A stretch of 64,000 bases of DNA, taken from Closterium sp. NIES-65 (taxonomy: Eukaryota; Streptophyta; Zygnematophyceae; Desmidiales; Closteriaceae). The stretch lies in NCBI GenBank assembly GCA_948144175.1, contig CANXME010002568.1, forward strand, positions 1,115,001 through 1,179,000. Direction: 5' to 3'. A program made the translations under genes and the position numbers. Under the pieces are notes generated by a model. The model saw only the letters and a program-made list of their open reading frames with translations, was not told the DNA's origin and made no database searches. Below are positions 1 through 64,000 of this stretch, piece by piece. Numbering within the stretch: position 1 is the stretch's first letter; every line of letters starts with the position of its first letter.

Positions 1-229
1 TGAAGAGGAATAAACAACTTCAAGAATATACGAATGTTTGGTTGTTATTGATTGATATTATGATTTTTAAACACACATTGTGCTTTTTTAAATTGTGTAT
101 TGCGAAAGCGAAGCTGCTTGTACTGCGCAATTGGCATCGTCGAAGCGCGCTAAACGCCCTTCTCCAACTACAAAAACCGTGGGTTGGAGCTCATTTCCCT
201 CCACCCACGTTTCTCTATTTCAAACGGCT
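1..229. other. flank with no recognised gene
   Basis: Left edge of the window, ending where element A1 begins. A short open frame is present but has no recognisable domain. I see no LTR, tRNA or splice-supported exon here. Confidence 0.5.
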
Positions 230-234
230 CACAC
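230..234. repeat. target-site duplication of A1, left copy
   Basis: CACAC directly before the TG of the left LTR. The same five bases follow the right LTR at 6272-6276. A 5-bp duplication is normal for copia integrases. Confidence 0.9.
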
Positions 235-664
235 TGTTGGGCTGAGATAGCCCCTTAGGATCTTTGCAAAGGATAACTCTAGGTGAAGTAGTTGTAGTAG
301 CGGAAGCGTTCAGTGAAGAATTTGAACCGACCTTGCACTGGTGTGTGAGAGCAAAGTTGATTAAATTAAACAAGCAAATACAAGGATTTATATAAGAGTA
401 CAGGGAATAGATAGATAACTGTATTGCTGTTGCGGTTCGATATAGCGCGACTCGGGCAACTGCTCTGTAACGAGTCAGTTGTGTGTCCTTAACTGTCGCG
501 CTGTAATTGTCGAGTCAAAGGTCAGCGACCTTTGACTTTCTCGTAACCTCCAGGCGGTTACCCTAACCTCCGAGGTTGACTCGATGCTTCGATTGGGACT
601 GCTTCGCTTGGTACCTTGGATTTTGATACGACAGAAGCGCACTTAGGACTTATTGTTTCCAACA
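235..664 (-). repeat. A1 3' LTR
   Basis: 430 bp, bounded by TG and CA. It reads base for base like 5842-6271. A perfect 10-bp stem with a 3-nt loop lies at 514-536 (arms GTCAAAGGTC and GACCTTTGAC). The pol stop codon lies inside this LTR, which is common in compact copia elements. Confidence 0.95.
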
Positions 665-3600
665 CTCCCCTTCGCTTCTGGAGTGTTACTGCTGGTGACG
701 TGGCCTTGTCCAGTCAGCATCATGCAGTATTCGAACTTCTGCTTGCCGAGTTTCTTGGTCAAGTAATCGGCTGCCATCTCGGCTGTTGGACAGTATGACA
801 GATCGAGTTTCCCTTTTTCTATCTCGTCCTTCACGAAGAAATAGCGCAGGGCGATGTTTTTCGTCCTGTTTGCGAAGCCGTTTTTGTTGGCGATGCGAAT
901 TGCTGACTGGTTGTCGCAGAACACGGTGAAGCTGGGTAACTCGGCTAGCTTCGCTTCTTCCAGTAGTTCGCGAAGGTAAAGTCCCTCCTTGGTGGCTGAG
1001 CAGAGTGCAATATATTCTGCTTCTGCTGAAGATAGTGCGATTAACTCCTGCTTGCTCGACTGCCAGGAGATAGGACCGATAGGCTCAAGGCGGTAGACAT
1101 AGCCGGTGCGTGAGCGCCTGTTGTCGGTGTCGCCGGCGTGATCGGCGTCGACGTAGCCGATTAGCTTAGTCGGTGTAGCTGCGCTCTTGTGGTAGGTTAG
1201 CCCGATCGTCGCGGTGCTGACGAAGTAGTGGAGAGCGCGATCAAGTTCCGCCAGGTGTTCAGCTTCAGGCTTCTTGAGATAGGTGGCGAGCTGACTTGCG
1301 GAGTAGGATAAGTCAGGACGGCAGGTGACGGCGGCGAATAGCAGGCATCCGAGCTTCTTCTGATAGTCGCGTATGCCGGCGGGCTTGAGTAGAGTAGTTC
1401 GTTCCTTCTCGGTTCCTGATGTGTAGCGGTAAGGCGTGGAGATGGCGCTTGGTGTGAGGCTGAAGCGTTTCGCGATGGTGTCGGCGTATTTCTCGGCGCT
1501 TAGATAGATGGCGTTTTCTTCTTCGCGGATGTTGAGCCCGAGGTACTGTGTAACGGTGGAGGAGACCGTGAGCGTGAGGTCTTTCTGGAGCTCTCCTTCG
1601 AACCACGTGGCGATGCCGTCGGTTGACCCAACGTAGAGGAGATCGTCCACGTAGACGATCAGGAGAACGTAGTCGCTTCCCTTAGTGAGGCGGTACATGC
1701 CTTGGTCGTGAGGTAGTTGACTAAAGCCGATGCGGATGAGACGGGCGTGCAGGTACTGCTGCCACAGTCGCGGTGCCTGCTTGATCCCGTAGAGCGACTT
1801 AAGTAGTTGACAGATTCGGTTGGGTTCGCCGTGGGAACCGTGCGGGAGCTCGACGTAGATTTCTGCATCCACAGGTGCGTAGAGGAAGGCATTCGCGACG
1901 TCGATCTGCCGTAACTTCTTCTTCTTCATGGCGGCAATGGCGAGGAGAATTCGGAGTGACGTGTGGCGGCTGACTGGAGCAAAGGTCTCGGTGAAGTCTC
2001 GTCCTTGCTCTTGGTCGAATCCACATACGACCCAGCGTGATTTGAATTTTTCGATCGTGCCGTCTGCTTTCGTCTTGATGCGGAAGACCCATTTCCCGGT
2101 AAGGATGGTTTTGTTCCGTGCCACGCTTACGGGAACAACCTTCCAAGTGTTGCGTTCCTCTAATGCCTTCAGTTCTCTATCCATGGCTTCACGCCATTTC
2201 TCCCTGTGTTCCCCCCCCAGAGCCTGCTGAACCGTTGCAGGCTCCTTAGGAAGCGAGCTGCGTGTGTTCCCGTGGACTGCGGTGACGAGGCCGAGGATTT
2301 GCAGCCCAGTCTGTGAGTATCGAGGGAGTTCTGGATCCTCGGGATAAGCTGCTTCGTCTCCCGTTTCTGGGTCGGGCATGAAATTTGGCCCTACCCTTTC
2401 TGCTTCGTTGGTGTTGACTGTCACAGGTGTTACGTAACCATCGTCGGCGAAACGGTAGAAGATTTCGGCGTTGTTACTGTCGCGAGGATTATCCTCATCC
2501 ATGGGCACGTCGACGGAGCAGTATGGGAGAGGTCCGGCTTCTTCTGAGGCGTTGTCGACGTTCTGTTCATCCCAGTCTGCTTCGTCCGCTGCTGACGCGA
2601 AGGCTCGGTCACCACGAAAACCACTGGTGAGGTCCCGATTCTCGTGCAAGTTGGCGAGGTACGTCTGAAGGGTGAGTCTTTCGTAGAAGATCACGTCACG
2701 TGCTGCTACTGTTTCCTTTGTGTGGACGTCGAAGATTTTCCATGCGTTGTAATTTTTCTCGATGCCGAGGTGTAGTCCCCACTGTGCCCGTTGCGAAAAT
2801 CTTCCCGCTCGTGCTTCTGGGGGTCTGTACTGTACCATGCACCCGAAAACTCGTAACATTTTCGTGCTGCCCTGCTTCCCTGTCCACAGCAGATGCGGTG
2901 ATGCGTTGTTCGGGAGTGACGACGACGACAACAAGTTGTGTAGCATGACACCGTGGTCCATTGCTGTTGGCCACTGGTGGTTGGGTAGCCGCATGCCACG
3001 TAACAGTTTGCGCATGCTGTTCTGCAGGGTCCTGTTCAGTCGTTCTGCAACACCTTGCTGCTGATGTGCGTAGGGAAGGGAGAGGAGTTGCTTGATCCCT
3101 CTTTCCGCCAAGAACTGCTTGAAGCGGTGAGAGGTGTACTCGCCACCTCCGTCTGACTGGAAATTTTTCAGTTGTGTTCCAGACTCTCTCTCTGCTATCG
3201 GTAGCCAGGCGGCGAATGCTGCGAGTGCCATGTCGCGGCTGGGTAGGTTGCGATGCCAGACGTATCGAGTGGCGGCGTCGATGAAGGTGATGGTGTAGTT
3301 GTAGTTGACTTGTCCTGGCTCGCGATTGTAGAGGATGTCGCTGTAGACTTTTTCGAGTGGTGCGTACGCTGGAGCGCTCGGGTTGTGATGTGAAGCAAAC
3401 GGTCGATGAGGTAAGTCAGCTTCGGGACATATAAGGCAAGTCCCTCGTGCCTTCTGGAGTTCTCTGCCATCGGGTAGAAGTAGAGAATCTTTGTCAAGGA
3501 CTCCTGCTCTTATCGTGTTATTCAAAACCGTGTTGCTTGGATGTCCTGTTCGTGCGTGCCAGATCTCTTCAGAGGCGCGGTGTCCAGGTGAACGCTGATA

Positions 3601-3879
3601 TGCGTCGGAGTTGGAGTAAAAGCTGGCGACGAGGTTGGCGCTTCGGTGGACTTCACGTTGAGTCGGATTCAGCTGTTGCGCGGGTGTTGGTGGTGCTTTG
3701 TCGACTGTGACTGGTGTCGCTGTTCCTGCTGCTGCTGATGTTGTTGCTGCTGCCGATGTTGTTGCTGCTGCCGATGTTGTTACTGCTGCCGATGTTGTTG
3801 CTGCTGCTGCCGATTGTCGAATTGTTGCTAATGCTCGTGTTCGTTCTGCTTCAGGAATGGTGTGCGAGTACCAGAAGCC
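643..3879 (-). CDS. pol: A1 pol: GAG-pre-integrase, integrase, RT, RNase H
   Basis: Continues in the same frame as the upstream gag-protease frame, after TGA 3880-3882, with no other stop until 643. Visible in order: an Ala/Thr repeat (about 3690-3815), the GAG-pre-integrase motif WHARTGHPSN, integrase with catalytic D (SDIL), D (SDGGGEY) and E (GVAERLNRT), RT with VYVDD, and RNase H with VDADHAGD and SSAEAEY. About 1,078 codons, normal for copia pol. No start codon is needed if it is made as a polyprotein. The TGA either kills the copy or is read through. The last codons overlap the 3' LTR. Confidence 0.93.
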   Translation of the reverse strand, partial: GFWYSHTIPEAERTRALATIRQSAAAATTSAAVTTSAAATTSAAATTSAAAGTATPVTVDKAPPTPAQQLNPTQREVHRSANLVASFYSNSDAYQRSPGHRASEEIWHARTGHPSNTVLNNTIRAGVLDKDSLLLPDGRELQKARGTCLICPEADLPHRPFASHHNPSAPAYAPLEKVYSDILYNREPGQVNYNYTITFIDAATRYVWHRNLPSRDMALAAFAAWLPIAERESGTQLKNFQSDGGGEYTSHRFKQFLAERGIKQLLSLPYAHQQQGVAERLNRTLQNSMRKLLRGMRLPNHQWPTAMDHGVMLHNLLSSSSLPNNASPHLLWTGKQGSTKMLRVFGCMVQYRPPEARAGRFSQRAQWGLHLGIEKNYNAWKIFDVHTKETVAARDVIFYERLTLQTYLANLHENRDLTSGFRGDRAFASAADEADWDEQNVDNASEEAGPLPYCSVDVPMDEDNPRDSNNAEIFYRFADDGYVTPVTVNTNEAERVGPNFMPDPETGDEAAYPEDPELPRYSQTGLQILGLVTAVHGNTRSSLPKEPATVQQALGGEHREKWREAMDRELKALEERNTWKVVPVSVARNKTILTGKWVFRIKTKADGTIEKFKSRWVVCGFDQEQGRDFTETFAPVSRHTSLRILLAIAAMKKKKLRQIDVANAFLYAPVDAEIYVELPHGSHGEPNRICQLLKSLYGIKQAPRLWQQYLHARLIRIGFSQLPHDQGMYRLTKGSDYVLLIVYVDDLLYVGSTDGIATWFEGELQKDLTLTVSSTVTQYLGLNIREEENAIYLSAEKYADTIAKRFSLTPSAISTPYRYTSGTEKERTTLLKPAGIRDYQKKLGCLLFAAVTCRPDLSYSASQLATYLKKPEAEHLAELDRALHYFVSTATIGLTYHKSAATPTKLIGYVDADHAGDTDNRRSRTGYVYRLEPIGPISWQSSKQELIALSSAEAEYIALCSATKEGLYLRELLEEAKLAELPSFTVFCDNQSAIRIANKNGFANRTKNIALRYFFVKDEIEKGKLDLSYCPTAEMAADYLTKKLGKQKFEYCMMLTGQGHVTSSNTPEAKGSVGNNKS
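665..678 (-). promoter_or_regulatory. A1 polypurine tract
   Basis: On the minus strand GAAGCGAAGGGGAG lies directly before the 3' LTR, the expected position for plus-strand cDNA priming. Confidence 0.75.
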
Positions 3880-5787
3880 TCATGGGCTGAAGTCGGGGTC
3901 GAGATCCGGAGGGTGTGTCCAGTCAGTGAATTTCACGATGGCGTCGCTGTCTGCAGTGCCCAGGTCAGGAACGAAGTCGAGGACGAAGACGTTGTTCTTC
4001 AGCACTGCTTTCCCGATGTAGAGACCGCCTCTCCCGTGGTAAAGTTTGAACTCCTGGGTCGTGCTGTCGGCTTCCAGATGAATTCCTTTCGCCATCAACT
4101 GGCTAACGCTCAGTAAGTTGTAGCCGAGTCCTTCAGCGATGAGTACCTTAGACATGTGCAGTATGACATTTGTTTCTCTTGACTGAAGCTGTACCACTCC
4201 TTGTCTTCGTGTGCGCAGGTTTTGGTTGTTGGCAACCGTGATGATCACTTCCCGTTGGAGTCGATGTTCGCGTTGTACGAAACGCCCGGACGAGCACATG
4301 TGTTGCCCGCAGCAACTGTCCAAGAACCAGGTGTCTTGGCCGGACGGTTCACTTTGAGCGATGGCGGCGTACGTTGGATTCGGCTGGAGTAGCTCACGGC
4401 GAGGCGTTCTGTTGTCAAGCTCTTCTTCCGGTGAGTAGTGTGGTGGTGATTCGGTTGTACACGAATCGGTTATCTTCGTCATGCAGTTGATTATATTTCT
4501 TGCTCCTTGTGCAGGTTGTCCGGGTGAAGTCGTTGAAGCTTGAATAGTGGTCGTCGCACTTGCTTGTGTTGAAGCCATTTGGGAGCTTGAAGGTCGAAGT
4601 TGTCGCTGTGGTGCCGTTGATTGCTGACGATTCGGGCAGTGTGTGCGCGGGTGCCCTGAAGTCTTGCAGATGTGGCAGAAGGGAGGTACTATCTTCGGTT
4701 GCTGCTGTCGGTTGTTATAATTGCTGTGTCGTCGTTGAGTGTGGAATGCGAACTCTGATACTGTCGTTTTCTTCCTGTGTCGTTCTTCCTGCAGGTCCAT
4801 ATCTTGTTGCTCGGCATGTATTTCGGCGCAGAGTGCAGCTTCAGAGATTCTTCCGTGGGCTCGAAGAATGGCTTTGGTGGCGCGCCACTGAGGACCAAGC
4901 CCACCAATGATGACTGTCACGAAGGCGTCTTCAGAGATTGACCCTCCGCATCGAAGCAGCTTGTCGCGCAGTTCGCGACATCGGCTGATATACGCCAGTC
5001 CTTTTTTTCCTGGTTTCATTTCGACTGTCGTCAACTGCGCCATTAACCTGCTCTGGTTTACACTGTCTGTTGCTTGATACAGGTTCTTCAGATGGCTGTA
5101 CGCGAGCTCCGCCGAGTTGCCGAAGGTCCGGTAAGAGCGAATGTTCTGCTGCTGAGTTGGTGTCACGTTCCTCAATAGGATTGTATACGCCATCATTGAT
5201 TGATACGTATACTGCTGCTTTTCATATTGTGTCCCGTTGGCTGGATACTGCAGGGACCCGTCGAAGAAGCCGAGTATCTGCGCGCCCTCCATCATCAACT
5301 CGAATTCAAAGGACCAGGTAAAGAAGTCTTTGCCGTCGAAGGGTCTTGACGTTTGCAGTTTTAAGACGTGTGCAAACTGCGACTGAACTTGAAGTGCGTC
5401 CAGTGGTCTTTCTTGTCCAGGTGAAGGTTGCGGGTGGGGCACGAAGCTGATTGACCCGCGCTCGTACGGAGCAAAGGTAGGTTGCTGCTGCTGGTTTCCT
5501 CGCGCATATGACGACCCATCAAGACTCATGGGTGTCGCTCCGTTGTTGCTGTTGTGTGTTTGTGCAGGTCCCGACTGCTGGTGTTGTTCGTAGAAGGACA
5601 TGAAGGAGAAAAATTTCTCCATCATGTTCTGGTCAAAGTCCGAAGGGTGGTTCATGGGGGTCTCGGTTGACGTTCCTCTTGGTCTTGTTGCCGTGCCTTC
5701 TTCTGTCTGCAGGCCAGAGGCTGGCGGTGGAGTAGGAGTAGTGCCCGAGGAGCCATTAGGGGAGCTCCTTTCCTTGTTTGTTGCCAT
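3880..5787 (-). CDS. gag: A1 gag and protease, ends at an in-frame TGA
   Basis: 635 residues from an ATG 54 nt inside the 5' LTR/PBS boundary. The Gln/Pro/Ser-rich N-terminus is followed by a copia gag core (starting near residue 150, FDGKDFFTW), a canonical CCHC zinc knuckle CHICKTSGHPRTHC near 370-390, and the protease site near 490. That site reads LDSCCGQHM, whereas family members usually have DSG: the active-site Gly is Cys here. The frame stops at TGA 3880-3882 (context CCA TGA GGC) and stays open beyond it for pol. Gag would form the particle, and protease would cut the polyprotein. Confidence 0.92.
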   Translation of the reverse strand: MATNKERSSPNGSSGTTPTPPPASGLQTEEGTATRPRGTSTETPMNHPSDFDQNMMEKFFSFMSFYEQHQQSGPAQTHNSNNGATPMSLDGSSYARGNQQQQPTFAPYERGSISFVPHPQPSPGQERPLDALQVQSQFAHVLKLQTSRPFDGKDFFTWSFEFELMMEGAQILGFFDGSLQYPANGTQYEKQQYTYQSMMAYTILLRNVTPTQQQNIRSYRTFGNSAELAYSHLKNLYQATDSVNQSRLMAQLTTVEMKPGKKGLAYISRCRELRDKLLRCGGSISEDAFVTVIIGGLGPQWRATKAILRAHGRISEAALCAEIHAEQQDMDLQEERHRKKTTVSEFAFHTQRRHSNYNNRQQQPKIVPPFCHICKTSGHPRTHCPNRQQSTAPQRQLRPSSSQMASTQASATTTIQASTTSPGQPAQGARNIINCMTKITDSCTTESPPHYSPEEELDNRTPRRELLQPNPTYAAIAQSEPSGQDTWFLDSCCGQHMCSSGRFVQREHRLQREVIITVANNQNLRTRRQGVVQLQSRETNVILHMSKVLIAEGLGYNLLSVSQLMAKGIHLEADSTTQEFKLYHGRGGLYIGKAVLKNNVFVLDFVPDLGTADSDAIVKFTDWTHPPDLDPDFSP

Positions 5788-5825
5788 GTCTTGTAATGAT
5801 CTTAAAAAAGAGTAGATTTTCCCTT

Positions 5826-5841
5826 GTCTGCTCTCATACCA
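5826..5841 (-). promoter_or_regulatory. A1 primer-binding site (initiator Met tRNA type)
   Basis: Directly inside the 5' LTR the minus strand reads TGGTATGAGAGCAGAC. It differs by one base from the usual TGGTATCAGAGC, the initiator-Met tRNA site of many plant copia elements. Confidence 0.85.
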
Positions 5842-6271
5842 TGTTGGGCTGAGATAGCCCCTTAGGATCTTTGCAAAGGATAACTCTAGGTGAAGTAGTT
5901 GTAGTAGCGGAAGCGTTCAGTGAAGAATTTGAACCGACCTTGCACTGGTGTGTGAGAGCAAAGTTGATTAAATTAAACAAGCAAATACAAGGATTTATAT
6001 AAGAGTACAGGGAATAGATAGATAACTGTATTGCTGTTGCGGTTCGATATAGCGCGACTCGGGCAACTGCTCTGTAACGAGTCAGTTGTGTGTCCTTAAC
6101 TGTCGCGCTGTAATTGTCGAGTCAAAGGTCAGCGACCTTTGACTTTCTCGTAACCTCCAGGCGGTTACCCTAACCTCCGAGGTTGACTCGATGCTTCGAT
6201 TGGGACTGCTTCGCTTGGTACCTTGGATTTTGATACGACAGAAGCGCACTTAGGACTTATTGTTTCCAACA
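5842..6271 (-). repeat. A1 5' LTR
   Basis: 430 bp, identical by eye to 235-664, with the same hairpin. It carries the promoter for the minus-strand transcript. It is followed on the plus strand by the CACAC duplication at 6272-6276. Confidence 0.95.
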
Positions 6272-6276
6272 CACAC

Positions 6277-6634
6277 AACATTCCCACCACCCACCCCAGC
6301 GTAGAACGCCTTGCTAATGCCACTTGGATAGGGTACATCTTTGCTAGTGATATTAGCATGCACTAGCTTGTGTTTAATCTCAATGAAAATGTTGTAATAA
6401 GTCAGTTGTAATGAGAACGATGCCAATGGATAAAAATAAGAAAGCAGCTTTCTCAATTCAAACAATCACATCACATCATTGCAAGCACATGGTTGCAATA
6501 TGTTTGCAACGATTGAAGGCCGATTAAGCTTCTGCCCGGTGCAGAACACTGTGCGGCTCCGCGAAACATGACCATATCGGTATCACTATTTACGGCTACA
6601 GTCTCTTCGCTACTTCCTTGCTCGTGAGCTGCAT
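6277..6634. other. unassigned segment between A1 and B1
   Basis: About 360 bp of moderately AT-rich DNA. It matches neither the A LTR, the B LTR nor the D LTR. No domain or RNA gene is seen. It probably marks the deletion that removed the 3' half of B1. Confidence 0.5.
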
Positions 6635-8200
6635 CTCTGCGTCCATGGCTGACTGCCACTGTGAGGAGTACGGACCCTGTATCGCCTCTGCGTAAAAGCG
6701 CGGAATGGGGATGTCTGGTGCATCCGGGTCTCCCTCAGGGGCAATCAGCATGGACACGATATGAGGTAAAGTAGCAGCAAGACACAAGAACTCCTCCTGC
6801 CTGTCCTCAAGGACGTCCGTGCTAAGAGCACACTCACCCCCGACGGACGGAGGACAGACAGACTCAGACTCAGCAACAAGACTAGCAGCGTAGTCTAGAC
6901 GACAGTGAGCAGCAAAGTCGACAAGCTCAGCAACTAAGGCAGACGCAGCAGTGGACACAAAGGAAGGGTCAGTGACAACAATACCCAGGAGACGCATGAC
7001 AGTAGGACTGGCAGCACGAAGGGAGTCAGACTCCGGGTCAGCAAGAGCAGGAAGAGAGGACTCCGGAGGAGACGGCAAAGGGACACGCAGTGGAGCAGTG
7101 GAAGGACGCAATGCCATCTCGTGTGTGCTTGGGACCGCTGGAGGACGCGGACGTGAAATACGACGATTATTGCGAGCAGCACGAACAGGCGACGCAGGAT
7201 GAGACGTAGGCTCACGACGCTCAGCAAGACCTCCAGTAGGACCAGTGTAGGGAGAAGGAGCAGGCAATGGGGATGCGGGCTGGAACTGCGACTCAGACTG
7301 GACAGGCGGCGGACGCTCTAAGGAAGGAGCACGACCAGCAGAATGCGGGAGATGACGAACCTGCTCAAGGAGCGGAACAAAGTATGGCCGAGGCCGCACA
7401 TCGCCTCCAGAGCCAGCAGGGACAGCACCAGCACCCCCAGCGGCAGCACCATCACCAGTAGCACCCCCAGCTGCAGCACCGCCAACTCTAGCACCCTCAA
7501 AAGCACCAGCGCCAGCAGCACCTCCAGCGCCAACACCCCCAGCAGCTCCAGCTCCAGCCGGACCACCGGAAGACTCAACCGCCCAAGCTCCAGCACCTCT
7601 AGTAGCACCGGCTCCAGAAGCACCACCTGCTCCAGCACCACCAGCAGCTCTAGCACAAGGAGCACCCCCCGCCCCAGCAGCTCCAGTACCTCCAGTAGAG
7701 CACCTCCGGGACCCTTGGCACCAGCACCCTCAGTAGCAGTAGAACCTCCACCTCCAACAGCTCCTCTAGCTCCGGCAGTACGGCTCCAGCGCCGAGAAAA
7801 CCACTCGCGTAGCTCCTGTGGAGAGGGTAGCTCCCGTCGGGACAAAGCATCCGAAGGACCTCTAGACCCAGTACCGCCAGACTCCACACGAGCTGGCCCA
7901 GCACCCTCAGGCTCCGCACCCCCAGACTTAGCACCCCCAAGATCAGCACCCCCAGGCTCACCACCCCCAGACTCAACACCCCCAGGCTCAGCACCTTGAG
8001 ACCCTACACCCGCAAGCTCAGTACCCCTAGTAGCACCAGAGTTGACAGCTACCTCGATAGGCTCGACTGCGTCTACCTGGGACACACGTGAGGGGGCAGG
8101 ACCCTAAGGGGGAAGGGGGTCTACCTGGGGGGGACCTGGCGCGAGGAAGAGCGGCGCCTGGGGGAGGGGCGCAGTGCGGTAGGAGGGTCCGGTGGGTCAG
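6635..8200 (-). pseudogene. B1 pol remnant: IN-RT linker and start of RT
   Basis: The minus-strand translation contains B-family landmarks: the Gly/Ala/Pro/Glu-rich linker (GAEPGGVESG-like repeats, about 7800-8050), the conserved PYFVPLLEQV segment, PSPYTGPTGGLAERREP, and QGPYSSQWQSAMDAEM, which starts the RT domain. It needs at least one frame change near 7320-7400 and stops directly after DAEM, where intact relatives continue with SWKSTGTYVD. No catalytic RT residues remain. Confidence 0.8.
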
Positions 8201-8727
8201 GAGACGACACGAGCAGGGGGCAGACTAAGGACCAGACCTGGACGCTGCAGCAAACACCTGACCTGACGCAGCTACCTGACCAGACCCAGCAACCGGAGGA
8301 GACTCAGTAGTCAGTGTGTACAGGCTCGACCCCAGCTGATGGGTAAACGTGGCCAAGTGTCGGCCCGTCCGAGCACACGTACAGTGGGTCACCCGCTGAC
8401 TCGCAGGAGTGAACTTGTCAACCCCCCCATCCTGTAGATCAGCACCACTCACCAAGTTCGTAGAGAACGAGGGGAGGTAAAGACCTGACAGGGTGCCAAA
8501 AGGGGCCGCCGGACACGGAAAAGACAGTGGAGAAGTGGGCAAGGACAGGACCCCCAGAGGGGTCTCCTAGGGAGACCGCAACTGGCCGACTTAGCGGCGT
8601 GAGTGTGGTGCGGTCTCGAAAGAAGGAGCGGGAACCACCCGACTCAAGGGTGAAGGTGTGTAAGGCCTGAGCCGACGTGGTACCTGAGAGAGCAGACTCA
8701 CCAGCACCTGGGGCAGTAGACGCACTA
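8201..8727 (-). pseudogene. B1 protease and GAG-pre-integrase remnant
   Basis: Reads as protease LESGGSRSFFRDRTTLTPL, followed by LYLPSFSTNLVSGADLQD and FTPASQRVTHC. Relatives have LDSGASRSFFGD, so the catalytic Asp is Glu here. Frame changes lie near 8440-8560. The copy breaks near 8200, where relatives enter the integrase zinc-binding segment. Confidence 0.75.
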
Positions 8728-8732
8728 GCACC
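8728..8732. repeat. GCACC flank of composite C, left copy
   Basis: GCACC precedes the left end of C, and the same bases follow its right end at 10759-10763. B1 coding sequence joins in frame across the pair. GCACC is frequent in this Ala/Gly-coding stretch, so chance is possible. Confidence 0.6.
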
Positions 8733-8871
8733 TGTCAAAATCCCAACCACTAGACCATTGGGATAAAAGGGCTTGTTAAGTAGCGAGTCAGTGCGCTGAT
8801 AACCCCCCTAGGACAACGAGCTTGTAACCCTTCCCTATGATCAATCGAGGATCACCTGTGAACCTCTGACA
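8733..8871 (-). repeat. LTR Y1 of C
   Basis: 139 bp from TGTCAAAATCCC to CCTCTGACA. It matches 9011-9147 with scattered differences. Confidence 0.75.
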
Positions 8872-8886
8872 CCCCCCCGCACTGGG

Positions 8887-8927
8887 ATGCCCGAAATGCA
8901 CACACTGTTAGAGTGCATTTCGGGCAT
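8887..8927. repeat. 15-bp perfect inverted repeat
   Basis: ATGCCCGAAATGCAC (8887-8901) and its exact reverse complement (8913-8927) around an 11-nt loop. Further copies of the half-motif GTGCATTTC(GGGCATTTCG) follow up to about 8990, between Y1 and the primer-binding site. Confidence 0.85.
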
Positions 8928-8998
8928 TTTCGAGACCTTTCGAGTGCATTTCGAGTGCATTTCAGTTAGCCGGGCATTTCGGGCATTTCGAGACCTTC

Positions 8999-9010
8999 GC
9001 TCTGATACCA
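8999..9010 (-). promoter_or_regulatory. primer-binding site next to LTR Y2
   Basis: The minus strand reads TGGTATCAGAGC, an exact initiator-Met tRNA site, directly inside LTR Y2. This places a 5' LTR function on Y2 even though a pol fragment abuts its other side. Confidence 0.85.
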
Positions 9011-9147
9011 TGTCACAATCCCAACCACTAGACCATTGGGATAAAAGGGCTTGTTAAGTAGCGGGTCAGTGCGCCCATAACCCGCCAGGACAACGAGCAT
9101 GTAACCTTTCCCTAGGATCAATCGGGGATCACCAGTGGACCTCTGAC
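9011..9147 (-). repeat. LTR Y2 of C
   Basis: 137 bp starting TGTCACAATCCC, similar to Y1. The pol reading frame to its right runs into it without a stop. Confidence 0.75.
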
Positions 9148-10105
9148 TAAGGAAAAACAAGTGAGGGCATGTAGACACAAGGCCAAGCTGGATGCAGAAA
9201 CGCTGGTGGTGACAAGGCGGCAATGCCTTGGTGAAGATATCTGCAGTGTTGGCCTCAGAGACCACACGTACCATGCGTGCCTGGCCACGCTGCTGCAACT
9301 CACGCAGAAGGAAGTAACGAAGCTGGATGTGCTTCGCCTTCCCTACCAGTCGAGGCTCCTCACACAACAGGACAGCTACCCTGTTGTTGGCGAACAAGAC
9401 TGGGGGAGAGCGAGGCCGCTCACCAAGGTCAGTGAGAAGGAAAGACAGCCAGCGAAGCTCCTGAGCGGCCATGGCCGCAGCGTACACCCCTGCCTCACAG
9501 CTGGAACCGGGGATAGACGTCGCCCGAGTCGACCGCCACGAAACAGCACCTGCTCCGAGGCTAAAGGAGTACCCCTGTGTAGACCGGCGCATCCCCGCAT
9601 CGTCGGCCCATGACGAGTCTGAGTAACCTGTGAGTGTAACTGGCTGCTTCCCTCCAAGGGCAATTCCCATGCCTGATGTACTTGCCACATACTTCGCCAC
9701 CCTCTTAGCCTCGTACTAGTGGGAATGTCGGTGTCTCCCAGGCGCAAAAAAACGCGCAAGGACGCTAAGAGGGTAAGCTAGGTCTGGGCGAGTGCAGGTC
9801 ATCAGGTACATGAGACAACCCACCAGCTCAGGGTATGGACCGCTGGACTCAAATGGCTCGTCCGAAGGTGGAGTCGTGAGCCCATGGTCCACACCAAGAG
9901 GGGTGAGCTCTAGCTTGGAAAACAGGAAGCGAAACCGTGTGAGGATTTGCTCGACCATATGCGACTGAGTCCGCGTAATGGTGCGAGCTGCTCTGTCCTT
10001 GGTGATCTGCAGGCCAATGTAGTGCTGCAGCTCACCAAGGTCAGTGCAAGTGTGTCTCCTCTGCAGTTCCTCCTTCACGGAGGCCAGCGTGCGTCGGTCG
10101 GTAGT
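9148..10105 (-). pseudogene. C: copia RT C-terminus and RNase H fragment
   Basis: The minus-strand translation gives the RT tail (ELQRRHTCTDLGELQHYIGL, YPELVGCLMYLMTCTRPDLAYP), then RNase H (YSDSSWADD, SCEAGVYAAAMAAQELRWL) and the C-terminal FTKAL box. A frameshift lies near 9710-9760. The YVDD half of RT and everything upstream are missing. The sequence is related to family B but distinct. Confidence 0.8.
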
Positions 10106-10610
10106 GGCAGAACTGGGAAGGGGTGGCTATTCTGGCTGTGGCGGCTTGCTAAGGCAGTGGGGACGGGTGGGGCGTAGAGCTACAGGGAATGCTGTGGGAC
10201 GGGTTGCAGGTGGCGCGGCGCGCAGGCCGCAGGGGCTGCTGTGCGAGCGGACGGGCGAGCAGTTGCGCGTGCTGCTGTGTGTGCCTTCGCACGCGGCTGC
10301 ACGCGCGACCGTTCTTACGGGTGCGTGCGACTACGCGAGCGGATGTACGGGCAGCGCGACGGGGGAAAAAGGTAGGGCGCGACGGGGGAAAACGGGCAGG
10401 TTGCGACGAGGGGGGGGAGAGTAACGACGCGACGGATCTGACGGGTGAGGCGACGGGAAAACGGGTGGCGCGCGGGGTACGGGGCACTACGAGAAACGGA
10501 TTGACGGGGCGCTACGGGCTAAGGTGCTTCGGGCTAGGGCGCTTCGGGCTAGGGCGCTTCGGGCTAGGGCACGTTATGGGGCGGTAGGCCCATGAGACCT
10601 TTTTTTTTAT
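10106..10610 (-). repeat. GC-rich leader of C with tandem repeat
   Basis: Non-coding, strongly GC-rich. Near 10,520-10,570 the unit GCTTCGGGCTAGGGC occurs about three times. It occupies the same position (between primer site and coding part) as the GC-rich repeat leaders of B1, B2 and B3. Confidence 0.6.
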
Positions 10611-10622
10611 CGCTCTATACCT

Positions 10623-10758
10623 TGTCAAGTTACAAAAATATAAGTTGACTAAGGAAAAGTGAAAACAAGCAAGATATAGCAAGCATAACCCTAACCCTAG
10701 GAAAACATGAAGTACACCTAGACTAACACAAATAAGCTATAACAAATATAGCCTGACA
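10623..10758 (-). repeat. LTR X of C
   Basis: 136 bp, TGTCAAGTTAC to AGCCTGACA, preceded by a PBS-like site (minus strand AGGTATAGAGCG). AT-rich and not alignable by eye to LTR Y. Confidence 0.65.
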
Positions 10759-10763
10759 GCACC

Positions 10764-11745
10764 TAGAGCAGCACCTTCACCAGCACCTAGAGCAGCAGCC
10801 TCACCAGCACCTAGACCAGCAGCCTCAATGTCCGGGTCAAGCGGAACACACAGGTAACAGTCACCCTCATCACTAGTAGACACAACATACATGGCAGCAA
10901 GAATGGCATCATAATCTAGATCAAAGATAGCAAACCCCGACCTAAGCAGCTCGCCCCAGCGGGGGATCTCAGTGGCGTCAAGGAACTAGAGACGCCAAGC
11001 GTTCGTCAAGCGGCCGAAGCAGCGTTGGGTGGTGTGCGGGCCACCGCACGGCTCATTAGTGCGGTCGCCGGTACGCAGGACGTAGGCACAGGGACCAGCA
11101 CCCCCACCCCACTGACGCGCAGCATACCACTTACGAAGCTGCTGGGGGGGCGGGGTCTCACGAGTGCGCTGTTGCTGCTGGCGCTGACCACCACCGAAGC
11201 CGCCCTAGTGCGCATAGCCACCCCGACCAGCTCCACCGCCGCCGCCGCCACCTCCGCCACCGCCGCCTCCTCCGCCTCCTCCGCTCCCACTGCCACCGCC
11301 ACCGCCGCCTCCGCCTCCACCGCCGCCACCGAAGCCCCCACCCCCGCCACCACTCCCACCGCCACCCCCACCCCCTCCGCCGCCTCCACCACCACCTCCA
11401 CCGCCCCCGCCAGCTCCTCCACCGCCCTTGCCCCCCTTGCCCTTGCCAGTGCGGCGTCTCCCGCTAGGGGCAGACGTACCGCCGACCGACTCGGTGCCAA
11501 CGAAGTCGACGGCAGCAGCAGAGGCAACAGAGGGCAAAAGGGGGGAGGGGGAGCACCCCTCAAAGAAGGGGGAACGAGGGTCACTACGAGAGGCTCCTAC
11601 AGCGACTATACTCTTCTTAGCTGCCAGGAGGCGCTCCTTGAGGAGGTCAACGGTGAGTGTGGTGGGGCAAACTGAGAGGAAGTGGTCCCTGACGGAGCGA
11701 AGGGAGTCAAGGAGCCGGGTGACTAGGTAGTAGAGGGTGATGTAA

Positions 11746-11780
<35 letters not shown>

Positions 11781-12227
11781 CTTGGCAGGAAGCGCAGCGC
11801 GGTAGCAGGTGTCACTAGTGCGAAGGTGCGTAATGAGGTCAGCGACTGTAGAAAAGGCGGCGAGGTCAAGGAACAGGTACGGCAGCATGAGGCGGCTAAG
11901 GGTAGCAGTGGCAGGGGAAGAGTAGCGTGCAACTACAGCGTCGTACAAGGTCTTAGCACTCTTGTACTGACTTAAGTGCGCGCGCTCAGTGGACGGCAAG
12001 TGACTACGCACAGCAAGAGGGGCAGCAGCATCGCGTGTGGCCCACTGTGAGCGAACAGTGTTGTCAGCATCGGCAGCAAGGGCAGTAGAGGCGCCAGACG
12101 TGAGATCGAACAGTGAGAGACCGTCATTCTTATCGCACTGCAGGAAAAGCTGCAGATCATCGACCCAGACCTCAAAGTCGACAGCTCGACCCTCAGCATC
12201 AATGGTGAGAACGCTAGGGGTAGCCAT
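10764..12227 (-). pseudogene. gag: B1 gag
   Basis: Starts MATPSVLTIDAEGRAVDFEVW, the conserved gag start of the family, followed by copia gag text (HLSQYKSAKTLYDAVVARYS, VADLITHLRTSDTCYRA). A run of 30 G bases at 11749-11778 encodes a Pro tract and keeps the frame. Next come a very Gly-rich region (11205-11430), a stop at 11205-11207, and remnants of an unusual knuckle, C-x13-C-x3-H-x4-C. Near 10990 another stop occurs. RNA binding is inferred from the Gly-rich and knuckle segments. Confidence 0.8.
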
Positions 12228-13218
12228 GACAGCAGTAGCAGTAGCAGTAGGCTAGGAGCAGCTCAATAGCAGAGGCGCGGCTCGGCGGTGCTCTTACTAG
12301 GGCGAGTGGGTAGAGGTCCGCAAGTGGTGGGGCAGGGCCGAGAAGCGCCGGCAGGGACAGGGCCACGAAAGGGCGGCAGAGGAGTGTCGCTCCTCTGTGC
12401 AGGGCAGGGCCGGGACGGCGGCTCCTGCTGTCGGCGGCGGCTGCGGCCCGGGCCGCGGTGGCGGCGGCTGTCATGGCAGCGGCGGCGGCGGCTGTCGTGG
12501 CAGCGGCGGTGGCGGCTGCTGCTGGCGGCGGTGGCGGCGGCTGTCACGGCAGCGGCGGCGGCGGCTGCTGCTGTCGGCGGCGGCGGCGGCTGCTGCTGTC
12601 ACGGCAGCGCCGGCGGTGGCTGTCGCAGCAGCGGCGGCGGCGGCAGCTGCTGTCGGCAGCGGCGACGGCGGCGGCCCCGGCAGTGGTGGCGGCGGCTGGT
12701 ACGCCGCGACGGCTGCTGCTGCTGGGGCGGCGACGGCGGAGCAAGGGCCGTGAAGGAGCCGAGAAGGGGCCGCGGAGGAGCCGAGAAGGGGCCGCTAAGG
12801 GCGACGAAGGGGCCACGAAGGGCCGTGAAGGGGCCGTGAAGGGCGGCGACAGGGCCGCGAAGGGCGGCGACGGGGCCGAGAAGGGGCCGTGAGGGGCCAT
12901 GAAGGGCGGCGACGGGGCAGAGAAGGGGCCGTGAGGGGGTCCGCTAAGGGCGGCGACGGGGCCGAGAAGGGGCCGCGAGGGGCCACGAAGGGGCGACGAG
13001 GGGCCGCAAGGGGTCGCGAAGGGACGTGAGAGGGGCCGCGAGGGAGCCGCGAAGGGGCCGCGAGGGGCCGTGAGAGGGGCCGCTACGGGGCCATAAGAGG
13101 GCGCGACGGGCCGCTAAGGGTAGAGGACGCGACTCGGGAAGGAGCGAAGCGCGCTCTGGGCAAGAAAAAAAAAATCAATTTTCGTGGTGGGCCCTAGGAA
13201 ACGTTCCCACTAGGGAAC
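12228..13218 (-). repeat. GC-rich leader of B1 (CGG-like and GGGGCCG repeats)
   Basis: About 1 kb between gag start and the primer-binding site. 12,440-12,720 is built of GGC/CGG triplets with GGCTGTC spacers. 12,730-13,130 is built of units such as GAAGGGCGGCGACGGGGCC. Open frames here are compositional artefacts of repeated triplets. Confidence 0.7.
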
Positions 13219-13231
13219 CTGCTCTATATCA
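13219..13231 (-). promoter_or_regulatory. B1 primer-binding site, decayed
   Basis: The minus strand reads TGATATAGAGCAG next to the 5' LTR. It aligns with TGGTATCAGAGC with differences. Confidence 0.6.
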
Positions 13232-13352
13232 TGTGAAAGAACAAGGAATGAAATGACTAGGTGAAATATGGGTACAAATAGAAAACCTAAAAATGTTGTA
13301 CCCTATAGTATCTACCCCACTATAGTCTAGATAGACCATAGCATATAAACTT
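13232..13352 (-). repeat. B1 5' LTR, interrupted by B2
   Basis: Starts TGTGAAAGAAC. It runs to 13352, and its last four bases GACA lie at 20907-20910 beyond B2, for about 125 bp in total. It shares the ACCCCACTATAG block with the other B LTRs. Confidence 0.8.
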
Positions 13353-13484
13353 TGTGAAAGGAAGGAACACGAATGAATGAACTATGAAATGTGTGAGTAC
13401 AAGTACCAACCCTAATTGGGTTGTACCCCCTATGGGATACCCCACTATAGCCTACACAACAGCATAAGCTATAATGTTCTGACA
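13353..13484 (-). repeat. B2 3' LTR
   Basis: 132 bp, TGTGAAAGG to TTCTGACA, identical by eye to 20770-20901. It contains the inverted repeat AACCC TAATT GGGTT found in other B LTRs. A purine-rich tract (minus strand CTATGGGGGTG) abuts it. Confidence 0.93.
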
Positions 13485-13693
13485 CACCCCCATAGGCAAA
13501 GTGGGGGAGAACAAGGGGTCACAAGACCAGTCAAGCAAAGCAAAGCAAGCTCAGGGTGGATCACAAAGTCACCACACAGTCCGAGCACAAGGTCAAGGCC
13601 ACAAGGCCAGTTCACATGCAAGAGGAGACATATACATATAAGGCTAAACAAGCAAGAGCAGGTATATATATATATGCAAGAGTACAAGCAAGG
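13485..13693 (-). other. B2 3' untranslated segment
   Basis: About 200 bp between the pol end and the 3' LTR, conserved in B3 and B4 (starts CACCCCCATAGGCAAA). No coding signal. Confidence 0.6.
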
Positions 13694-16645
13694 TCAAGAG
13701 GTGAGCAAGTGAGGTAAGACAGGTACAAGTCCCAGCTGAGTGCAGAAGCGCTGATGATCACAAGGCGGAAGTGCCTTGGTGAAAACATCAGCAGTGTTGG
13801 CCTCAGAGGCCACCTACGCAAGTCGCAACTGATCACGCTGCTGAAGCTCACGAGCAAGGAAGTACCGGAGAGCAATGTGCTTCGTTCTGTGCTCCAAGCG
13901 CTGCTCTCGACACAAGGCCAGCATGGCCTTGTTGTCTACGTACAGCACTGGAGGAGAACGAGGCGGCTCTCCAAGGTCAGTCAGCAGGTAGGTGAGCCAG
14001 CAAAGCTCCTGTGCAGCCATGGCCCCGGCGTAGATCTCAGCCTCACAACTGGAGCCGAGAACAGAGGACGAGCGAGTAGCCCGCCACGAAACAGAGCCGG
14101 AACCAAGACTGAAGGTGTAACCCTGTGACGACCGCTGCGTAGCCTGGTCGTCGGCCCAAGAAGCGTCCGCGTGGCCAGTGAGGACCACTGGACTCCGCCC
14201 TCCAAGCACTAGCCCCATGCCCGACATACTGCACAAGTAGCGCAACACCTTCTTTGCTGCAGCCATGTGCTTTGGTCGGTGTCTCCCAGGAGCAACATAG
14301 CGTGCAAGAATGCTAAGAGGGTATGCAAGGTCAGGTCGTGTGCAGGTCATCAGGTACATGAGGCAGCCAACAAGCTCTGGGTACGGGCCACTCGACTCTA
14401 CGGACTCATCCGAAGGCAGAGCTGAGAGCGAGTGGCGAGTAGCCAGAGGAGTGGCCTGAGGCGGGGAGTACGTGAAGCCGAAGCACTGAAGGACCTGCTG
14501 CACCATGTGTGACTGAGTCAAGGTAATGGTGCGGCGTGCTCTGTCCCGAGTGATCTGCAAGCCAAGGTAGCTGCGCAGTTCACCCAGGTCTGTGCACGTG
14601 TGTCTCTTCTGCAGCTCGGACTTCACGTGGGCGAGTCCAACAGTGTCAGCAGTGGCAAAAACCAAGTCGTCGACGTACACGAGGATGTAGAACGGCGGCA
14701 GAGAAGTGTCGGTGGGCAGAAACAACAACGGGTGAGCAGTAGAGGGAGCAAACCCAAGAGCCGCAAACGTAGTCCTCAGTGTGTCGTGCCACTCACGCGG
14801 TGCCTGGCGGAGACCGTAGACTGGCCGTCGGAGGCTCCACTGGGTGCTAGGAGGGAAAGTCCCAGTGAAGCCAGGTGGACGGCGCAGCCAGATCTCCTCG
14901 TGCAGGCTGCCCTGCAAGAAAGCAGTGCTGAAGTCAAGAGAGTGAAGCTCGTAGTCGCGCTGAGCGGCTATGTGCAGCAGCACCCGAAGAGTGGTCATCT
15001 TCGGGGTGGGAGAGAAGGTCTGAAAGTAGTCAACTCCCTGCCGCTGACTGAAGCCACGAGCGACGTACCGCGCCTTGAAGACAGGTGGAGAACCCGGCGG
15101 CCGCTTCACCCTGAAGATCCACATGCCACTGACGATGTTCGCCCCAGGAGGGGGAACCGCGTCAACGTAGGTGCCTGTGGACTTCCAGGAAGCCATCTCT
15201 GCATCCATAGCTGCCTGCCACTGAGAGGAGTAGGGACCCTCTACGGCCTCCGCGTAAGAGCGCGGAGTCGGGATGTCTAGTGCATCCGGGTCTCCCTCAG
15301 GGGCAAGTAGTACGGACGCGAGATGAGGTGAAGCAGCGGCCAGACACTGGAACTCCTCCTGCCTGTCCTCAAGGACGTCCGTGCCAAGAGCACGCTCACC
15401 CCCAACGGACGGAGGACAGACAGACGCAGACTCAGCAACAAGACTAGCAGCGTAGTCTAGACGACAGCGAGCAGCAAAGTCGACGAGCTCAACAACAAGA
15501 GTAGACGCAGCAGTGGACTCAAAGGAGGGGTCAGTGACCACAGTAGCAAGAAGACGCGTGACAGTAGGACTGGCAGCACGCAGAGAGTCCGACTCCGGGT
15601 CGGCAAGAGCAGGAAGAGAGGACTCAGGAGGAGAAGGCAAAGGGGCACGCAGAGGAGCAGTAGACGGACGCAAAGACATCCGGTGCGTTCCAGGGACAGG
15701 AGGAGGACGCTGACGCGAACTGCGACCACTAGCGCGAGCAGCACGAACAGGCGACGCGGGACGAGACGTAGGCTCACGACGCTCAGCAAGACCTCCAGTA
15801 GGACCAGTGTAAGGAGAGGGAGCAGGCAGTGGGGAGGCTCGCTCTAACAGGGATTGCGACTGGACAGCCTGTGGACACTCTACAGAAGGAGGAAGACCAA
15901 GAACCTGCTGCAGGAGCGGAACGAAGTACGGCCGAGGCCGCACGAGGACTCCAGACACAGCACGGACAGCACCAACACCCTCTGCGGCGGCACTAGCGCC
16001 AACAGCACCTCCAGCGGCAGGACCTCCAGCCGCACCAGCAGCAGGACCACCGCCAGGACAGACAGCAGCAGTCTCAACACCAACACCCTCAGCAGCTCCA
16101 GCTCCAGTAGGACCCGCAGGCCCAGCAGCTCCAGGACCGGCGGCACTAGCACCCTCAGCGGCCGAAGAAGCTCCAGCTCCAGCAGTACGCCTCCAGCGGC
16201 GAGCAAACCACTCGCGCAGCTCCTGTGGAGAGAGGGGCTCCCGCCAAGACGGAGCACCCGGAGAACCTCCAGGCCCAGCACCGCCAGACGCCACAAGGGG
16301 AGGTCCATCGACCGCAGGCTCCGCACCTCCAGGCTCAACACCCTCTTGCGCAGCACCCCCAGACTCAGCAACCCCAGGCTCAGTACCCCAGGTGGCAGCA
16401 CCCCCAGGCTTCTCACCCCCAGGCTCAGCACCCACGCGCACAGCTCCCCCAGAGTCAGCACCCCCAGGCTCAGCACCCGCAGCAGTACCAAAGTCACCAG
16501 CAACCTCGACCGGCTCGACTGCGTCTACCTGGGACACACCTGAAGGGGCAGGAACCTGAGGGGGGAGGGGGTCTACCGGGGGGGGACCTGGCACAAGGAA
16601 GTCCGGTGGCGGGGGGAGGGAAGGAGTGCGGTAGGGGAAGAGGCG
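13694..16645 (-). pseudogene. pol: B2 pol: linker, RT and RNase H
   Basis: An open stretch of 926 codons (13814-16594) covers an Ala/Gly/Pro/Glu-rich linker of roughly 250 residues, then RT (YVDAVPPPGANIVSGMWIF, LVYVDDLVFA) and RNase H (HADASWADD, SCEAEIYAGAMAAQEL). A TAG at 13814-13816 cuts off the last ~40 residues (relatives continue VASEANTVDVFTKAL), whose reading ends at the stop at 13694-13696. The YVDD and RNase H acidic residues are intact, so this part was under constraint until recently. Confidence 0.88.
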
Positions 16646-18451
16646 CTAGAAGGGGACTGACTCGTCGAACGTGACGTCCTGGGAGGAAAGAACACGACGA
16701 GAGGAGGGGTGGTAGAACTACCACCGTGGAGCGTCAGGGGGGAGGCCAAGGAAGACACAGGGAGCAGCACGAGGGGACAGCTTGTCCGCAGACAAGTCGC
16801 GGACAAATGCCCGAGATCCCCAGACACGGAACGCAGACGCATCGCCGACCTTCCCAGTCCACAGCAGGGCCGGGGAGGTACGGACCTTCCCCGGCCGGGA
16901 AACCCCGGGGTGAAGGTTGATCTGATGCGCCGCATACCGAACCGCAAACGGCCACTGAAAATGGGGGGCAGCCGCATGCATCATGGACGTACGAGCGACG
17001 TCCATGACCATGCCAATGCGGCGCTCAGCAATCCCATTTTGCTGTGGAGAGTCCGGAAGCGTAAAGGTCTGGCGGATGCCCTATGCACGACAGTAGGCTC
17101 GCAGAAGGCCAGAGGAAAACTCTCCGCCTCGGTCAGAGTGCAGACGCAGAACAGGAAAGTTCGAGCTGAAGCTCCTCCTGAGCTGGAGACGAGCTGCGCG
17201 GATCCAGGCGATCAACACCTCGGTGACATCACCCTTGCTGCGCAAGGGGAAGACTGTGGTGAAACGCGAGTAGTCGTCAACCACCAGCAGGAAGTAGCGC
17301 TCGTGACCCTGTCCACGGACGCGGGCCGGGCCCCACACGTCCATGTGAAGCGTCTGCAGAGGAGCCTCTGTTGGAGGAAACTGGGAGGAGTGGGGGGCAG
17401 CCCGGAGGCGCCCCTCGACACAAGGGACACAGGAAGGTCCTGGCCTCGAAGGAAGAGGAGGGAGAGACCGGGGAAGACCAGAGACAAGGACACGGGAAGC
17501 CATGTCCCTGAGACGGGGCAAGGAGGGGTGGCCAAGACGGTGGTGCCACAGGAGAGTCTCGTGAGATAGGAGGCGACACGAGCAGGGGGCAGACTCAGGA
17601 CCAGACCTGGACGCAGCAGCAAACACCTGACCCGACGCAGCTACCTGGCCAGACACAGGGACAGGAGGAGACTCAGTGGTCAGGGTGTAGAGGCTCGACC
17701 CTGGCCGACGGGAGAACGTGGCCAGGTGCCGGCGTGTGCGCGCGTCCGTGCAGTGGGTCACCCGCTGACTCGCAGGAGTAAACTGGTGAACCCCCGCATC
17801 CTGTAGGGCAGCACCACTCACCAAGTTCGTCGAGAACGAGGGGAGGTAAAGACCAGACAGGGTGCACGAGGGGGCAGCTGGACACGGGAGGACAGTGGAG
17901 AAGTGAGAGAGGATAGGACCCCCTGAGGGGTCAGCCAGGGAGACCGCAACCGGCCGGCCAAGCGGCGTGAGTGTGGTGCGGTCCCGAAAGAAGGAGCGAG
18001 AAGCCCCAGAGTCAAGTGTAAAGGTGAGGGAGGCCGAAGCCGACGCGGTACCTTAGAGCGCAGCCTCACCAGTACCTGAGAGCGCAGCCTCACCAGTACC
18101 TGAGAGCGCATTCTCACCAGCACCTGAGAGCGCAGCAGTCTCACAAGCACCTAGCGCAGCCGTACCAATGCCCGGGTCGGGATGGAAACACCGGTAACAG
18201 TCACCCTCATCACTAATAGACACAGCATACATGGCAGCAAGGATAGCATCAAAGTCAAGATAAAAGATCGCTACGCCAGCCCTAGACAGCTCTCCCCAGC
18301 GGGGGACCTCAGAGGCGTCGGGGAACTGCTGACGCCACGCGTCCGACAGGCGGCCAAAGCAGCGCCGGGTGGAGTGGGCACCCCCACACTGCTCACCCGC
18401 GCGGTCGCCGCTGCGAAGAACGTAGGTGCACGGGCCAAAACCCCCACCACG
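16646..18451 (-). pseudogene. B2 protease, GAG-pre-integrase and integrase
   Basis: Protease, GAG-pre-integrase and integrase are readable but broken. The stretch 17081-17824 has LSHETLLWHHRLGHPSLPRL, integrase D (HMDVWGPARV) and D (HSDRGGEFSSG). A TAG follows at AYCRA, and the frame resumes with MVMDVARTSMMHAAAPHF at 17011. The protease active site LDSGASRSFF is near 18000. Stops fall near 18055 and 16715. Confidence 0.82.
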
Positions 18452-19560
18452 CTAACTCTGCGCGTACCACTCACGGAGCTGCTGGGGCGGGGGAACGTCC
18501 CGAGAACGCTGTTGCTGCTGCTGCCGCGGACCACCACCAGAGCCGCTCCGCTGCGGGGCACTACCCCGACCAGCTCCACGTCCTCCGCCACCGCCTCCTC
18601 CACCGCCGCCACCACCACCGCCTCCGCTCCCACCGCCTCCGCCGCCTCCGCCTCCGTCGCCGCTGCCGCCACCACCACCACCACTCCCGCCACCACTCCC
18701 ACCGCCACCCCCACTCCCTCCGCCGCCTCCACCGCCACCTCCACCGCCCCCGCTAGCTCCACCCGCACCCTTGCCCCTCTTGCCCTTGCCAGGGCGGCGT
18801 CTCCCGCTAGGGGCAGACGCCGCGCCGACCGACTCAAGACCAAGCAGGCCGGCAGCAGTAGAAGAGGCAACAGAGGGCAACAGGGGGGAAGGAGAACACC
18901 CCTCAAAGATGGGGGTGCGCGGGTCTCCACGAGAGGCTCCTACAGCGACTATGCTCTTCTCTACCGCTAAGAGGGCCTTCTCGAGGAGGTCAACAGTGAG
19001 AGTGGTGGGACAGACTGAGAGGAAGTGGTCCCTGACTACGCGAAGGGAGTCAGGGAGGCGAGTGACTATGTAATAGAGAGTGATGTACATGGGGGGGGGT
19101 TCTTGGCGCAGAACTCAGCAGGAAGGGCGGCGCGGTAGCGGGTGTCACTAGTGCGGAGGTGCGTAATGAGGTCAGCGACTGTGGGAAAGGCAGCAAGGTC
19201 AGGAAAGAGGTACGGTAGCATGAGGCGGCTCAGTGCAGCAGTGGCAGGGGAAGAGTAGCGTGCAACTACAGCGTCGTACAAGGTCTGGGCACTCTTGTAC
19301 TGACTAAAGTGCGCGCGCTCAGTGGTAGGGAGGTGGCGACGCACAGCAAGACGTGCAGCAGCATCGCGGGTAGCCCACTGAGAGCGAACAGTGGGGTCAG
19401 CATCAGTAGCAGGAGCAGGAGAGGCGCCAGAGGTGAGGTCAAAGAGAGAAAGACCGTCCGCCCTATCGCACTGTAAAAACAACTGCAGGTCGTCGACCCA
19501 GACCTCAAAGTCAATGGCTCGACCCTCAGCGTCAAAAGCGAGGACACTGGGGGTAGCCAT
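18452..19560 (-). pseudogene. gag: B2 gag with frameshift at G-run
   Basis: Starts MATPSVLAFDAEGRAIDFEVW. After AEFCAKNPPP the frame is lost at a 9-G run (about 19091-19099) and picked up in another frame as MYITLYYIVTRLPDSLRVV. A long Gly-rich tract (about 18560-18770) follows, then PPPQQLREWYAQS and a TAG. Downstream remnants keep the C-x13-C-x3-H-x4-C knuckle. Confidence 0.85.
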
Positions 19561-20757
19561 GACGACAGACTAGCAGTGCAAGCAGTGGGGGGGGGGGGGG
19601 GCAGGGCACGCAGTAGCAGTGGGGCGTGCTCACCAGACGGGGCAGGACAGGCAGCTCGGCAGAAGGGCGGCTCGGCTGCGGGGCGGCTCGGCTGCTGGGC
19701 GGCTCGGCGGCTCGGCTGCTGGGCGGCTCGGCGGCTCGGCTGCTCGGCGGCTCGGCGGCTCGGCTGCTCGGCGGCTCGGCTGCTCGGCGGCTCGGCGGCT
19801 CGGTGGCTCGGCAGCTGGGCGGCTCGACGGCTCGGCTGCTGGGCGGCTCGGCTGCGCAGCTGCAGGGCGGCTCGGCCCTTCCGGTACTCGGCGGCGCGGC
19901 GGTCGGCTGCTCGGGTGCACGATGCAGTGGGCGAGGAGCTGAGGGCGGCGAGGCCGTTAAGTGCAGGGCGGCGGGGCCGTTAAGTGCAGGGCGGCGGAGC
20001 CGCTAAGGGTAGGGCGACGGGGCCGCTAAGGGAGGGCGGCAAGGCCGCGAAGTGCAGGGCGGTAGGGCCGCGGTAGAGGGGCGGCGGGGCCGGGCCGTGC
20101 AGGGCGGCGGGGCCGCGAAGGAAGGGCGGCGGGGCCGCGACTGAAGGGCGGCGAGGCCGCGAAGTGCAGGGAGCGGCAGGGCCGCGACGTGCAGGGCGGC
20201 GGGGCCGCGAAGGGAGGGCGGCGGGGCCGCTAAGTGCAGGGCGGCGGGGCCGCTAAGTGCAGGGCGGCGAGGCCGCTAAGTGCAGGGCGGCGAGGCCGCG
20301 ATGTGCAGGGCGGCGGAGCCGCGAGTGAAGGGCGGCGGGGCCGCGTGATGCAGGGCGGCGGGGCCGCGAAGGAAGGGCGGCGGGGCCGCGACGTGCAGGG
20401 CGGCGAGACCGCGACGTGCAGGGTGGCGGGGCCGCGAGTGAAGGGCGGCGGGGCCGCGTAGTGCAGGGCGGCGGGGCCGCGAGTGAAGGGCGGCGGGGCC
20501 GCTAAGGCAGGGCGGCGGGGCCGCGACGTGCAGGGCGGCGAGGCCGCGACAGTAGGGCGGCAGGGCCGCGAAGTGCAAGGCGGCGGGGCCGCAACGTGCA
20601 GGGCGGCGGGGCCGCGAAGGGAGGGCGGCGGGGCCGCGTAGGTAAGGGCGGCGCGACGGGCCACCAGAGGCAACACGGAGGGTCGCTAAAAAAAAGGTAG
20701 GGCGCGCCTCGGGGCGCGCTTCGGTGGGCCCTAGAAGCAGTCCCTAGGAGGGAACCT
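19561..20757 (-). repeat. GC-rich tandem-repeat leader of B2
   Basis: 1.2 kb between gag and primer site. 19,655-19,860 consists of GGCTCGGCGGCTCGGCTGCT-type units. 19,950-20,650 consists of a 22-26 bp unit with core GGCGGCGGGGCCGCGAAGTG. No genuine reading frame. The unit differs from those in B1 and B3 at the same place. Confidence 0.8.
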
Positions 20758-20769
20758 GCTCTGATTCCA
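20758..20769 (-). promoter_or_regulatory. B2 primer-binding site
   Basis: The minus strand reads TGGAATCAGAGC directly inside the 5' LTR, one base from the initiator-Met site TGGTATCAGAGC. Confidence 0.85.
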
Positions 20770-20901
20770 TGTGAAAGGAAGGAACACGAATGAATGAACT
20801 ATGAAATGTGTGAGTACAAGTACCAACCCTAATTGGGTTGTACCCCCTATGGGATACCCCACTATAGCCTACACAACAGCATAAGCTATAATGTTCTGAC
20901 A
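20770..20901 (-). repeat. B2 5' LTR
   Basis: 132 bp, identical by eye to 13353-13484. Followed by AACTT and then the last four bases of the B1 LTR. Confidence 0.93.
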
Positions 20902-20910
20902 AACTTGACA

Positions 20911-21066
20911 TTCCCAACCTCAGTCTTAGGCTCGTCACGCGACAACCACAGTCTATTGCCGTTACCACTGTAGTTTCGCTATATATACTTCGCTCATGCC
21001 TTCGCTCATTGTACTCTTGCTTCGATAGTGCAATTCTTAGTCGTTCACTCAATTGCACTCGTAACA
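20911..21066 (+). repeat. D 5' LTR remnant
   Basis: Matches 30163-30315 in the 3' LTR (TTCCCAACCTCAG ... CGTAACA) with scattered substitutions. The upstream part is lost to the left of B1. Confidence 0.88.
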
Positions 21067-21068
21067 TT

Positions 21069-21081
21069 TGGCATTCAGAGC
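21069..21081 (+). promoter_or_regulatory. D primer-binding site
   Basis: TGGCATTCAGAGC two bases after the LTR. It resembles the initiator-Met type with an extra T, as also seen in element E. Confidence 0.7.
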
Positions 21082-21182
21082 CTACGATCTCTTCTCGGAC
21101 CGCACCCACACCCTCCATTCCCCACTATCTCAATTTTTGGGGGGGGTAGACGTCTCTCAGCGACACAGCACCACCGCTCGTA

Positions 21183-22427
21183 GTGCTCTCTCGTAAGCAC
21201 GCACGGCCACGACCAAGGCTCTCGCTGAGCTCGCCCGACACCCCCGCCCTGGCCGAATTCACGCTCGCCACATTGACGCAGGAGCAGCTCGATCGTCTGG
21301 TGCGCCAACTTGAAGATTCGGCGCTAGAAATTGCAACGCTCACGGCGAAACGTGACTCCGCGCGTCAGCAATCAACGATGAACACTCCAGCGCCACCACA
21401 CGCACCGACAAATGCATCTACACAATCGGACAAGCCGATCGTCATCTTGTCCAGCACACCAACACAAAACAACAGCGTGGGACAGCGCTCAGGCGCAGCC
21501 AGCGATGGCGCCGCCCAGCCGATGCCTGGCATGGGAGGAAACAGGGTCGCACCAAGCCCGCGGGAGCCTTGCGAAGCCCGTTGGCACGTGGATTTCGCGG
21601 CGACAAGTGGCGAACATGCCATTATGGCACCAATGCCACTCAAGCAGCAACGCCTGCCCTGCTTCGACCCGAGCCAGCATGGAGGTCCGACGATTCAATC
21701 GTGGGTCTTCACGATGAACGTCTTCTTCGAGGCGAATTACATCGAGTCGGACGCAGCAAAGATTCGGTATGTCGTTTCGCTGCTAAGGGGCCCCGCCATG
21801 GACTGGTGGCGAGTCATCGTGACGTCGCCACACGCCTACGAGCCACCGTCACAAGAGGAAGGGCCCACGGGTCCAGCTGTCACCTGGAGTTCATTCTGCG
21901 AGACCGCCCAATGCAGCACGTGGGATGCGTGGTGCGCAGGGTTTCGGGCGCGCTTCGAGCCGATCGTGGCTTCTATTTCGGCGCATCAGAGATTGCGCAC
22001 TTGGCGGCAGCTCGGATCGGTTCAAGACTATACGAGTGGTTTTCTCGCATTATGCGAGCAATTTGGCTACATGCACGAAGCGGAGCGAGTGGACCGTTAC
22101 GTCGAAGGGCTGATGCCGGACATCTCGCACGAAATCATGCTACGCGGGCTCTCGAACTTCAACGAGATGCTCGCGCTCGCCGAGAAAATCGACATTTTAC
22201 ACCGTTCGAGACCGGGGTCCTACTATGGACATCGTCCTCGGGGACCGATCGAGCATGCCACTGTACACGCTGTTGCGACGAATGCAGCTGCCACGCCGTT
22301 TAAGGGGTGCTGCTTTGCTTGCAATAGGCCGGGCCATCGCAAGAGCGAATGGCCAGAGAAGCTAAGGCGCCGCGGAGCAGAGCAAGGGAGGGAGTCTCCA
22401 TGGCAGGGAAATGCCAGCAGTCGGTAG
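21183..22427 (+). pseudogene. gag: D gag
   Basis: An open frame of 414 codons. The only good ATG is at 21378 (MNTPAPPHAPT). The retrotransposon gag core follows (WVFTMNVFFEANYI, MDWWRVIV, DYTSGFLALCEQFGY). The zinc knuckle reads CFACNRPGHRKSEW, with the fourth ligand (Cys) replaced by Trp. The downstream protease lies in another frame. It would form the particle core in an active copy. Confidence 0.85.
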
Positions 22428-22539
22428 GAATTGGGCCAACTACTGACGAGACGGCCTGCTCGCACAACCCCACAGACCCTCACCGAGTCACAGTATCGAT
22501 ACATGCTATCGATCGGACTCGGACGAATAAGGAGGGTAC

Positions 22540-23160
22540 AACGAATACAGGGAAAATACAGGGAGCAGCATTGAAGATTTTTATCGATAGAGGAGCAAGC
22601 CACAGTTTAGTTAATACCGCAACCGCACGAAAACTGCAACTGACACTTAGCCGTTGATTACCGGAGATAGACGCACGCTTAGTTAACGGCACGCCACTGG
22701 CCATACGGGAAAAAGTAGAGAGTCAAAGTCCGCTGCGGGGGGAATTTCGGGTTTACACAGGAAATGCTCGCAACAACACTGGATGGGCACGATATTTTAC
22801 TGGGACGTGATTGGGTGCGACGGTACAACCCGCGAATTGACTGGACGATAGGTAGCTGCACCGTGCAAAGTAGTGGTAACTGGGTCGAGCTACCTCGCTG
22901 GCAGTCGCCCGAGTCTTCAACGGTACACGTCAACGCCGTCTTAATGAAACGAGCTGTCGCTGCTGGAGCTGACGTGTACGCAGTAGACATCGCAGTAGTG
23001 GAGGGAGCAGAGCAAGCTAGTGATTTCAAGAAACTGTTGGCAGCAGTACCGCCGAAGCTACAGGAACTGTTGAAACGATATCCCGGGATTTTTCCCGACG
23101 ATTTATCAGAAGGGCTGCCACCTCAGCGCGCACATGACCACCGAAAGAATTGGAACCGGG
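22540..23160 (+). pseudogene. D protease, broken
   Basis: LKIFIDRGASHSLVNTATARKL shows the aspartic protease site with Arg where Thr or Ser is expected (D-T/S-G-A). A stop follows at about 22655, and the protease C-terminus (DGHDILLGRDWVRRYNP) continues in another frame to about 23140, where a further frameshift leads into RT. Confidence 0.82.
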
Positions 23161-24511
23161 GGCACAGCCAACTGTACAGCGCCAGTTTAGACTGACACAG
23201 CCCGAGCTCGACGAACTAAGGAAGCAGTTAGATTACCTGTTAGAGAAAAAATTCATCCGACCGAGCTCATCACCGTTCGCCGCGCCGATACTGTTCACAC
23301 CAAAAAAAGACGGGGGTTTTCGCATGTGTATTGACTACAGGGCACTGAACAGGGTATCAGTCAAGCCGCGGTACCCCATTCCCCGCGCCGACGAACTGAT
23401 CGACCAACTGCGAACAGCTCGGGTTTTTTCGAAAATAGATTTACGGGGAGGTTACCATCAGATTAGGGTCAAACCATCGGACTGCACCAAAACAACTTTC
23501 CGGACTAGGTACGGGTCGTTCGAGTACACAGTGATGCCATTCGGGCTGACCAACGCACCGGCGACTTTTCAGATGACCATGAACGAGGCATTTAGACCGC
23601 TCTTAGATAAATGTGTGATAATTTACCTCTACGACATCCTAGTTTACAGTTGGGATAAGCAGCAGCATTTAGCAGATCTGGAAGCAATATTTAAGGTTTT
23701 AGACGAGCACAGATTACTGACCAAGGGTTCCAAGTGCGAGTTCTTCCAAGATAGGTTAGAGTTTTTAGGGCACCCGATTTCGGAGGCTGGAGTTGAAATC
23801 GACCCAAAGAAGCTGGACACGGTAAAAGCGTGGCACCCCCTGACGAACATCACGGAGCTGCAGAGCTTTTTAGGGTTCGTTAATTATGTGCGTCGGTTCG
23901 TCCCCGGTATGGCACGGTTAACTGCCCCACTGACGGATTTAATGCGAAAGGGGGTCGCTTTTACGTGGGGGGAGAAAGAGCATGCTGCCTTCTCTGCCCT
24001 GAAAAATGTTCTCTGTTCACCGCCCGTCCTGCGCATCACCGACCCACACCGCCCATTCGAAGTAGTTACCGACGCAAGTGACATCGCCATCGGAGCCGTA
24101 CTACTACAGGACTTCGGCAACGGCCTACAGCCCATCGTATACGAGTCACGAAAACTGCATCCGCCCGAGAAAAAATTCCCGATACACGACCGCGAAATGC
24201 TTGCGATCGTGCACGCGTTCAAAGTATGGCGCTGTTACTTGACCGGCGAAGACGTGATAGTACGGACAGACCATAAGTCACTACAGTACCTTCGCGCACA
24301 GCCACACCTCAACCCACGACAGATTCGCTGGCTCGATTTCCTCGAGTCCAATTTTCACTACACGGTCAGTTACAAAATGGGAGCCTTGAACATCGCCGAT
24401 GCACTGACCCGCCCCACTGCCCAGATCCACGCAATACTACTCGCCCAGACAAGCCCACTACAGACAGGCCTTATTACACACGGGTACCAAATAGATCCAT
24501 TCTTCACATGA
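23150..24511 (+). pseudogene. D reverse transcriptase and RNase H
   Basis: 453 codons: RT with FRMCIDYRALN, FSKIDLRGGYHQIRV and MPFGLTNAPATFQ, then RNase H with VVTDASDIAIGAVLL and HDREMLAIVHAFKVWRCYL. The polymerase box reads YLYDILVYS where an active enzyme has YLDD, so one metal-binding Asp is Tyr. The enzyme should be dead even though the frame is open. Confidence 0.9.
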
Positions 24512-24519
24512 GGAAATTC

Positions 24520-25878
24520 GCAGCAGTTCGCAGCAGCAAGGGGAGTCTATTACGTAAAAGCTAGGACTGACCGCATTTGGGTACCTGGGTATACACTGCT
24601 ACGGGAATTACTGTTATAGGAAGCACACGAAGGAGTTACCTCGGGGCATTTCGGAGTAGAAAAAACACAGCAGCAGCTGCATCGGTATTATTACTGGCCC
24701 GAAATGTTGACCGACGTACAACGACACGTGGCATCATGTCCCACTTGCCAGCTCATGAAATCATCAAGGCAACGGCCGGCAGGACAGTTGCAGCCGATAC
24801 CACCCCTAGAGCGTGCTTGGTAGCAGCCGGACTTCGTCACGGGGTTACCGGCCGGGGCGAGTGGGAACGACACGATCCTGGTCGTCGTCGATCGACTGAC
24901 GAAAATGGCACATTTCGCAGCCTGCAAAAAATAAATCACAGCCGAAGAAACAGCACACCTCTTCATCTCCACCGTCGTTCGACTGCACGGGATACCAGCC
25001 GCGATCATCAGCGACCACGACACGAAATTCACCAGCAACTTCTAGTTCATCAGCTCAGCACGCGACTGCAGTTTAGTTCATCATACCACCCCGAAATCGA
25101 CGGACAAACAGAACGGACAAATGAGACCATGGAACAGCTCATCAGGACCACGTCTGACGACCCGACAACGTGAGAACAGCAACTGCCACTCATCGAATTC
25201 GTGTACAACAACTCGCCATCCGTCACGACCCAATAGTCACCATTTTACCTAAACCACGGACAAGACCCGACAGTATCCATGACCCCGAATCCCGACAACC
25301 CAGTACCACGTGCACAACATTTCGCCAAAACATTACAAGCAGCACGGACCCGGGCAGCAAACGCAATAAAAAAATCGAACATCATTGCTCAACGCAACGC
25401 CGACCGCCACCGCAGATCTGTCACTTACCAGCCCGAGGACCTAGTTTTACTTGACACTCAAAATCTCCGACTGCCCATCACCCCGAAACTCTGACCCCGA
25501 TACTGCGGGCCATTTCGCATAAGCCACATGATTACACCCGTCACCGCCCACCTCCTCCTCCCTGCTGACTGGTACATCAGCCCCTCATTCCACGTCAGCC
25601 TGCTTCGCCCTTACGTCCCGTCCACGAGCCAACTGCCACGCAATCCCCCAGTCAGCATGACAAGACCACCAACTGAACCAATCATCACCCCTGAGAAAAT
25701 CCTGAGTCACAGAGTTCGCGACCCTCGAGGAGCCCGAAGGATCGAGTTCTTGCTCCGCTGGAAGGACCGTACACCCACCGAAGACAATTGGGTTCCACTG
25801 GACAGAATTGAAAACCACCCCGTCCTCACCGAGTATCTGCGCAGCCGAAATTTCAGGGATGTACACGCACTTTCGTAA
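24520..25878 (+). pseudogene. D integrase and chromodomain, multiple stops
   Basis: The HHCC zinc-binding region (GHFGVEKTQQQLHRYYYWPE, CPTCQ) and catalytic core remnants ([34 protein letters not shown]) are spread over several frames with at least six stop codons. The last open stretch (25528-25878) encodes the GPY-like tail and a chromodomain (RRIEFLLRWKDRTPTEDNW) that would target insertion to marked chromatin. Confidence 0.85.
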
Positions 25879-25892
25879 GGAGGACTTGCTTT

Positions 25893-25901
25893 GGGGGGGG
25901 G
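25893..25901 (+). promoter_or_regulatory. D polypurine tract
   Basis: A run of nine G bases three bases before the 3' LTR TG at 25905. Confidence 0.7.
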
Positions 25902-25947
25902 TAGTGCCAGGAAAATTCCTTTTCCTTACTTCGCGTCCCCGCTCAGC

Positions 25948-25955
25948 GCGTACAC
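25948..25955. repeat. hAT target-site duplication, left
   Basis: GCGTACAC, repeated exactly at 30004-30011. Eight bases is the hAT signature. Confidence 0.93.
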
Positions 25956-26562
25956 GAGGGCTCTCGTTACCAGACTAAATTAGTCTGTTGGTCTAGGTTT
26001 TAGGCACAAAACGTATAGTTCATATGTTGCGGCAGACTTTGCCTTTGGGGCCATATGAGAGCCCAGACAAATGGTATATGTTCATATGTTTTTTCAGGAG
26101 AGTTATAGCAAGGGAGCTGATCAAGTAGAAATCGCGTATAGTTTCATCTGAAAGAGACAAACTGGCCCACTTGGCCATTGGAGCAGCGATGTGTTGCCTG
26201 TGTGATCACGCGTAATGATATTTGCGTGCGGGCGCCGGGGTTAGTTTTGGATTTTTCCTGCCAGCGCACTTCGCATCTGACTCAGTTGCTGCCACGCATC
26301 TGTCAGGTAGCTGTTGTCAACGCCGCTGCCACGTTTCCCCCTCCCTCGCTGGCAGAGTGCAAGGACAGTCGGTGTACAGCAAACAAGGCATGCATGGGCT
26401 GCCATCGCACTTTCGTGAGACCCTCGTCAGAGAGGTGCGGTTCGTGACAAGACGGTCCTTACCACCCATCCTTTCTTCTCCAAACCTTTCTTTGACCATC
26501 CTTGCTCTCTCTCCGTTTCAATTCGTCCCGTCCCGTCCTCATGTGTCTCACCACACAATACC

Positions 26563-27502
26563 ATGCTAGCCGAACATGGCGCACCCGCCTCAACCAACAA
26601 CGCTAAGCGTGATTCACCCGCGGTACCTGAGGCGCCCCTGGTATCCGCGTTAGATTTCTTAACGCGGAAAGCTCCCGCCGCGATTCCAGTAACCACAACT
26701 GCCGTAGTAGGGACTCCTCCGCCTATAATTCCTCCCCCCACGTCATTTCGTCCTGCAACAACGGGCCTATTATCCCCTCGCCATCCACGTCAGATGCGGC
26801 AGAGACCTCGACCCAGCCTAGCACGGCTGAAGCTGAGTTGTCGCCCCCGCCCATTTCGGCATCTGTGGCTACCGCACCTGCAATTTATTTTTCTCGCGTT
26901 AGAGTTGGGAACGGCAATTTCAAACAGCGTGTTCTCAGTTTTGCCCGTCCCACTCCAGGTGTCGCCCCAGCTACCGTCCCCCGCTTCACACCTTGTCCAG
27001 GCCCATCAAAACTCGTCGCCGTCGACAAGGACGACAAGTACCCCCATGTCCTGACCGTCGAGCAGTGGCAGGAGAAGGCGAAGGAGAAATGGCTCAAGCA
27101 CTTCCCGTGGCTCATCATCTCGTAGACCTCATGGGGTCAACCCTGTATGAGGTGCTCAATCTGCATGGTGCACGGTGACCCCAGCTACCAGTACGGCCGA
27201 GACGGGGAGGGTGGGCTCGACATTCAATGACAGACGATGCGGAAGCACCAACATTTGATCAAGCATGAGGCGGCAGTGGATCAACAACAGCTACGAGACG
27301 GCAAGAATGCGGCTCATAAGACTATTGTCGACTTCGAAAACGGTGACGCGGAAGCCAACCGTTTGGCAAAACTGTTGGCAACAGTTATTTTCATTTGCAG
27401 AAGCGACTCACCCATTGTGCTGTTTGTGTCGCTGGTCCAGTTCATGGCAGAAATGGGCACGCCGGACATGCCCCTGAAGGATTCCGGCACATACTGCAGC
27501 GA
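26563..27502 (+). pseudogene. hAT transposase 5' region with C2H-type zinc finger, interrupted
   Basis: Ser/Thr/Pro-rich N-terminus with a frame change near 26750. One frame then reads HVLTVEQWQEKAKEKWLKHFPW, TAG (27123-27125), QPCMRCSICMVHGDPSYQYG, TGA (27228-27230), and QTMRKHQHLIKHEAAVD. The C-x2-C...H-x4-H pattern fits a BED/TTF-like DNA-binding finger. The exon ends at a GTAAGT donor (27503). Two stops within the finger suggest an inactive copy, unless splicing removes them. Confidence 0.65.
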
Positions 27503-27581
27503 GTAAGTGTTGGTATGCTTTGGGGGACCCGCTTGTTAAAACCCGCTTGTTTCTAAGATGGTTTTTTCCTGATCGTTGCAG

Positions 27582-27971
27582 GTACGGGTTCGCGCAGTTG
27601 GTCGAGATACTCGTCGTCTACCTTCGTGCTCAGCAGATGAAGCACATCCGGGAGAGTCCTTACCTGGGCATTCAGTTGGACGAGAGCACGGACCGTCGAC
27701 GCGGAAAACACCTCATCGTCTATCTGTCATTCCTCCACAACAACACGCCAGTCACGGAATTCTTTGCGCACATAACAGTTGAGCAGTGCGATGCTGGTTC
27801 CTTGCAGGCATTCCTTCTAACCCACTTAGAAGGAACCGGCCTTGAACTTGAACGCGTCAGTCGCATCAGCACCGACGGTGCAAGCGTCATGGTCGGTTCT
27901 CAGACGGGCCTGGTGGCGCGCCTTCGAACACGGATTCCACACTTCGCCGGGCTCCACTGCGTCGCGCACAG
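27582..27971 (+). CDS. hAT transposase exon: first catalytic Asp region
   Basis: Follows an acceptor TTGCAG (27580-27581), joining in frame as YCSE-YGFAQLVE. Contains YLGIQLDESTDRRRGKHLIV (first catalytic Asp) and RISTDGASVMVGSQTG (second catalytic Asp), then LHCVAHR before a GTGTGT donor at 27972. These are hallmark hAT transposase blocks resembling the ZNF862/ZMYM6-like group. Confidence 0.85.
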
Positions 27972-28049
27972 GTGTGTAACCCGACATCTGTTATTTTTTC
28001 CATGCGTTGCCTGTTTATCTAACTTATCGTTTTTCCCGTGTTGTGTCAG

Positions 28050-28419
28050 GGAAGCTTTGGCGGTAAAGGATGCCGCCGAGGCCTACCCCGACCTTGACCT
28101 CGTCGACAGAGTCGTCCGCTCTTTGGCGGAGCAGCTTGGACGGTCGGGCAACTTCCACCTACGCTTCAAAGAGCTGCATGAGGTGCTCTGCCAAACAAAC
28201 CTGGAGCTGCAGGGCATCCACAACGTCAGGTGGCTTTCACGTGGTTTGGCAGTTCAGCGTCTGGCGAACAACCTTCCAGCAGCTGTCATTCTGCTGTACG
28301 AGAACGACCTGAAGGCCTACTTCCTTGTAACCAGCTTTAAATTCAACTTCCTGCTGTTTTTCTTGGCTGATGTGTTGAAGGAACTCGACGCACTCAACCT
28401 CAAGTTCCAGCGACGGCAG
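28050..28419 (+). CDS. hAT transposase middle exon
   Basis: Acceptor TGTCAG ends at 28049, and the in-frame join gives AHR-EALAVKDAAEAYP. Includes the conserved NVRWLSRGLAVQRL segment and the helix ELDALNLKFQRRQ. Donor GTACGC at 28420. Confidence 0.83.
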
Positions 28420-28529
28420 GTACGCTGTTACGCTCGTTGGTTTGACGGGTTTTGTATTGTGATTTTGAACCGAATTTCTGTGACACTGACCCGTGCAAGC
28501 CTTTCCACGGCCTCTCATGTGTGTGGCAG

Positions 28530-28999
28530 GTTGATGTGACACACGTGCTGCAGATGGTGGACAACACCAGGCTCACCCTCCGCAACCGTTACCTGAGTGA
28601 CACGGACGACTTTGGAGAGGGGAGCAACGAGCTGAGCGCCTTTTTGACGAAGCATGCGTCATCGGAGAAGAGGGTGGTGAAGGTGACGGGCACCGACTCG
28701 ACTGGGGCGCCAACCACTCATGAGTACACCCTCCACAAGCAGAAAATTAAAGGTCAGAAATTGGGCGGGGGCTTGGACGACTGCATCACACTGGCGAAGG
28801 GGTACGTGAAGGAGCTGTTGAAGCGTTTGGAGAGCCGGATGAAGGATTTGGGCTCTCTCGAGGGCGCCAAGCTGTTCACGCAGGGGGCGTACCGGAAATC
28901 TCACTCGAAGCGGCAGCGGCGGTTCTTGCAGTGGCCGGAGGCTCTCCGCAATCTGTTTAAGCAAAAACCGACCGACCCTGACACCCTGCCAGATACGTC
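28530..28999 (+). CDS. hAT transposase exon, DUF4371-like region
   Basis: Acceptor TGGCAG ends at 28529, and the join RRQ-VDVTHVLQMVD is in frame. Helical and Lys-rich (ITLAKGYVKELLKRLESRM). Its 3' border near 28,990-29,010 is unresolved: the nearest GT sites do not give the phase needed by the next exon. Confidence 0.7.
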
Positions 29000-29140
29000 T
29001 TCGATGTCGGTTGTGCCCGATTGAGTCGAACATGTTGTTTGTGTCGCCATATGCCTCGTTGATTTCTTTGAGCCTGGTGGCTTATGAACACCAGCGCGGT
29101 CTAACATTACACTTCTTTCTGATTCGCACCCTGCCACCAG

Positions 29141-29769
29141 GAGTCAACTGGACGAGGGCACAGAAGGAGCTCGGCAGTTTCACCACCATCATGTCAACCC
29201 ATCAGCACGAGCTGAGCTTCCAGGACGGCCTGAAGCAGATGCTCAACTCCCTCGACTGGTGCACTGCCTACCCCAACTTGGTCCGCCTTTGGATGGCAGT
29301 CGCAGTGCTGCCCCTGAGCACCGTGGAGTGCGAGCGGGGCTTCTCCCGCCAGAACATCATCAAGAGCAGGCTACGCGGCAATCTTAACGACGCGAAGCTG
29401 GGCGACTTGATGACCGTCTCCATGCTGAAGTACGAACCTGACTGGCCCGCCCTTGTGGAGTTGTGGAGAGGCGCGAAGAGGAGGCGTCCAGCCAAGGATG
29501 TGGTGATGGTGCATGCGCAGAGGCCCGTGAAGCGCACGAAGAAGACCCTTGCGATGCTGGCCGCGAAGCAGGCGGCAGCAACAGCAGCAGCAGCAGCAGA
29601 TGCTGCTGCTCGTGAAGCAGCAGCTGCAGAAGAAGCAGCCAGGCTAGAGGAGGAGTTGGGCCCCTGGCAGAGACGGGCAGGCCACAGCAAAGTGCACATG
29701 GCTTCAGATTCAGAGCTAGACGGGGACGATGAGGAAGATTATTCTCATGATAGCGATAGTGAATCTTAG
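29141..29769 (+). CDS. hAT transposase last exon, C-terminal dimerisation domain
   Basis: After acceptor CCACCAG: VNWTRAQKELG, then the hAT dimerisation block LSTVECERGFSRQNIIKSRL (with the third catalytic acidic residue region). A basic patch (GAKRRRPAKD), an Ala-rich helix and an acidic tail ending DSDSES follow. Stop at 29767-29769. Confidence 0.85.
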
Positions 29770-30315
29770 TTCGTATTCTTTGTATGGTTATCTGTAGAAA
29801 TAGAGTAGTCTGTGTGTAGAGTAGACTACATAGTTACATAAATGTCTGATTTCGTAAAAATCTGTCTAAGCGGACATACTAACTTAGAAAATCCGTTTGA
29901 GGCAAAGACCATCAGGAATCCTCCATATGAGGGCCAGACGATTTTTTTTTTTTTTTTTGGAAAACGTCAGGCGGGCCTAAAAGTTACCGTAGCAAGAGCC
30001 CTGGCGTACACGGTACACCACTGTAGCACCACAGTCAGCACCGTTACCACTCGCAACCCTCACATCGACAATCCTCCCGCCACCTTCGCACGTTGACGTC
30101 GCACCCCGACCTCACGGCTCGATGGGTAACCCGCACTCCGGGCCTCCGCTTCGACACTTTTCCCAACCTCAGTCCCAGGCCCGTCACGCGACAACCACAG
30201 TCCATTACCGTTACCACTGTAGTTTCGCTATATAGTCTTCGCTCATGCCTTCACTCATTGTACTCTTGCTTCGATAGTGCAATTCTCGTTCGTTCACTCA
30301 ATTGCACTCGTAACA

Positions 30316-31058
30316 CAACACCATGCATGCACCTGTCAAACAACTTAATGCACCTGTAGTAGCATGGCTGCGTGGTTGGTGCTGGTGGAAAGAGAACATG
30401 CAGAAGGAACTCCCTAGTGGTACATTCATGACCTACCGTACTACACTCCACCTCCACCTACCCTAAAGCAGCAAGAAAGCGGTGATGGAAGTATACGTAA
30501 GAAAGCATGGTGGCTGGCAAGAATCTTCTTAAAGTCGAACCCCATTTCACACGCAATCTAAGTGACACCATACCACATGGCAGTGGTGTGAGTGAAAGGT
30601 CCTCAGGGCTGGTACAAACGCGCCCAACACTCTGCCTAGGCTGCGATTGTTTCACTCCACAAACCCCCGTCCCTTCCCATCCCTGCTCCTTCTGTTCTCG
30701 CCCCACTTCCCATGCACTGCCCACTGCCCCTCCTTCATTCATGGTCGCCCTGCTGCCATCCTGCACCACCCCGTGACTTGACCACTCCCCTGACCAAATC
30801 TTCCCAAAACGTGCCACCTCCGATTTTGTTGCCAGCTGTTTGAGCGTTTCCTCCCGGCTCCCCTTACTGCTGCTGCAATCGTCCCGACAACTCTGCTCCC
30901 CCCTCTGCTTCAACCGAAAAGCACCAAATCTGCTCCCATCCAAGCCTGCTCCCACCCAAGCCTGCTCCTATCCGAGCCTGCTCCTATCCGAGCCTGCTCC
31001 CATCCGAGCCTGCTCCCATCCGAGCCTGTTGTTGACTTAATCAGCTCACGTGGCATCT
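30316..31058. other. intergenic, with a 16-bp minisatellite
   Basis: No supported gene. 30930-31028 carries about six copies of a 16-bp unit (CCTGCTCCCATCCGAG and variants). Confidence 0.6.
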
Positions 31059-31920
31059 CATAATCTTCCACACGTGCGTCACACCCTGCATCCCCTTTCC
31101 ACTCCCTCCCTCCCTACTTCGCTCCCTGTTTACGTCCCATCCTCCCTCTTTCCCTCCCATGCTCCTTTCACTCCCATCCTCACTCTTTCCTTCTCTCCCT
31201 CTTTCTCTCCCATGCTCCAGCTTTCCCTCCCATTCTCCCTCTTTCCCTCTCTCTCTCTCTATCCCGCCCTCCCTCTCTTTCTCTCTTCCTCTCTCCTTTC
31301 CTCCCTACCTCCCAACTTCCCCCCCTCCATCCCTCCTCCCAGCCTCCCTCCACTGCAGCCCTACCTTTCAACACTTATCTCCACCGCTCCTCTCCACTGC
31401 TCTCGCCACTGCTCCCTCGCACCAAATTCCATTACCCCTACTGTGCCCCTATTCCATTCACCGCTTCCCCTCACTTCCTCCCTTCACCTCCTCCTTCACC
31501 TTCCCTTTCCCCTCATCCCTTCCCATCTCTCCTTCGCCTCCTCCCTTCCCCTCCTCCCTTTCCCTCCTCCCTTCCCCTTCTTCCTTCCTCCTCCCTTCCC
31601 CTCCTCCCTTCCCCTTCTTCCTTCCTCCTCCCTTCCCCTCCTCCCTTCCCCTTCTTTCTTCCCCTCCTCCCTTCACCTCCTCCCTTCCCCTCCTTCCTTC
31701 CCCTCCTCCCTTCCCCTCCTCCCAACCCCTCCTTCTTCCCCTCCTCCATTCCGCTCCTCCCGTTGCCTACTCCCTTCCCCCTCCGCCCTTCACAGCTTGC
31801 CAAAGAATTACCCAGCAACTTTTTCTGCAGCGCAGCAGCAGCCACACTTTTGCGACGCCTAAATCGCCTCTTCCCTTTCCCTCCTCCCTTCATACCCCCC
31901 CCCCCCCCCCTTCATCAACC
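31059..31920. repeat. polypyrimidine tract downstream of kinase gene
   Basis: About 860 bp almost wholly C and T on the plus strand (TCCCTCC, CCTTCCCCTCCTCC units, a C17 run near 31896). It starts just 3' of the kinase stop. Long open frames here are compositional. Such tracts can form triplex DNA, which is inference. Confidence 0.85.
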
Positions 31921-31948
31921 CCCCCTCCGCCCCCCACTTCCCCCCAAT

Positions 31949-32935
31949 TCACCGTTTCCCAAAGAGATACCCAAACAGCCCCTTCTTCTGAGGCGCAGCC
32001 GCCGCCGCAGCAGCCGCGCCCTTCTTATCATGCCCCTTACTCGCCCCACCACCACGAGCAGCAGCAGGCGGAGCCGCCTCCGCTTCTTTCTCCCCCTTTG
32101 TCTGCTCCGCGTATTTTTTCAGCATGGGCAGCACCACCGTCTCCAGATCCGGCCGGCTCATCCTGTCCCTACATTTCAGCGCCACGTCAGCAACCTCCTT
32201 CACAATCTCCGGGTTCCACTGAACCGTCTTATCCAGATGATCCAGAATCCCATCCAACCCGAATTTCGCAAACTCAAGCACCTTATTCACCTTCTCGCCG
32301 GTCAACAGCTGCAGGATCACCAACCCTAATCCGTACAGATCCGACTGCGGGCCGTACTTCCCGGTGCGGAGAAGCAGCGGATCGATGTAACCAACCGTAC
32401 CCCAGATCGACGAGTCGTTCGCGGGGAGAAACTTCGCCAGACCGACTCCTCCGACCTTACAGGAGAGATCTTCGTTCAGCATGACGTTTCCGGGTTTCAC
32501 GTCCTGGTGGAGAATCGGCGGCTCGAGATGGTGGAGGAAAAGCAGCGCTTCTGACGCCTCCGCCGCGATCCGCAGCCGGTGCTTCTGCTTCATCGTTTTC
32601 CGTCCCCCCTCCGTCAGCAGACGGTCCTCGAGGCTCCCCGCCGGGAGCGACTCGTACACGATACAGCGTGCCTCGGGATTGTACCCAAGGAGCTTGACCA
32701 GATGCGGGTGGTCCGCGCGCGTGAGGATGGTCACTTCGCGGGTGAATTTCTCCGCGGCTTGGCGGGTGTTATCCGGGTTCAGCTTCATTACAAGCACGGG
32801 GGAACCGTCCGCGAGCTTTCCGCGGTAACCCGTGCCGAAGCCGCCGCGACCGAGCGAGTTTTCCCGCGCGTAGTTATTCGTGGCCTCGTCGAGCTCCTCT
32901 GCTGTGAACGTCTTTAAGGCCGCCTCGGTCCCCAT
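31949..32935 (-). CDS. receptor-like cytoplasmic kinase homologue without DFG Asp
   Basis: An intronless 328-residue protein with no signal peptide or membrane segment. The kinase fold spans about residues 30-270: Gly-rich loop GRGGFGTGY, Lys in VLVMKL, catalytic loop HQDVKPGNVML (HQD for HRD), then KVGGVGLAKF where active kinases have DFG or, in plant PUB-type kinases, DVG. The metal-binding Asp is Gly. GTVGYIDP and SDLYGLGLVILQLLTGE follow. The C-terminus is Ala/Gly/Lys-rich. The nearest plant relatives are RLCK/U-box kinases (SLEDRL, FLHH, RPDLETVVLP). A pseudokinase or scaffold role is inferred. The ATG is the first in frame. Confidence 0.88.
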   Translation of the reverse strand: MGTEAALKTFTAEELDEATNNYARENSLGRGGFGTGYRGKLADGSPVLVMKLNPDNTRQAAEKFTREVTILTRADHPHLVKLLGYNPEARCIVYESLPAGSLEDRLLTEGGRKTMKQKHRLRIAAEASEALLFLHHLEPPILHQDVKPGNVMLNEDLSCKVGGVGLAKFLPANDSSIWGTVGYIDPLLLRTGKYGPQSDLYGLGLVILQLLTGEKVNKVLEFAKFGLDGILDHLDKTVQWNPEIVKEVADVALKCRDRMSRPDLETVVLPMLKKYAEQTKGEKEAEAAPPAAARGGGASKGHDKKGAAAAAAAAPQKKGLFGYLFGKR

Positions 32936-34113
32936 CGCGATCTACTGGAGCTGGTAATATTGTTGCTGCTGGTACAGCTGGTGATAACGTTGCTGTTGGT
33001 AAAGCTGATGATGCTGTTTTTAATCCCTAAAAATAAAACACGTGCTGCTGTTGCTTGAGGGTACAGGCTGTTTTGCCGCGAATAGCATGGCCTATGCTAC
33101 CTCGGACTCCGACACGTGGCAACAAAATGACATATAAAGTTGCGAGTTAAAAATGTGGAACTCGAACCAGATAATAACTGCCTCACGTTACCTGCGTCTG
33201 TCACACTCGATAATGGCCACACCGATAGATACCCGCTAACAACAACTATTAGCAGCAACGTAGCAACGTCCACCACTAACTTGAATATCCTTGACTTATG
33301 TCACCAAGTTCACATATTACGGTTGCTCCCGTTGTTCTGCTGAATAAACTAGACGCGTGATGTAAAGGTAACGAACTCGAGAAAAACTCGCAACCGAGAG
33401 TAAGGAATCACGAAGGCCGCGATGGTCGGAGACTAAGGACGGCCGAATATGGGCCCTTAGAAGACCAACTATTTGAGCCAAAGTTGATCTGAGCTACAAA
33501 TGCACCAGAAAAAACAATTCCCAGCCCTCAAGGTATTGCTGCCATATTGTTGTCTCTAGCAAAAGGATCAGATCAGTGCATTTTCTGGCTATTCAGACTT
33601 TCTTTTTCCCTGGCCTTTCGCCCTGGGTGCTTAGCGGGTTCGTTGCTCACGCTTGTCAGCTGAAGAGGTACAAGGTTTGCTGAGATGCATTTTAGCCGAT
33701 TAGAAGATTTTAGAGCGTTAAAGGAAGATCCAGTCAGATACAGTGTGATGAGGTATTGTGGCATGGTGGGCGTTCAGACTTGCTCGTTCTATTCGTACAC
33801 CCCAAATACACTGGTGCACTCAGTTCCTAAACTTCACGGAAGGGGGATGCTATGCTGTGGTGGAGGGAGAAACTGTCAGAAAGAAGGGTCTTGTTTCGTG
33901 CGGTCGATTCACTGTTGAATTAGCTTTCGACTTGCTACCGCGTTAGTGGCGTGACGAATAAATTTCTCTCTACAATGATAGATGCATATCCATTCAACAA
34001 TGTTAGATAATTTCAGTGTAGCAGACCTACCCATTGTAGACAACATATTGTTACAAGGTCTGCAGTATAATAAGCGCTAGCTGCGAACTGGAAACCGCGA
34101 TACCATGTACACT
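32936..34113. other. intergenic between kinase start and cyclophilin end
   Basis: About 1.2 kb, locally AT-rich, with no recognisable gene. The kinase promoter must lie at the left end and the cyclophilin 3' end at the right. No clear TATA box or polyadenylation signal is claimed. Confidence 0.55.
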
Positions 34114-35589
34114 TTACACGAGCTGGCCGCAGTCCTGAATAGTAACCTCCACCGACGTCTTGCCACTGTCGCTACCGACTGACTCCAGCTTGTCAACGAC
34201 ATCCATTCCTGATGAGACAAAAAGCAAATACCACACTTTAAATCTCAAAAGATTTCAAACTTCCACAATCCCCATCTTACTGCTTGTCAACAACCACCAT
34301 CCCCACACAGCTGTCTCCCTCACTCACCTACCCCCCTTACTAGTATACCCCTTAGTTCTCCCCACATCCCCTCCCAACCCCACTAAACCCACCTGAAACC
34401 ACCTTCCCAAAGACGACATGCTTGCCATCCAGGTGAGGCGTAGCAGTGAAGCAGATGAAGAACTGGCAGTCTGAGAGGGTGGGGAGGGGAGGGGGAGAAG
34501 CAAGCATGGAAAGTGAGTTGGTTGGAAGCACCAACGCACATGCACACCCATCATCTATGACCACCTTCCTGGTGACGGCCGTCCAGGTAAGGCGTAGCAG
34601 TGAAGCAGATGAAGAACTGGCAGTCTAAGGGGGTGGGGAGGAAAGGAAGGAGGAGGGAGGGATGGGGGAAATGGGAGAGAAGAGGTTAGAAAGTGAGGTG
34701 GTAGCATTAACGCACAGCCAGCCCCCCAAACTGCAAACAACATCCCAAGCGACAGTCTGAGCTATGTGATACAGGAAAGGGAGGGTGACAGAATGAACAC
34801 GAGGTAGTGTAGGCGAGTGATAAAAGAGAGGATGATGCAAGAGAGGGTGACGCAAGGGAGGGTGGTGAAAGCAAGGATTGATGGTGTGATCCGTTTGAAA
34901 ACGAATTCGTCAGGAAAGTGCAAAACGGGGGAATGACTTTGCACTGTGACACACATCCACCATTGTTCCTCCACTCACTATTCGTGTTGGGGCCGCGATT
35001 CGCCATGGAGAGAACGCCTCTGCCGGTGTGCCTCAGCTCGAAGCTCTCGTCAGGGAACGGCTGGCCGAATATGGAACTGCCGCAGTTGCCTCCCTGCCAT
35101 GTGAAATATGTGGTAAAAAACAAACAAACAAAAGAAAACGGAAGTAAAGTTCGGACACGTAGCAGATGGAGTAGTGGGAGAAGACAGGGACGAGGTTTAG
35201 TGTCGACCTAGAAGGCGAGGGACGATGAGAGGGACGCTTGTATACAGGCGGATGTGTGACGCAGTCTGCGTTCACCACTTACCTGCGCTGTCACCTACCC
35301 GCGATTCGACGCGTACCTACGTTTGGACGCGCACCCGGAGTTCGACACCTACCTGCGGTTCGACACCTACCTGCGGTGCGACCCGTACCTGCGCCATGAA
35401 TCCGGGGATGATGCGGTGCAGCGTCAGGCCCTTATAGCCCAGTCCCGAGCTTGTCCCATTGCACAAGCCGACAAAGTTCTCCACCGTCTTCGGCGCCACG
35501 TCCGGCCGGACCTCCACCTCGATTCTGCCGACGAACTGCCCGTCGAACGCAATGTCCAGGAAGCATCGCGGTCGCGCTGCGGAGCTCAT
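34114..35589 (-). CDS. cyclophilin-type peptidyl-prolyl isomerase, four exons
   Basis: Exons 35389-35589, 34979-35093, 34393-34470 and 34114-34208 join in frame through GT-AG introns into 162 residues, the size of a single-domain cytosolic cyclophilin. Motifs: [27 protein letters not shown] (catalytic Arg, Phe, Gln), [33 protein letters not shown], ending TIQDCGQLV. Compared with cyclophilin A the loop after GGN is about six residues shorter, and the drug-contacting Trp before LDGKH is His. It should isomerise Xaa-Pro bonds. Extra copies of exon 3 and of the exon 1 donor lie in its introns. Confidence 0.93.
34560..34624 (-). pseudogene. second, decayed copy of cyclophilin exon 3
   Basis: Lies in intron 2, upstream of the real exon 3. 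It has its own acceptor (CCCCCTTAG) and reads [17 protein letters not shown], then loses the VVFGKV segment through a small deletion (HQEGGH). The flanking intron sequence is duplicated as well. Including it would disrupt the protein. Confidence 0.88.
35290..35388 (-). repeat. 18-bp repeat of the exon 1 splice donor
   Basis: Directly after exon 1 the minus strand repeats an 18-nt unit of the type CGCAG|GTAGGTGTCGAAC about five times. Most copies keep an AG|GT junction in the same reading frame, so each could serve as an alternative donor adding six residues. Confidence 0.85.
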
Positions 35590-37408
35590 CGTTGAAAACC
35601 GTTTGAAACCGAATACGACCGTTTAAAAGCCGAGTGAAAGCGCTGCGGCTTGAAGGCTTCAAGCTCACTTCCGCGTTTGCGACACGACCGGTGTGTCCGA
35701 AATGGCGAAAGCTTTCGCGAACGACGAAATCCGTATGTCCTCACGGACAAAGAGCGAATCTGTGGAGGGCGAAACAGATTCTTCTTCAGAAAGGAGAGAG
35801 CGCAAGGGAGCGACGAGCGGTACCTACGGACGGACGAGAAGCGGAGAGGAGGCGACGACGAGACCAAACACCAGATCTTACGGAAACATTATGGCCGTCC
35901 CTATTCTCGATAATTTCACACCCCTTAAGCGCACACCCTGGAGTAAATACTCCCGGTCAAACGTTTAAGTAGGGTAGCAAGCAACGATTGTAGACTATCG
36001 GAGGAGGGGGTCTCGCAACCTTCTCGCGAATGGAAGAAAAAAACCTGGAGTTTCAAGGGCAGCCATCCACCCCTACTACTCACTCGGAAAATTAAGTGCT
36101 AGACTCCATACTACCCTCGTCAATCTTTGGGTGTCTCTCATATCGAACCAGAAAACGTACAGGGTACCTTCGAAATAGATGATAGGGGTATGCAATTATC
36201 GAGAATAGGGTGTACAAAGAAGAATGTCGCCTACGGGAATTTATTCTTGTCGTATCCGTTGAATGCCTCGCTCGCGGTGTTCCCTATGCCAGGAACCAGG
36301 ACGAGCTTCTTCCTTAAGATCTCAAGGTTGGCGAAAATACTTGCGTAACATAGAGATTGTTACATTACCGAGCTTGAGCAACTGGAGCGCAATAACCGTA
36401 TACAGTCTCCGCCATGACAACCTAGGATGCTCGTTATTGACATCAGCCTAGAAATAACAGATATGGTAAGGAATATAGTTGCACCCCGCATGTCACGTGC
36501 CCTTTCCCAAGATGGTCAACCTACAGAGCACTTTCAGAGTGCTTTGTTCAGCCCTCCCTCCACCCCGCCCCAATGCATTCACAAATCTAAGCACAAACCA
36601 GAGTGTTCTTGAGAATTCTCAGAAACACCCAACACAAAATCCACACAATGCCAGGAAAAGGCTCAAGGAATAAGACCCAATGAGTGAAACCTGCTCTGTG
36701 AAGTTCCTGACCTGACTCCTCCTGAGCTGAGCCTGCCATATTGTGGAGGCATATCAGATTCAGAAGTTACAATTGCCTGAAATTGTGCCATCACCCTGTT
36801 ACGGTTACCATACCTGCCACCTGTTCCTGCTACGGTACTCACAACCTGTTAACCAAGCATAGGAAGAGGTTCCTTCTTGGGTAATCCTTCCCCCAAGTAC
36901 CCTCAGAATAGCCCACCCTTTTATGCACTCCTGCTGCGGTCACAGCTGCTGCTGCTGCTGCTGCTGCTGCAGCTGTGCTGTTGCTGCTGCTGCAGCTGTG
37001 CTGTTGCTCGCTGCTGATGCTACTGCTTCCCCCAACCCCCCTGCAATCTCCAGCTGCGATTGCAATCACAGCAATAGCTGCTGCTGCTGCTGCTGCCTCT
37101 GCTGTCGCTGCGGCTAGCGCTGCTGACATCCTTGGGCAACTCACAAGCTGCATCGGATTAACCACACAAAGCAACCTCCTGATGGGCGAAACTCAAGGCT
37201 CGGCTTAACCTGCGGCCTGCACGGTGACTAGACTAGCCCCGCTGCAGCTACATGCGACACAACAGCTGAACGGCCTGAGTATCAGAAACCTCCCTGCTGC
37301 TACGTTGGAAGCAGTTTGAATGCGAGAATCCCCCTGCCTGAACCTCCCTTTCCCTGGCCTCCCCCTCCCTCCCAGCCCTCCTCACCCTGCCCTGCTTTCT
37401 CCCATCCC
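35590..37408. other. intergenic with CTG/CAG repeats
   Basis: No supported gene. CTG-rich stretches lie at about 36944-37010 and 37076-37110. A palindrome TCTTGAGAATTCTCAGA lies at 36606-36622, related to motifs inside the PP2A gene. Confidence 0.6.
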
Positions 37409-37441
37409 TCACGATGCCTCCACTGACATGCCCATTCTCAT
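37409..37441 (-). pseudogene. echo of PP2A B' C-terminal codons (copy 2)
   Basis: Reads [10 protein letters not shown] and a TGA stop, identical in sense to the real C-terminus at 37831. It lies downstream of the gene end. Confidence 0.85.
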
Positions 37442-37554
37442 GCCCCAACCCTGCATCGCCACCTGCCCCCCACCTCCCTCCGCCCCCAACCACCCTGCTC
37501 CCCGCCCTGCTCCCCACTCTGCTCCCCACGCTGATCCCTACCCCCTCCCACCCC

Positions 37555-37722
37555 TCACGATGCTTCCACCGACATGCCCATTCTCATATCTCGACTCTGC
37601 ACCCCACCACCCCCAACACCAACACTCCCACCGCCGCTGTCCCCATACATGGGCGAGCGAGCAGCAGCCTCCTCAAGTCGTCTCCACGCGAGCTCCCTGC
37701 CCGTCTGCACGTCCCTTCCTGC
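37555..37722 (-). pseudogene. echo of PP2A B' last coding segment (copy 1)
   Basis: Reads [19 protein letters not shown] and [12 protein letters not shown] plus stop, a near copy of the end of the real exon 3. It shows a few substitutions and an insertion in the Gly tract. Confidence 0.88.
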
Positions 37723-37830
37723 CTGCCTGCCTGCCTGCAACCTCCCTCTCCCCCGCCTCCTCCCTCCCTCCCAGCCCTCCCCACCCTCCTCCCCTCCCTC
37801 CTCCCCACCCTGCTCCCTGCTTCCTCCCAC

Positions 37831-40800
37831 TCACGATGCTTCCACCGACATGCCCATTCTCATATGTCGACTCTGCACCCCACCACCGCCGCCAGCGTCC
37901 CCATACATGGGCGATCGCGCAGCAGCCTCCTCCTCCAGTCGTCTCCACGCGTGCTCCCTGCCCGCCTGCACGTCCCTCTCCTGCGCCTCCTCCTCCAGAA
38001 ACTGCCTCTGGCAGTCCTCGTAGAGAGCTTGATCCATTTCCAGAAACATCTTGCGCACGTTGATGGTTAAACCGTTCACCGCCTATAATGAAGGGTAAAG
38101 GAGGATAAGGAGAGCGGGAGGAGGGAAGGGATGCAGCACAGCATGCATTGGGCACGGGGAGGAACTGCCTCTGGCAATCCTCGTAGAGCGCCTGGTCCAT
38201 CTCCAGAAACATCTTCCTCACGTTGATGGTTAAACCGTTCACCGCCTGGGTGGGATAGAGGAGGGCGGGAGCGAGGGTGGGGAGAGGGTGAGACACTTCT
38301 GAGAATTTTCACTTTTGAGAATTCTCAAAACCGTTCACCGCCTGGGTGGGAGTCACTTTAGAGAATTCTCAAAACCGTTCACCGCCTGGGTGGGATGGAG
38401 GAGGGCGGGAGCGAGGGTGGGGAGAGGGTGAGGAGGAGAGGAGAGGGTTGGGAGAGAGGGAGGGATGGGAGGAAGAGCAGTGATGAAGGGGTGGAAGGGA
38501 GGATGGGATGGGAGGAAGGGAAGAGGCGTAGCGTGCACTGGGAAGGGGGGGGGGGGGGGGGAGGGGGGACTGCCTCTGACAGTCCTCATAGAGTGCCTGG
38601 AGCGTCTTTGAGACGCCTCAAAAATAACCTCATTACACCTGGAGCATCTCAAAATACATCTTCCTCACACGCCCCCTTCTCTTCTCTCCTCGCATCCCCA
38701 CCCCTTTCTTCCATCGGCCTTTCGCCCTTTCAGCCTACCTTCTCGATTTCCCTCCAATCATCCTTCTCCCCTTCCCCTCGCCCCTCTCCTCTCCTCCGCC
38801 CGCCACAAGAGCCCCGGATATCAGCGGCAGCAAGGCACATCGGTTCCGCATTCTCCCTTCTTCTCACCTCACACTCTCCTTCTCCTCTCCCTTACCTCCT
38901 TCTGCCCCCGCACCTGGTTCCAGTGGCTCCTTGCATTTTTCTCCATAGCCCCGAATAGCGGCAGCACAGTACCTCTCTTCCCCTTCTCAATTCACCTCGT
39001 ACCTCCGCTGTTCCTCCCTCCCCTCACAATCCCCTCCCCATCGTCCCTCCCCCTTTCCTCCTCACCGGGTTCCAGTGGCTCCTCGCGTTCCTCTCCAGAG
39101 CCCCAAAGATCAGCGGCAGCACAGCAGCTCAGTTCTGCCTTTTCACCGCTCCCCACCCCACCCACTCCCTTCCCATTCCTGCTCACCCCTGCTCACCCCT
39201 CCCTTTTACACTCCTTTCCTCCTCCCCCCCTCACCTGGTTCCAGTGGCTCCTCGCGTTCCTCTCAAGGGCCCCGAATATCAGCGGCAGCACGGCAGCGCG
39301 GTTCTGCGCCACGAGGCTGACGATGTAGTCGTTGTTCCACAGGAACAGGGTGCGCTCGGCAACCTGATCGACAGGGGAGGGTGCCCCAACGGGCGCGTGC
39401 AGGGTTGGGTTGGGGGGAGGGGAGATGGGAAAAAGGGTTGGGTTCTGCGCCACGAGGCTGACGATGTAGTCGCTGTTCCACAGGAACAGGGTGCACTCCG
39501 CAACCTGATCGACAGGGGAGTGGCGGGAAGAGGAGGGCAGGAGGGTTGGGGACATGTGTTTTCTGTTGAGGCAGCACGGCAGCGCAGTTCTGTGCCACGA
39601 GGCTGACGATGCAGTTCTTGTTCCACAGGAATAGGGTGCGCTCAGCAACCTGCATGGGTGGGGGGGATGGGGAGGGGAGGGCAGGAAGGGAAGGGAGGAG
39701 GGGGAGAGGGGGAGGGGAGGGGGGTTGGTGGCGGGTGGACATAGCGACTTGTTATGAATGATATTCTGAGAATTCTCAAAAAAATAACTCATGTCACGTA
39801 TGCAAGGACGTAGCGACTTGGTAAGCAGCACGGCATGGCAGCTTTTGAGGCGCCTCAAAAGTCACCCCAGTATGCAGGGGGAGGGGAGAGGAGCGTGTGT
39901 GTACGGGGTGCCATGCCATGCATTATGTGTGCCATGCCATGCATTATGTGTGCCATGCCATGCCCCATGTGTGCCATGCCATGCCCCATGTGTGCCATGC
40001 CATGCCCCATGTGTGCCATGCCATGGCGTGAGCTAATGAAATTGGAGGGAAAGAAGAAGGGAAGGAAAAAAAACATATGCATAGCCCTCAGAGGCGTCAC
40101 GGCCTGATGGCCACCTGATGGCCACCTGACAGCCACCTGACAATCACCTGACAGCCACCTGACAATCCCCTGACAGCCACCTAACAGCCACGTGATAACC
40201 ACTTGAGTCTGTGGAACCAGAGCTCCCTTCCATTCATTTTCACAGCCGCACAGTCCTCTTCCGATTTCATTCCCGCTTCTCCTCTTTTCACTAGCTGAAG
40301 GCCACCTGAAGGCCACCGGGCAGCCACGTGATAACCACTTGAGTGTGTAGAACCAGAGCTGAGCTCCCTTCCATTCATTTTCACCCAGTCCGTTTTCCGA
40401 TTTCACTCCCTCCCCCCTCCCCCCTTCCTCTTTTCACTCGCTTCAGCCACTCCCCATACCCCGTTAATCTCATCTTTTGTCACCAAGAGAAGCAAAGGCA
40501 GTTGTCATGGCCCTCTCCGCTCCCCACCCGGCCCCACCCCCCACCTTAGATTTTAGAATAACCCTCAAATTCCCCCTCCCCTCTCTCTCCCGAGCTGCCT
40601 TATATGTTGACAAGGCAACCTTCAATCAAACCCACCCCTCCCCCCTCCCTCCCCCCCTCCCCAACCCCCCCTCCTCTCCCAAACTGCCTTAGCCCTCCCG
40701 AAGTTGAGCTGTAGGGGCAAAAATCTTCCTCCCTTCCCCTCACGCCTTCCGGCCACGAGACATTGAGGCAACCCTCACAATCCCCTCTCCCTCCGCCCCA

Positions 40801-43418
40801 CGCTCCCCCCCTCCCCTCCCCCCTCTCCCCACCCCGCCCACACTCTCCGAGATGCCTTAGCCCTCCTGGAAGTGCCAAATCTTGACGCCCAAGCCCTCGT
40901 CTCCCCTCTCCTCCCCTCGCCTCCCCTCCCCTCCCCTCCCCTCCCCTCCCCTTCCCTCCCCTCCCCTCCCCTCCCCTCCCCTCCCCTTCGCACCCTTCTA
41001 CCTCCCCTCCCTTCCCTTCTCTTTCCTCTCCCTCCTCCCATTCCCCACCTTCCGCCCACATACAACAACTCGATAACTCACTTGCAAGTGGGAGCTATTG
41101 ACGCACACCCTTCTCTCACACCCCCCCTTCCGCCTCTTCCTCCCTCCTCACCCCACACCCCATTACCTCACCGACAAGTACGAGCTATTGACACCCACCC
41201 CTTTCCCCACACCCCATTACCTCACCACCCCACACCACACCCCATTACCTCACCTCCATTACCTCCCTCCTCACCCCACACCCCATTACCTCACTGACAA
41301 GTACGAGCTATTGGCACCCACCCCTTTCACTACACCCCATTACGTCACTGACAAGTACGAGCTATTCATGCAGTAAGCGACCGGGAGAGGAAGAGCGCGC
41401 GCGGAGCAAGCAGGCTGCACTGCAACCCTGTCGCTTACCCTTCTTCTTCCCGTTCCCATCTTTCCCGACACACACACCTCGTCTTCTCTTCTCCTGGATC
41501 ACCCAAAAGTGCAATTTGCTACCCCACCAAAAGCCGAGCAAGCAGGCTGCACTGCAACCCTGTCGCTTACCCTTCTTCCCGTTCACATCCATCTTTCCCG
41601 ACACACACACAGCTCGTCTTCTCTTCTCGTGGATCACTCTTTACATTTCTCAAAAGTGACGCCCAAATCACACGTACCTCGTCTTCTCTTCTCCTGGATC
41701 ACTCAAAAGTGCAAGTTGCTACCCCACCGCGTGCGAATCGACATCCCCTCCCACTTAACCCCCTGCCCTCCTTCGTCCCCTCCCCCCACCCCCCCCCCTC
41801 CCGCCTTCCCTTCCCTTACCCCCCCCCCCCCCTCCCCCCCCCCCCCCCCCCCCCCGCGCTTCCCTCCACCCTCCCCTACCCCCTGTTCACACACACACCT
41901 GGTCTCCCATTTTCTTGTCTCACCCGGAAATGATGCACCCCCCCCAGTTCTTCCAGATTGTTTGTGTGTTTTTATAGTAAACAAAAAGCTCCTCCCTCGC
42001 ACTGTCGACGCAGGCATTTTTTTGCGAACTCTTGGAAAAAAAAAAAAAACAAATTGCGGAATAGCAGCAAAATTCCTAAACAAATGTCTTCGAAGCGAAA
42101 TTTTTCCCCGTCGCCCCCCCATCCCCTCATCACACCTTGCGAACTCACCTTTTTCTGTTCTCACCTGGAAATGCGAGCTGTTGAGGCAGCGCGCGATGCG
42201 AAGAAACAGCGGCGCGACGACCTGCTGGAACTCCGCGCCCTGCGTGAGCTCCAGAATCTCCTCCAACTCCCCGAGAAACAGCACCTCCTTCTGGCTGTTA
42301 GTTAAGGGCCAGTACTTAAGCAGCCCGCGCAGCACCACGTCCGCGAGCGACGGGTCCTTCTCGACAAACTGCGTGATACAATACGACAGCTGCTGGTGGT
42401 ATATAGACACGCACTTGGGCTTGTGCAGCGGGATTAACGCGCGGACCAGGAACAGCTTGTGCTCCTCTTTAAGAGGCAGCGCGAACCCGTTGATTATGCT
42501 GCCCAGGATCTCTAACAGCTCCGCGATCCCGTTGTGCCGCTCCGTCTCGTAGATAAAACGGTAGAAGATGTAGTTAATCGACTTGCGGATAAACGGCCGG
42601 TGGACCATGAACTTGCCGTATATCCGGTGCAGAATGGTCTTTAAATAGTCGCGCTCGCGCGGATCCTCGGAGTTGAACAAATCTAGCAGCTTCAGCACGA
42701 ACGGCTGGTCCAGGTACCGTTTCGCCACCTTAGCGTCAGTCTCGTTACTAACTACAAAGCGCAGCAGAAACTCGTAGACGATCTGCAAATGCGGCCACGC
42801 GAGTTCCATGTTCGGCTCCTCCTCCTCCGGATCGAACCCCTCCGACCCCGTGTTCTCGTGCGCGGACGGGGGGAGCGCGCGGAAGAGATTCGCGCGGAGC
42901 ATCCGCACGATGTCTTCGAACACCGCCTCGCTGAACTTCCCCGTGCCGGAATTGACGTATTCGACTAGTTCTAGGAGCGTCTGCCGCTTAATCTCCTTCT
43001 CCTTCATGTTCTTAAGCGGGTCCGCAAAGTCGAACGTGTGGCAGCAGAGCGCGAGCTTGCGGATGAACAGCGCCTGTTTTTCCGGAGCCGCCACGTCCCG
43101 GAAAAGCGGGAGCGGCTCGGCGAACGGCGACACGCTCGGATTCGCTACAGCTGGACTCGCTACAGCGTCTGACTTGTCCTTGTTGAAGCTGCTCGTTCGA
43201 AGCGCCGCGCCAGCGGCAGGCGCGGCGCCTTTTGCGGCATTGGCCCCGGGAGCCTTTCCTCCTGAAGCGCCCCGGGGGGCTGGTCCCCCGGCGGGACCGG
43301 CGGGGGGCGGCGCGTGCCCGTGGTGCTGGGCGGCACCGGCGGTGCTATCGTGGTGCTCGGCTTTACTTCCTGTTTTCTTCCGACCCCCTGCGAACGTTTT
43401 CTTAACGGATTGCAGCAT
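37831..43418 (-). CDS. PP2A B56/B' regulatory subunit, three exons
   Basis: Exons 42165-43418 (418 codons), 39235-39363 (43 codons) and 37831-38082 (83 codons plus stop), all phase 0, give 544 residues, normal for plant B'. The N-terminal ~95 residues are Ala/Gly/Pro-rich. The HEAT-repeat B56 core follows: [41 protein letters not shown]-like [44 protein letters not shown]. Exon 2 gives [17 protein letters not shown] ... ARSHWNQ, and exon 3 gives [17 protein letters not shown]. It directs PP2A to substrates in cytosol and nucleus. Exon edges are echoed repeatedly in its introns. Confidence 0.95.
38159..38245 (-). pseudogene. echo of PP2A exon 3, 5' half
   Basis: Acceptor CCCACCCAG, then [20 protein letters not shown] and YEDCQRQFL, matching the real exon 3 start residue for residue. 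It then diverges (PVPNACC) with no usable donor at the break. Confidence 0.9.
38312..38394 (-). repeat. two minimal echoes of the exon 3 acceptor
   Basis: CCCACCCAG|GCGGTGAACGGTTT occurs twice more, with first exon bases at 38341 and 38385. Each runs into TTGAGAATTCTC after about 14 exon bases. Confidence 0.88.
38574..38670 (-). pseudogene. rearranged echo of exon 3
   Basis: VRKMYFEML then, after an inserted palindrome-like segment, [10 protein letters not shown]. Both pieces match exon 3. The insertion breaks the frame. Confidence 0.75.
38805..38971 (-). pseudogene. two echoes of PP2A exon 2, 3' half
   Basis: 38932-38971 reads [14 protein letters not shown] followed by a GTG donor. 38805-38845 is a shorter copy around LPLISGAL. 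Both lie downstream of the real exon 2. Confidence 0.78.
39068..39127 (-). pseudogene. echo of PP2A exon 2, 3' half, nearest copy
   Basis: Reads [19 protein letters not shown] followed by a GGTGAGG donor-like site, nearly identical to the real exon 2 end at 39235. Confidence 0.88.
39440..39504 (-). pseudogene. echo of PP2A exon 2, 5' half, copy 1
   Basis: Acceptor CTGTCGATCAG, then [21 protein letters not shown], close to the real exon start at 39363. Upstream of the real exon. Confidence 0.9.
39567..39649 (-). pseudogene. echo of PP2A exon 2, 5' half, copy 2
   Basis: Acceptor CCCATGCAG, then [20 protein letters not shown] and NCAAVLPQQ. It breaks before the GALERN part. Confidence 0.9.
39908..40030. 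repeat. 21-bp minisatellite in PP2A intron 1
   Basis: Five to six copies of GTGCCATGCCATGCCCCATGT or its CATTATGT variant. Confidence 0.92.
40100..40395. repeat. CCACCTGACAG repeats and a ~140-bp tandem duplication
   Basis: Units of CCACCTGACAG (40,105-40,200). Then CACGTGATAACCACTTGAGT with GTAGAACCAGAGC-type sequence occurs at about 40,188 and again at about 40,327. Confidence 0.8.
40905..40990. repeat. CTCCC microsatellite
   Basis: Nearly perfect CTCCC units in PP2A intron 1, with further C/T-rich DNA on both sides. Confidence 0.9.
41075..41372 (-). repeat. four echoes of the PP2A exon 1 donor edge
   Basis: Minus-strand copies at 41075-41102, 41167-41191, 41289-41314 and 41343-41372 read CAATAGCTC(G/C) then ACTTG and a GTGAGT or TGAGG stretch. 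They align with the real edge CAACAGCTCGCATTTCCAG|GTGAG at about three quarters of positions. The first still encodes NSSHLQ before GTGAGT. Confidence 0.7.
41500..41945 (-). repeat. further decayed echoes of the exon 1 donor edge and C-runs
   Basis: 41909-41945 keeps CATTTCCGGGTGAGAC-like sequence (real edge CATTTCCAGGTGAGAA). 41500-41525 and 41697-41725 keep a weaker AGCAACTTGCACTTTT form. C homopolymers lie at about 41820-41855. Confidence 0.6.
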
Positions 43419-44664
43419 TGCTATGTGATTATAAGGGGGATGTGGCGAGGGGGGGGAGGGGGAGGGGGAATGGATTGTGCTAGTGAAGTCCCCGTTGCTT
43501 CACATCCACTACGTTTGGGCTAACGAGCGTAGGAGAGTGACTAAATCGAGTCGGAAAGACTTGCGTGACTAAAGCCGGCGGCACAGCAGACAACGAAAGC
43601 GTACGTTAGTGTATTGAATCAATGGGGAGGAGCCCTAAAATCCGTCGTGGCCTGACAGGAAGTCGTGACGGCAAACTAACGCAAATGGCGGCAAAAGCTG
43701 GCAAAACGGCGCGACAAGTAGCGAGCTAGGTCGCAACCCTAAGAATGCGACCCAACGCGGGATCGCAATGACTCCGTGACTACCTACGGCTACTGTCGTA
43801 TGAACCGTACTGAAGTATGTACGGAGTGACCGCTTAGGTCACTACGCCGCAGTCGAGGGTCAACTAATTAGGTAAGGCGACGCTAAAATAAATACTGTAA
43901 ATTGAACGGCGGAGATGGAGGGTCTGTGAGGGGTGGAGGTGGAGAGGGGGAAACGGGGCTTGTGAAGGGCGGACTGGATGGGCGGGAAAATACCCCCACC
44001 CTGGGAAATGCCACGAAGTGGCGCGCTTATTGCGGAATGCGCGGACAAGACCAGGAGTTTGGCGCGGCCGAATCGAGGGCAGACTGATTGGTTTAGGTGG
44101 GGGGACAGTTGGACGCGTGAAAAGGGGAAGGGGAGGAAGCGGAGGGTGGTTCAGGCGGGTGGTGTGCATCTCGGTGATGCCGAGTCGTGCGCGGATCTGC
44201 TTGCGCAGGGGTCCTCCGCATGTTGTGTGGTTGGTTGTTTGCGCTGCGCATATGCGTAGGGAGTTGGTGGGGTGATAAGGGGGAGGCGGAGCGACACATG
44301 CAGTAAGTTTCTCACAAACAGTTTGGTGAGACGGGATTCATTAACAAGTGCATCCGTATATGTATAGTGAGGATTCTCGATGTAATCTGAAAGGGTTATT
44401 ATACGAATGGTCACTAAACAGAACGCGCTATCACGAATGGTCATGGGGTTATCACGAACGGTCATTGAAACAGGCGATTCTATCATGGATGGTCACTGGT
44501 TATCACGGATGGTCACTCGTCGCCCCACGAGGCTATCACGAATAGTCACTGAAACAAACGTCCGCCCGAAAGTTGAAATTCTCCACCTCACGACCTCTCA
44601 CTGTTACGATTGAGGGACTCTTAGCGCGTCTATTCTGTTTGTCTTTTTCGAGTTGCACTGTTCC
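43419..44664. other. region upstream of PP2A gene, with a minisatellite
   Basis: No supported gene. It should contain the PP2A promoter (minus strand). 44400-44555 has about seven imperfect copies of a 16-20 bp unit TATCACGAATGGTCAC. Confidence 0.6.
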
Positions 44665-45100
44665 TGTTGGGCTGAGTGCCCCTTAGAATCTTTGGTAGGG
44701 TTAATCTCTAGGTAGAGTGATGTGTAACGGAAGCGTTAACAAAGAGATTCTGTACTACCTTGCGCTAGTATGTGAGGGCAAAGTAAGTTGATTAAAACAA
44801 GCAAGTACAAAGGTTTATATAAGAGTACAAAGAATACGAAGAGATATAATTAAACTGTTTTGCTGTTGCGGTTCGATACAGTGCGACTCGGGCAACTGCT
44901 CAATGTCGAGTCAGTTGTGTGTCCTTGCTGTCGCGTTGTACTTGTCAGGTCAAAGGTCGCTGACCTTTGACTTTCGAGTAACCTCCAGCGGTTACTTCAA
45001 CCTCCGAGGGTTGTCTCGCCGGTGCTTCGGTATGCTTCGCTTTGCTTGTGCCTTAGTGTTTCGACACGACAGAGGCGCTTAGGACCTATTGTTTCCAACA
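44665..45100 (-). repeat. A2 3' LTR
   Basis: 436 bp, TGTTGGG ... TCCAACA, clearly homologous to the A1 LTR but with many substitutions. It contains the 10-bp-stem hairpin at 44949-44971. Confidence 0.9.
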
Positions 45101-47823
45101 CTCCCCTTCGCTTCTGGAGTGTCGCTGACGTGGCTCTGTCCAGTCAGCAACATGCAATATTCGAATTTCTGCTTTCCGAGCTTCTTGGTCAGGTAGTCAG
45201 CTGCCTGCCATCTCGGACGTGGGGTAGTATGACAGTTCGAGCCTTCCCTTCTCGATCTCGTCCTTCACGAAGAAGTATCGCAGGGCGACGTGTTTCGTCC
45301 TATTCGCAAAACCGTTCTAGTTGGCGGTGCGAATTGCCGACTGGTTGTCACAGAACAGGGTAAAGTTAGGTAACTCGGCTAACTTCGCTTCTTCCAGCAG
45401 CTCACGAAGATAGAGTCCTTCCTTGGTGGCTGAGCAGAGTGCAATATATTATGCTTTAGCTGACGAGAGAGCAATTAGTTCCTGCTTGCTCGATTGCCAG
45501 GAGATAGGCCCGATAGGCTCGAAGCGATAGATGTAGCCGATGCGTGATCGTCTGTTGTCGGAGTCGCCCGCGTGGAGGGCGTAGAGATGGTGGTAGGCAT
45601 GAGCGCGAAGCGTTTGGCGATGGTGTCGGCGTACTTAGCGGCGTTGAGGTAGATCGCGTCTTCTTCCTCTCGAATGTTCAAGCCGAGGTACTGTGTGACG
45701 GTAGAGGAGACCGTGAGTGTGAGGTCCCTCTGTAACTCCCCTTCGAACCAGGTGGTGATGTCGTCAGTGGAGCCGATGTAAAGTAGGTCGTCTACGTAGA
45801 CGATCAGCAGGATGTAGTTGGTACCCTTCGTGAGTCGGTAAATTCCTTGGTCGTGAGGTAGTTGGCGGAATCCGATGCGAATGAGGCGAGCGTGTAGGTA
45901 CTGTTGCCACAGCCGCGGGGCTTGTTTGATTCCGTAGAGCGATTTCAGTAGCTGGCAAACCTGGTTGGGCTCCCCGTTGATACCATGTGGGAGCTCGACC
46001 AAGATTTCTGCGTCGACGGGTTCGTAGAGGAATGCGTTAGTGACGTCGATTTGCCGCAGCTTCTTCTTCTTCATGGCGGCGATCGCGAGGAGGATTCGAA
46101 GGGAGGTGTGTCGGCTAACCGGGGCGAATGTCTCGGTGAAGTCCCGTCTGTGCTCCTGATCGAATCCACGCACAACCCAGCGTGCTTTGAACTTCTCAAT
46201 TGTGCCGTCTGCTTTTGTTTTAACGCGGAAGACCCATTTCCCGGTGAGAATGGTCTTGTTCCTTGCCACGTTGATGGGGACAACTTTCCAGGTGTTCCGT
46301 TCCTCCAGCGCCTTTAACTCTCTGTCCATGGCTTCACGCCATTTTTCCCTGTGTTCCCCCCCCAGAGCCTGCTGAACCGTCGCAGGCTCCTTAGGAAGGG
46401 TGTTGCCGTGGACTGCGGTGACGAGGCCTAGTATCTGCAGTCCATTCTGTGAGTAGCGGGGAAGAGTTGCATCCTCGGGATAAGCTGCTTCATCTCCCGC
46501 TTCTGGATCAGGTATGAAATTCGGTCCTACTCGTTCTGCTTCATTGGTGTTGACTATCGCAGGTGTTACGTAACCGTTGTCGGCGAAGTAGTAGAAGGTT
46601 TCGGCGTTGACACTTTCGCGAGGGTTGTCTTCGTCCATGGGAACGTCGACGGAGCAGAACGGGAGAGGTCCGGCTTCTTCTGACGCGTTGTCCACATTCT
46701 GCTCGTCCCAGTCAGCTTCGTCTTCTGCGGAGGCGAAGGCTCGGTCGCCACGAAAACCACTTGTGGGATCTTGGTCCTCTTGCAGGTTGGCAAGGAATGT
46801 CTGGAGCGTGAGTCGTTCGTAGAAAATGACGTCACGTGCTGCTACTGTTTCCTTCGAGTGGACGTCGAAGATTTTCCACGCGTTGTAATTCTTTTCCATG
46901 CCGAGGTGTAGTCCCCACTGTGCGCGTTGTGAAAATCGGCCCGCTCGTGCTGCTGGGGGTCGATACTGTACCATGAATCCGAACACTCGTAACATTTTTG
47001 TGCTGCCCTGTTTCCCTGTCCAGAGCAGATGCGGTGATGCGTTGTTCGGAAGCGATGATGACGACAGCAAGTTGTGCAGAATGACAGCATGGTCCATTGC
47101 TGCAGGCCACTGGTGGTTGGGTAGCCGCATGCCACGTAACAATTTGTGCATGCTGTTCTGCAGAGTCCTGTTCATTCTTTCTACTACACCTTGTTGCTGA
47201 TGGGCGTAGGGAAGAGAGAGGAGCTGCTTGATCCCCCTTTCCGCCAGGTACTGCTTGAATCGCTGAGAGGTGTATTCTCCTCCTCCGTCTGACTGGAAGC
47301 TTTACAGCTTTACGCCCGACTCTCTCTCTGCTACTGGTAGCCAAGCAGCGAATGCTTCGAGGACCATGTCGCGGCTGGGTAGGTTTAGGTGCCAGACGTA
47401 ACGGGTGGCGGCGTCGATGAAGGTGATTGTGTAGTTGTAGATTACTTGTCCTGGTTCCCGATTGTATAGGATGTCGCTATACACCTTTTCGAGTGGTGCG
47501 TACGCGGGTGCGCTTGGGTTGTGACGAGGAGCGAACGGTCGATGTGGTAAGTCGGCTTCGGGGCAGGTAAGGCATGTTCCTCGTGCCCGTTGGAGTCCTC
47601 TGTTGTCGAGTAGTAGTAACGAGTCCTTGTCAAGGACTCCTGCTCTTATTGTGTTGTTTAACACAGTGTTGCTTGGGTGTCCCATCCTTGCGTGCCAGGT
47701 GCTTTCGTCGGCGCGATGTCCAGGTGATTGTCGGTACATATCGGAGTTGATATAGAAGCTGGTGGTGAAGTTTGCGCTACGATGAACTTTTCGTGGTGCT
47801 GGGTGGAGCTGTTGTGCTGGTGT
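45101..47823 (-). pseudogene. pol: A2 pol
   Basis: Open stretches 45475-47175 and 47302-47823 encode GAG-pre-integrase (WHARMGHPSN), integrase (SDGGGEY, AERMNRT-like VVERMNRT) and RT (LIVYVDDLLYIGS). A TAA lies near 47305. The RT-RNase H junction has lost roughly 300 bp (STPST joins GDSDNRRSR near 45585). RNase H has a stop at SSAKA and others near 45320. Confidence 0.88.
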
Positions 47824-47951
47824 TGTGAGAAGATTGAAACGAGAATGAACTATGAATAAACTGAGTACAAGTACTAACCCTAGATGGTTGTACCCCTTAT
47901 GGGCTACCCCACTATGGCCTACACAATGAGCACAAGCTATATCTTCTGACA
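47824..47951 (-). repeat. B3 left LTR
   Basis: 128 bp, TGTGAGAAG to CTTCTGACA, with the ACCCCACTATGG block typical of the family. Confidence 0.85.
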
Positions 47952-48149
47952 CACCCCCATAGGCAAAGTGGGGGAGAACAAGGGGTCACAAGATCAGTCA
48001 AGCAAAGCAAAGCAAGCTCAGGGTGGATCACAAAGTCACCACACATTCCGAGCACAAGTTCAAGGCCACAAAACCAGTTCATATGCACGATTACATATAT
48101 ATATAAGGCTAGACAAGCAAGAGCAGGTGTGTATATATATGCAATAGTA

Positions 48150-49300
48150 CAAACAAGGTCAAGGGGTGAGCAAGTGAGGCATGGTAGGCACAAGACCCAG
48201 CTGAGTACAGATTCGCTGATGATCACAAGGCGCAAGTGCCTTGGTGAAGATATCAGCAGTGTTGGCCTCAGAGGCCACGTACGCAAGGCGCAGCTGACCA
48301 CGCTGCTGTAGCTCACGAGCAAGGAAGTAGCGGAGAGCAATGTGCTTCGTTCTATGCTCCGGTCTCTGCTCTTGTCACAAGGCCAGCATGGCCTTGTTGT
48401 CTACGTACAGCACTGGAGGAGAACGAGGCGGCTCTCCGAGGTCAGTCAGCAGGTAGGTGAGCCAGCGAAGCTCCTGTGCAGCCATGGCCCCGGCGTAGAT
48501 CTCAGCCTCACAACTGGAGCCGAGAATAGAAGACGAGCGGGTAGCCCGCCACGAAACAGAGCCGGAACCAAGGCTGAAGGTGTAACCCTGTGACGACCGC
48601 TGCGTAGCCTGGTCGTCTGCCCAAGAAGCGTCCGCATGCCCAGTGAGGACCACTGGACTCCGCCCTCCAAGCACTAGCCCCATGCCCGACGTACTGCACA
48701 AGTAGCGCAACACCCTCTTCGCTGCAGCCATGTGCTCTGGTATGTGTCTCCCAGGAGCAACATAGCGTGCAAGAATGCTAAGAGGGTATGCAAGGTCAGG
48801 TCGTGTGCAGGTCATTAGGTACATGAGGCAGCCAACAAGCTCTGGGTATGGGCCACTCGACTCTACGGACTCATCCGAAGGAAGAGCTGAGAGCGAGTGG
48901 CGAGTAGACAGAGGAGTGGCCTGAGGCGAGGAGTACGTGAAGCCGAAGCGCTGAAGGACCTGCTGCACCATGTGTGACTGAGTCAGGGTAATGGTGCGGC
49001 GTGCTCTGTCCCGGGTGATCTGCAACCCAAGGTAGCTGCGCAGTTCACCCAGGTCTGTGCACGTGTGTCTCTTCTGCAGCTCGGACTTCACGTGGGCGAG
49101 TCCAGCAGTGTCACCTGTGGCAAAGACCAAGTCGTCGACGTACACGAGGATGTAGAACGGCGGCAGAGAGGTGTCGGTGCGTAGAAACAACGAAGGCTCA
49201 GCAGTAGAGGGAGCAAACCCAAGAGCCGCAAGTGTAGTCCTCAGTGTGTCGTGCCACTTGCGCGGTGCCTGGCGGAGACCGTAGACTGGCTGTCGGAGGC
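48150..49300 (-). pseudogene. B3 RT C-terminal half and RNase H
   Basis: 48375-49190 is open: YILVYVDDLVFATGDT, LMYLMTCTRPDLAYP, HADASWADD, SCEAEIYAGAMAAQELRWL. A stop near 48375 precedes the last segment. Another stop near 49303 separates it from the RT N-terminus. Confidence 0.87.
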
Positions 49301-49304
49301 TCCA

Positions 49305-51055
49305 CTAGGTGCCAGGAGGGAAAGTCCCAGTGAAGCCAGGTGGACGGCGCAACCAGATCTCCTCGTGCAGGCTACCTTGCAGGAAAGCAGTGCTGAAGTC
49401 AAGGGAGTGAAGCTCGTAGTCACGCTGAGCGGCTACGTGTAGCAGCACCCGAAGAGTGGTCATCTTCAAGGTGGGAGAGAAGGTCTGAAAGTAGTCAACT
49501 CCCTGCCGCTGTCTGAAGCCACGAGCCACGTACCGCGCCTTGAAGACAAATTGAGAGCCTGGCGGCCGCTTCACCCTGAAGATCCATATGCCACTGACGA
49601 TGTTCGCCCCAGGAGGGGGAACCGCGTCAACGTAGGTGCCTGTGGACTTCCAGGAAGCCATCTCTGCATCCATAGCTGCCTGCAACTGAGAGGAGTAGGG
49701 ATCCTCTACGGCCTCCGCGTAAGAGCGCGGAGTCGGGATGTCTAGTGCATCCGGGTCTCCCTCAGGGGTAAGCAGTACGGACGCGAGATGAGGTGAAGCA
49801 ACAGGCAGACACTGGAACTCCTCCTGCCTATCCTCAAGGACGTCCGTGCAAAGAACACACTCACCCCCGACGGACGGAGGACAGACAGACGCAGACTCAG
49901 CAACAAGACTAGCAGCGTAGTCTAGACGACAGCGAGCAGCAAAGTCGACGAGCTCAGCAACAAGAGCAGACGCAGCAGTGGACTCAAAGGAGGGGTCAGT
50001 GACGACAGCAGCAAGGAGACGCGTGACAGTAGGACTGGCAGCACGAAGAGAGTCCGACTCAGGGTCGGCAAGCACAGGAAGAGAGGACTCAGGAGGAGAG
50101 GGCAAGGGGGCACGCAGAGGAGCAGTGGACGGACGCAGAGACATCCGGTGCGTGCCAGGGACAGGAGGAGGACGCTGACGCGAACTGCGACCACTAGTGC
50201 GAGCAGCACGAACAGGCGACGCGGGACGAGACGCAGGCTCACGACGCTCAGCAAGACCTCCACTAGGACCAGTGTACGGAGAAGGAGAAGGCAGTGGGGA
50301 GACCGGTGGTAACTGTGACTGCAACTGGACAGGCGGTGGACACTCTAAGGGAGGAGGAAGACCAAGAACCTGCTGAAGGAGCGGAACAAAGTACGGCCGC
50401 GCGGCGACTCTAGGCACAGCAGGGACAGCATCAGCACCCCCAGCGGCAGTACCAGCGTCAACAGCACCTCCAGCTCCAGTACCTCCAGCAGCACCAGTAG
50501 CACCCGCAGCAGGACCGCCGCCAGGACTGACAGCAGTAGCCTCCGCGCCAACACCCTCAGGAGCTCCGACTCCAGTAGCACTCGCAGGACTAGCACTTCC
50601 GAGACCTGCGGCACCAGCACCCTCAGCAGCCGAAGAAGCACCAGCTCCAGTAGGACGCCTCTAGCGCCGGGCAAACCACTCGCGCAGCTCTTGTGGAGAG
50701 AGTGGCTCCCGCCGAGACGAAGCACCCGGAGAACCAGCAGGCCCAGCACCGCCAGACGCCACACGAGCAGGTCCAGCGGCCGCGGGCTCCGCACCCCTAG
50801 GCTCAGTAGCTCCAGACTCAGCACCCCCTGGCTCAGCAGCTCCAGACGCAGCACCCCCAGGCGAAGGACCCCCAGGCTCAGCACCCCCAGTCGTAGCACC
50901 CCCAGGCTCAGCACCCCAAGTCGTAGCACCCCCAGGCTCAGCACCCCCAGGCTCAGAACCCGCAACAGTACCAGAGTCACCAGCAACCTCGACTGGCTCA
51001 ACAGCATCTACCTGGGACACACCTAAAGGGGCAGGATCCTGAGGGGGGAGGGGGT
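49305..51055 (-). pseudogene. B3 IN-RT linker and RT N-terminal half
   Basis: 49305-50417 holds PYFVPLLQQV, SPYTGPSGGLAERREP and YVDAVPPPGANIVSGIWIF. Above it (to about 51,050) lies a low-complexity linker with GAEPGGATT-type repeats in another frame. It breaks near 50,400 and 50,665. Confidence 0.82.
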
Positions 51056-51059
51056 CTAC

Positions 51060-51855
51060 CGGGGGGGGGACCTGGCACAAGGAAGTGCGGTGGCGGGGGG
51101 AGGGAAGGAGTGCGGTAGGGGAAGAGGCGGTAGTAGGGTACTGACTCGTCGAACGTGACGTCCTAGGAGGACAAAACACGACGAGAGGTGGGGTGGTAGA
51201 ACTGCCACCCTGGCGCGTCGGGGGGGAACCCCAGGAAGACACAGGGAGCAGCACGAGGGGACAGCTTGTCCGCAGACAAATCGCGGACAAACGCCCGAGA
51301 TCCCCAGACACGGAACGCAGACGCATCGCCGACCTTCCCTGTCCACAGCAAGGCTGGGGAGGTCTCCGGTCTGGAGACCCTGGGGTGAAGGTTGATCTGA
51401 TGCGCCGCGTACCGAACCGCAAACGGCCACAGAAAATGGGGGGCAGCCGCATGCATCATGGACGTACGAGCGACGTCCATGACCATGCCAATGCAGCGCT
51501 CAGCAATCCCATTTTGCTGTGGAGAGTCCGGAAGCGTAAAGGTCTGACGGATGCCTCGCGCACGACAATAGGCTCACAGAAGGCCAGTGGAGAACTTTCC
51601 GCCTCGGTCAGAGTGCAGACGCAGAACAGGAAAGTCCGAGCCGAAGCTCCTCCTGAGCTGGAGACGAGCTGCGCAGATCCAGTCGATCAACACCTCAGCG
51701 ACATCACCCTTGCTGCGCAAGGGGAAGACTGTGGTGTAACGCGAGTAGTCGTCAACCACCAACAGGAAGTAGCGCTCGTGACCCTGTCCACGGACGCGGG
51801 CCGGGCCCCACACGTCCATGTGAAGCGTCTGCAGCGGGGCCTCTGTCAGGGGAAA
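51060..51855 (-). pseudogene. B3 integrase
   Basis: MDVWGPARVRGQGHERYFLL (first Asp), HSDRGGKFSTG (second Asp, normally GGEF), then MVMDVARTSMMHAAAPHF after stops near 51575 and 51490. The Glu-bearing segment is in the broken part (QQNGIAERCIG readable near 51,500). Confidence 0.8.
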
Positions 51856-53661
51856 CTAAGAGGAGTGAGGGGCAGCTCGGAGCCGCCCCTCGACACAGGG
51901 GACACAGGAAGGACCAGGCCCCGGAGGAAGGGGAGGGAGGGACCGGGGAAGACCAGAGACAAGGACACGGGAAGCCATGCCTCGGAGACGAGCTAGGGAG
52001 GGGTCACTTAGACGGTGGTGCCAGAGGAGAGTCTCGTGAGACAGGAGGCGACACGAGCACGGGGCAGACTCAGGACCAGACCTGGACGCTGCAGCAAACA
52101 CGTGACCCGACGCAGCTACCTGACCAGACGCAGTGACTAGAGGAGACTCAGTGGTCAGTGTGTACAGGCTCGACCCCGGCCGACGTGTAAACGTGGCCAG
52201 GTGTCGGCCTGTCCGAGCGTCCGTGCAGTGGGTCACCCGCTGACTCGCAGGAGTGAACTGGTGAACCCCCGTATCCTGCAGGTCAGCACCACTCACCAAG
52301 TTTGTAGAGAACGAGGGGAGGTAAAGACCAGACAAGGTGCCAGAGGGGGCAGCCGGACACGGGAGGACAGTGGAGAAGTGAGAGAGGACACGACCCCCAG
52401 AGGGGTCTGCCAGGGAGACTGCAACTGGCCGACCAAGCGGCGTGAGTGTGGTGCGGTCTCCAAAGAAGGAGCGAGAAGCCCCTGAGTCAAGTGTGAAGGT
52501 GAGGGAGGCCGAAGCCGACGTGGTACCTGAGAGCGCAGACTCACCAGCACCTGAGGGCGCGGACGCACTGGCACCTAGAGCAGCAGCCTCACCAGTACCT
52601 AGAGCAGCAGTACCAATGCCCGGGTCGGGCGGGAAACACCGGTAACAGTCACCCTCATCACTAATAGTCACAGCATACATGGCAGCAAGGATAGCATCAA
52701 AGTCAAGATCAAAGATATCTACGCCTGCCCTAGACAACTCTCCCCAGCGGGGGATCTCACTAGCCTCCGAGAACTGCTGACGCCAAGCGTACGTCAGGCG
52801 GCCAAAGCAGCGCTGGGTGGGGTGAGCACCCCCACACTGCTCACCGGCGCGGTCGCCGGAGCGGAGGACGTAGGTGCACGGGCCAAAACCCCCACCACGC
52901 TGACGCTGCGTGTACCACTCACGGAGCTGCTGAGGAGGGGGGATGTCTCGAGAACGCTGCTGCTGCTGCTGCTGGTGTTGCTGGCGCTGACCATTCCCGG
53001 AGCCGCTCCGCTGAGAAGTACCACCTCGACCAGCTCCACCTCCTCTACCACCGCCGCCTCCACCTTCGCCGCCACCGCCGCCTCCGCTCCCACCGCTATC
53101 GCCACCGCCGCCTCCGCCTCCGCCGCTGCCACCGCCACCTCCACCCCCGGCACCACTCCCACCGCCACCCCCACTCCCCCCGCCGCCCCCACCACCACCT
53201 CCACCACCCCCGCTAGCCCCACCTGCGCCCTTGCCCTCCTTGCCCTTGCCAGAGCGGCGTCTCCCGCTAGGGGCCGACGCCGCACCGACCGACTCAAGAC
53301 CAACGAGGTCGGCCACAGCAGCAGAGGCGACATAGGGCAATAGGGGGGAAGGGGAACACCCCTCAAAGATGGGGGTGCGAGGGTCACCACAAGAGACTCC
53401 TACAGCGACTATGCTCTTCTCCGTTGCTAGGAGGGCCTTCTCTAGGAGGTCAAAAGTGAGAGAGGTGGGACAGACTGAGAGGAAGTGGTCCCTGACTACG
53501 CGAAGGGAGTCAGGAAGGCGAGTGACGATATAATAGAGAGTGATGTACATGGGGGGGCGGGGGATTCTTGGCGCAGAACTCAGCAGGAAGTGCGACGCGG
53601 TAGCGAGTGTCACTAGTGCGGAGGTGCGTAACGAGGTCAGCGACTGTGGGAAAGGCAACAA
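51856..53661 (-). CDS. B3 gag C-terminal part, protease and GAG-pre-integrase
   Basis: The best preserved part of the family: 601 open codons. It starts within gag (MYITLYYIVTRLPD at 53550), then a Gly-rich tract (about 53040-53270), PPPQQLREWYTQRQRGGG, an atypical knuckle CTYVLRSGDRAGEQC GGAHPTQRC, protease LDSGASRSFFGDRTTLTPL, and the GAG-pre-integrase HHRLSDPSLARL. It ends at a stop after APHSS. No start codon of its own is expected, since it follows gag by a shift at a G-run. Confidence 0.85.
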   Translation of the reverse strand: MLPFPQSLTSLRTSALVTLATASHFLLSSAPRIPRPPMYITLYYIVTRLPDSLRVVRDHFLSVCPTSLTFDLLEKALLATEKSIVAVGVSCGDPRTPIFEGCSPSPLLPYVASAAVADLVGLESVGAASAPSGRRRSGKGKEGKGAGGASGGGGGGGGGGGGSGGGGGSGAGGGGGGGSGGGGGGGGDSGGSGGGGGGEGGGGGGRGGGAGRGGTSQRSGSGNGQRQQHQQQQQQRSRDIPPPQQLREWYTQRQRGGGFGPCTYVLRSGDRAGEQCGGAHPTQRCFGRLTYAWRQQFSEASEIPRWGELSRAGVDIFDLDFDAILAAMYAVTISDEGDCYRCFPPDPGIGTAALGTGEAAALGASASAPSGAGESALSGTTSASASLTFTLDSGASRSFFGDRTTLTPLGRPVAVSLADPSGGRVLSHFSTVLPCPAAPSGTLSGLYLPSFSTNLVSGADLQDTGVHQFTPASQRVTHCTDARTGRHLATFTRRPGSSLYTLTTESPLVTASGQVAASGHVFAAASRSGPESAPCSCRLLSHETLLWHHRLSDPSLARLRGMASRVLVSGLPRSLPPLPPGPGPSCVPCVEGRLRAAPHSS

Positions 53662-54025
53662 GGTCAGGAAAGAGGTACGGTAGCATGAGGCGGCTCAGTG
53701 CAGCAGTGGCAGGGGAAGAGTAGCGCGCAACTACATCGTCGTATAAGGTGTGAGCACTCTTGTACTGACTAAAGTACGCGCGCTCAGAGGTAGGCACGTG
53801 GCGACGCACAGCAAGACGTGCAGCAGCATCGCGCGTGGCCCACTGTGAGCGAACAGTGGGGTCAGCATCAGCAGCAGGGGCAGGAGAGGCGCCAGAGGTG
53901 AGGTCAAAGAGGGAGAGACCGTCTGCCCTATCGCACTGTAAGAAGAGCTGCAGGTCATCTACCCAAACCTCAAAGTTAATGGCTCGACCCTCAGCGTCAA
54001 AAGCGAGAACACTAGGGGAAGCCAT
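53510..54025 (-). CDS. gag: B3 gag N-terminal part
   Basis: 171 codons from the conserved start MASPSVLAFDAEGRAINFEVW through HVPTSERAYFSQYKSAHTLY and LVTHLRTSDTRYRVALPAEF. The frame is lost at an interrupted G-run (about 53551-53563), where the next gag part begins in another frame. Confidence 0.85.
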   Translation of the reverse strand: MASPSVLAFDAEGRAINFEVWVDDLQLFLQCDRADGLSLFDLTSGASPAPAADADPTVRSQWATRDAAARLAVRRHVPTSERAYFSQYKSAHTLYDDVVARYSSPATAALSRLMLPYLFPDLVAFPTVADLVTHLRTSDTRYRVALPAEFCAKNPPPPHVHHSLLYRHSPS

Positions 54026-54798
54026 GACAGCAGTAGACTAGCGAGACCAACTGTAGGACAGGGGCAGTGCAGGGACAAAAGCGCTGGTCTCACCAGACAG
54101 GGCAAGTCGGGCAGCTCAGTAGTGCAGTAACCCGGCAACACGGCTGCTCGGACGGCACAGTAGCGACTGCGGCTCCGCGGCACCGGCGACTCGGCTGATC
54201 AGGCAGCTCGGGCGGCTCGGGCGGCTCGGGCGGCTCAGGCGGCTCGGGCGGCTCGGGCGACTCGGGCGGCTTGGGTGTCTCGGGCGGCTTGGGCGGCTCG
54301 GGCGGCTCGCGCTGTTCTGGCAGCTCGGGCGGCGCGGGCGGTGTAGGGCGGCAGGGCCGCTGGTGAATGGTGGCGGACCGCGAGGTAGGGCGGCAGGGCC
54401 GCGAGGTAGGGCGGTGGGGCCGAGAGGTAGGGCGGCGGGGCCGCGAGGTAGGGCGGCGGGGCCGCAAGGTAGGGCGACGGGGCCGCGAGGTAGGGCGGCG
54501 GGGCCGCGAGGTAGGGCGGCGGGGCCGCGAGGTAGGGCGGCGGGGCCGCGAGGTAGGGCGGCGAGGCCGCGAGGTAGGGCGGCGGGGCTGCGAGGTAGGG
54601 CGGCGGGGCCGCGAGGTAGGGCGGCGGGGCCGCGACGACGGGCGGCGGGACCGAAGCGACAGGCGGCGGGGCCGAGGCGACGTGCGGCGGGGCCGCTAGG
54701 GGAAAGGGCCGCTAGGGCGGCTCGATGAAGTGCGACTCGGGCGGAGCGCGCTTCGGGCAGGAAAAAAAAAGGTCGATGTGGTGGGCCCTAGGCACAGT
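54026..54798 (-). repeat. GC-rich tandem-repeat leader of B3
   Basis: 54,190-54,330 is built of GGCGGCTCG units. 54,380-54,640 is built of about twelve copies of a 21-bp unit GGTAGGGCGGCGGGGCCGCGA. The right end shares GTGGGCCCTAG with B1 and B2 but lacks the primer-binding site. Confidence 0.85.
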
Positions 54799-54960
54799 TG
54801 TGAACGAGAATGAATGAACTATGAAACCATGAGAAAATGTGAACGAGAATGAATGAACTATGAAACAGCTCGGTACAAGTACTAACCCTAATTGGGCTGA
54901 ACCCCATATGGGCTACCCCACTGCAGCCTACACAAAAGCATAAGCTATTATGTTCTGACA
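54799..54960 (-). repeat. B3 right LTR with internal duplication
   Basis: 162 bp. The first 39 bases (TGTGAACGAGAATGAATG...) are repeated in tandem at 54838, lengthening this LTR against the 125-135 bp of other copies. No TGG-type primer site lies inside it. Confidence 0.8.
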
Positions 54961-55295
54961 CATTGGCGTAACGGTGAATGCTTGCGGAAACAGGAAAGAG
55001 CAGACATGAATGGTTACACGCATCTTAATGCAAATGAACGCTGAATCTACTACTAGTGCGCCATACAACACAGTGAGCTAAACACGACGCTACATCGTCC
55101 CGGTTTCAGCAACGTCATGCCCCACACACAATACTACAGGTCGAGTTGGGCGTTGGCGATGCCCCACATCGACCTGAGAGTAGATGAGGCGCCATGACGA
55201 CATATTTCATGGCGCCAGATCTGTCGCCATTATGACTGATTTCGTGGTGCCAGATCTGGCGCCATTGTGACCGATTTCGTGGCGCCAGATGAGGC
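54961..55295. other. unassigned segment with GGCGCC palindromes
   Basis: Single-copy-looking DNA between B3 and B4. 55190-55292 has three copies of a ~35-bp unit containing the near-palindrome GGCGCCAGATCTGGCGCC and GACTGATTTCGTGG. Confidence 0.65.
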
Positions 55296-55430
55296 TGTGA
55301 GAGAAACTAGAACGAGAATGAATGAACTATGAATGAAGTGAGTACATATAGGAAACTCTGATTCGGTTATACCCCCTATGGGATACCCCACTATAGCCTA
55401 CACAAATATATAAGCTATAATGTTCTGACA
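55296..55430 (-). repeat. B4 3' LTR
   Basis: 135 bp, TGTGAGAGAAAC to TTCTGACA. Followed by the family's CACCCCCATAGG segment. Confidence 0.87.
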
Positions 55431-55645
55431 CACCCCCATAGGCAAAATGGGGGAGAACAAGGGGTCACAAGACCAGTCAAGCAAAGCAAAGCAAAGCTCA
55501 GGGTGGATCACAATGTCACCACACATTCCGAGCACCAATTCGAAGGCCAGAAGGCCAGTTCACATGCAAGATCACATATATATATATATACAAGAGGCTA
55601 AGCAAGCAAGAGCAAGAGTATATATATGTGACAGTACAAGCAAGG

Positions 55646-57414
55646 TCAAGAAGTGAGCAAGTGAGGCAAGACAGGCACAAGACCCAGCTGAGTGCAGAAG
55701 CGCTGATGATCACAAGCCGCAAGTGCCTTGGTGAAGACATCAACAGTGTTGGCCTCAGAGGCCACGTACGCAAGCCGCAACTGTCCACGCTGCTGTAGCT
55801 CACGAGCAAGAAAGTAGCGGAGAGCAATGTGCTTTGTTCTGTGCTCCAGTCGCTGCTCTCGACACAAGGCCAGCATGGCCTTGTTGTCTACGTACAGGAC
55901 TGGAGGAGAACGAGGCGGCTCTCCAAGGTCAGTCAGCAGGTAGGTGAGCCAGCGAAGCTCCTGGGCAGCCATAGCCCCGGCGTAGATCTCAGCCTCACAA
56001 CTGGAGCCGAGAACAGAAGACGAGCGGGTAGCCCGCCACGAAACAGAGCCGGAACCAAGACTGAAAGTGTAACCCTGTGACGACCGCTGCGTAGCCTGGT
56101 CGTCAGCCCAAGAGGCGTCCGCGTGCCCAGTGAGGACCACTGGACTCCGCCCTCCAAGCACTAGCCCCATGCCCGACGTACTGCACAAGTAGCGCAACAC
56201 CCTCTTCGCTGCAGCCATGTGCTCTAGTCGGTGTCTCCCAGGAGCAACATAGCGTGCGAGAATGCTAAGAGGGTATGCAAGGTCAGGTCGTGTGCAGGTC
56301 ATCAGGTACATGAGGCAGCCAACAAGCTCTGGATACGGGCCACTCGACTCTACGGACTCATCCAAAGGCAGAGCTGAGAGCGAGTGGCGAGTAGGCAGAG
56401 GAGTGGCCTGAGGCGAGGAGTACGTGAAGCCGAAGCGCTGAAGGACCTGCTGCACCATGTGTGACTGAGTCAGGGTAATGGTGTGGCGTGCTCTGTCCCG
56501 GGTGATCTGCAAGCCAAGGTAGCTGCGCAGTTCACCCAGGTCAGTGCACGTGTGTCTCTTCTGCAGCTCGGACTTCACGTAGGCGAGTCCAGCAGTGTCA
56601 GATGTGGCAAAGACCAAGTCGTCGACGTACACGAGGATGTAGAACGGCGGCAGAGAGGTGTCGGTGCGCAGAAACAGCGACGGGTCGGCAGTAGAAGGAG
56701 CAAACCCAAGTGCCGCCAGTGTAGTCCTCAGTGTGTCGTGCCACTCACGTGGCGCCTGGCGGAGACCGTAGACTGGACGCCGGAGACTCCACTGGGTACC
56801 AGGAGGGAACGACCCAGTGAAGCCAGGTGGGCGGCGCAGCCAGATCGCCTCGTGCAGGCTGCCCTGCAAGAAAGCAGTGCTGAAGTCGAGAGAGTGCAGC
56901 TCGTAGTCACGGTGAGCAGCAACGTGCAGCAGTACCCGAAGAGTGGTCATCTTTGGGGTAGGGGAGAAGGTCTGAAAGTAGTCCACTCCTTGCCGCAGAC
57001 TGAAGCCACGAGCCACGTAACGCGCCTTGAAGACAGGCGGAGAACCCGGCGGCCGCTTCACCCTGAAGATCCACATGCCACTGACGATGTTCGCCCCAGG
57101 AGGGGGGACAACGTCAACGTAGGTGCCTGTGGACTTCCAGGAAGCCATCTCTGCATCCATAGCTGCCTGCCACTGAGAGGAGTAGGGACCCTCTATCGCC
57201 TCCGCGTAAGAGCGCGGAGTCGGGATGTCAAGTGCATCTGGGTCTCCCTCAGGGGTAAGCAGTACGGACACGAGATGAGGTGAAGCAGCGGCCAGACACT
57301 GGAACTCCTCCTGCCTGTCCTCAAGGACGTCCGTGCCAAGGGCACACTCACCCCCGACGGACGGAGGACAGACAGACTCAGACTCAGCGACGAGACTAGC
57401 AGCGTAGTCTAGGC
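55646..57414 (-). CDS. pol: B4 RT and RNase H
   Basis: 541 open codons (to 57271 and beyond to a TGA near 57415). RT has YVDVVPPPGANIVSGMWIF and YILVYVDDLVFATSDT. RNase H has HADASWADD, YVDNKAMLAL and the full C-terminus YVASEANTVDVFTKALAACD, ending LPHLLTS and stop. It is the most complete 3' pol end in the family here. The catalytic residues are intact. Confidence 0.9.
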
Positions 57415-57825
57415 GTCAGCGAGCAGCAAATTCGACGAGCGCAGTAACAAGGGCAGACGCAGCAGTAGACTCGAAAGAAGGATAAGTGACGGCAGTAGCA
57501 AGAAGACGCGTGACAGTAGGACTGGCAGCACGAAGAGAGTCCGACTCCGGGTCGGCAAGAGCAGGAAGACAGGACGCAGGAGGAGAAGGCAAAGGGGCAC
57601 GCAGAGGAGCAGTGGACGGACGCAGAGACATCCGGTGCGTGCCAGGGACAGGAGGAGGACGCTGACGCGAACCGCGACCACTAGCGCGCGTAGCACGAAT
57701 AGGCGACGCAGGACGAGACGCAGGCTCACGACGCTCAGTAAGACCTCCAGTAGGACCAGCGTAGGGAGAAGGAGCAGGCAAAGGGGAGGCAGGCTATAGC
57801 TGTGACTGTGACTCGGCAGGCTGAT
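57415..57825 (-). pseudogene. B4 linker remnant
   Basis: After a TGA near 57415 the minus-strand frame reads SPYAGPTGGLTERREPASRP, matching the region before RT in B2 and B3, and then meets E. Confidence 0.8.
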
Positions 57826-58701
57826 GCGGCTGCGCACCTCCAGGTCAGTCTTTTGCACATGGAAAGCGTCTTTCATCGCACTGCAAAAATCTGACCATCC
57901 GAAGGTGGCCGACGTTGCTCCAGCGAGCTTCATAGTGCTGTAGATTGTGTTGCGCGCAGTCTCATCGAGAGCACCAGTAGCAGCGATAACGCGTGCATCA
58001 GGGCGCACGTTGTGGACGGAAAGCATTTCCTCCACGTGATGAAGCCAGGATTCCACGTTCGTCTTGCCATGAATGAAATTCGCCAAGCCAGTGGGGAGCG
58101 ACCCAAATGCGGGTGCATCTGGCGACATCGGCTGCTCTGTTGGAGCTCCGGCAGAGGTAGAGGGCTGGCCATTGTTAGAAGGGGGGCGATATATCGGCCG
58201 CCTCCTGAGCTCCCTATACTGCGCTTCTAGCGTCGTGCAAGTCGATTCGAGACTGATGCACGTAGCACTTAGCTGCTGCAGGGTGTCCTCAAGGCTCTTG
58301 ATCTGGTTGTTCTTGAGGCCAAGAGACCTCTTAAACTGACGAGCCTCGGCAGTGACTTTGGTAAGCTGAGCATTGATTGTTTCAAGTGAAACTTTCTGCT
58401 CAGCAACTTGAGCCTCAAGCTCATTGACCCTGCGTTTCTGCTGCAGTAAGGAAGATGCTTGCTCGGCCACCGTGGTTTGAAGTTTTTCAAACTCCTCAGG
58501 GAAACTATCATCGGTGCCAACATCATCAAGCCCTTCCTGTTCTCCATTCTCTTCCTGGTTTCCCTGGGCTTCTTCCTCTTCCTCAGGAAGGTCCCCTATG
58601 ACGTCCTCAGCATTAAGGTCAAGGTCTGGAAAGTCTTCCAGTTCATCAACTGAGGTCATAGGGACATCCTCCTTTGGTGGTTCCTCATGAGGAGTAGCCA
58701 T
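57826..58701 (-). CDS. gag: E gag, truncated at 3' end
   Basis: Starts MATPHEEPPKEDVPMTSVDE. The acidic N-terminus is followed by a heptad-rich coiled coil (VNELEAQVAEQKVSLETINA ... LKNNQIKSLEDTLQQL), then the gag core (GLANFIHGKTNVESWLHHVE, FGWSDFCSAMKDAFHV). The E sequence ends near DLEVRSRI, before any zinc knuckle. The frame happens to stay open through antisense-phase B4 sequence to 57409, making a 430-codon chimeric frame. Confidence 0.87.
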
Positions 58702-59226
58702 AGAGGGGTTGTTAAGATGGAGCTTAAAAAGAGTGGTTCTTCTTTGTTAAGAAATATGATCTTAGTAAGGGTCCTCTATCACTCAAGGTGATAGGCAAGA
58801 GATTCTGAAAATTTCCAGAAATCTTGTATATAGATCAATATTCTCACAAAGAGAAAGGTACAGAGAAAGAGTTGTTAATAAGTCTTCTATTCCAATAAGG
58901 AAATAGAGAGAGTTCCCCAAATTGCTCAAAGAGCAAATTTAGCGGAATCTTTTAACAAATCTCTTAGATCTGTAACACTCTGCTATTGTAAAAATAACAA
59001 TGAGTCTTCCACCAAGAAAGGTGGGCAGAGAAATAAATTCTCTTAAAGCTCAAAGAGCTTTTATAGATTGGAAATCCTTGAAGGAGACTTCTTGATCTTG
59101 GGAGTTTCTCAACTCTTCTTAAAGAAAGAGCTTGAGACTATTCTAGATCTAAGATCTAGAAACTCCTAAAAAAAAAGAAAAAGAAAAAAAATCTAGTTAG
59201 CCACACAGGGCCAAGGATAACCAAAG
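58702..59226 (-). other. E leader, AT-rich
   Basis: About 525 bp between gag start and primer site. AT-rich with recurring CTCAAAGAGC-like words and no long frame. It contrasts sharply with the GC-rich leaders of the B copia family. Confidence 0.7.
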
Positions 59227-59238
59227 CTCTGAATACCA
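59227..59238 (-). promoter_or_regulatory. E primer-binding site
   Basis: The minus strand reads TGGTATTCAGAGC two bases inside the LTR. As in D, it is the initiator-Met type with an extra T. Confidence 0.78.
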
Positions 59239-59240
59239 AA

Positions 59241-59934
59241 TGTAACACGGGCTTATATGAAAACGCCCTTAAACTCACAACAAAGACCCGGGCTTATAAA
59301 TGAATGCCCACAAAAGGGTCAATAGTAGGCTTATAAAACGCCAAGAATACACACACAGTGTGAAAAACTAGTCCTATTAATAGCCTCAAGTCTTGGAAGC
59401 TTGATAGGTGAAGCCTTGGGAGAGAAAAGGTAACTTCACCAAGAAGGTAGTAGACGCCTGGAGCACTTGTGAGGGAAAAGACTTGGACTTGGAGAGAAGA
59501 TCCCATTTCCATTTTGGTTAATTGGAAGTTGGGAGTTGAGAATGAGCTTGGTGAGCTCAATCCCCCCCTAGACCTCCTTGGGGAGCTCCACTTCCTCCAT
59601 GGCAACAAGGGCAAGGAGCTCCTTGGGGTGAGCTTGCTTAGGTGGCACAATGGTTGGATTAACAACCAATGAGAGCAATAGAATTGTGATAAGAATGGTT
59701 ATGTTACATGTTGTAACTTGTAACAACAATGTTCAATTGTCATTGGTTGGAATTCCAACCAATGTGGGGTTGGGTTGGATTCCAACCATGCTTGTCTTTT
59801 AGTGGGTGGTTGTTCACAATTGTGGACCAATCACCACTCATCTCCTCCATCCTCTTCTCCCCGTAAGTCGATACCTTGCTTAGGTAGTGCTTTAGCTAGG
59901 AAACGCTCGTAGGGTAGGAGGGCGATGCGTTACA
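59241..59934 (-). repeat. E single LTR
   Basis: 694 bp with ends TGTAAC and GTTACA. On one side it abuts a polypurine tract after pol, on the other a primer-binding site before gag. It therefore acts as both 3' and 5' LTR. Confidence 0.88.
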
Positions 59935-62452
59935 CTCCTCCCCCTCCAGTTGGCAACGTCCCCGTTGCCTTGGAGTGCTTCTTGGGGCGAGTGCTGCGAG
60001 CACGACGCACCACGTTACGGCCAGGGTCAACACCATCCACTGGCTGCGGGGCTGCTCGGAGAGCCAAGTCTTCCATGTAAGCTTGAACTGCTGTTTCAGT
60101 CAAGTGTTCCTCTGGCTCCCAAGAATTGTGTTCAGGCCCATAGCCTTTCCACTTAATGAGGAACTCACGTTTTGTTTTACGGCCGCGTTGTCGATCACGG
60201 TGCATGAGCACAAGTTCGACTTCATAATATAGTTCCTCACCCAGGACGATGGTTGGTGGTGGTTGGTATGTGCCTTCGGCAACATATTTGTTTAACAGAG
60301 ACACGTGGAAGACGTTGTGCATCTGCAAGGTATCTGGTAGCTTAAGCTTATAAGCCACCTCCCCAACCCGCTTGATAACCTCGAATGGCCCAATCCAACG
60401 AGGAAACAGCTTTCGTGCCCCAGGTAGTTTGAGTCGAATGTTTTTCGTACTCAATAATACCTTGTCTCCTTCTTGAAAAGAGACGTCCCGGCGTTTCATG
60501 TCAGCATAAGACTTTTGGCGTTGTTGGGCAAGTTGCAACCAACGACGAGCAGACCTAAGTGCTTCTTGCTGCTTGCCAATAAAGTCCTTAGCGGCTGGAA
60601 TTTTCAAGCCACTGACCCCATGCGTAGCAGGTGTTGTGGGGTGCCGACCGCAATTTAAGATGAAAGGTTTTTCGTGGGTGCTCTCATGCACCGAGTTGTT
60701 GACAGCAAACTCCACTACTGGCAACAGCTCATCCCAGTCATCTTGTGCTAGGCCAATAAACGAACGAAGCATTTGTTCAAGAGTGCGATTTGTGCGCTCG
60801 GTCTGCCCATCCGTTTGAGGATGGAAAGCAGACGACATCTTCAGCTTTGTCCCCAGTGTCCGAATGACCTCCTGCCAGAAACGGCTTGTGAAACGAGGGT
60901 CTCGGTCAGACACTAGCACACGGGGTAAACCATGTAAACGAAAGACATGTGCCACAAACAACTTGGCCGTATCTTCCGCTGATACGTCAGTGGTTGTAGG
61001 CACGAAGTGCACCATCTTGGTCAAACGATCTACGAAGACGAGGATCGCTGTATGACCATCTCGTGTTTTAGGGAGGTCAGTAATGAAATCCATTGACACA
61101 CTCTCCCAGGGTTCATCAGGGATTGCAAGTGGTTGAAGCAAACCACCGGGTTTTTGTGTGCTCGGTTTATTACGTGCACACGTGTCGCAGCGTGTAACAA
61201 ACTGCTGGACTTCACTGCCCAACCCTGGCCACCAGTATACGTCAGACAATGCCCATCGGGTTTTCTTAACTCCGAGGTGTCCACTGTATTTACTGGCATG
61301 CACTTCTCGTAAGATGTCATTCCGCAGGTTCCCCACATGTGGTACAACAATTTCTTTTCCATGCCACCAGAGCTCATGCTCCCACGAGAGATCCTTCGTA
61401 TTCTGTGGGTTCTGAAACCAGGAATCAATCTGATAGCCTGTGCGGATTCGTTTCAGAAAACCACTGAAGGTAATCTCACTGGCTCGGGCGACAGCGAGGA
61501 TGCCAAAGTAAGCTGCAAAGACGGCAGCATGTTCGGTGTCCTCTAGCCCGTTTGCTGCCCCTATCGGCTGTCTGCTGAGGGGATCAGCCATGTTCGTCGA
61601 GCCTACCCGATATCGAATATCGTAGGTGAATCCGCTAAGGAGTTCAGCCCATCGGGCTTGGCGACGAGTGAGGGTGGCTTGGCTGGAAAAGTAGGTGTTT
61701 GGACAATGGTCAGTTGTGACAACAAAGTCCACACCTTCCAAGTAACATCGCCATGTTTGTAGCGCATGGACGACTGCCAACAGTTCTTGTTCGGAAGTCG
61801 TATAGCGCTGCTCTGCCGGGGAGAGCTTTCTACTCTCGTATGCCACAGGGCGTCCTTCTTGCAGGAGGACTGCGCCAATCCCTACTGTTGAGGCGTCTGT
61901 GACTACCTCGTAGGGTTTTGTTGGATCTGGTAATACCAGAATGGGAGCATTGGTCAACTTTTGTTTGACCGCTTCAAATGCCTGTTGGCATTGTCTGGTC
62001 CATTCCCACGCGGTACCCTTTCGAGTAAGTGCGGTCAATGGTGCAACAATGGTGGAATAATTCTCCAAGAAACGGCGAAAATAATTGGCTAAGCCCAGAA
62101 AGGACCTGACTTGACCCACGTCTTGTGGAACGGGCCAGTTCTCAACAGCCACCACTTTCTTGGGATCGACTTTCAATCCACTGTTCCCCACGAGATGTCC
62201 CAGATATTCTAGTTCGCGCTTATAGGAGTGACACTTCCATAAGCGAGCATAGAATTTGTGCTCTCGTAGTTTGTTTAACACCCATTTTAGGTGTTCTGTG
62301 TGCTCCTGTTCGGTCTTGGAATATACCAGTATATCGTCAAGGTAAACCAGGACGAACTGGCCGATTGCCTCACGAAAGACATCATTCATCGCCCTCTGAA
62401 AAGAGGCTGGTGTGTTAGTGAGACCGAAGCTCAGCACACGCCATTGAAAATG
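59930..62452 (-). CDS. pol: E pol: RT, RNase H, integrase, chromodomain
   Basis: Open for 835 codons after a TGA (62453-62455) and in the same frame as the upstream part. RT continues with FGLTNTPASFQRAMND and LVYLDDILVYSK (intact YLDD). RNase H has VVTDASTVGIGAVL and TSEQELLAVVHALQTW. Integrase has the HHCC finger (SGHLGVKKTRWALSDVYWW, CDTCARNKP), D (MDFITDLP), D (SDRDPRFTS) and E (GQTERTNRTLEQML). The GPY region and a chromodomain (KREFLIKWKGYGPEHNSWEP) follow. It is intact apart from the single TGA. Confidence 0.93.
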   Translation of the reverse strand, partial: HFQWRVLSFGLTNTPASFQRAMNDVFREAIGQFVLVYLDDILVYSKTEQEHTEHLKWVLNKLREHKFYARLWKCHSYKRELEYLGHLVGNSGLKVDPKKVVAVENWPVPQDVGQVRSFLGLANYFRRFLENYSTIVAPLTALTRKGTAWEWTRQCQQAFEAVKQKLTNAPILVLPDPTKPYEVVTDASTVGIGAVLLQEGRPVAYESRKLSPAEQRYTTSEQELLAVVHALQTWRCYLEGVDFVVTTDHCPNTYFSSQATLTRRQARWAELLSGFTYDIRYRVGSTNMADPLSRQPIGAANGLEDTEHAAVFAAYFGILAVARASEITFSGFLKRIRTGYQIDSWFQNPQNTKDLSWEHELWWHGKEIVVPHVGNLRNDILREVHASKYSGHLGVKKTRWALSDVYWWPGLGSEVQQFVTRCDTCARNKPSTQKPGGLLQPLAIPDEPWESVSMDFITDLPKTRDGHTAILVFVDRLTKMVHFVPTTTDVSAEDTAKLFVAHVFRLHGLPRVLVSDRDPRFTSRFWQEVIRTLGTKLKMSSAFHPQTDGQTERTNRTLEQMLRSFIGLAQDDWDELLPVVEFAVNNSVHESTHEKPFILNCGRHPTTPATHGVSGLKIPAAKDFIGKQQEALRSARRWLQLAQQRQKSYADMKRRDVSFQEGDKVLLSTKNIRLKLPGARKLFPRWIGPFEVIKRVGEVAYKLKLPDTLQMHNVFHVSLLNKYVAEGTYQPPPTIVLGEELYYEVELVLMHRDRQRGRKTKREFLIKWKGYGPEHNSWEPEEHLTETAVQAYMEDLALRAAPQPVDGVDPGRNVVRRARSTRPKKHSKATGTLPTGGGGV

Positions 62453-63405
62453 TCAAAACGGCGTGCGAAACGCTGTTTTTGGTACATCGTCGTTGGTGAT
62501 GCGCAACTGATGGTACCCCTGTGCGAGGTCCAATGCGCTAAACCATTGGGCACCCTGGAGGCGATCAAACAGATCCTCAATGCGAGGCAGCGGATATCTG
62601 TTTTTAATTGTGATCTTGTTTAAGGCGCGATAGTCGACGCACATGCGTAGGCCTCCGCCCTTCTTGTTAACAAACAAGATTGGTGCTCCGTATGGTGACG
62701 CGCTTGGTTCAATCCATCCCTTTTTCAGATAATCCTCGATTTGTTGCTTAGCCTCTTCGTACTCAGCTGGACTGAGGCGATACAGAGGTCTAAACGGTGG
62801 TGCCTTCCCAGGCTCCACTGGAATGGTATGACCCACAGCGCGGTCTGGGGGAAGTCCGTCAGGAATTGGTTCGAAAACCTCCTTGACTTCCTCCGCCAGA
62901 GCCTTCATCTGAGGAGGGAAATCCTCGATCTCAGGAGACGATTGTGTGGTTTCTTCTAGCTGTACCACAAAGAGTGTATCAGCTGACTTTGCATCTTGCC
63001 CAAATTGATTTGCAAGGGCGAACTGAACGTCGGGGCGATCGGAACGTGGGGCATCAACAATGTTTACATCCCCTGAAACATGCCACCGAACCACAACACC
63101 ATTCTTAGCAAAAGTTACTGTGTTGTGTTGAAAGTCAAGGATGACCTCATTGGCTCGAAGCCAGTCCATTCCGAGAACAAGATCTACGCCTGCCAATAAT
63201 GGAAGGACGTAAACATTAATGGTCTCGTGATAGCCTTGAATTTCCATATTGATACGTGTCTGCCCTTTGCTTGGGATGACGCGATCGTCACCAAGACGAA
63301 TGGGGCAAGACGGCCCTTCAACGAGGACCCCACGACTTGTGGCTCTGTTTTCATCGAAGAGAGAAACAGTCGCGCCCGTATCAACAAGAATTTTTGCTTC
63401 ATCCC
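62453..63405 (-). CDS. E protease and RT N-terminus, ends at TGA
   Basis: From the junction: [19 protein letters not shown] (aspartic protease with canonical DTGA), [15 protein letters not shown] (flap/ILG-like region), then the RT fingers ([54 protein letters not shown]). The frame stops at TGA where relatives have Gly in YGHFEW. The protease 5' end is missing, because the B4 junction lies there. Confidence 0.9.
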
Positions 63406-64000
63406 CGTATCACCCTTGCTGCGCAAGGGGAAGACTGCAGTGTAACGCGAGTAGTCGTCAACAACTAGCAGGAAGTAGCGCTCGTGACCCTGTCCACTGA
63501 CGCGGGCTGGGCCCCACACGTCCATGTGAATCGTCTGCAACGGGGCCTCTGTCGGAGGAAACTGGGAGGAGTGAGGGGCAGCACGCTGGCGCCCCTCGAC
63601 ACAGGGGACACAGGTAGGGCCAGGGCCCTGAGGAAGGGGAGGGAGGGACCGGGGGAGACCAGAAACAAGAAGACGAGAGGCCATGCCTCTGAGCCGAAGC
63701 AGAGAGGGGTGACCAAGGCGGTGGTGCCAGAGGAGAGTCTCGTGAGACAGGAGACGACACAAACAGGGGGCAGACTCAGGACCAGACCTGGACGCTGCAG
63801 CAAACACCTGACCCGACGCAGCTACCCTACCAGACTCAGTAACTAGAGGAGACGCAGTGGTCAGTGTGTACAGGCTCGACCCTGGCCGACGAGTAAACGT
63901 GGCCAGGTGTCGGCCTGTCCGAGCGTCTGTGCAGTGGGTCACCCGCTGACTCGCAGGAGTGAACTGGTGAACCCCCGCATCGTGCAGGTCAGCACCACTC
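63406..64000 (-). mobile_element. copia element B4, 5' part (runs out of window)
   Basis: Minus-strand B-family sequence: THCTDARTGRHLATFTRRPG, the GAG-pre-integrase LWHHRLGHPSLLRLRGMASR, and integrase HMDVWGPARVSGQGHERYFL and [19 protein letters not shown], where it breaks into E. The frame is open from the junction to beyond 63942. The rest of gag and the 5' LTR lie outside the window. Confidence 0.88.

Follow-up and report, generated by a model that had tools for sequence, protein, structure and literature searches.

Recurring copies of exon edges help build introns in several genes of the single-celled green alga Closterium sp. NIES-65

The window, i.e. the whole stretch of 64,000 nucleotides analysed here (contig C2270, positions 1115001-1179000), contains a PP2A B' (B56) gene of Closterium sp. 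NIES-65 with three exons on the minus strand. The gene is 100% identical to the NIES-64 protein model P0001, and its product matches a solved B56 delta chain with 551 bits. Its surroundings consist of copia- and gypsy-type retroelements, a kinase gene and a cyclophilin gene, and Rfam yields 0 matches within the window. The introns here are C-rich and rich in simple repeats. The exons are:

43418-42165, minus strand: B56 exon 1, 1254 nt, start codon at 43418
39363-39235, minus strand: B56 exon 2
38082-37831, minus strand: B56 exon 3, stop codon TGA at 37833-37831

The introns and the 3' flank of this gene hold copies of its exon edges, here called echoes (paired percentages refer to the exon and the intron or flank part, respectively):

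41860..41932, minus strand: weak exon 1 donor echo, mostly intron flank
39570..39724, minus strand: echo a, exon 2 acceptor half with intron flank (91% / 72%)
39441..39551, minus strand: echo b, exon 2 acceptor half with intron flank (95% / 80%)
38993..39138, minus strand: echo c, exon 2 donor half with intron flank (89% / 73%)
38853..38980, minus strand: echo d, exon 2 donor half with intron flank (81% / 83%)
38679..38849, minus strand: echo e, exon 2 donor half with intron flank (74% / 74%), donor GT lost
38569..38668, minus strand: echo k, two exon 3 pieces (38569-38599 and 38638-38668) with a hairpin motif between them
38372..38423, minus strand: echo h, first 15 nt of exon 3 with intron flank
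38328..38343, minus strand: echo g, an exact copy of the AG and the first 15 nt of exon 3, adjoining a hairpin motif
38160..38283, minus strand: echo f, exon 3 acceptor edge with intron flank (91% / 89%)
37500..37739, minus strand: echo m, last part of exon 3 with stop and 3' flank (94% / 78%)
37329..37478, minus strand: echo n, last codons with stop and 3' flank (81% / 88%)

The similarity crosses the junction in nine of 11 alignments (a-f, h, m and n) and extends over 35-90 aligned letters into the intron or 3' flank; the echoes are therefore tandem duplications of boundary-spanning DNA. Crossing was not seen in echo g, which is 16 nt long, or in echo k, which consists of exon letters only. 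Echo h is 98% identical to echo f over 61 nt. The copies diverge from their source by 5-26% in the exon part, which is better preserved than the intron-derived part in six of nine cases, with the reverse in d, e and n. Better preservation of the exon part is the expected pattern if the exon copy is maintained by selection and the two intron copies are free to drift. Echoes a, b, f, g and h still have the acceptor AG, and c and d the donor GT. One complete boundary is left, with its splice sites conserved in five B56 copies. The proposal of the first-pass annotation, namely tandem duplication of exon-intron boundaries with one clean copy retained and AG or GT kept in many echoes, is supported. 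A whole exon copy with both splice sites and a kept frame was not found among the B56 echoes, which are mostly partial.

All three exons were cut into 50-nt probes, which were compared with the two introns and the two flanks. Dinucleotide shuffles and reverse complements served as controls; a probe was counted as positive when it scored more than 4 above the best shuffle. Probes within nt 1-100 of exon 2 match intron 1 and those within nt 51-130 match intron 2, while probes within nt 1-100 of exon 3 match intron 2 and those within nt 76-259 match the 3' flank. None of the exon 2 and exon 3 probes matches a wrong region by this rule. Their matches score 27-48 and the shuffle maxima 12-21, a result that favours the echoes in the self-comparison against chance that had been set as a test beforehand. 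All positions previously named for copies of the exon 2 acceptor, the exon 2 donor, the exon 3 acceptor and the stop could be aligned, and their locations were borne out. In exon 1, one of 50 probes is positive (42218-42169, at the donor edge, score 18 vs a best shuffle of 12), and the very last probe scores 16 vs 12. The exon 1 donor echo at 41932-41860, identical at 8/9 letters in its exon part and at 43/54 in its intron part, is a weak copy. Further donor copies proposed at 41.07-41.38 kb have alignment scores of 10-17, near chance one by one, and are not accepted singly. The earlier statement that every internal exon edge is echoed accordingly holds for exons 2 and 3 and is weak for the exon 1 donor. 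A 54-bp array is located at 41.15-41.37 kb, its copies being near chance when taken one at a time. The start-codon edge has no copy, with 50-nt or with 60-nt probes.

Local copies restricted to intron sequence are also present (40185-40224 with 40321-40360; 41501-41528 with 41701-41728), and a diagonal scan for local copies gives 15 matches vs 0, 0 and 0 in three block shuffles. Self-blast of the whole window, retroelement arrays included, returns 45 direct and 2 inverted near self-matches; it misses some local copies that the diagonal scan detects, and the counts below rest on other methods.

The B56 gene has a homeologue on contig C1202 (98.74% over 6682 aligned positions), which carries the same echoes. 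Paralogues on C461 (near 1.02 Mb) and C1983, with 75.65% identity at the protein level of exon 1, possess their own echoes at the exon 1 donor, the exon 2 acceptor and the exon 3 acceptor. A third paralogue, on C1809, has own-side echoes at 0 of 6 edges (60-nt probes). Over the five B56 copies, 60-nt edge probes match on their own side in 15/30 cases, on a wrong side in 1/90 and in the exon interior in 2/60. The lone wrong-side match lies on C1809 (score 15 vs best shuffle 9), and both interior matches concern exon 3 of the window copy and its homeologue, within the stop unit. No start edge has a copy in any of the five (0/5, 60-nt probes). Edge pieces are present as well in degenerate B56 copies, one on C461 and one on C1728.

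In trees, built on short alignments of 84-99 nt, echoes group with the exon of their own gene, with support of 0.99 for the window exon 3 set, 0.87 for exon 1 and 0.94 for the separation of the window set from the paralogue set in exon 2. The duplications therefore arose separately in these lineages, and ancient echoes common to the paralogues are not supported by trees from alignments of this length.

The window gene and its C1202 homeologue differ by seven gaps of at least 12 nt, every one of them extra sequence in C1202: a 16-nt end overhang, a G-rich insert of 153 nt, two tandem inserts (14 and 42 nt), an insert of 77 nt whose hairpin is flanked by two copies of a ~34-nt stretch, an A-rich insert of 31 nt, and an insert of 1246 nt made of a 16-bp unit repeated ~80 times. 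All are intronic except the end overhang. C461 and C1983 show five differences of at least 12 nt, 0 of them inside the gene; the rate of duplication is therefore not high everywhere.

Outside the B56 family, the echo test was carried to other multi-exon genes, and echoes were found in chaperonin, proteasome and cyclophilin genes. The cyclophilin gene of the window is positive at one of eight edges (50-nt probes, or the whole exon where shorter), with the following features:

34424..34500, minus strand: exon 3 acceptor edge with flank, the source side of the echo (exon 3 = 34393-34470)
34578..34655, minus strand: exon 3 acceptor echo, upstream of exon 3, 88% over 78 nt
35292..35393, minus strand: 18-bp array of 5.7 copies, beginning across the exon 1 donor (exon 1 ends at 35389)

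For chaperonin, 30 matches were excised among at least 93 (87 of 166 candidates scored), an edge being the end of the profile match and hence only approximately the exon end. At a score of at least 22, copies are found on the own side in 33/60 cases, on the wrong side in 0/60 and in inverted orientation in 0/120; with one member per homeologue, the counts are 17/34, 0/34 and 0/68, and the shuffle rule gives 35/60 own and 0/60 wrong. Proteasome genes (three loci, five matches) have 2/10 on the own side and 0/10 on the wrong side, and Hsp70 (six loci) has 0/12 and 0/12. Pooling of B56, chaperonin, proteasome and Hsp70 gives 27/74 own-side vs 1/110 wrong-side matches (Fisher p 1.3e-11), in a pool with one member per homeologue set, although all six Hsp70 loci were retained and cyclophilin was excluded. 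The pool combines two thresholds; at 22, the exon 1 donor match of the window (score 18) is lost. In the Hsp70 match table, overlapping copies adjoin exons in other members (C2039, C957 and C501).

The chaperonin gene on C43 (L047) possesses a 124-bp unit in 11.5 copies, 98% alike, which holds the acceptor edge. The intact exon follows the last unit only, and a donor-half copy lies downstream. In each of the chaperonin homeologues, a 41-nt edge stretch occurs 12 times at steps of 122-124 nt. This array crosses the boundary and is a young array of the same kind as the B56 echoes. Because 124 is not a multiple of three, use of the next upstream acceptor would shift the frame. Such natural arrays, with 12 acceptor edges 122-124 bp apart of which only the last is followed by an intact exon, offer a test bed for acceptor choice, in which models of scanning, proximity and exon definition can be tested.

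Across 18 stretches of gene DNA, neighbouring copies give 98 distinct offsets, 40 of which are at 120-179 bp and 14 at 260-299 bp; L022, L044 and L047 are overlapping stretches of a single gene, and offsets from the same gene are non-independent. Control stretches have few offsets (3 in 44.5 kb, 0 in 8 kb and 8 in 24 kb). Copies were also counted in tiles, with low-complexity tiles removed throughout. In the B56 gene, 15 of 65 complex noncoding intron tiles resemble its own exon, in agreement with the role in intron growth suggested beforehand, and the chaperonin gene has 63 exon-like tiles among 132 complex noncoding ones, one listed exon probably being itself an echo. Among tiles that are not exon-like, a local copy is present in 48/215 from introns vs 2/196 from gene flanks; the intron count is 28/146 with the chaperonin gene, whose exon list is incomplete, removed. 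The tiles flanking chaperonin matches, mostly intron, have a local copy in 192/601 cases, with two inverted control matches.

The copies lie in direct orientation, continue across the junctions, keep to their own side, leave one copy intact and decay; they have a separate origin in the paralogues and recur in other genes. They are very probably the product of recurrent small tandem duplication, with selection retaining those events that leave one working boundary. Repeated duplications, spaced mostly at 120-180 bp, would have ends flanking a splice junction or the stop codon, and each event would spare one full boundary, i.e. the last acceptor, the first donor or the first stop, so that the mRNA can stay intact. 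The surplus copy would then become part of the intron or 3' flank and decay, and events that fall within an exon, or that bring a copied start codon into an upstream position, would damage the protein and disappear. From such a selective filter, the own-side rule would follow without any special device, and the start edge would lack copies (0/5) because a copied start would sit upstream, as the filter predicts. We infer break repair or slippage as the source of the events; the 14- and 42-bp tandem differences between the homeologues are both intronic. Break repair is known to yield small tandem duplications (PMC8355091), the breaks possibly arising from nearby nicks in opposite strands. The filter by itself does not account for the ~20x more local copies in introns than in gene flanks. 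A uniform rate of duplication predicts equal numbers of copies in flanks and introns and is in tension with the counts of 2/196 and 48/215. Also weighing against recurrent duplication with selection are the three of nine echoes whose exon part is no better preserved, the lack of own-side echoes in the C1809 paralogue (0/6), the Hsp70 result (0/12), the single positive edge among eight in cyclophilin and the C461/C1983 pair, which lacks intron differences of at least 12 nt. The intron excess would be favoured by the longer persistence of old sequence in introns, by decay of exon copies on one side only and by a mutation bias in transcribed DNA.

Alternatively, introns and exon boundaries may be mutational hot spots, where duplications of 120-180 bp linked to transcription, splicing or nucleosome-sized DNA grow introns from exon edges. 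The events would then differ from those of filtered recurrent duplication in place and be of the same nature. This reading is possible but less likely. The intron excess speaks for it (48/215, or 28/146 without the chaperonin gene, vs 2/196 in flanks), as do the low counts in non-retroelement intergenic tiles of the window (1/307), in retroelement-rich tiles (30/1175) and in four random stretches (34/633), and the concentration of 40/98 offsets at 120-179 bp with few in control stretches. However, the flank sample is small (four genes), 5' flanks may be constrained, and retroelement DNA may be young; boundary units carry intron flanks along, exon copies remain recognisable for longer, and some introns are nearly free of copies (C1809, a local copy in 1/25 tiles). 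A size near 145 bp recalls a nucleosome or an Okazaki fragment. It is conceivable, if doubtful, that nucleosome-like tandem duplication of ~145 bp favours transcribed gene bodies, that introns genome-wide are largely built from the edges of their own exons, and that the spliceosome routinely picks one boundary among up to a dozen near-identical ones.

Retention of some echoes through use, as alternative exons or alternative protein ends, is unlikely to explain the pattern. Echo f is the one candidate for a used exon and the sole echo with a sign of constraint: judged by its codons, all nine counted changes relative to exon 3 are synonymous vs 43% expected (p 0.0005, one of four echoes tested), and the four echoes pooled give 20/28 (p 0.002). 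The kept AG (a, b, f, g and h) and GT (c and d) and the echo pieces inside the public models P0001 and P0004 would also fit such use. Yet the other three tested echoes have p values of 0.08 to 0.83, echo c contains an in-frame stop codon, echo e has lost its GT, and most echoes are only parts of exons.

A driving role of small hairpins or other mobile elements is less likely still. Six TTTTGAGNNNNCTCAAAA-like sites occur in the window vs 0.22 expected, five of them in B56 introns; the C1202 hairpin sits between two copies of its ~34-nt stretch; and the half-motif reaches 0.42 per kb in chaperonin loci vs 0.04 in retroelement-rich and random DNA. The B56 copy on C461 is nevertheless echoed with 0 half-motifs in 3205 nt of introns, and most echoes in the window have no bounding hairpin, so that hairpins as a general cause are not supported. 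Introners or other mobile elements would be expected to leave the same sequence in introns of unrelated genes, a pattern that does not fit the trees, in which each echo clusters with the exon of its own gene.

Chance similarity in C-rich introns, to which the richness in simple repeats and the near-chance exon 1 donor set might point, is ruled out by shuffles, inverted controls and the own-side rule, and misassembly, of equally negligible probability, by the 5-26% divergence of copies in the exon part, the same echoes in the C1202 homeologue, the 12 units at the same spacing in both chaperonin homeologues, the echoes in models of strain Naga37s-1 (P0003 and P0123) and, according to PMC10407611, an assembly from PacBio reads (N50 30 kb) and linked reads.

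Recurring exon-edge copies thus help to build introns in several genes of this single-celled green alga. They provide a directly readable source of intron sequence, with copies of many ages, and bear on intron lengthening and the possible origin of splice variants. Within-gene duplication is reportedly common and can include intron boundaries; the likeness to Closterium is one of kind, the copies here being mostly partial exon edges that have decayed within introns. The first-pass annotation had known of no named mechanism for the pattern, a statement that does not stand: tandem duplication across a boundary has been published (PMC4974935), and tandem genomic duplication is one of seven routes of intron gain listed in PMC3443670. 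In the potato RdRp gene, PMC4974935 describes a single tandem genomic duplication across an intron-exon boundary that produced a new intron, with RNA support. Closterium resembles this case in the direct tandem copy across the boundary, the inherited splice signals and the divergence of the copies, and differs in its many events at many edges and in surplus copies that lie within an old intron. The tandem duplications of break repair, as described in PMC8355091, are likewise direct, local and made in one step; those are mostly <100 bp and from mammalian cells, unlike the spacing of mostly 120-180 bp here. Introners (PMC9860276) are also repeated DNA linked to introns, but they are described as elements that copy themselves into many genes, whereas each echo derives from an exon of its own gene. 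In the open-licence literature, nothing was found on a genome with boundary-crossing duplication recurring at many exon edges; single cases are already known, and the scale and the intron bias appear to be new. The published annotation pipeline drew on RNA data (PMC10407611). Echo pieces occur in public protein models (P0001, P0003, P0004, P0007, P0009, P0123 and P0124) of the strains NIES-64, NIES-65 and Naga37s-1, and such echo-derived segments call for caution with isoforms and gene models of Closterium.

Splicing at the GTGAGT donor-like site that encloses the stop codon of the B56 gene would give a longer protein end, and the NIES-64 B56 protein model P0001 appears to splice at this site into the downstream echo. 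Echo-derived segments are also present in the public Closterium models P0003, P0004, P0007, P0009, P0123 and P0124, which probably include annotation errors or rare isoforms.

Features discussed (window positions unless a stretch or contig is named)
37826-37833, minus strand: GTGAGT donor-like site, B56 stop codon inside
L047 1864-3291 (contig C43), opposite strand: chaperonin tandem acceptor array
36607, 38313, 38357, 38606, 39764, 39843: short palindromes, TTTTGAGNNNNCTCAAAA type
L009 6014-7293: 16-bp repeat array with palindrome motif TTTTGAGNNNNCTCAAAA, B56 homeologue
11236-13120, 19650-20653: long GC-rich tandem arrays
G000 C461:467977-469982, C461:690904-692895, C1728:113797-116990, C1780:776050-778542: additional B56-like genes

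The chaperonin gene of L047 and its homeologue on L055 possess 12 tandem acceptor edges, spaced 122-124 bp apart, with an intact exon only after the last of them.

Short palindromes of the TTTTGAGNNNNCTCAAAA type occur six times in the window (0.22 expected), five of the six inside B56 introns. The B56 homeologue contains about 80 repeats of a 16-bp unit with this same motif. The long GC-rich tandem arrays of the window are located within its retroelement-rich part.

Part of the additional B56-like genes have matched exons interrupted by stop codons and are perhaps decaying copies. The poplar entry P0002 (Populus deltoides H0E87_018569, 913 residues), second by total bits with an algal B56 query, perhaps combines more than one B56 stretch.
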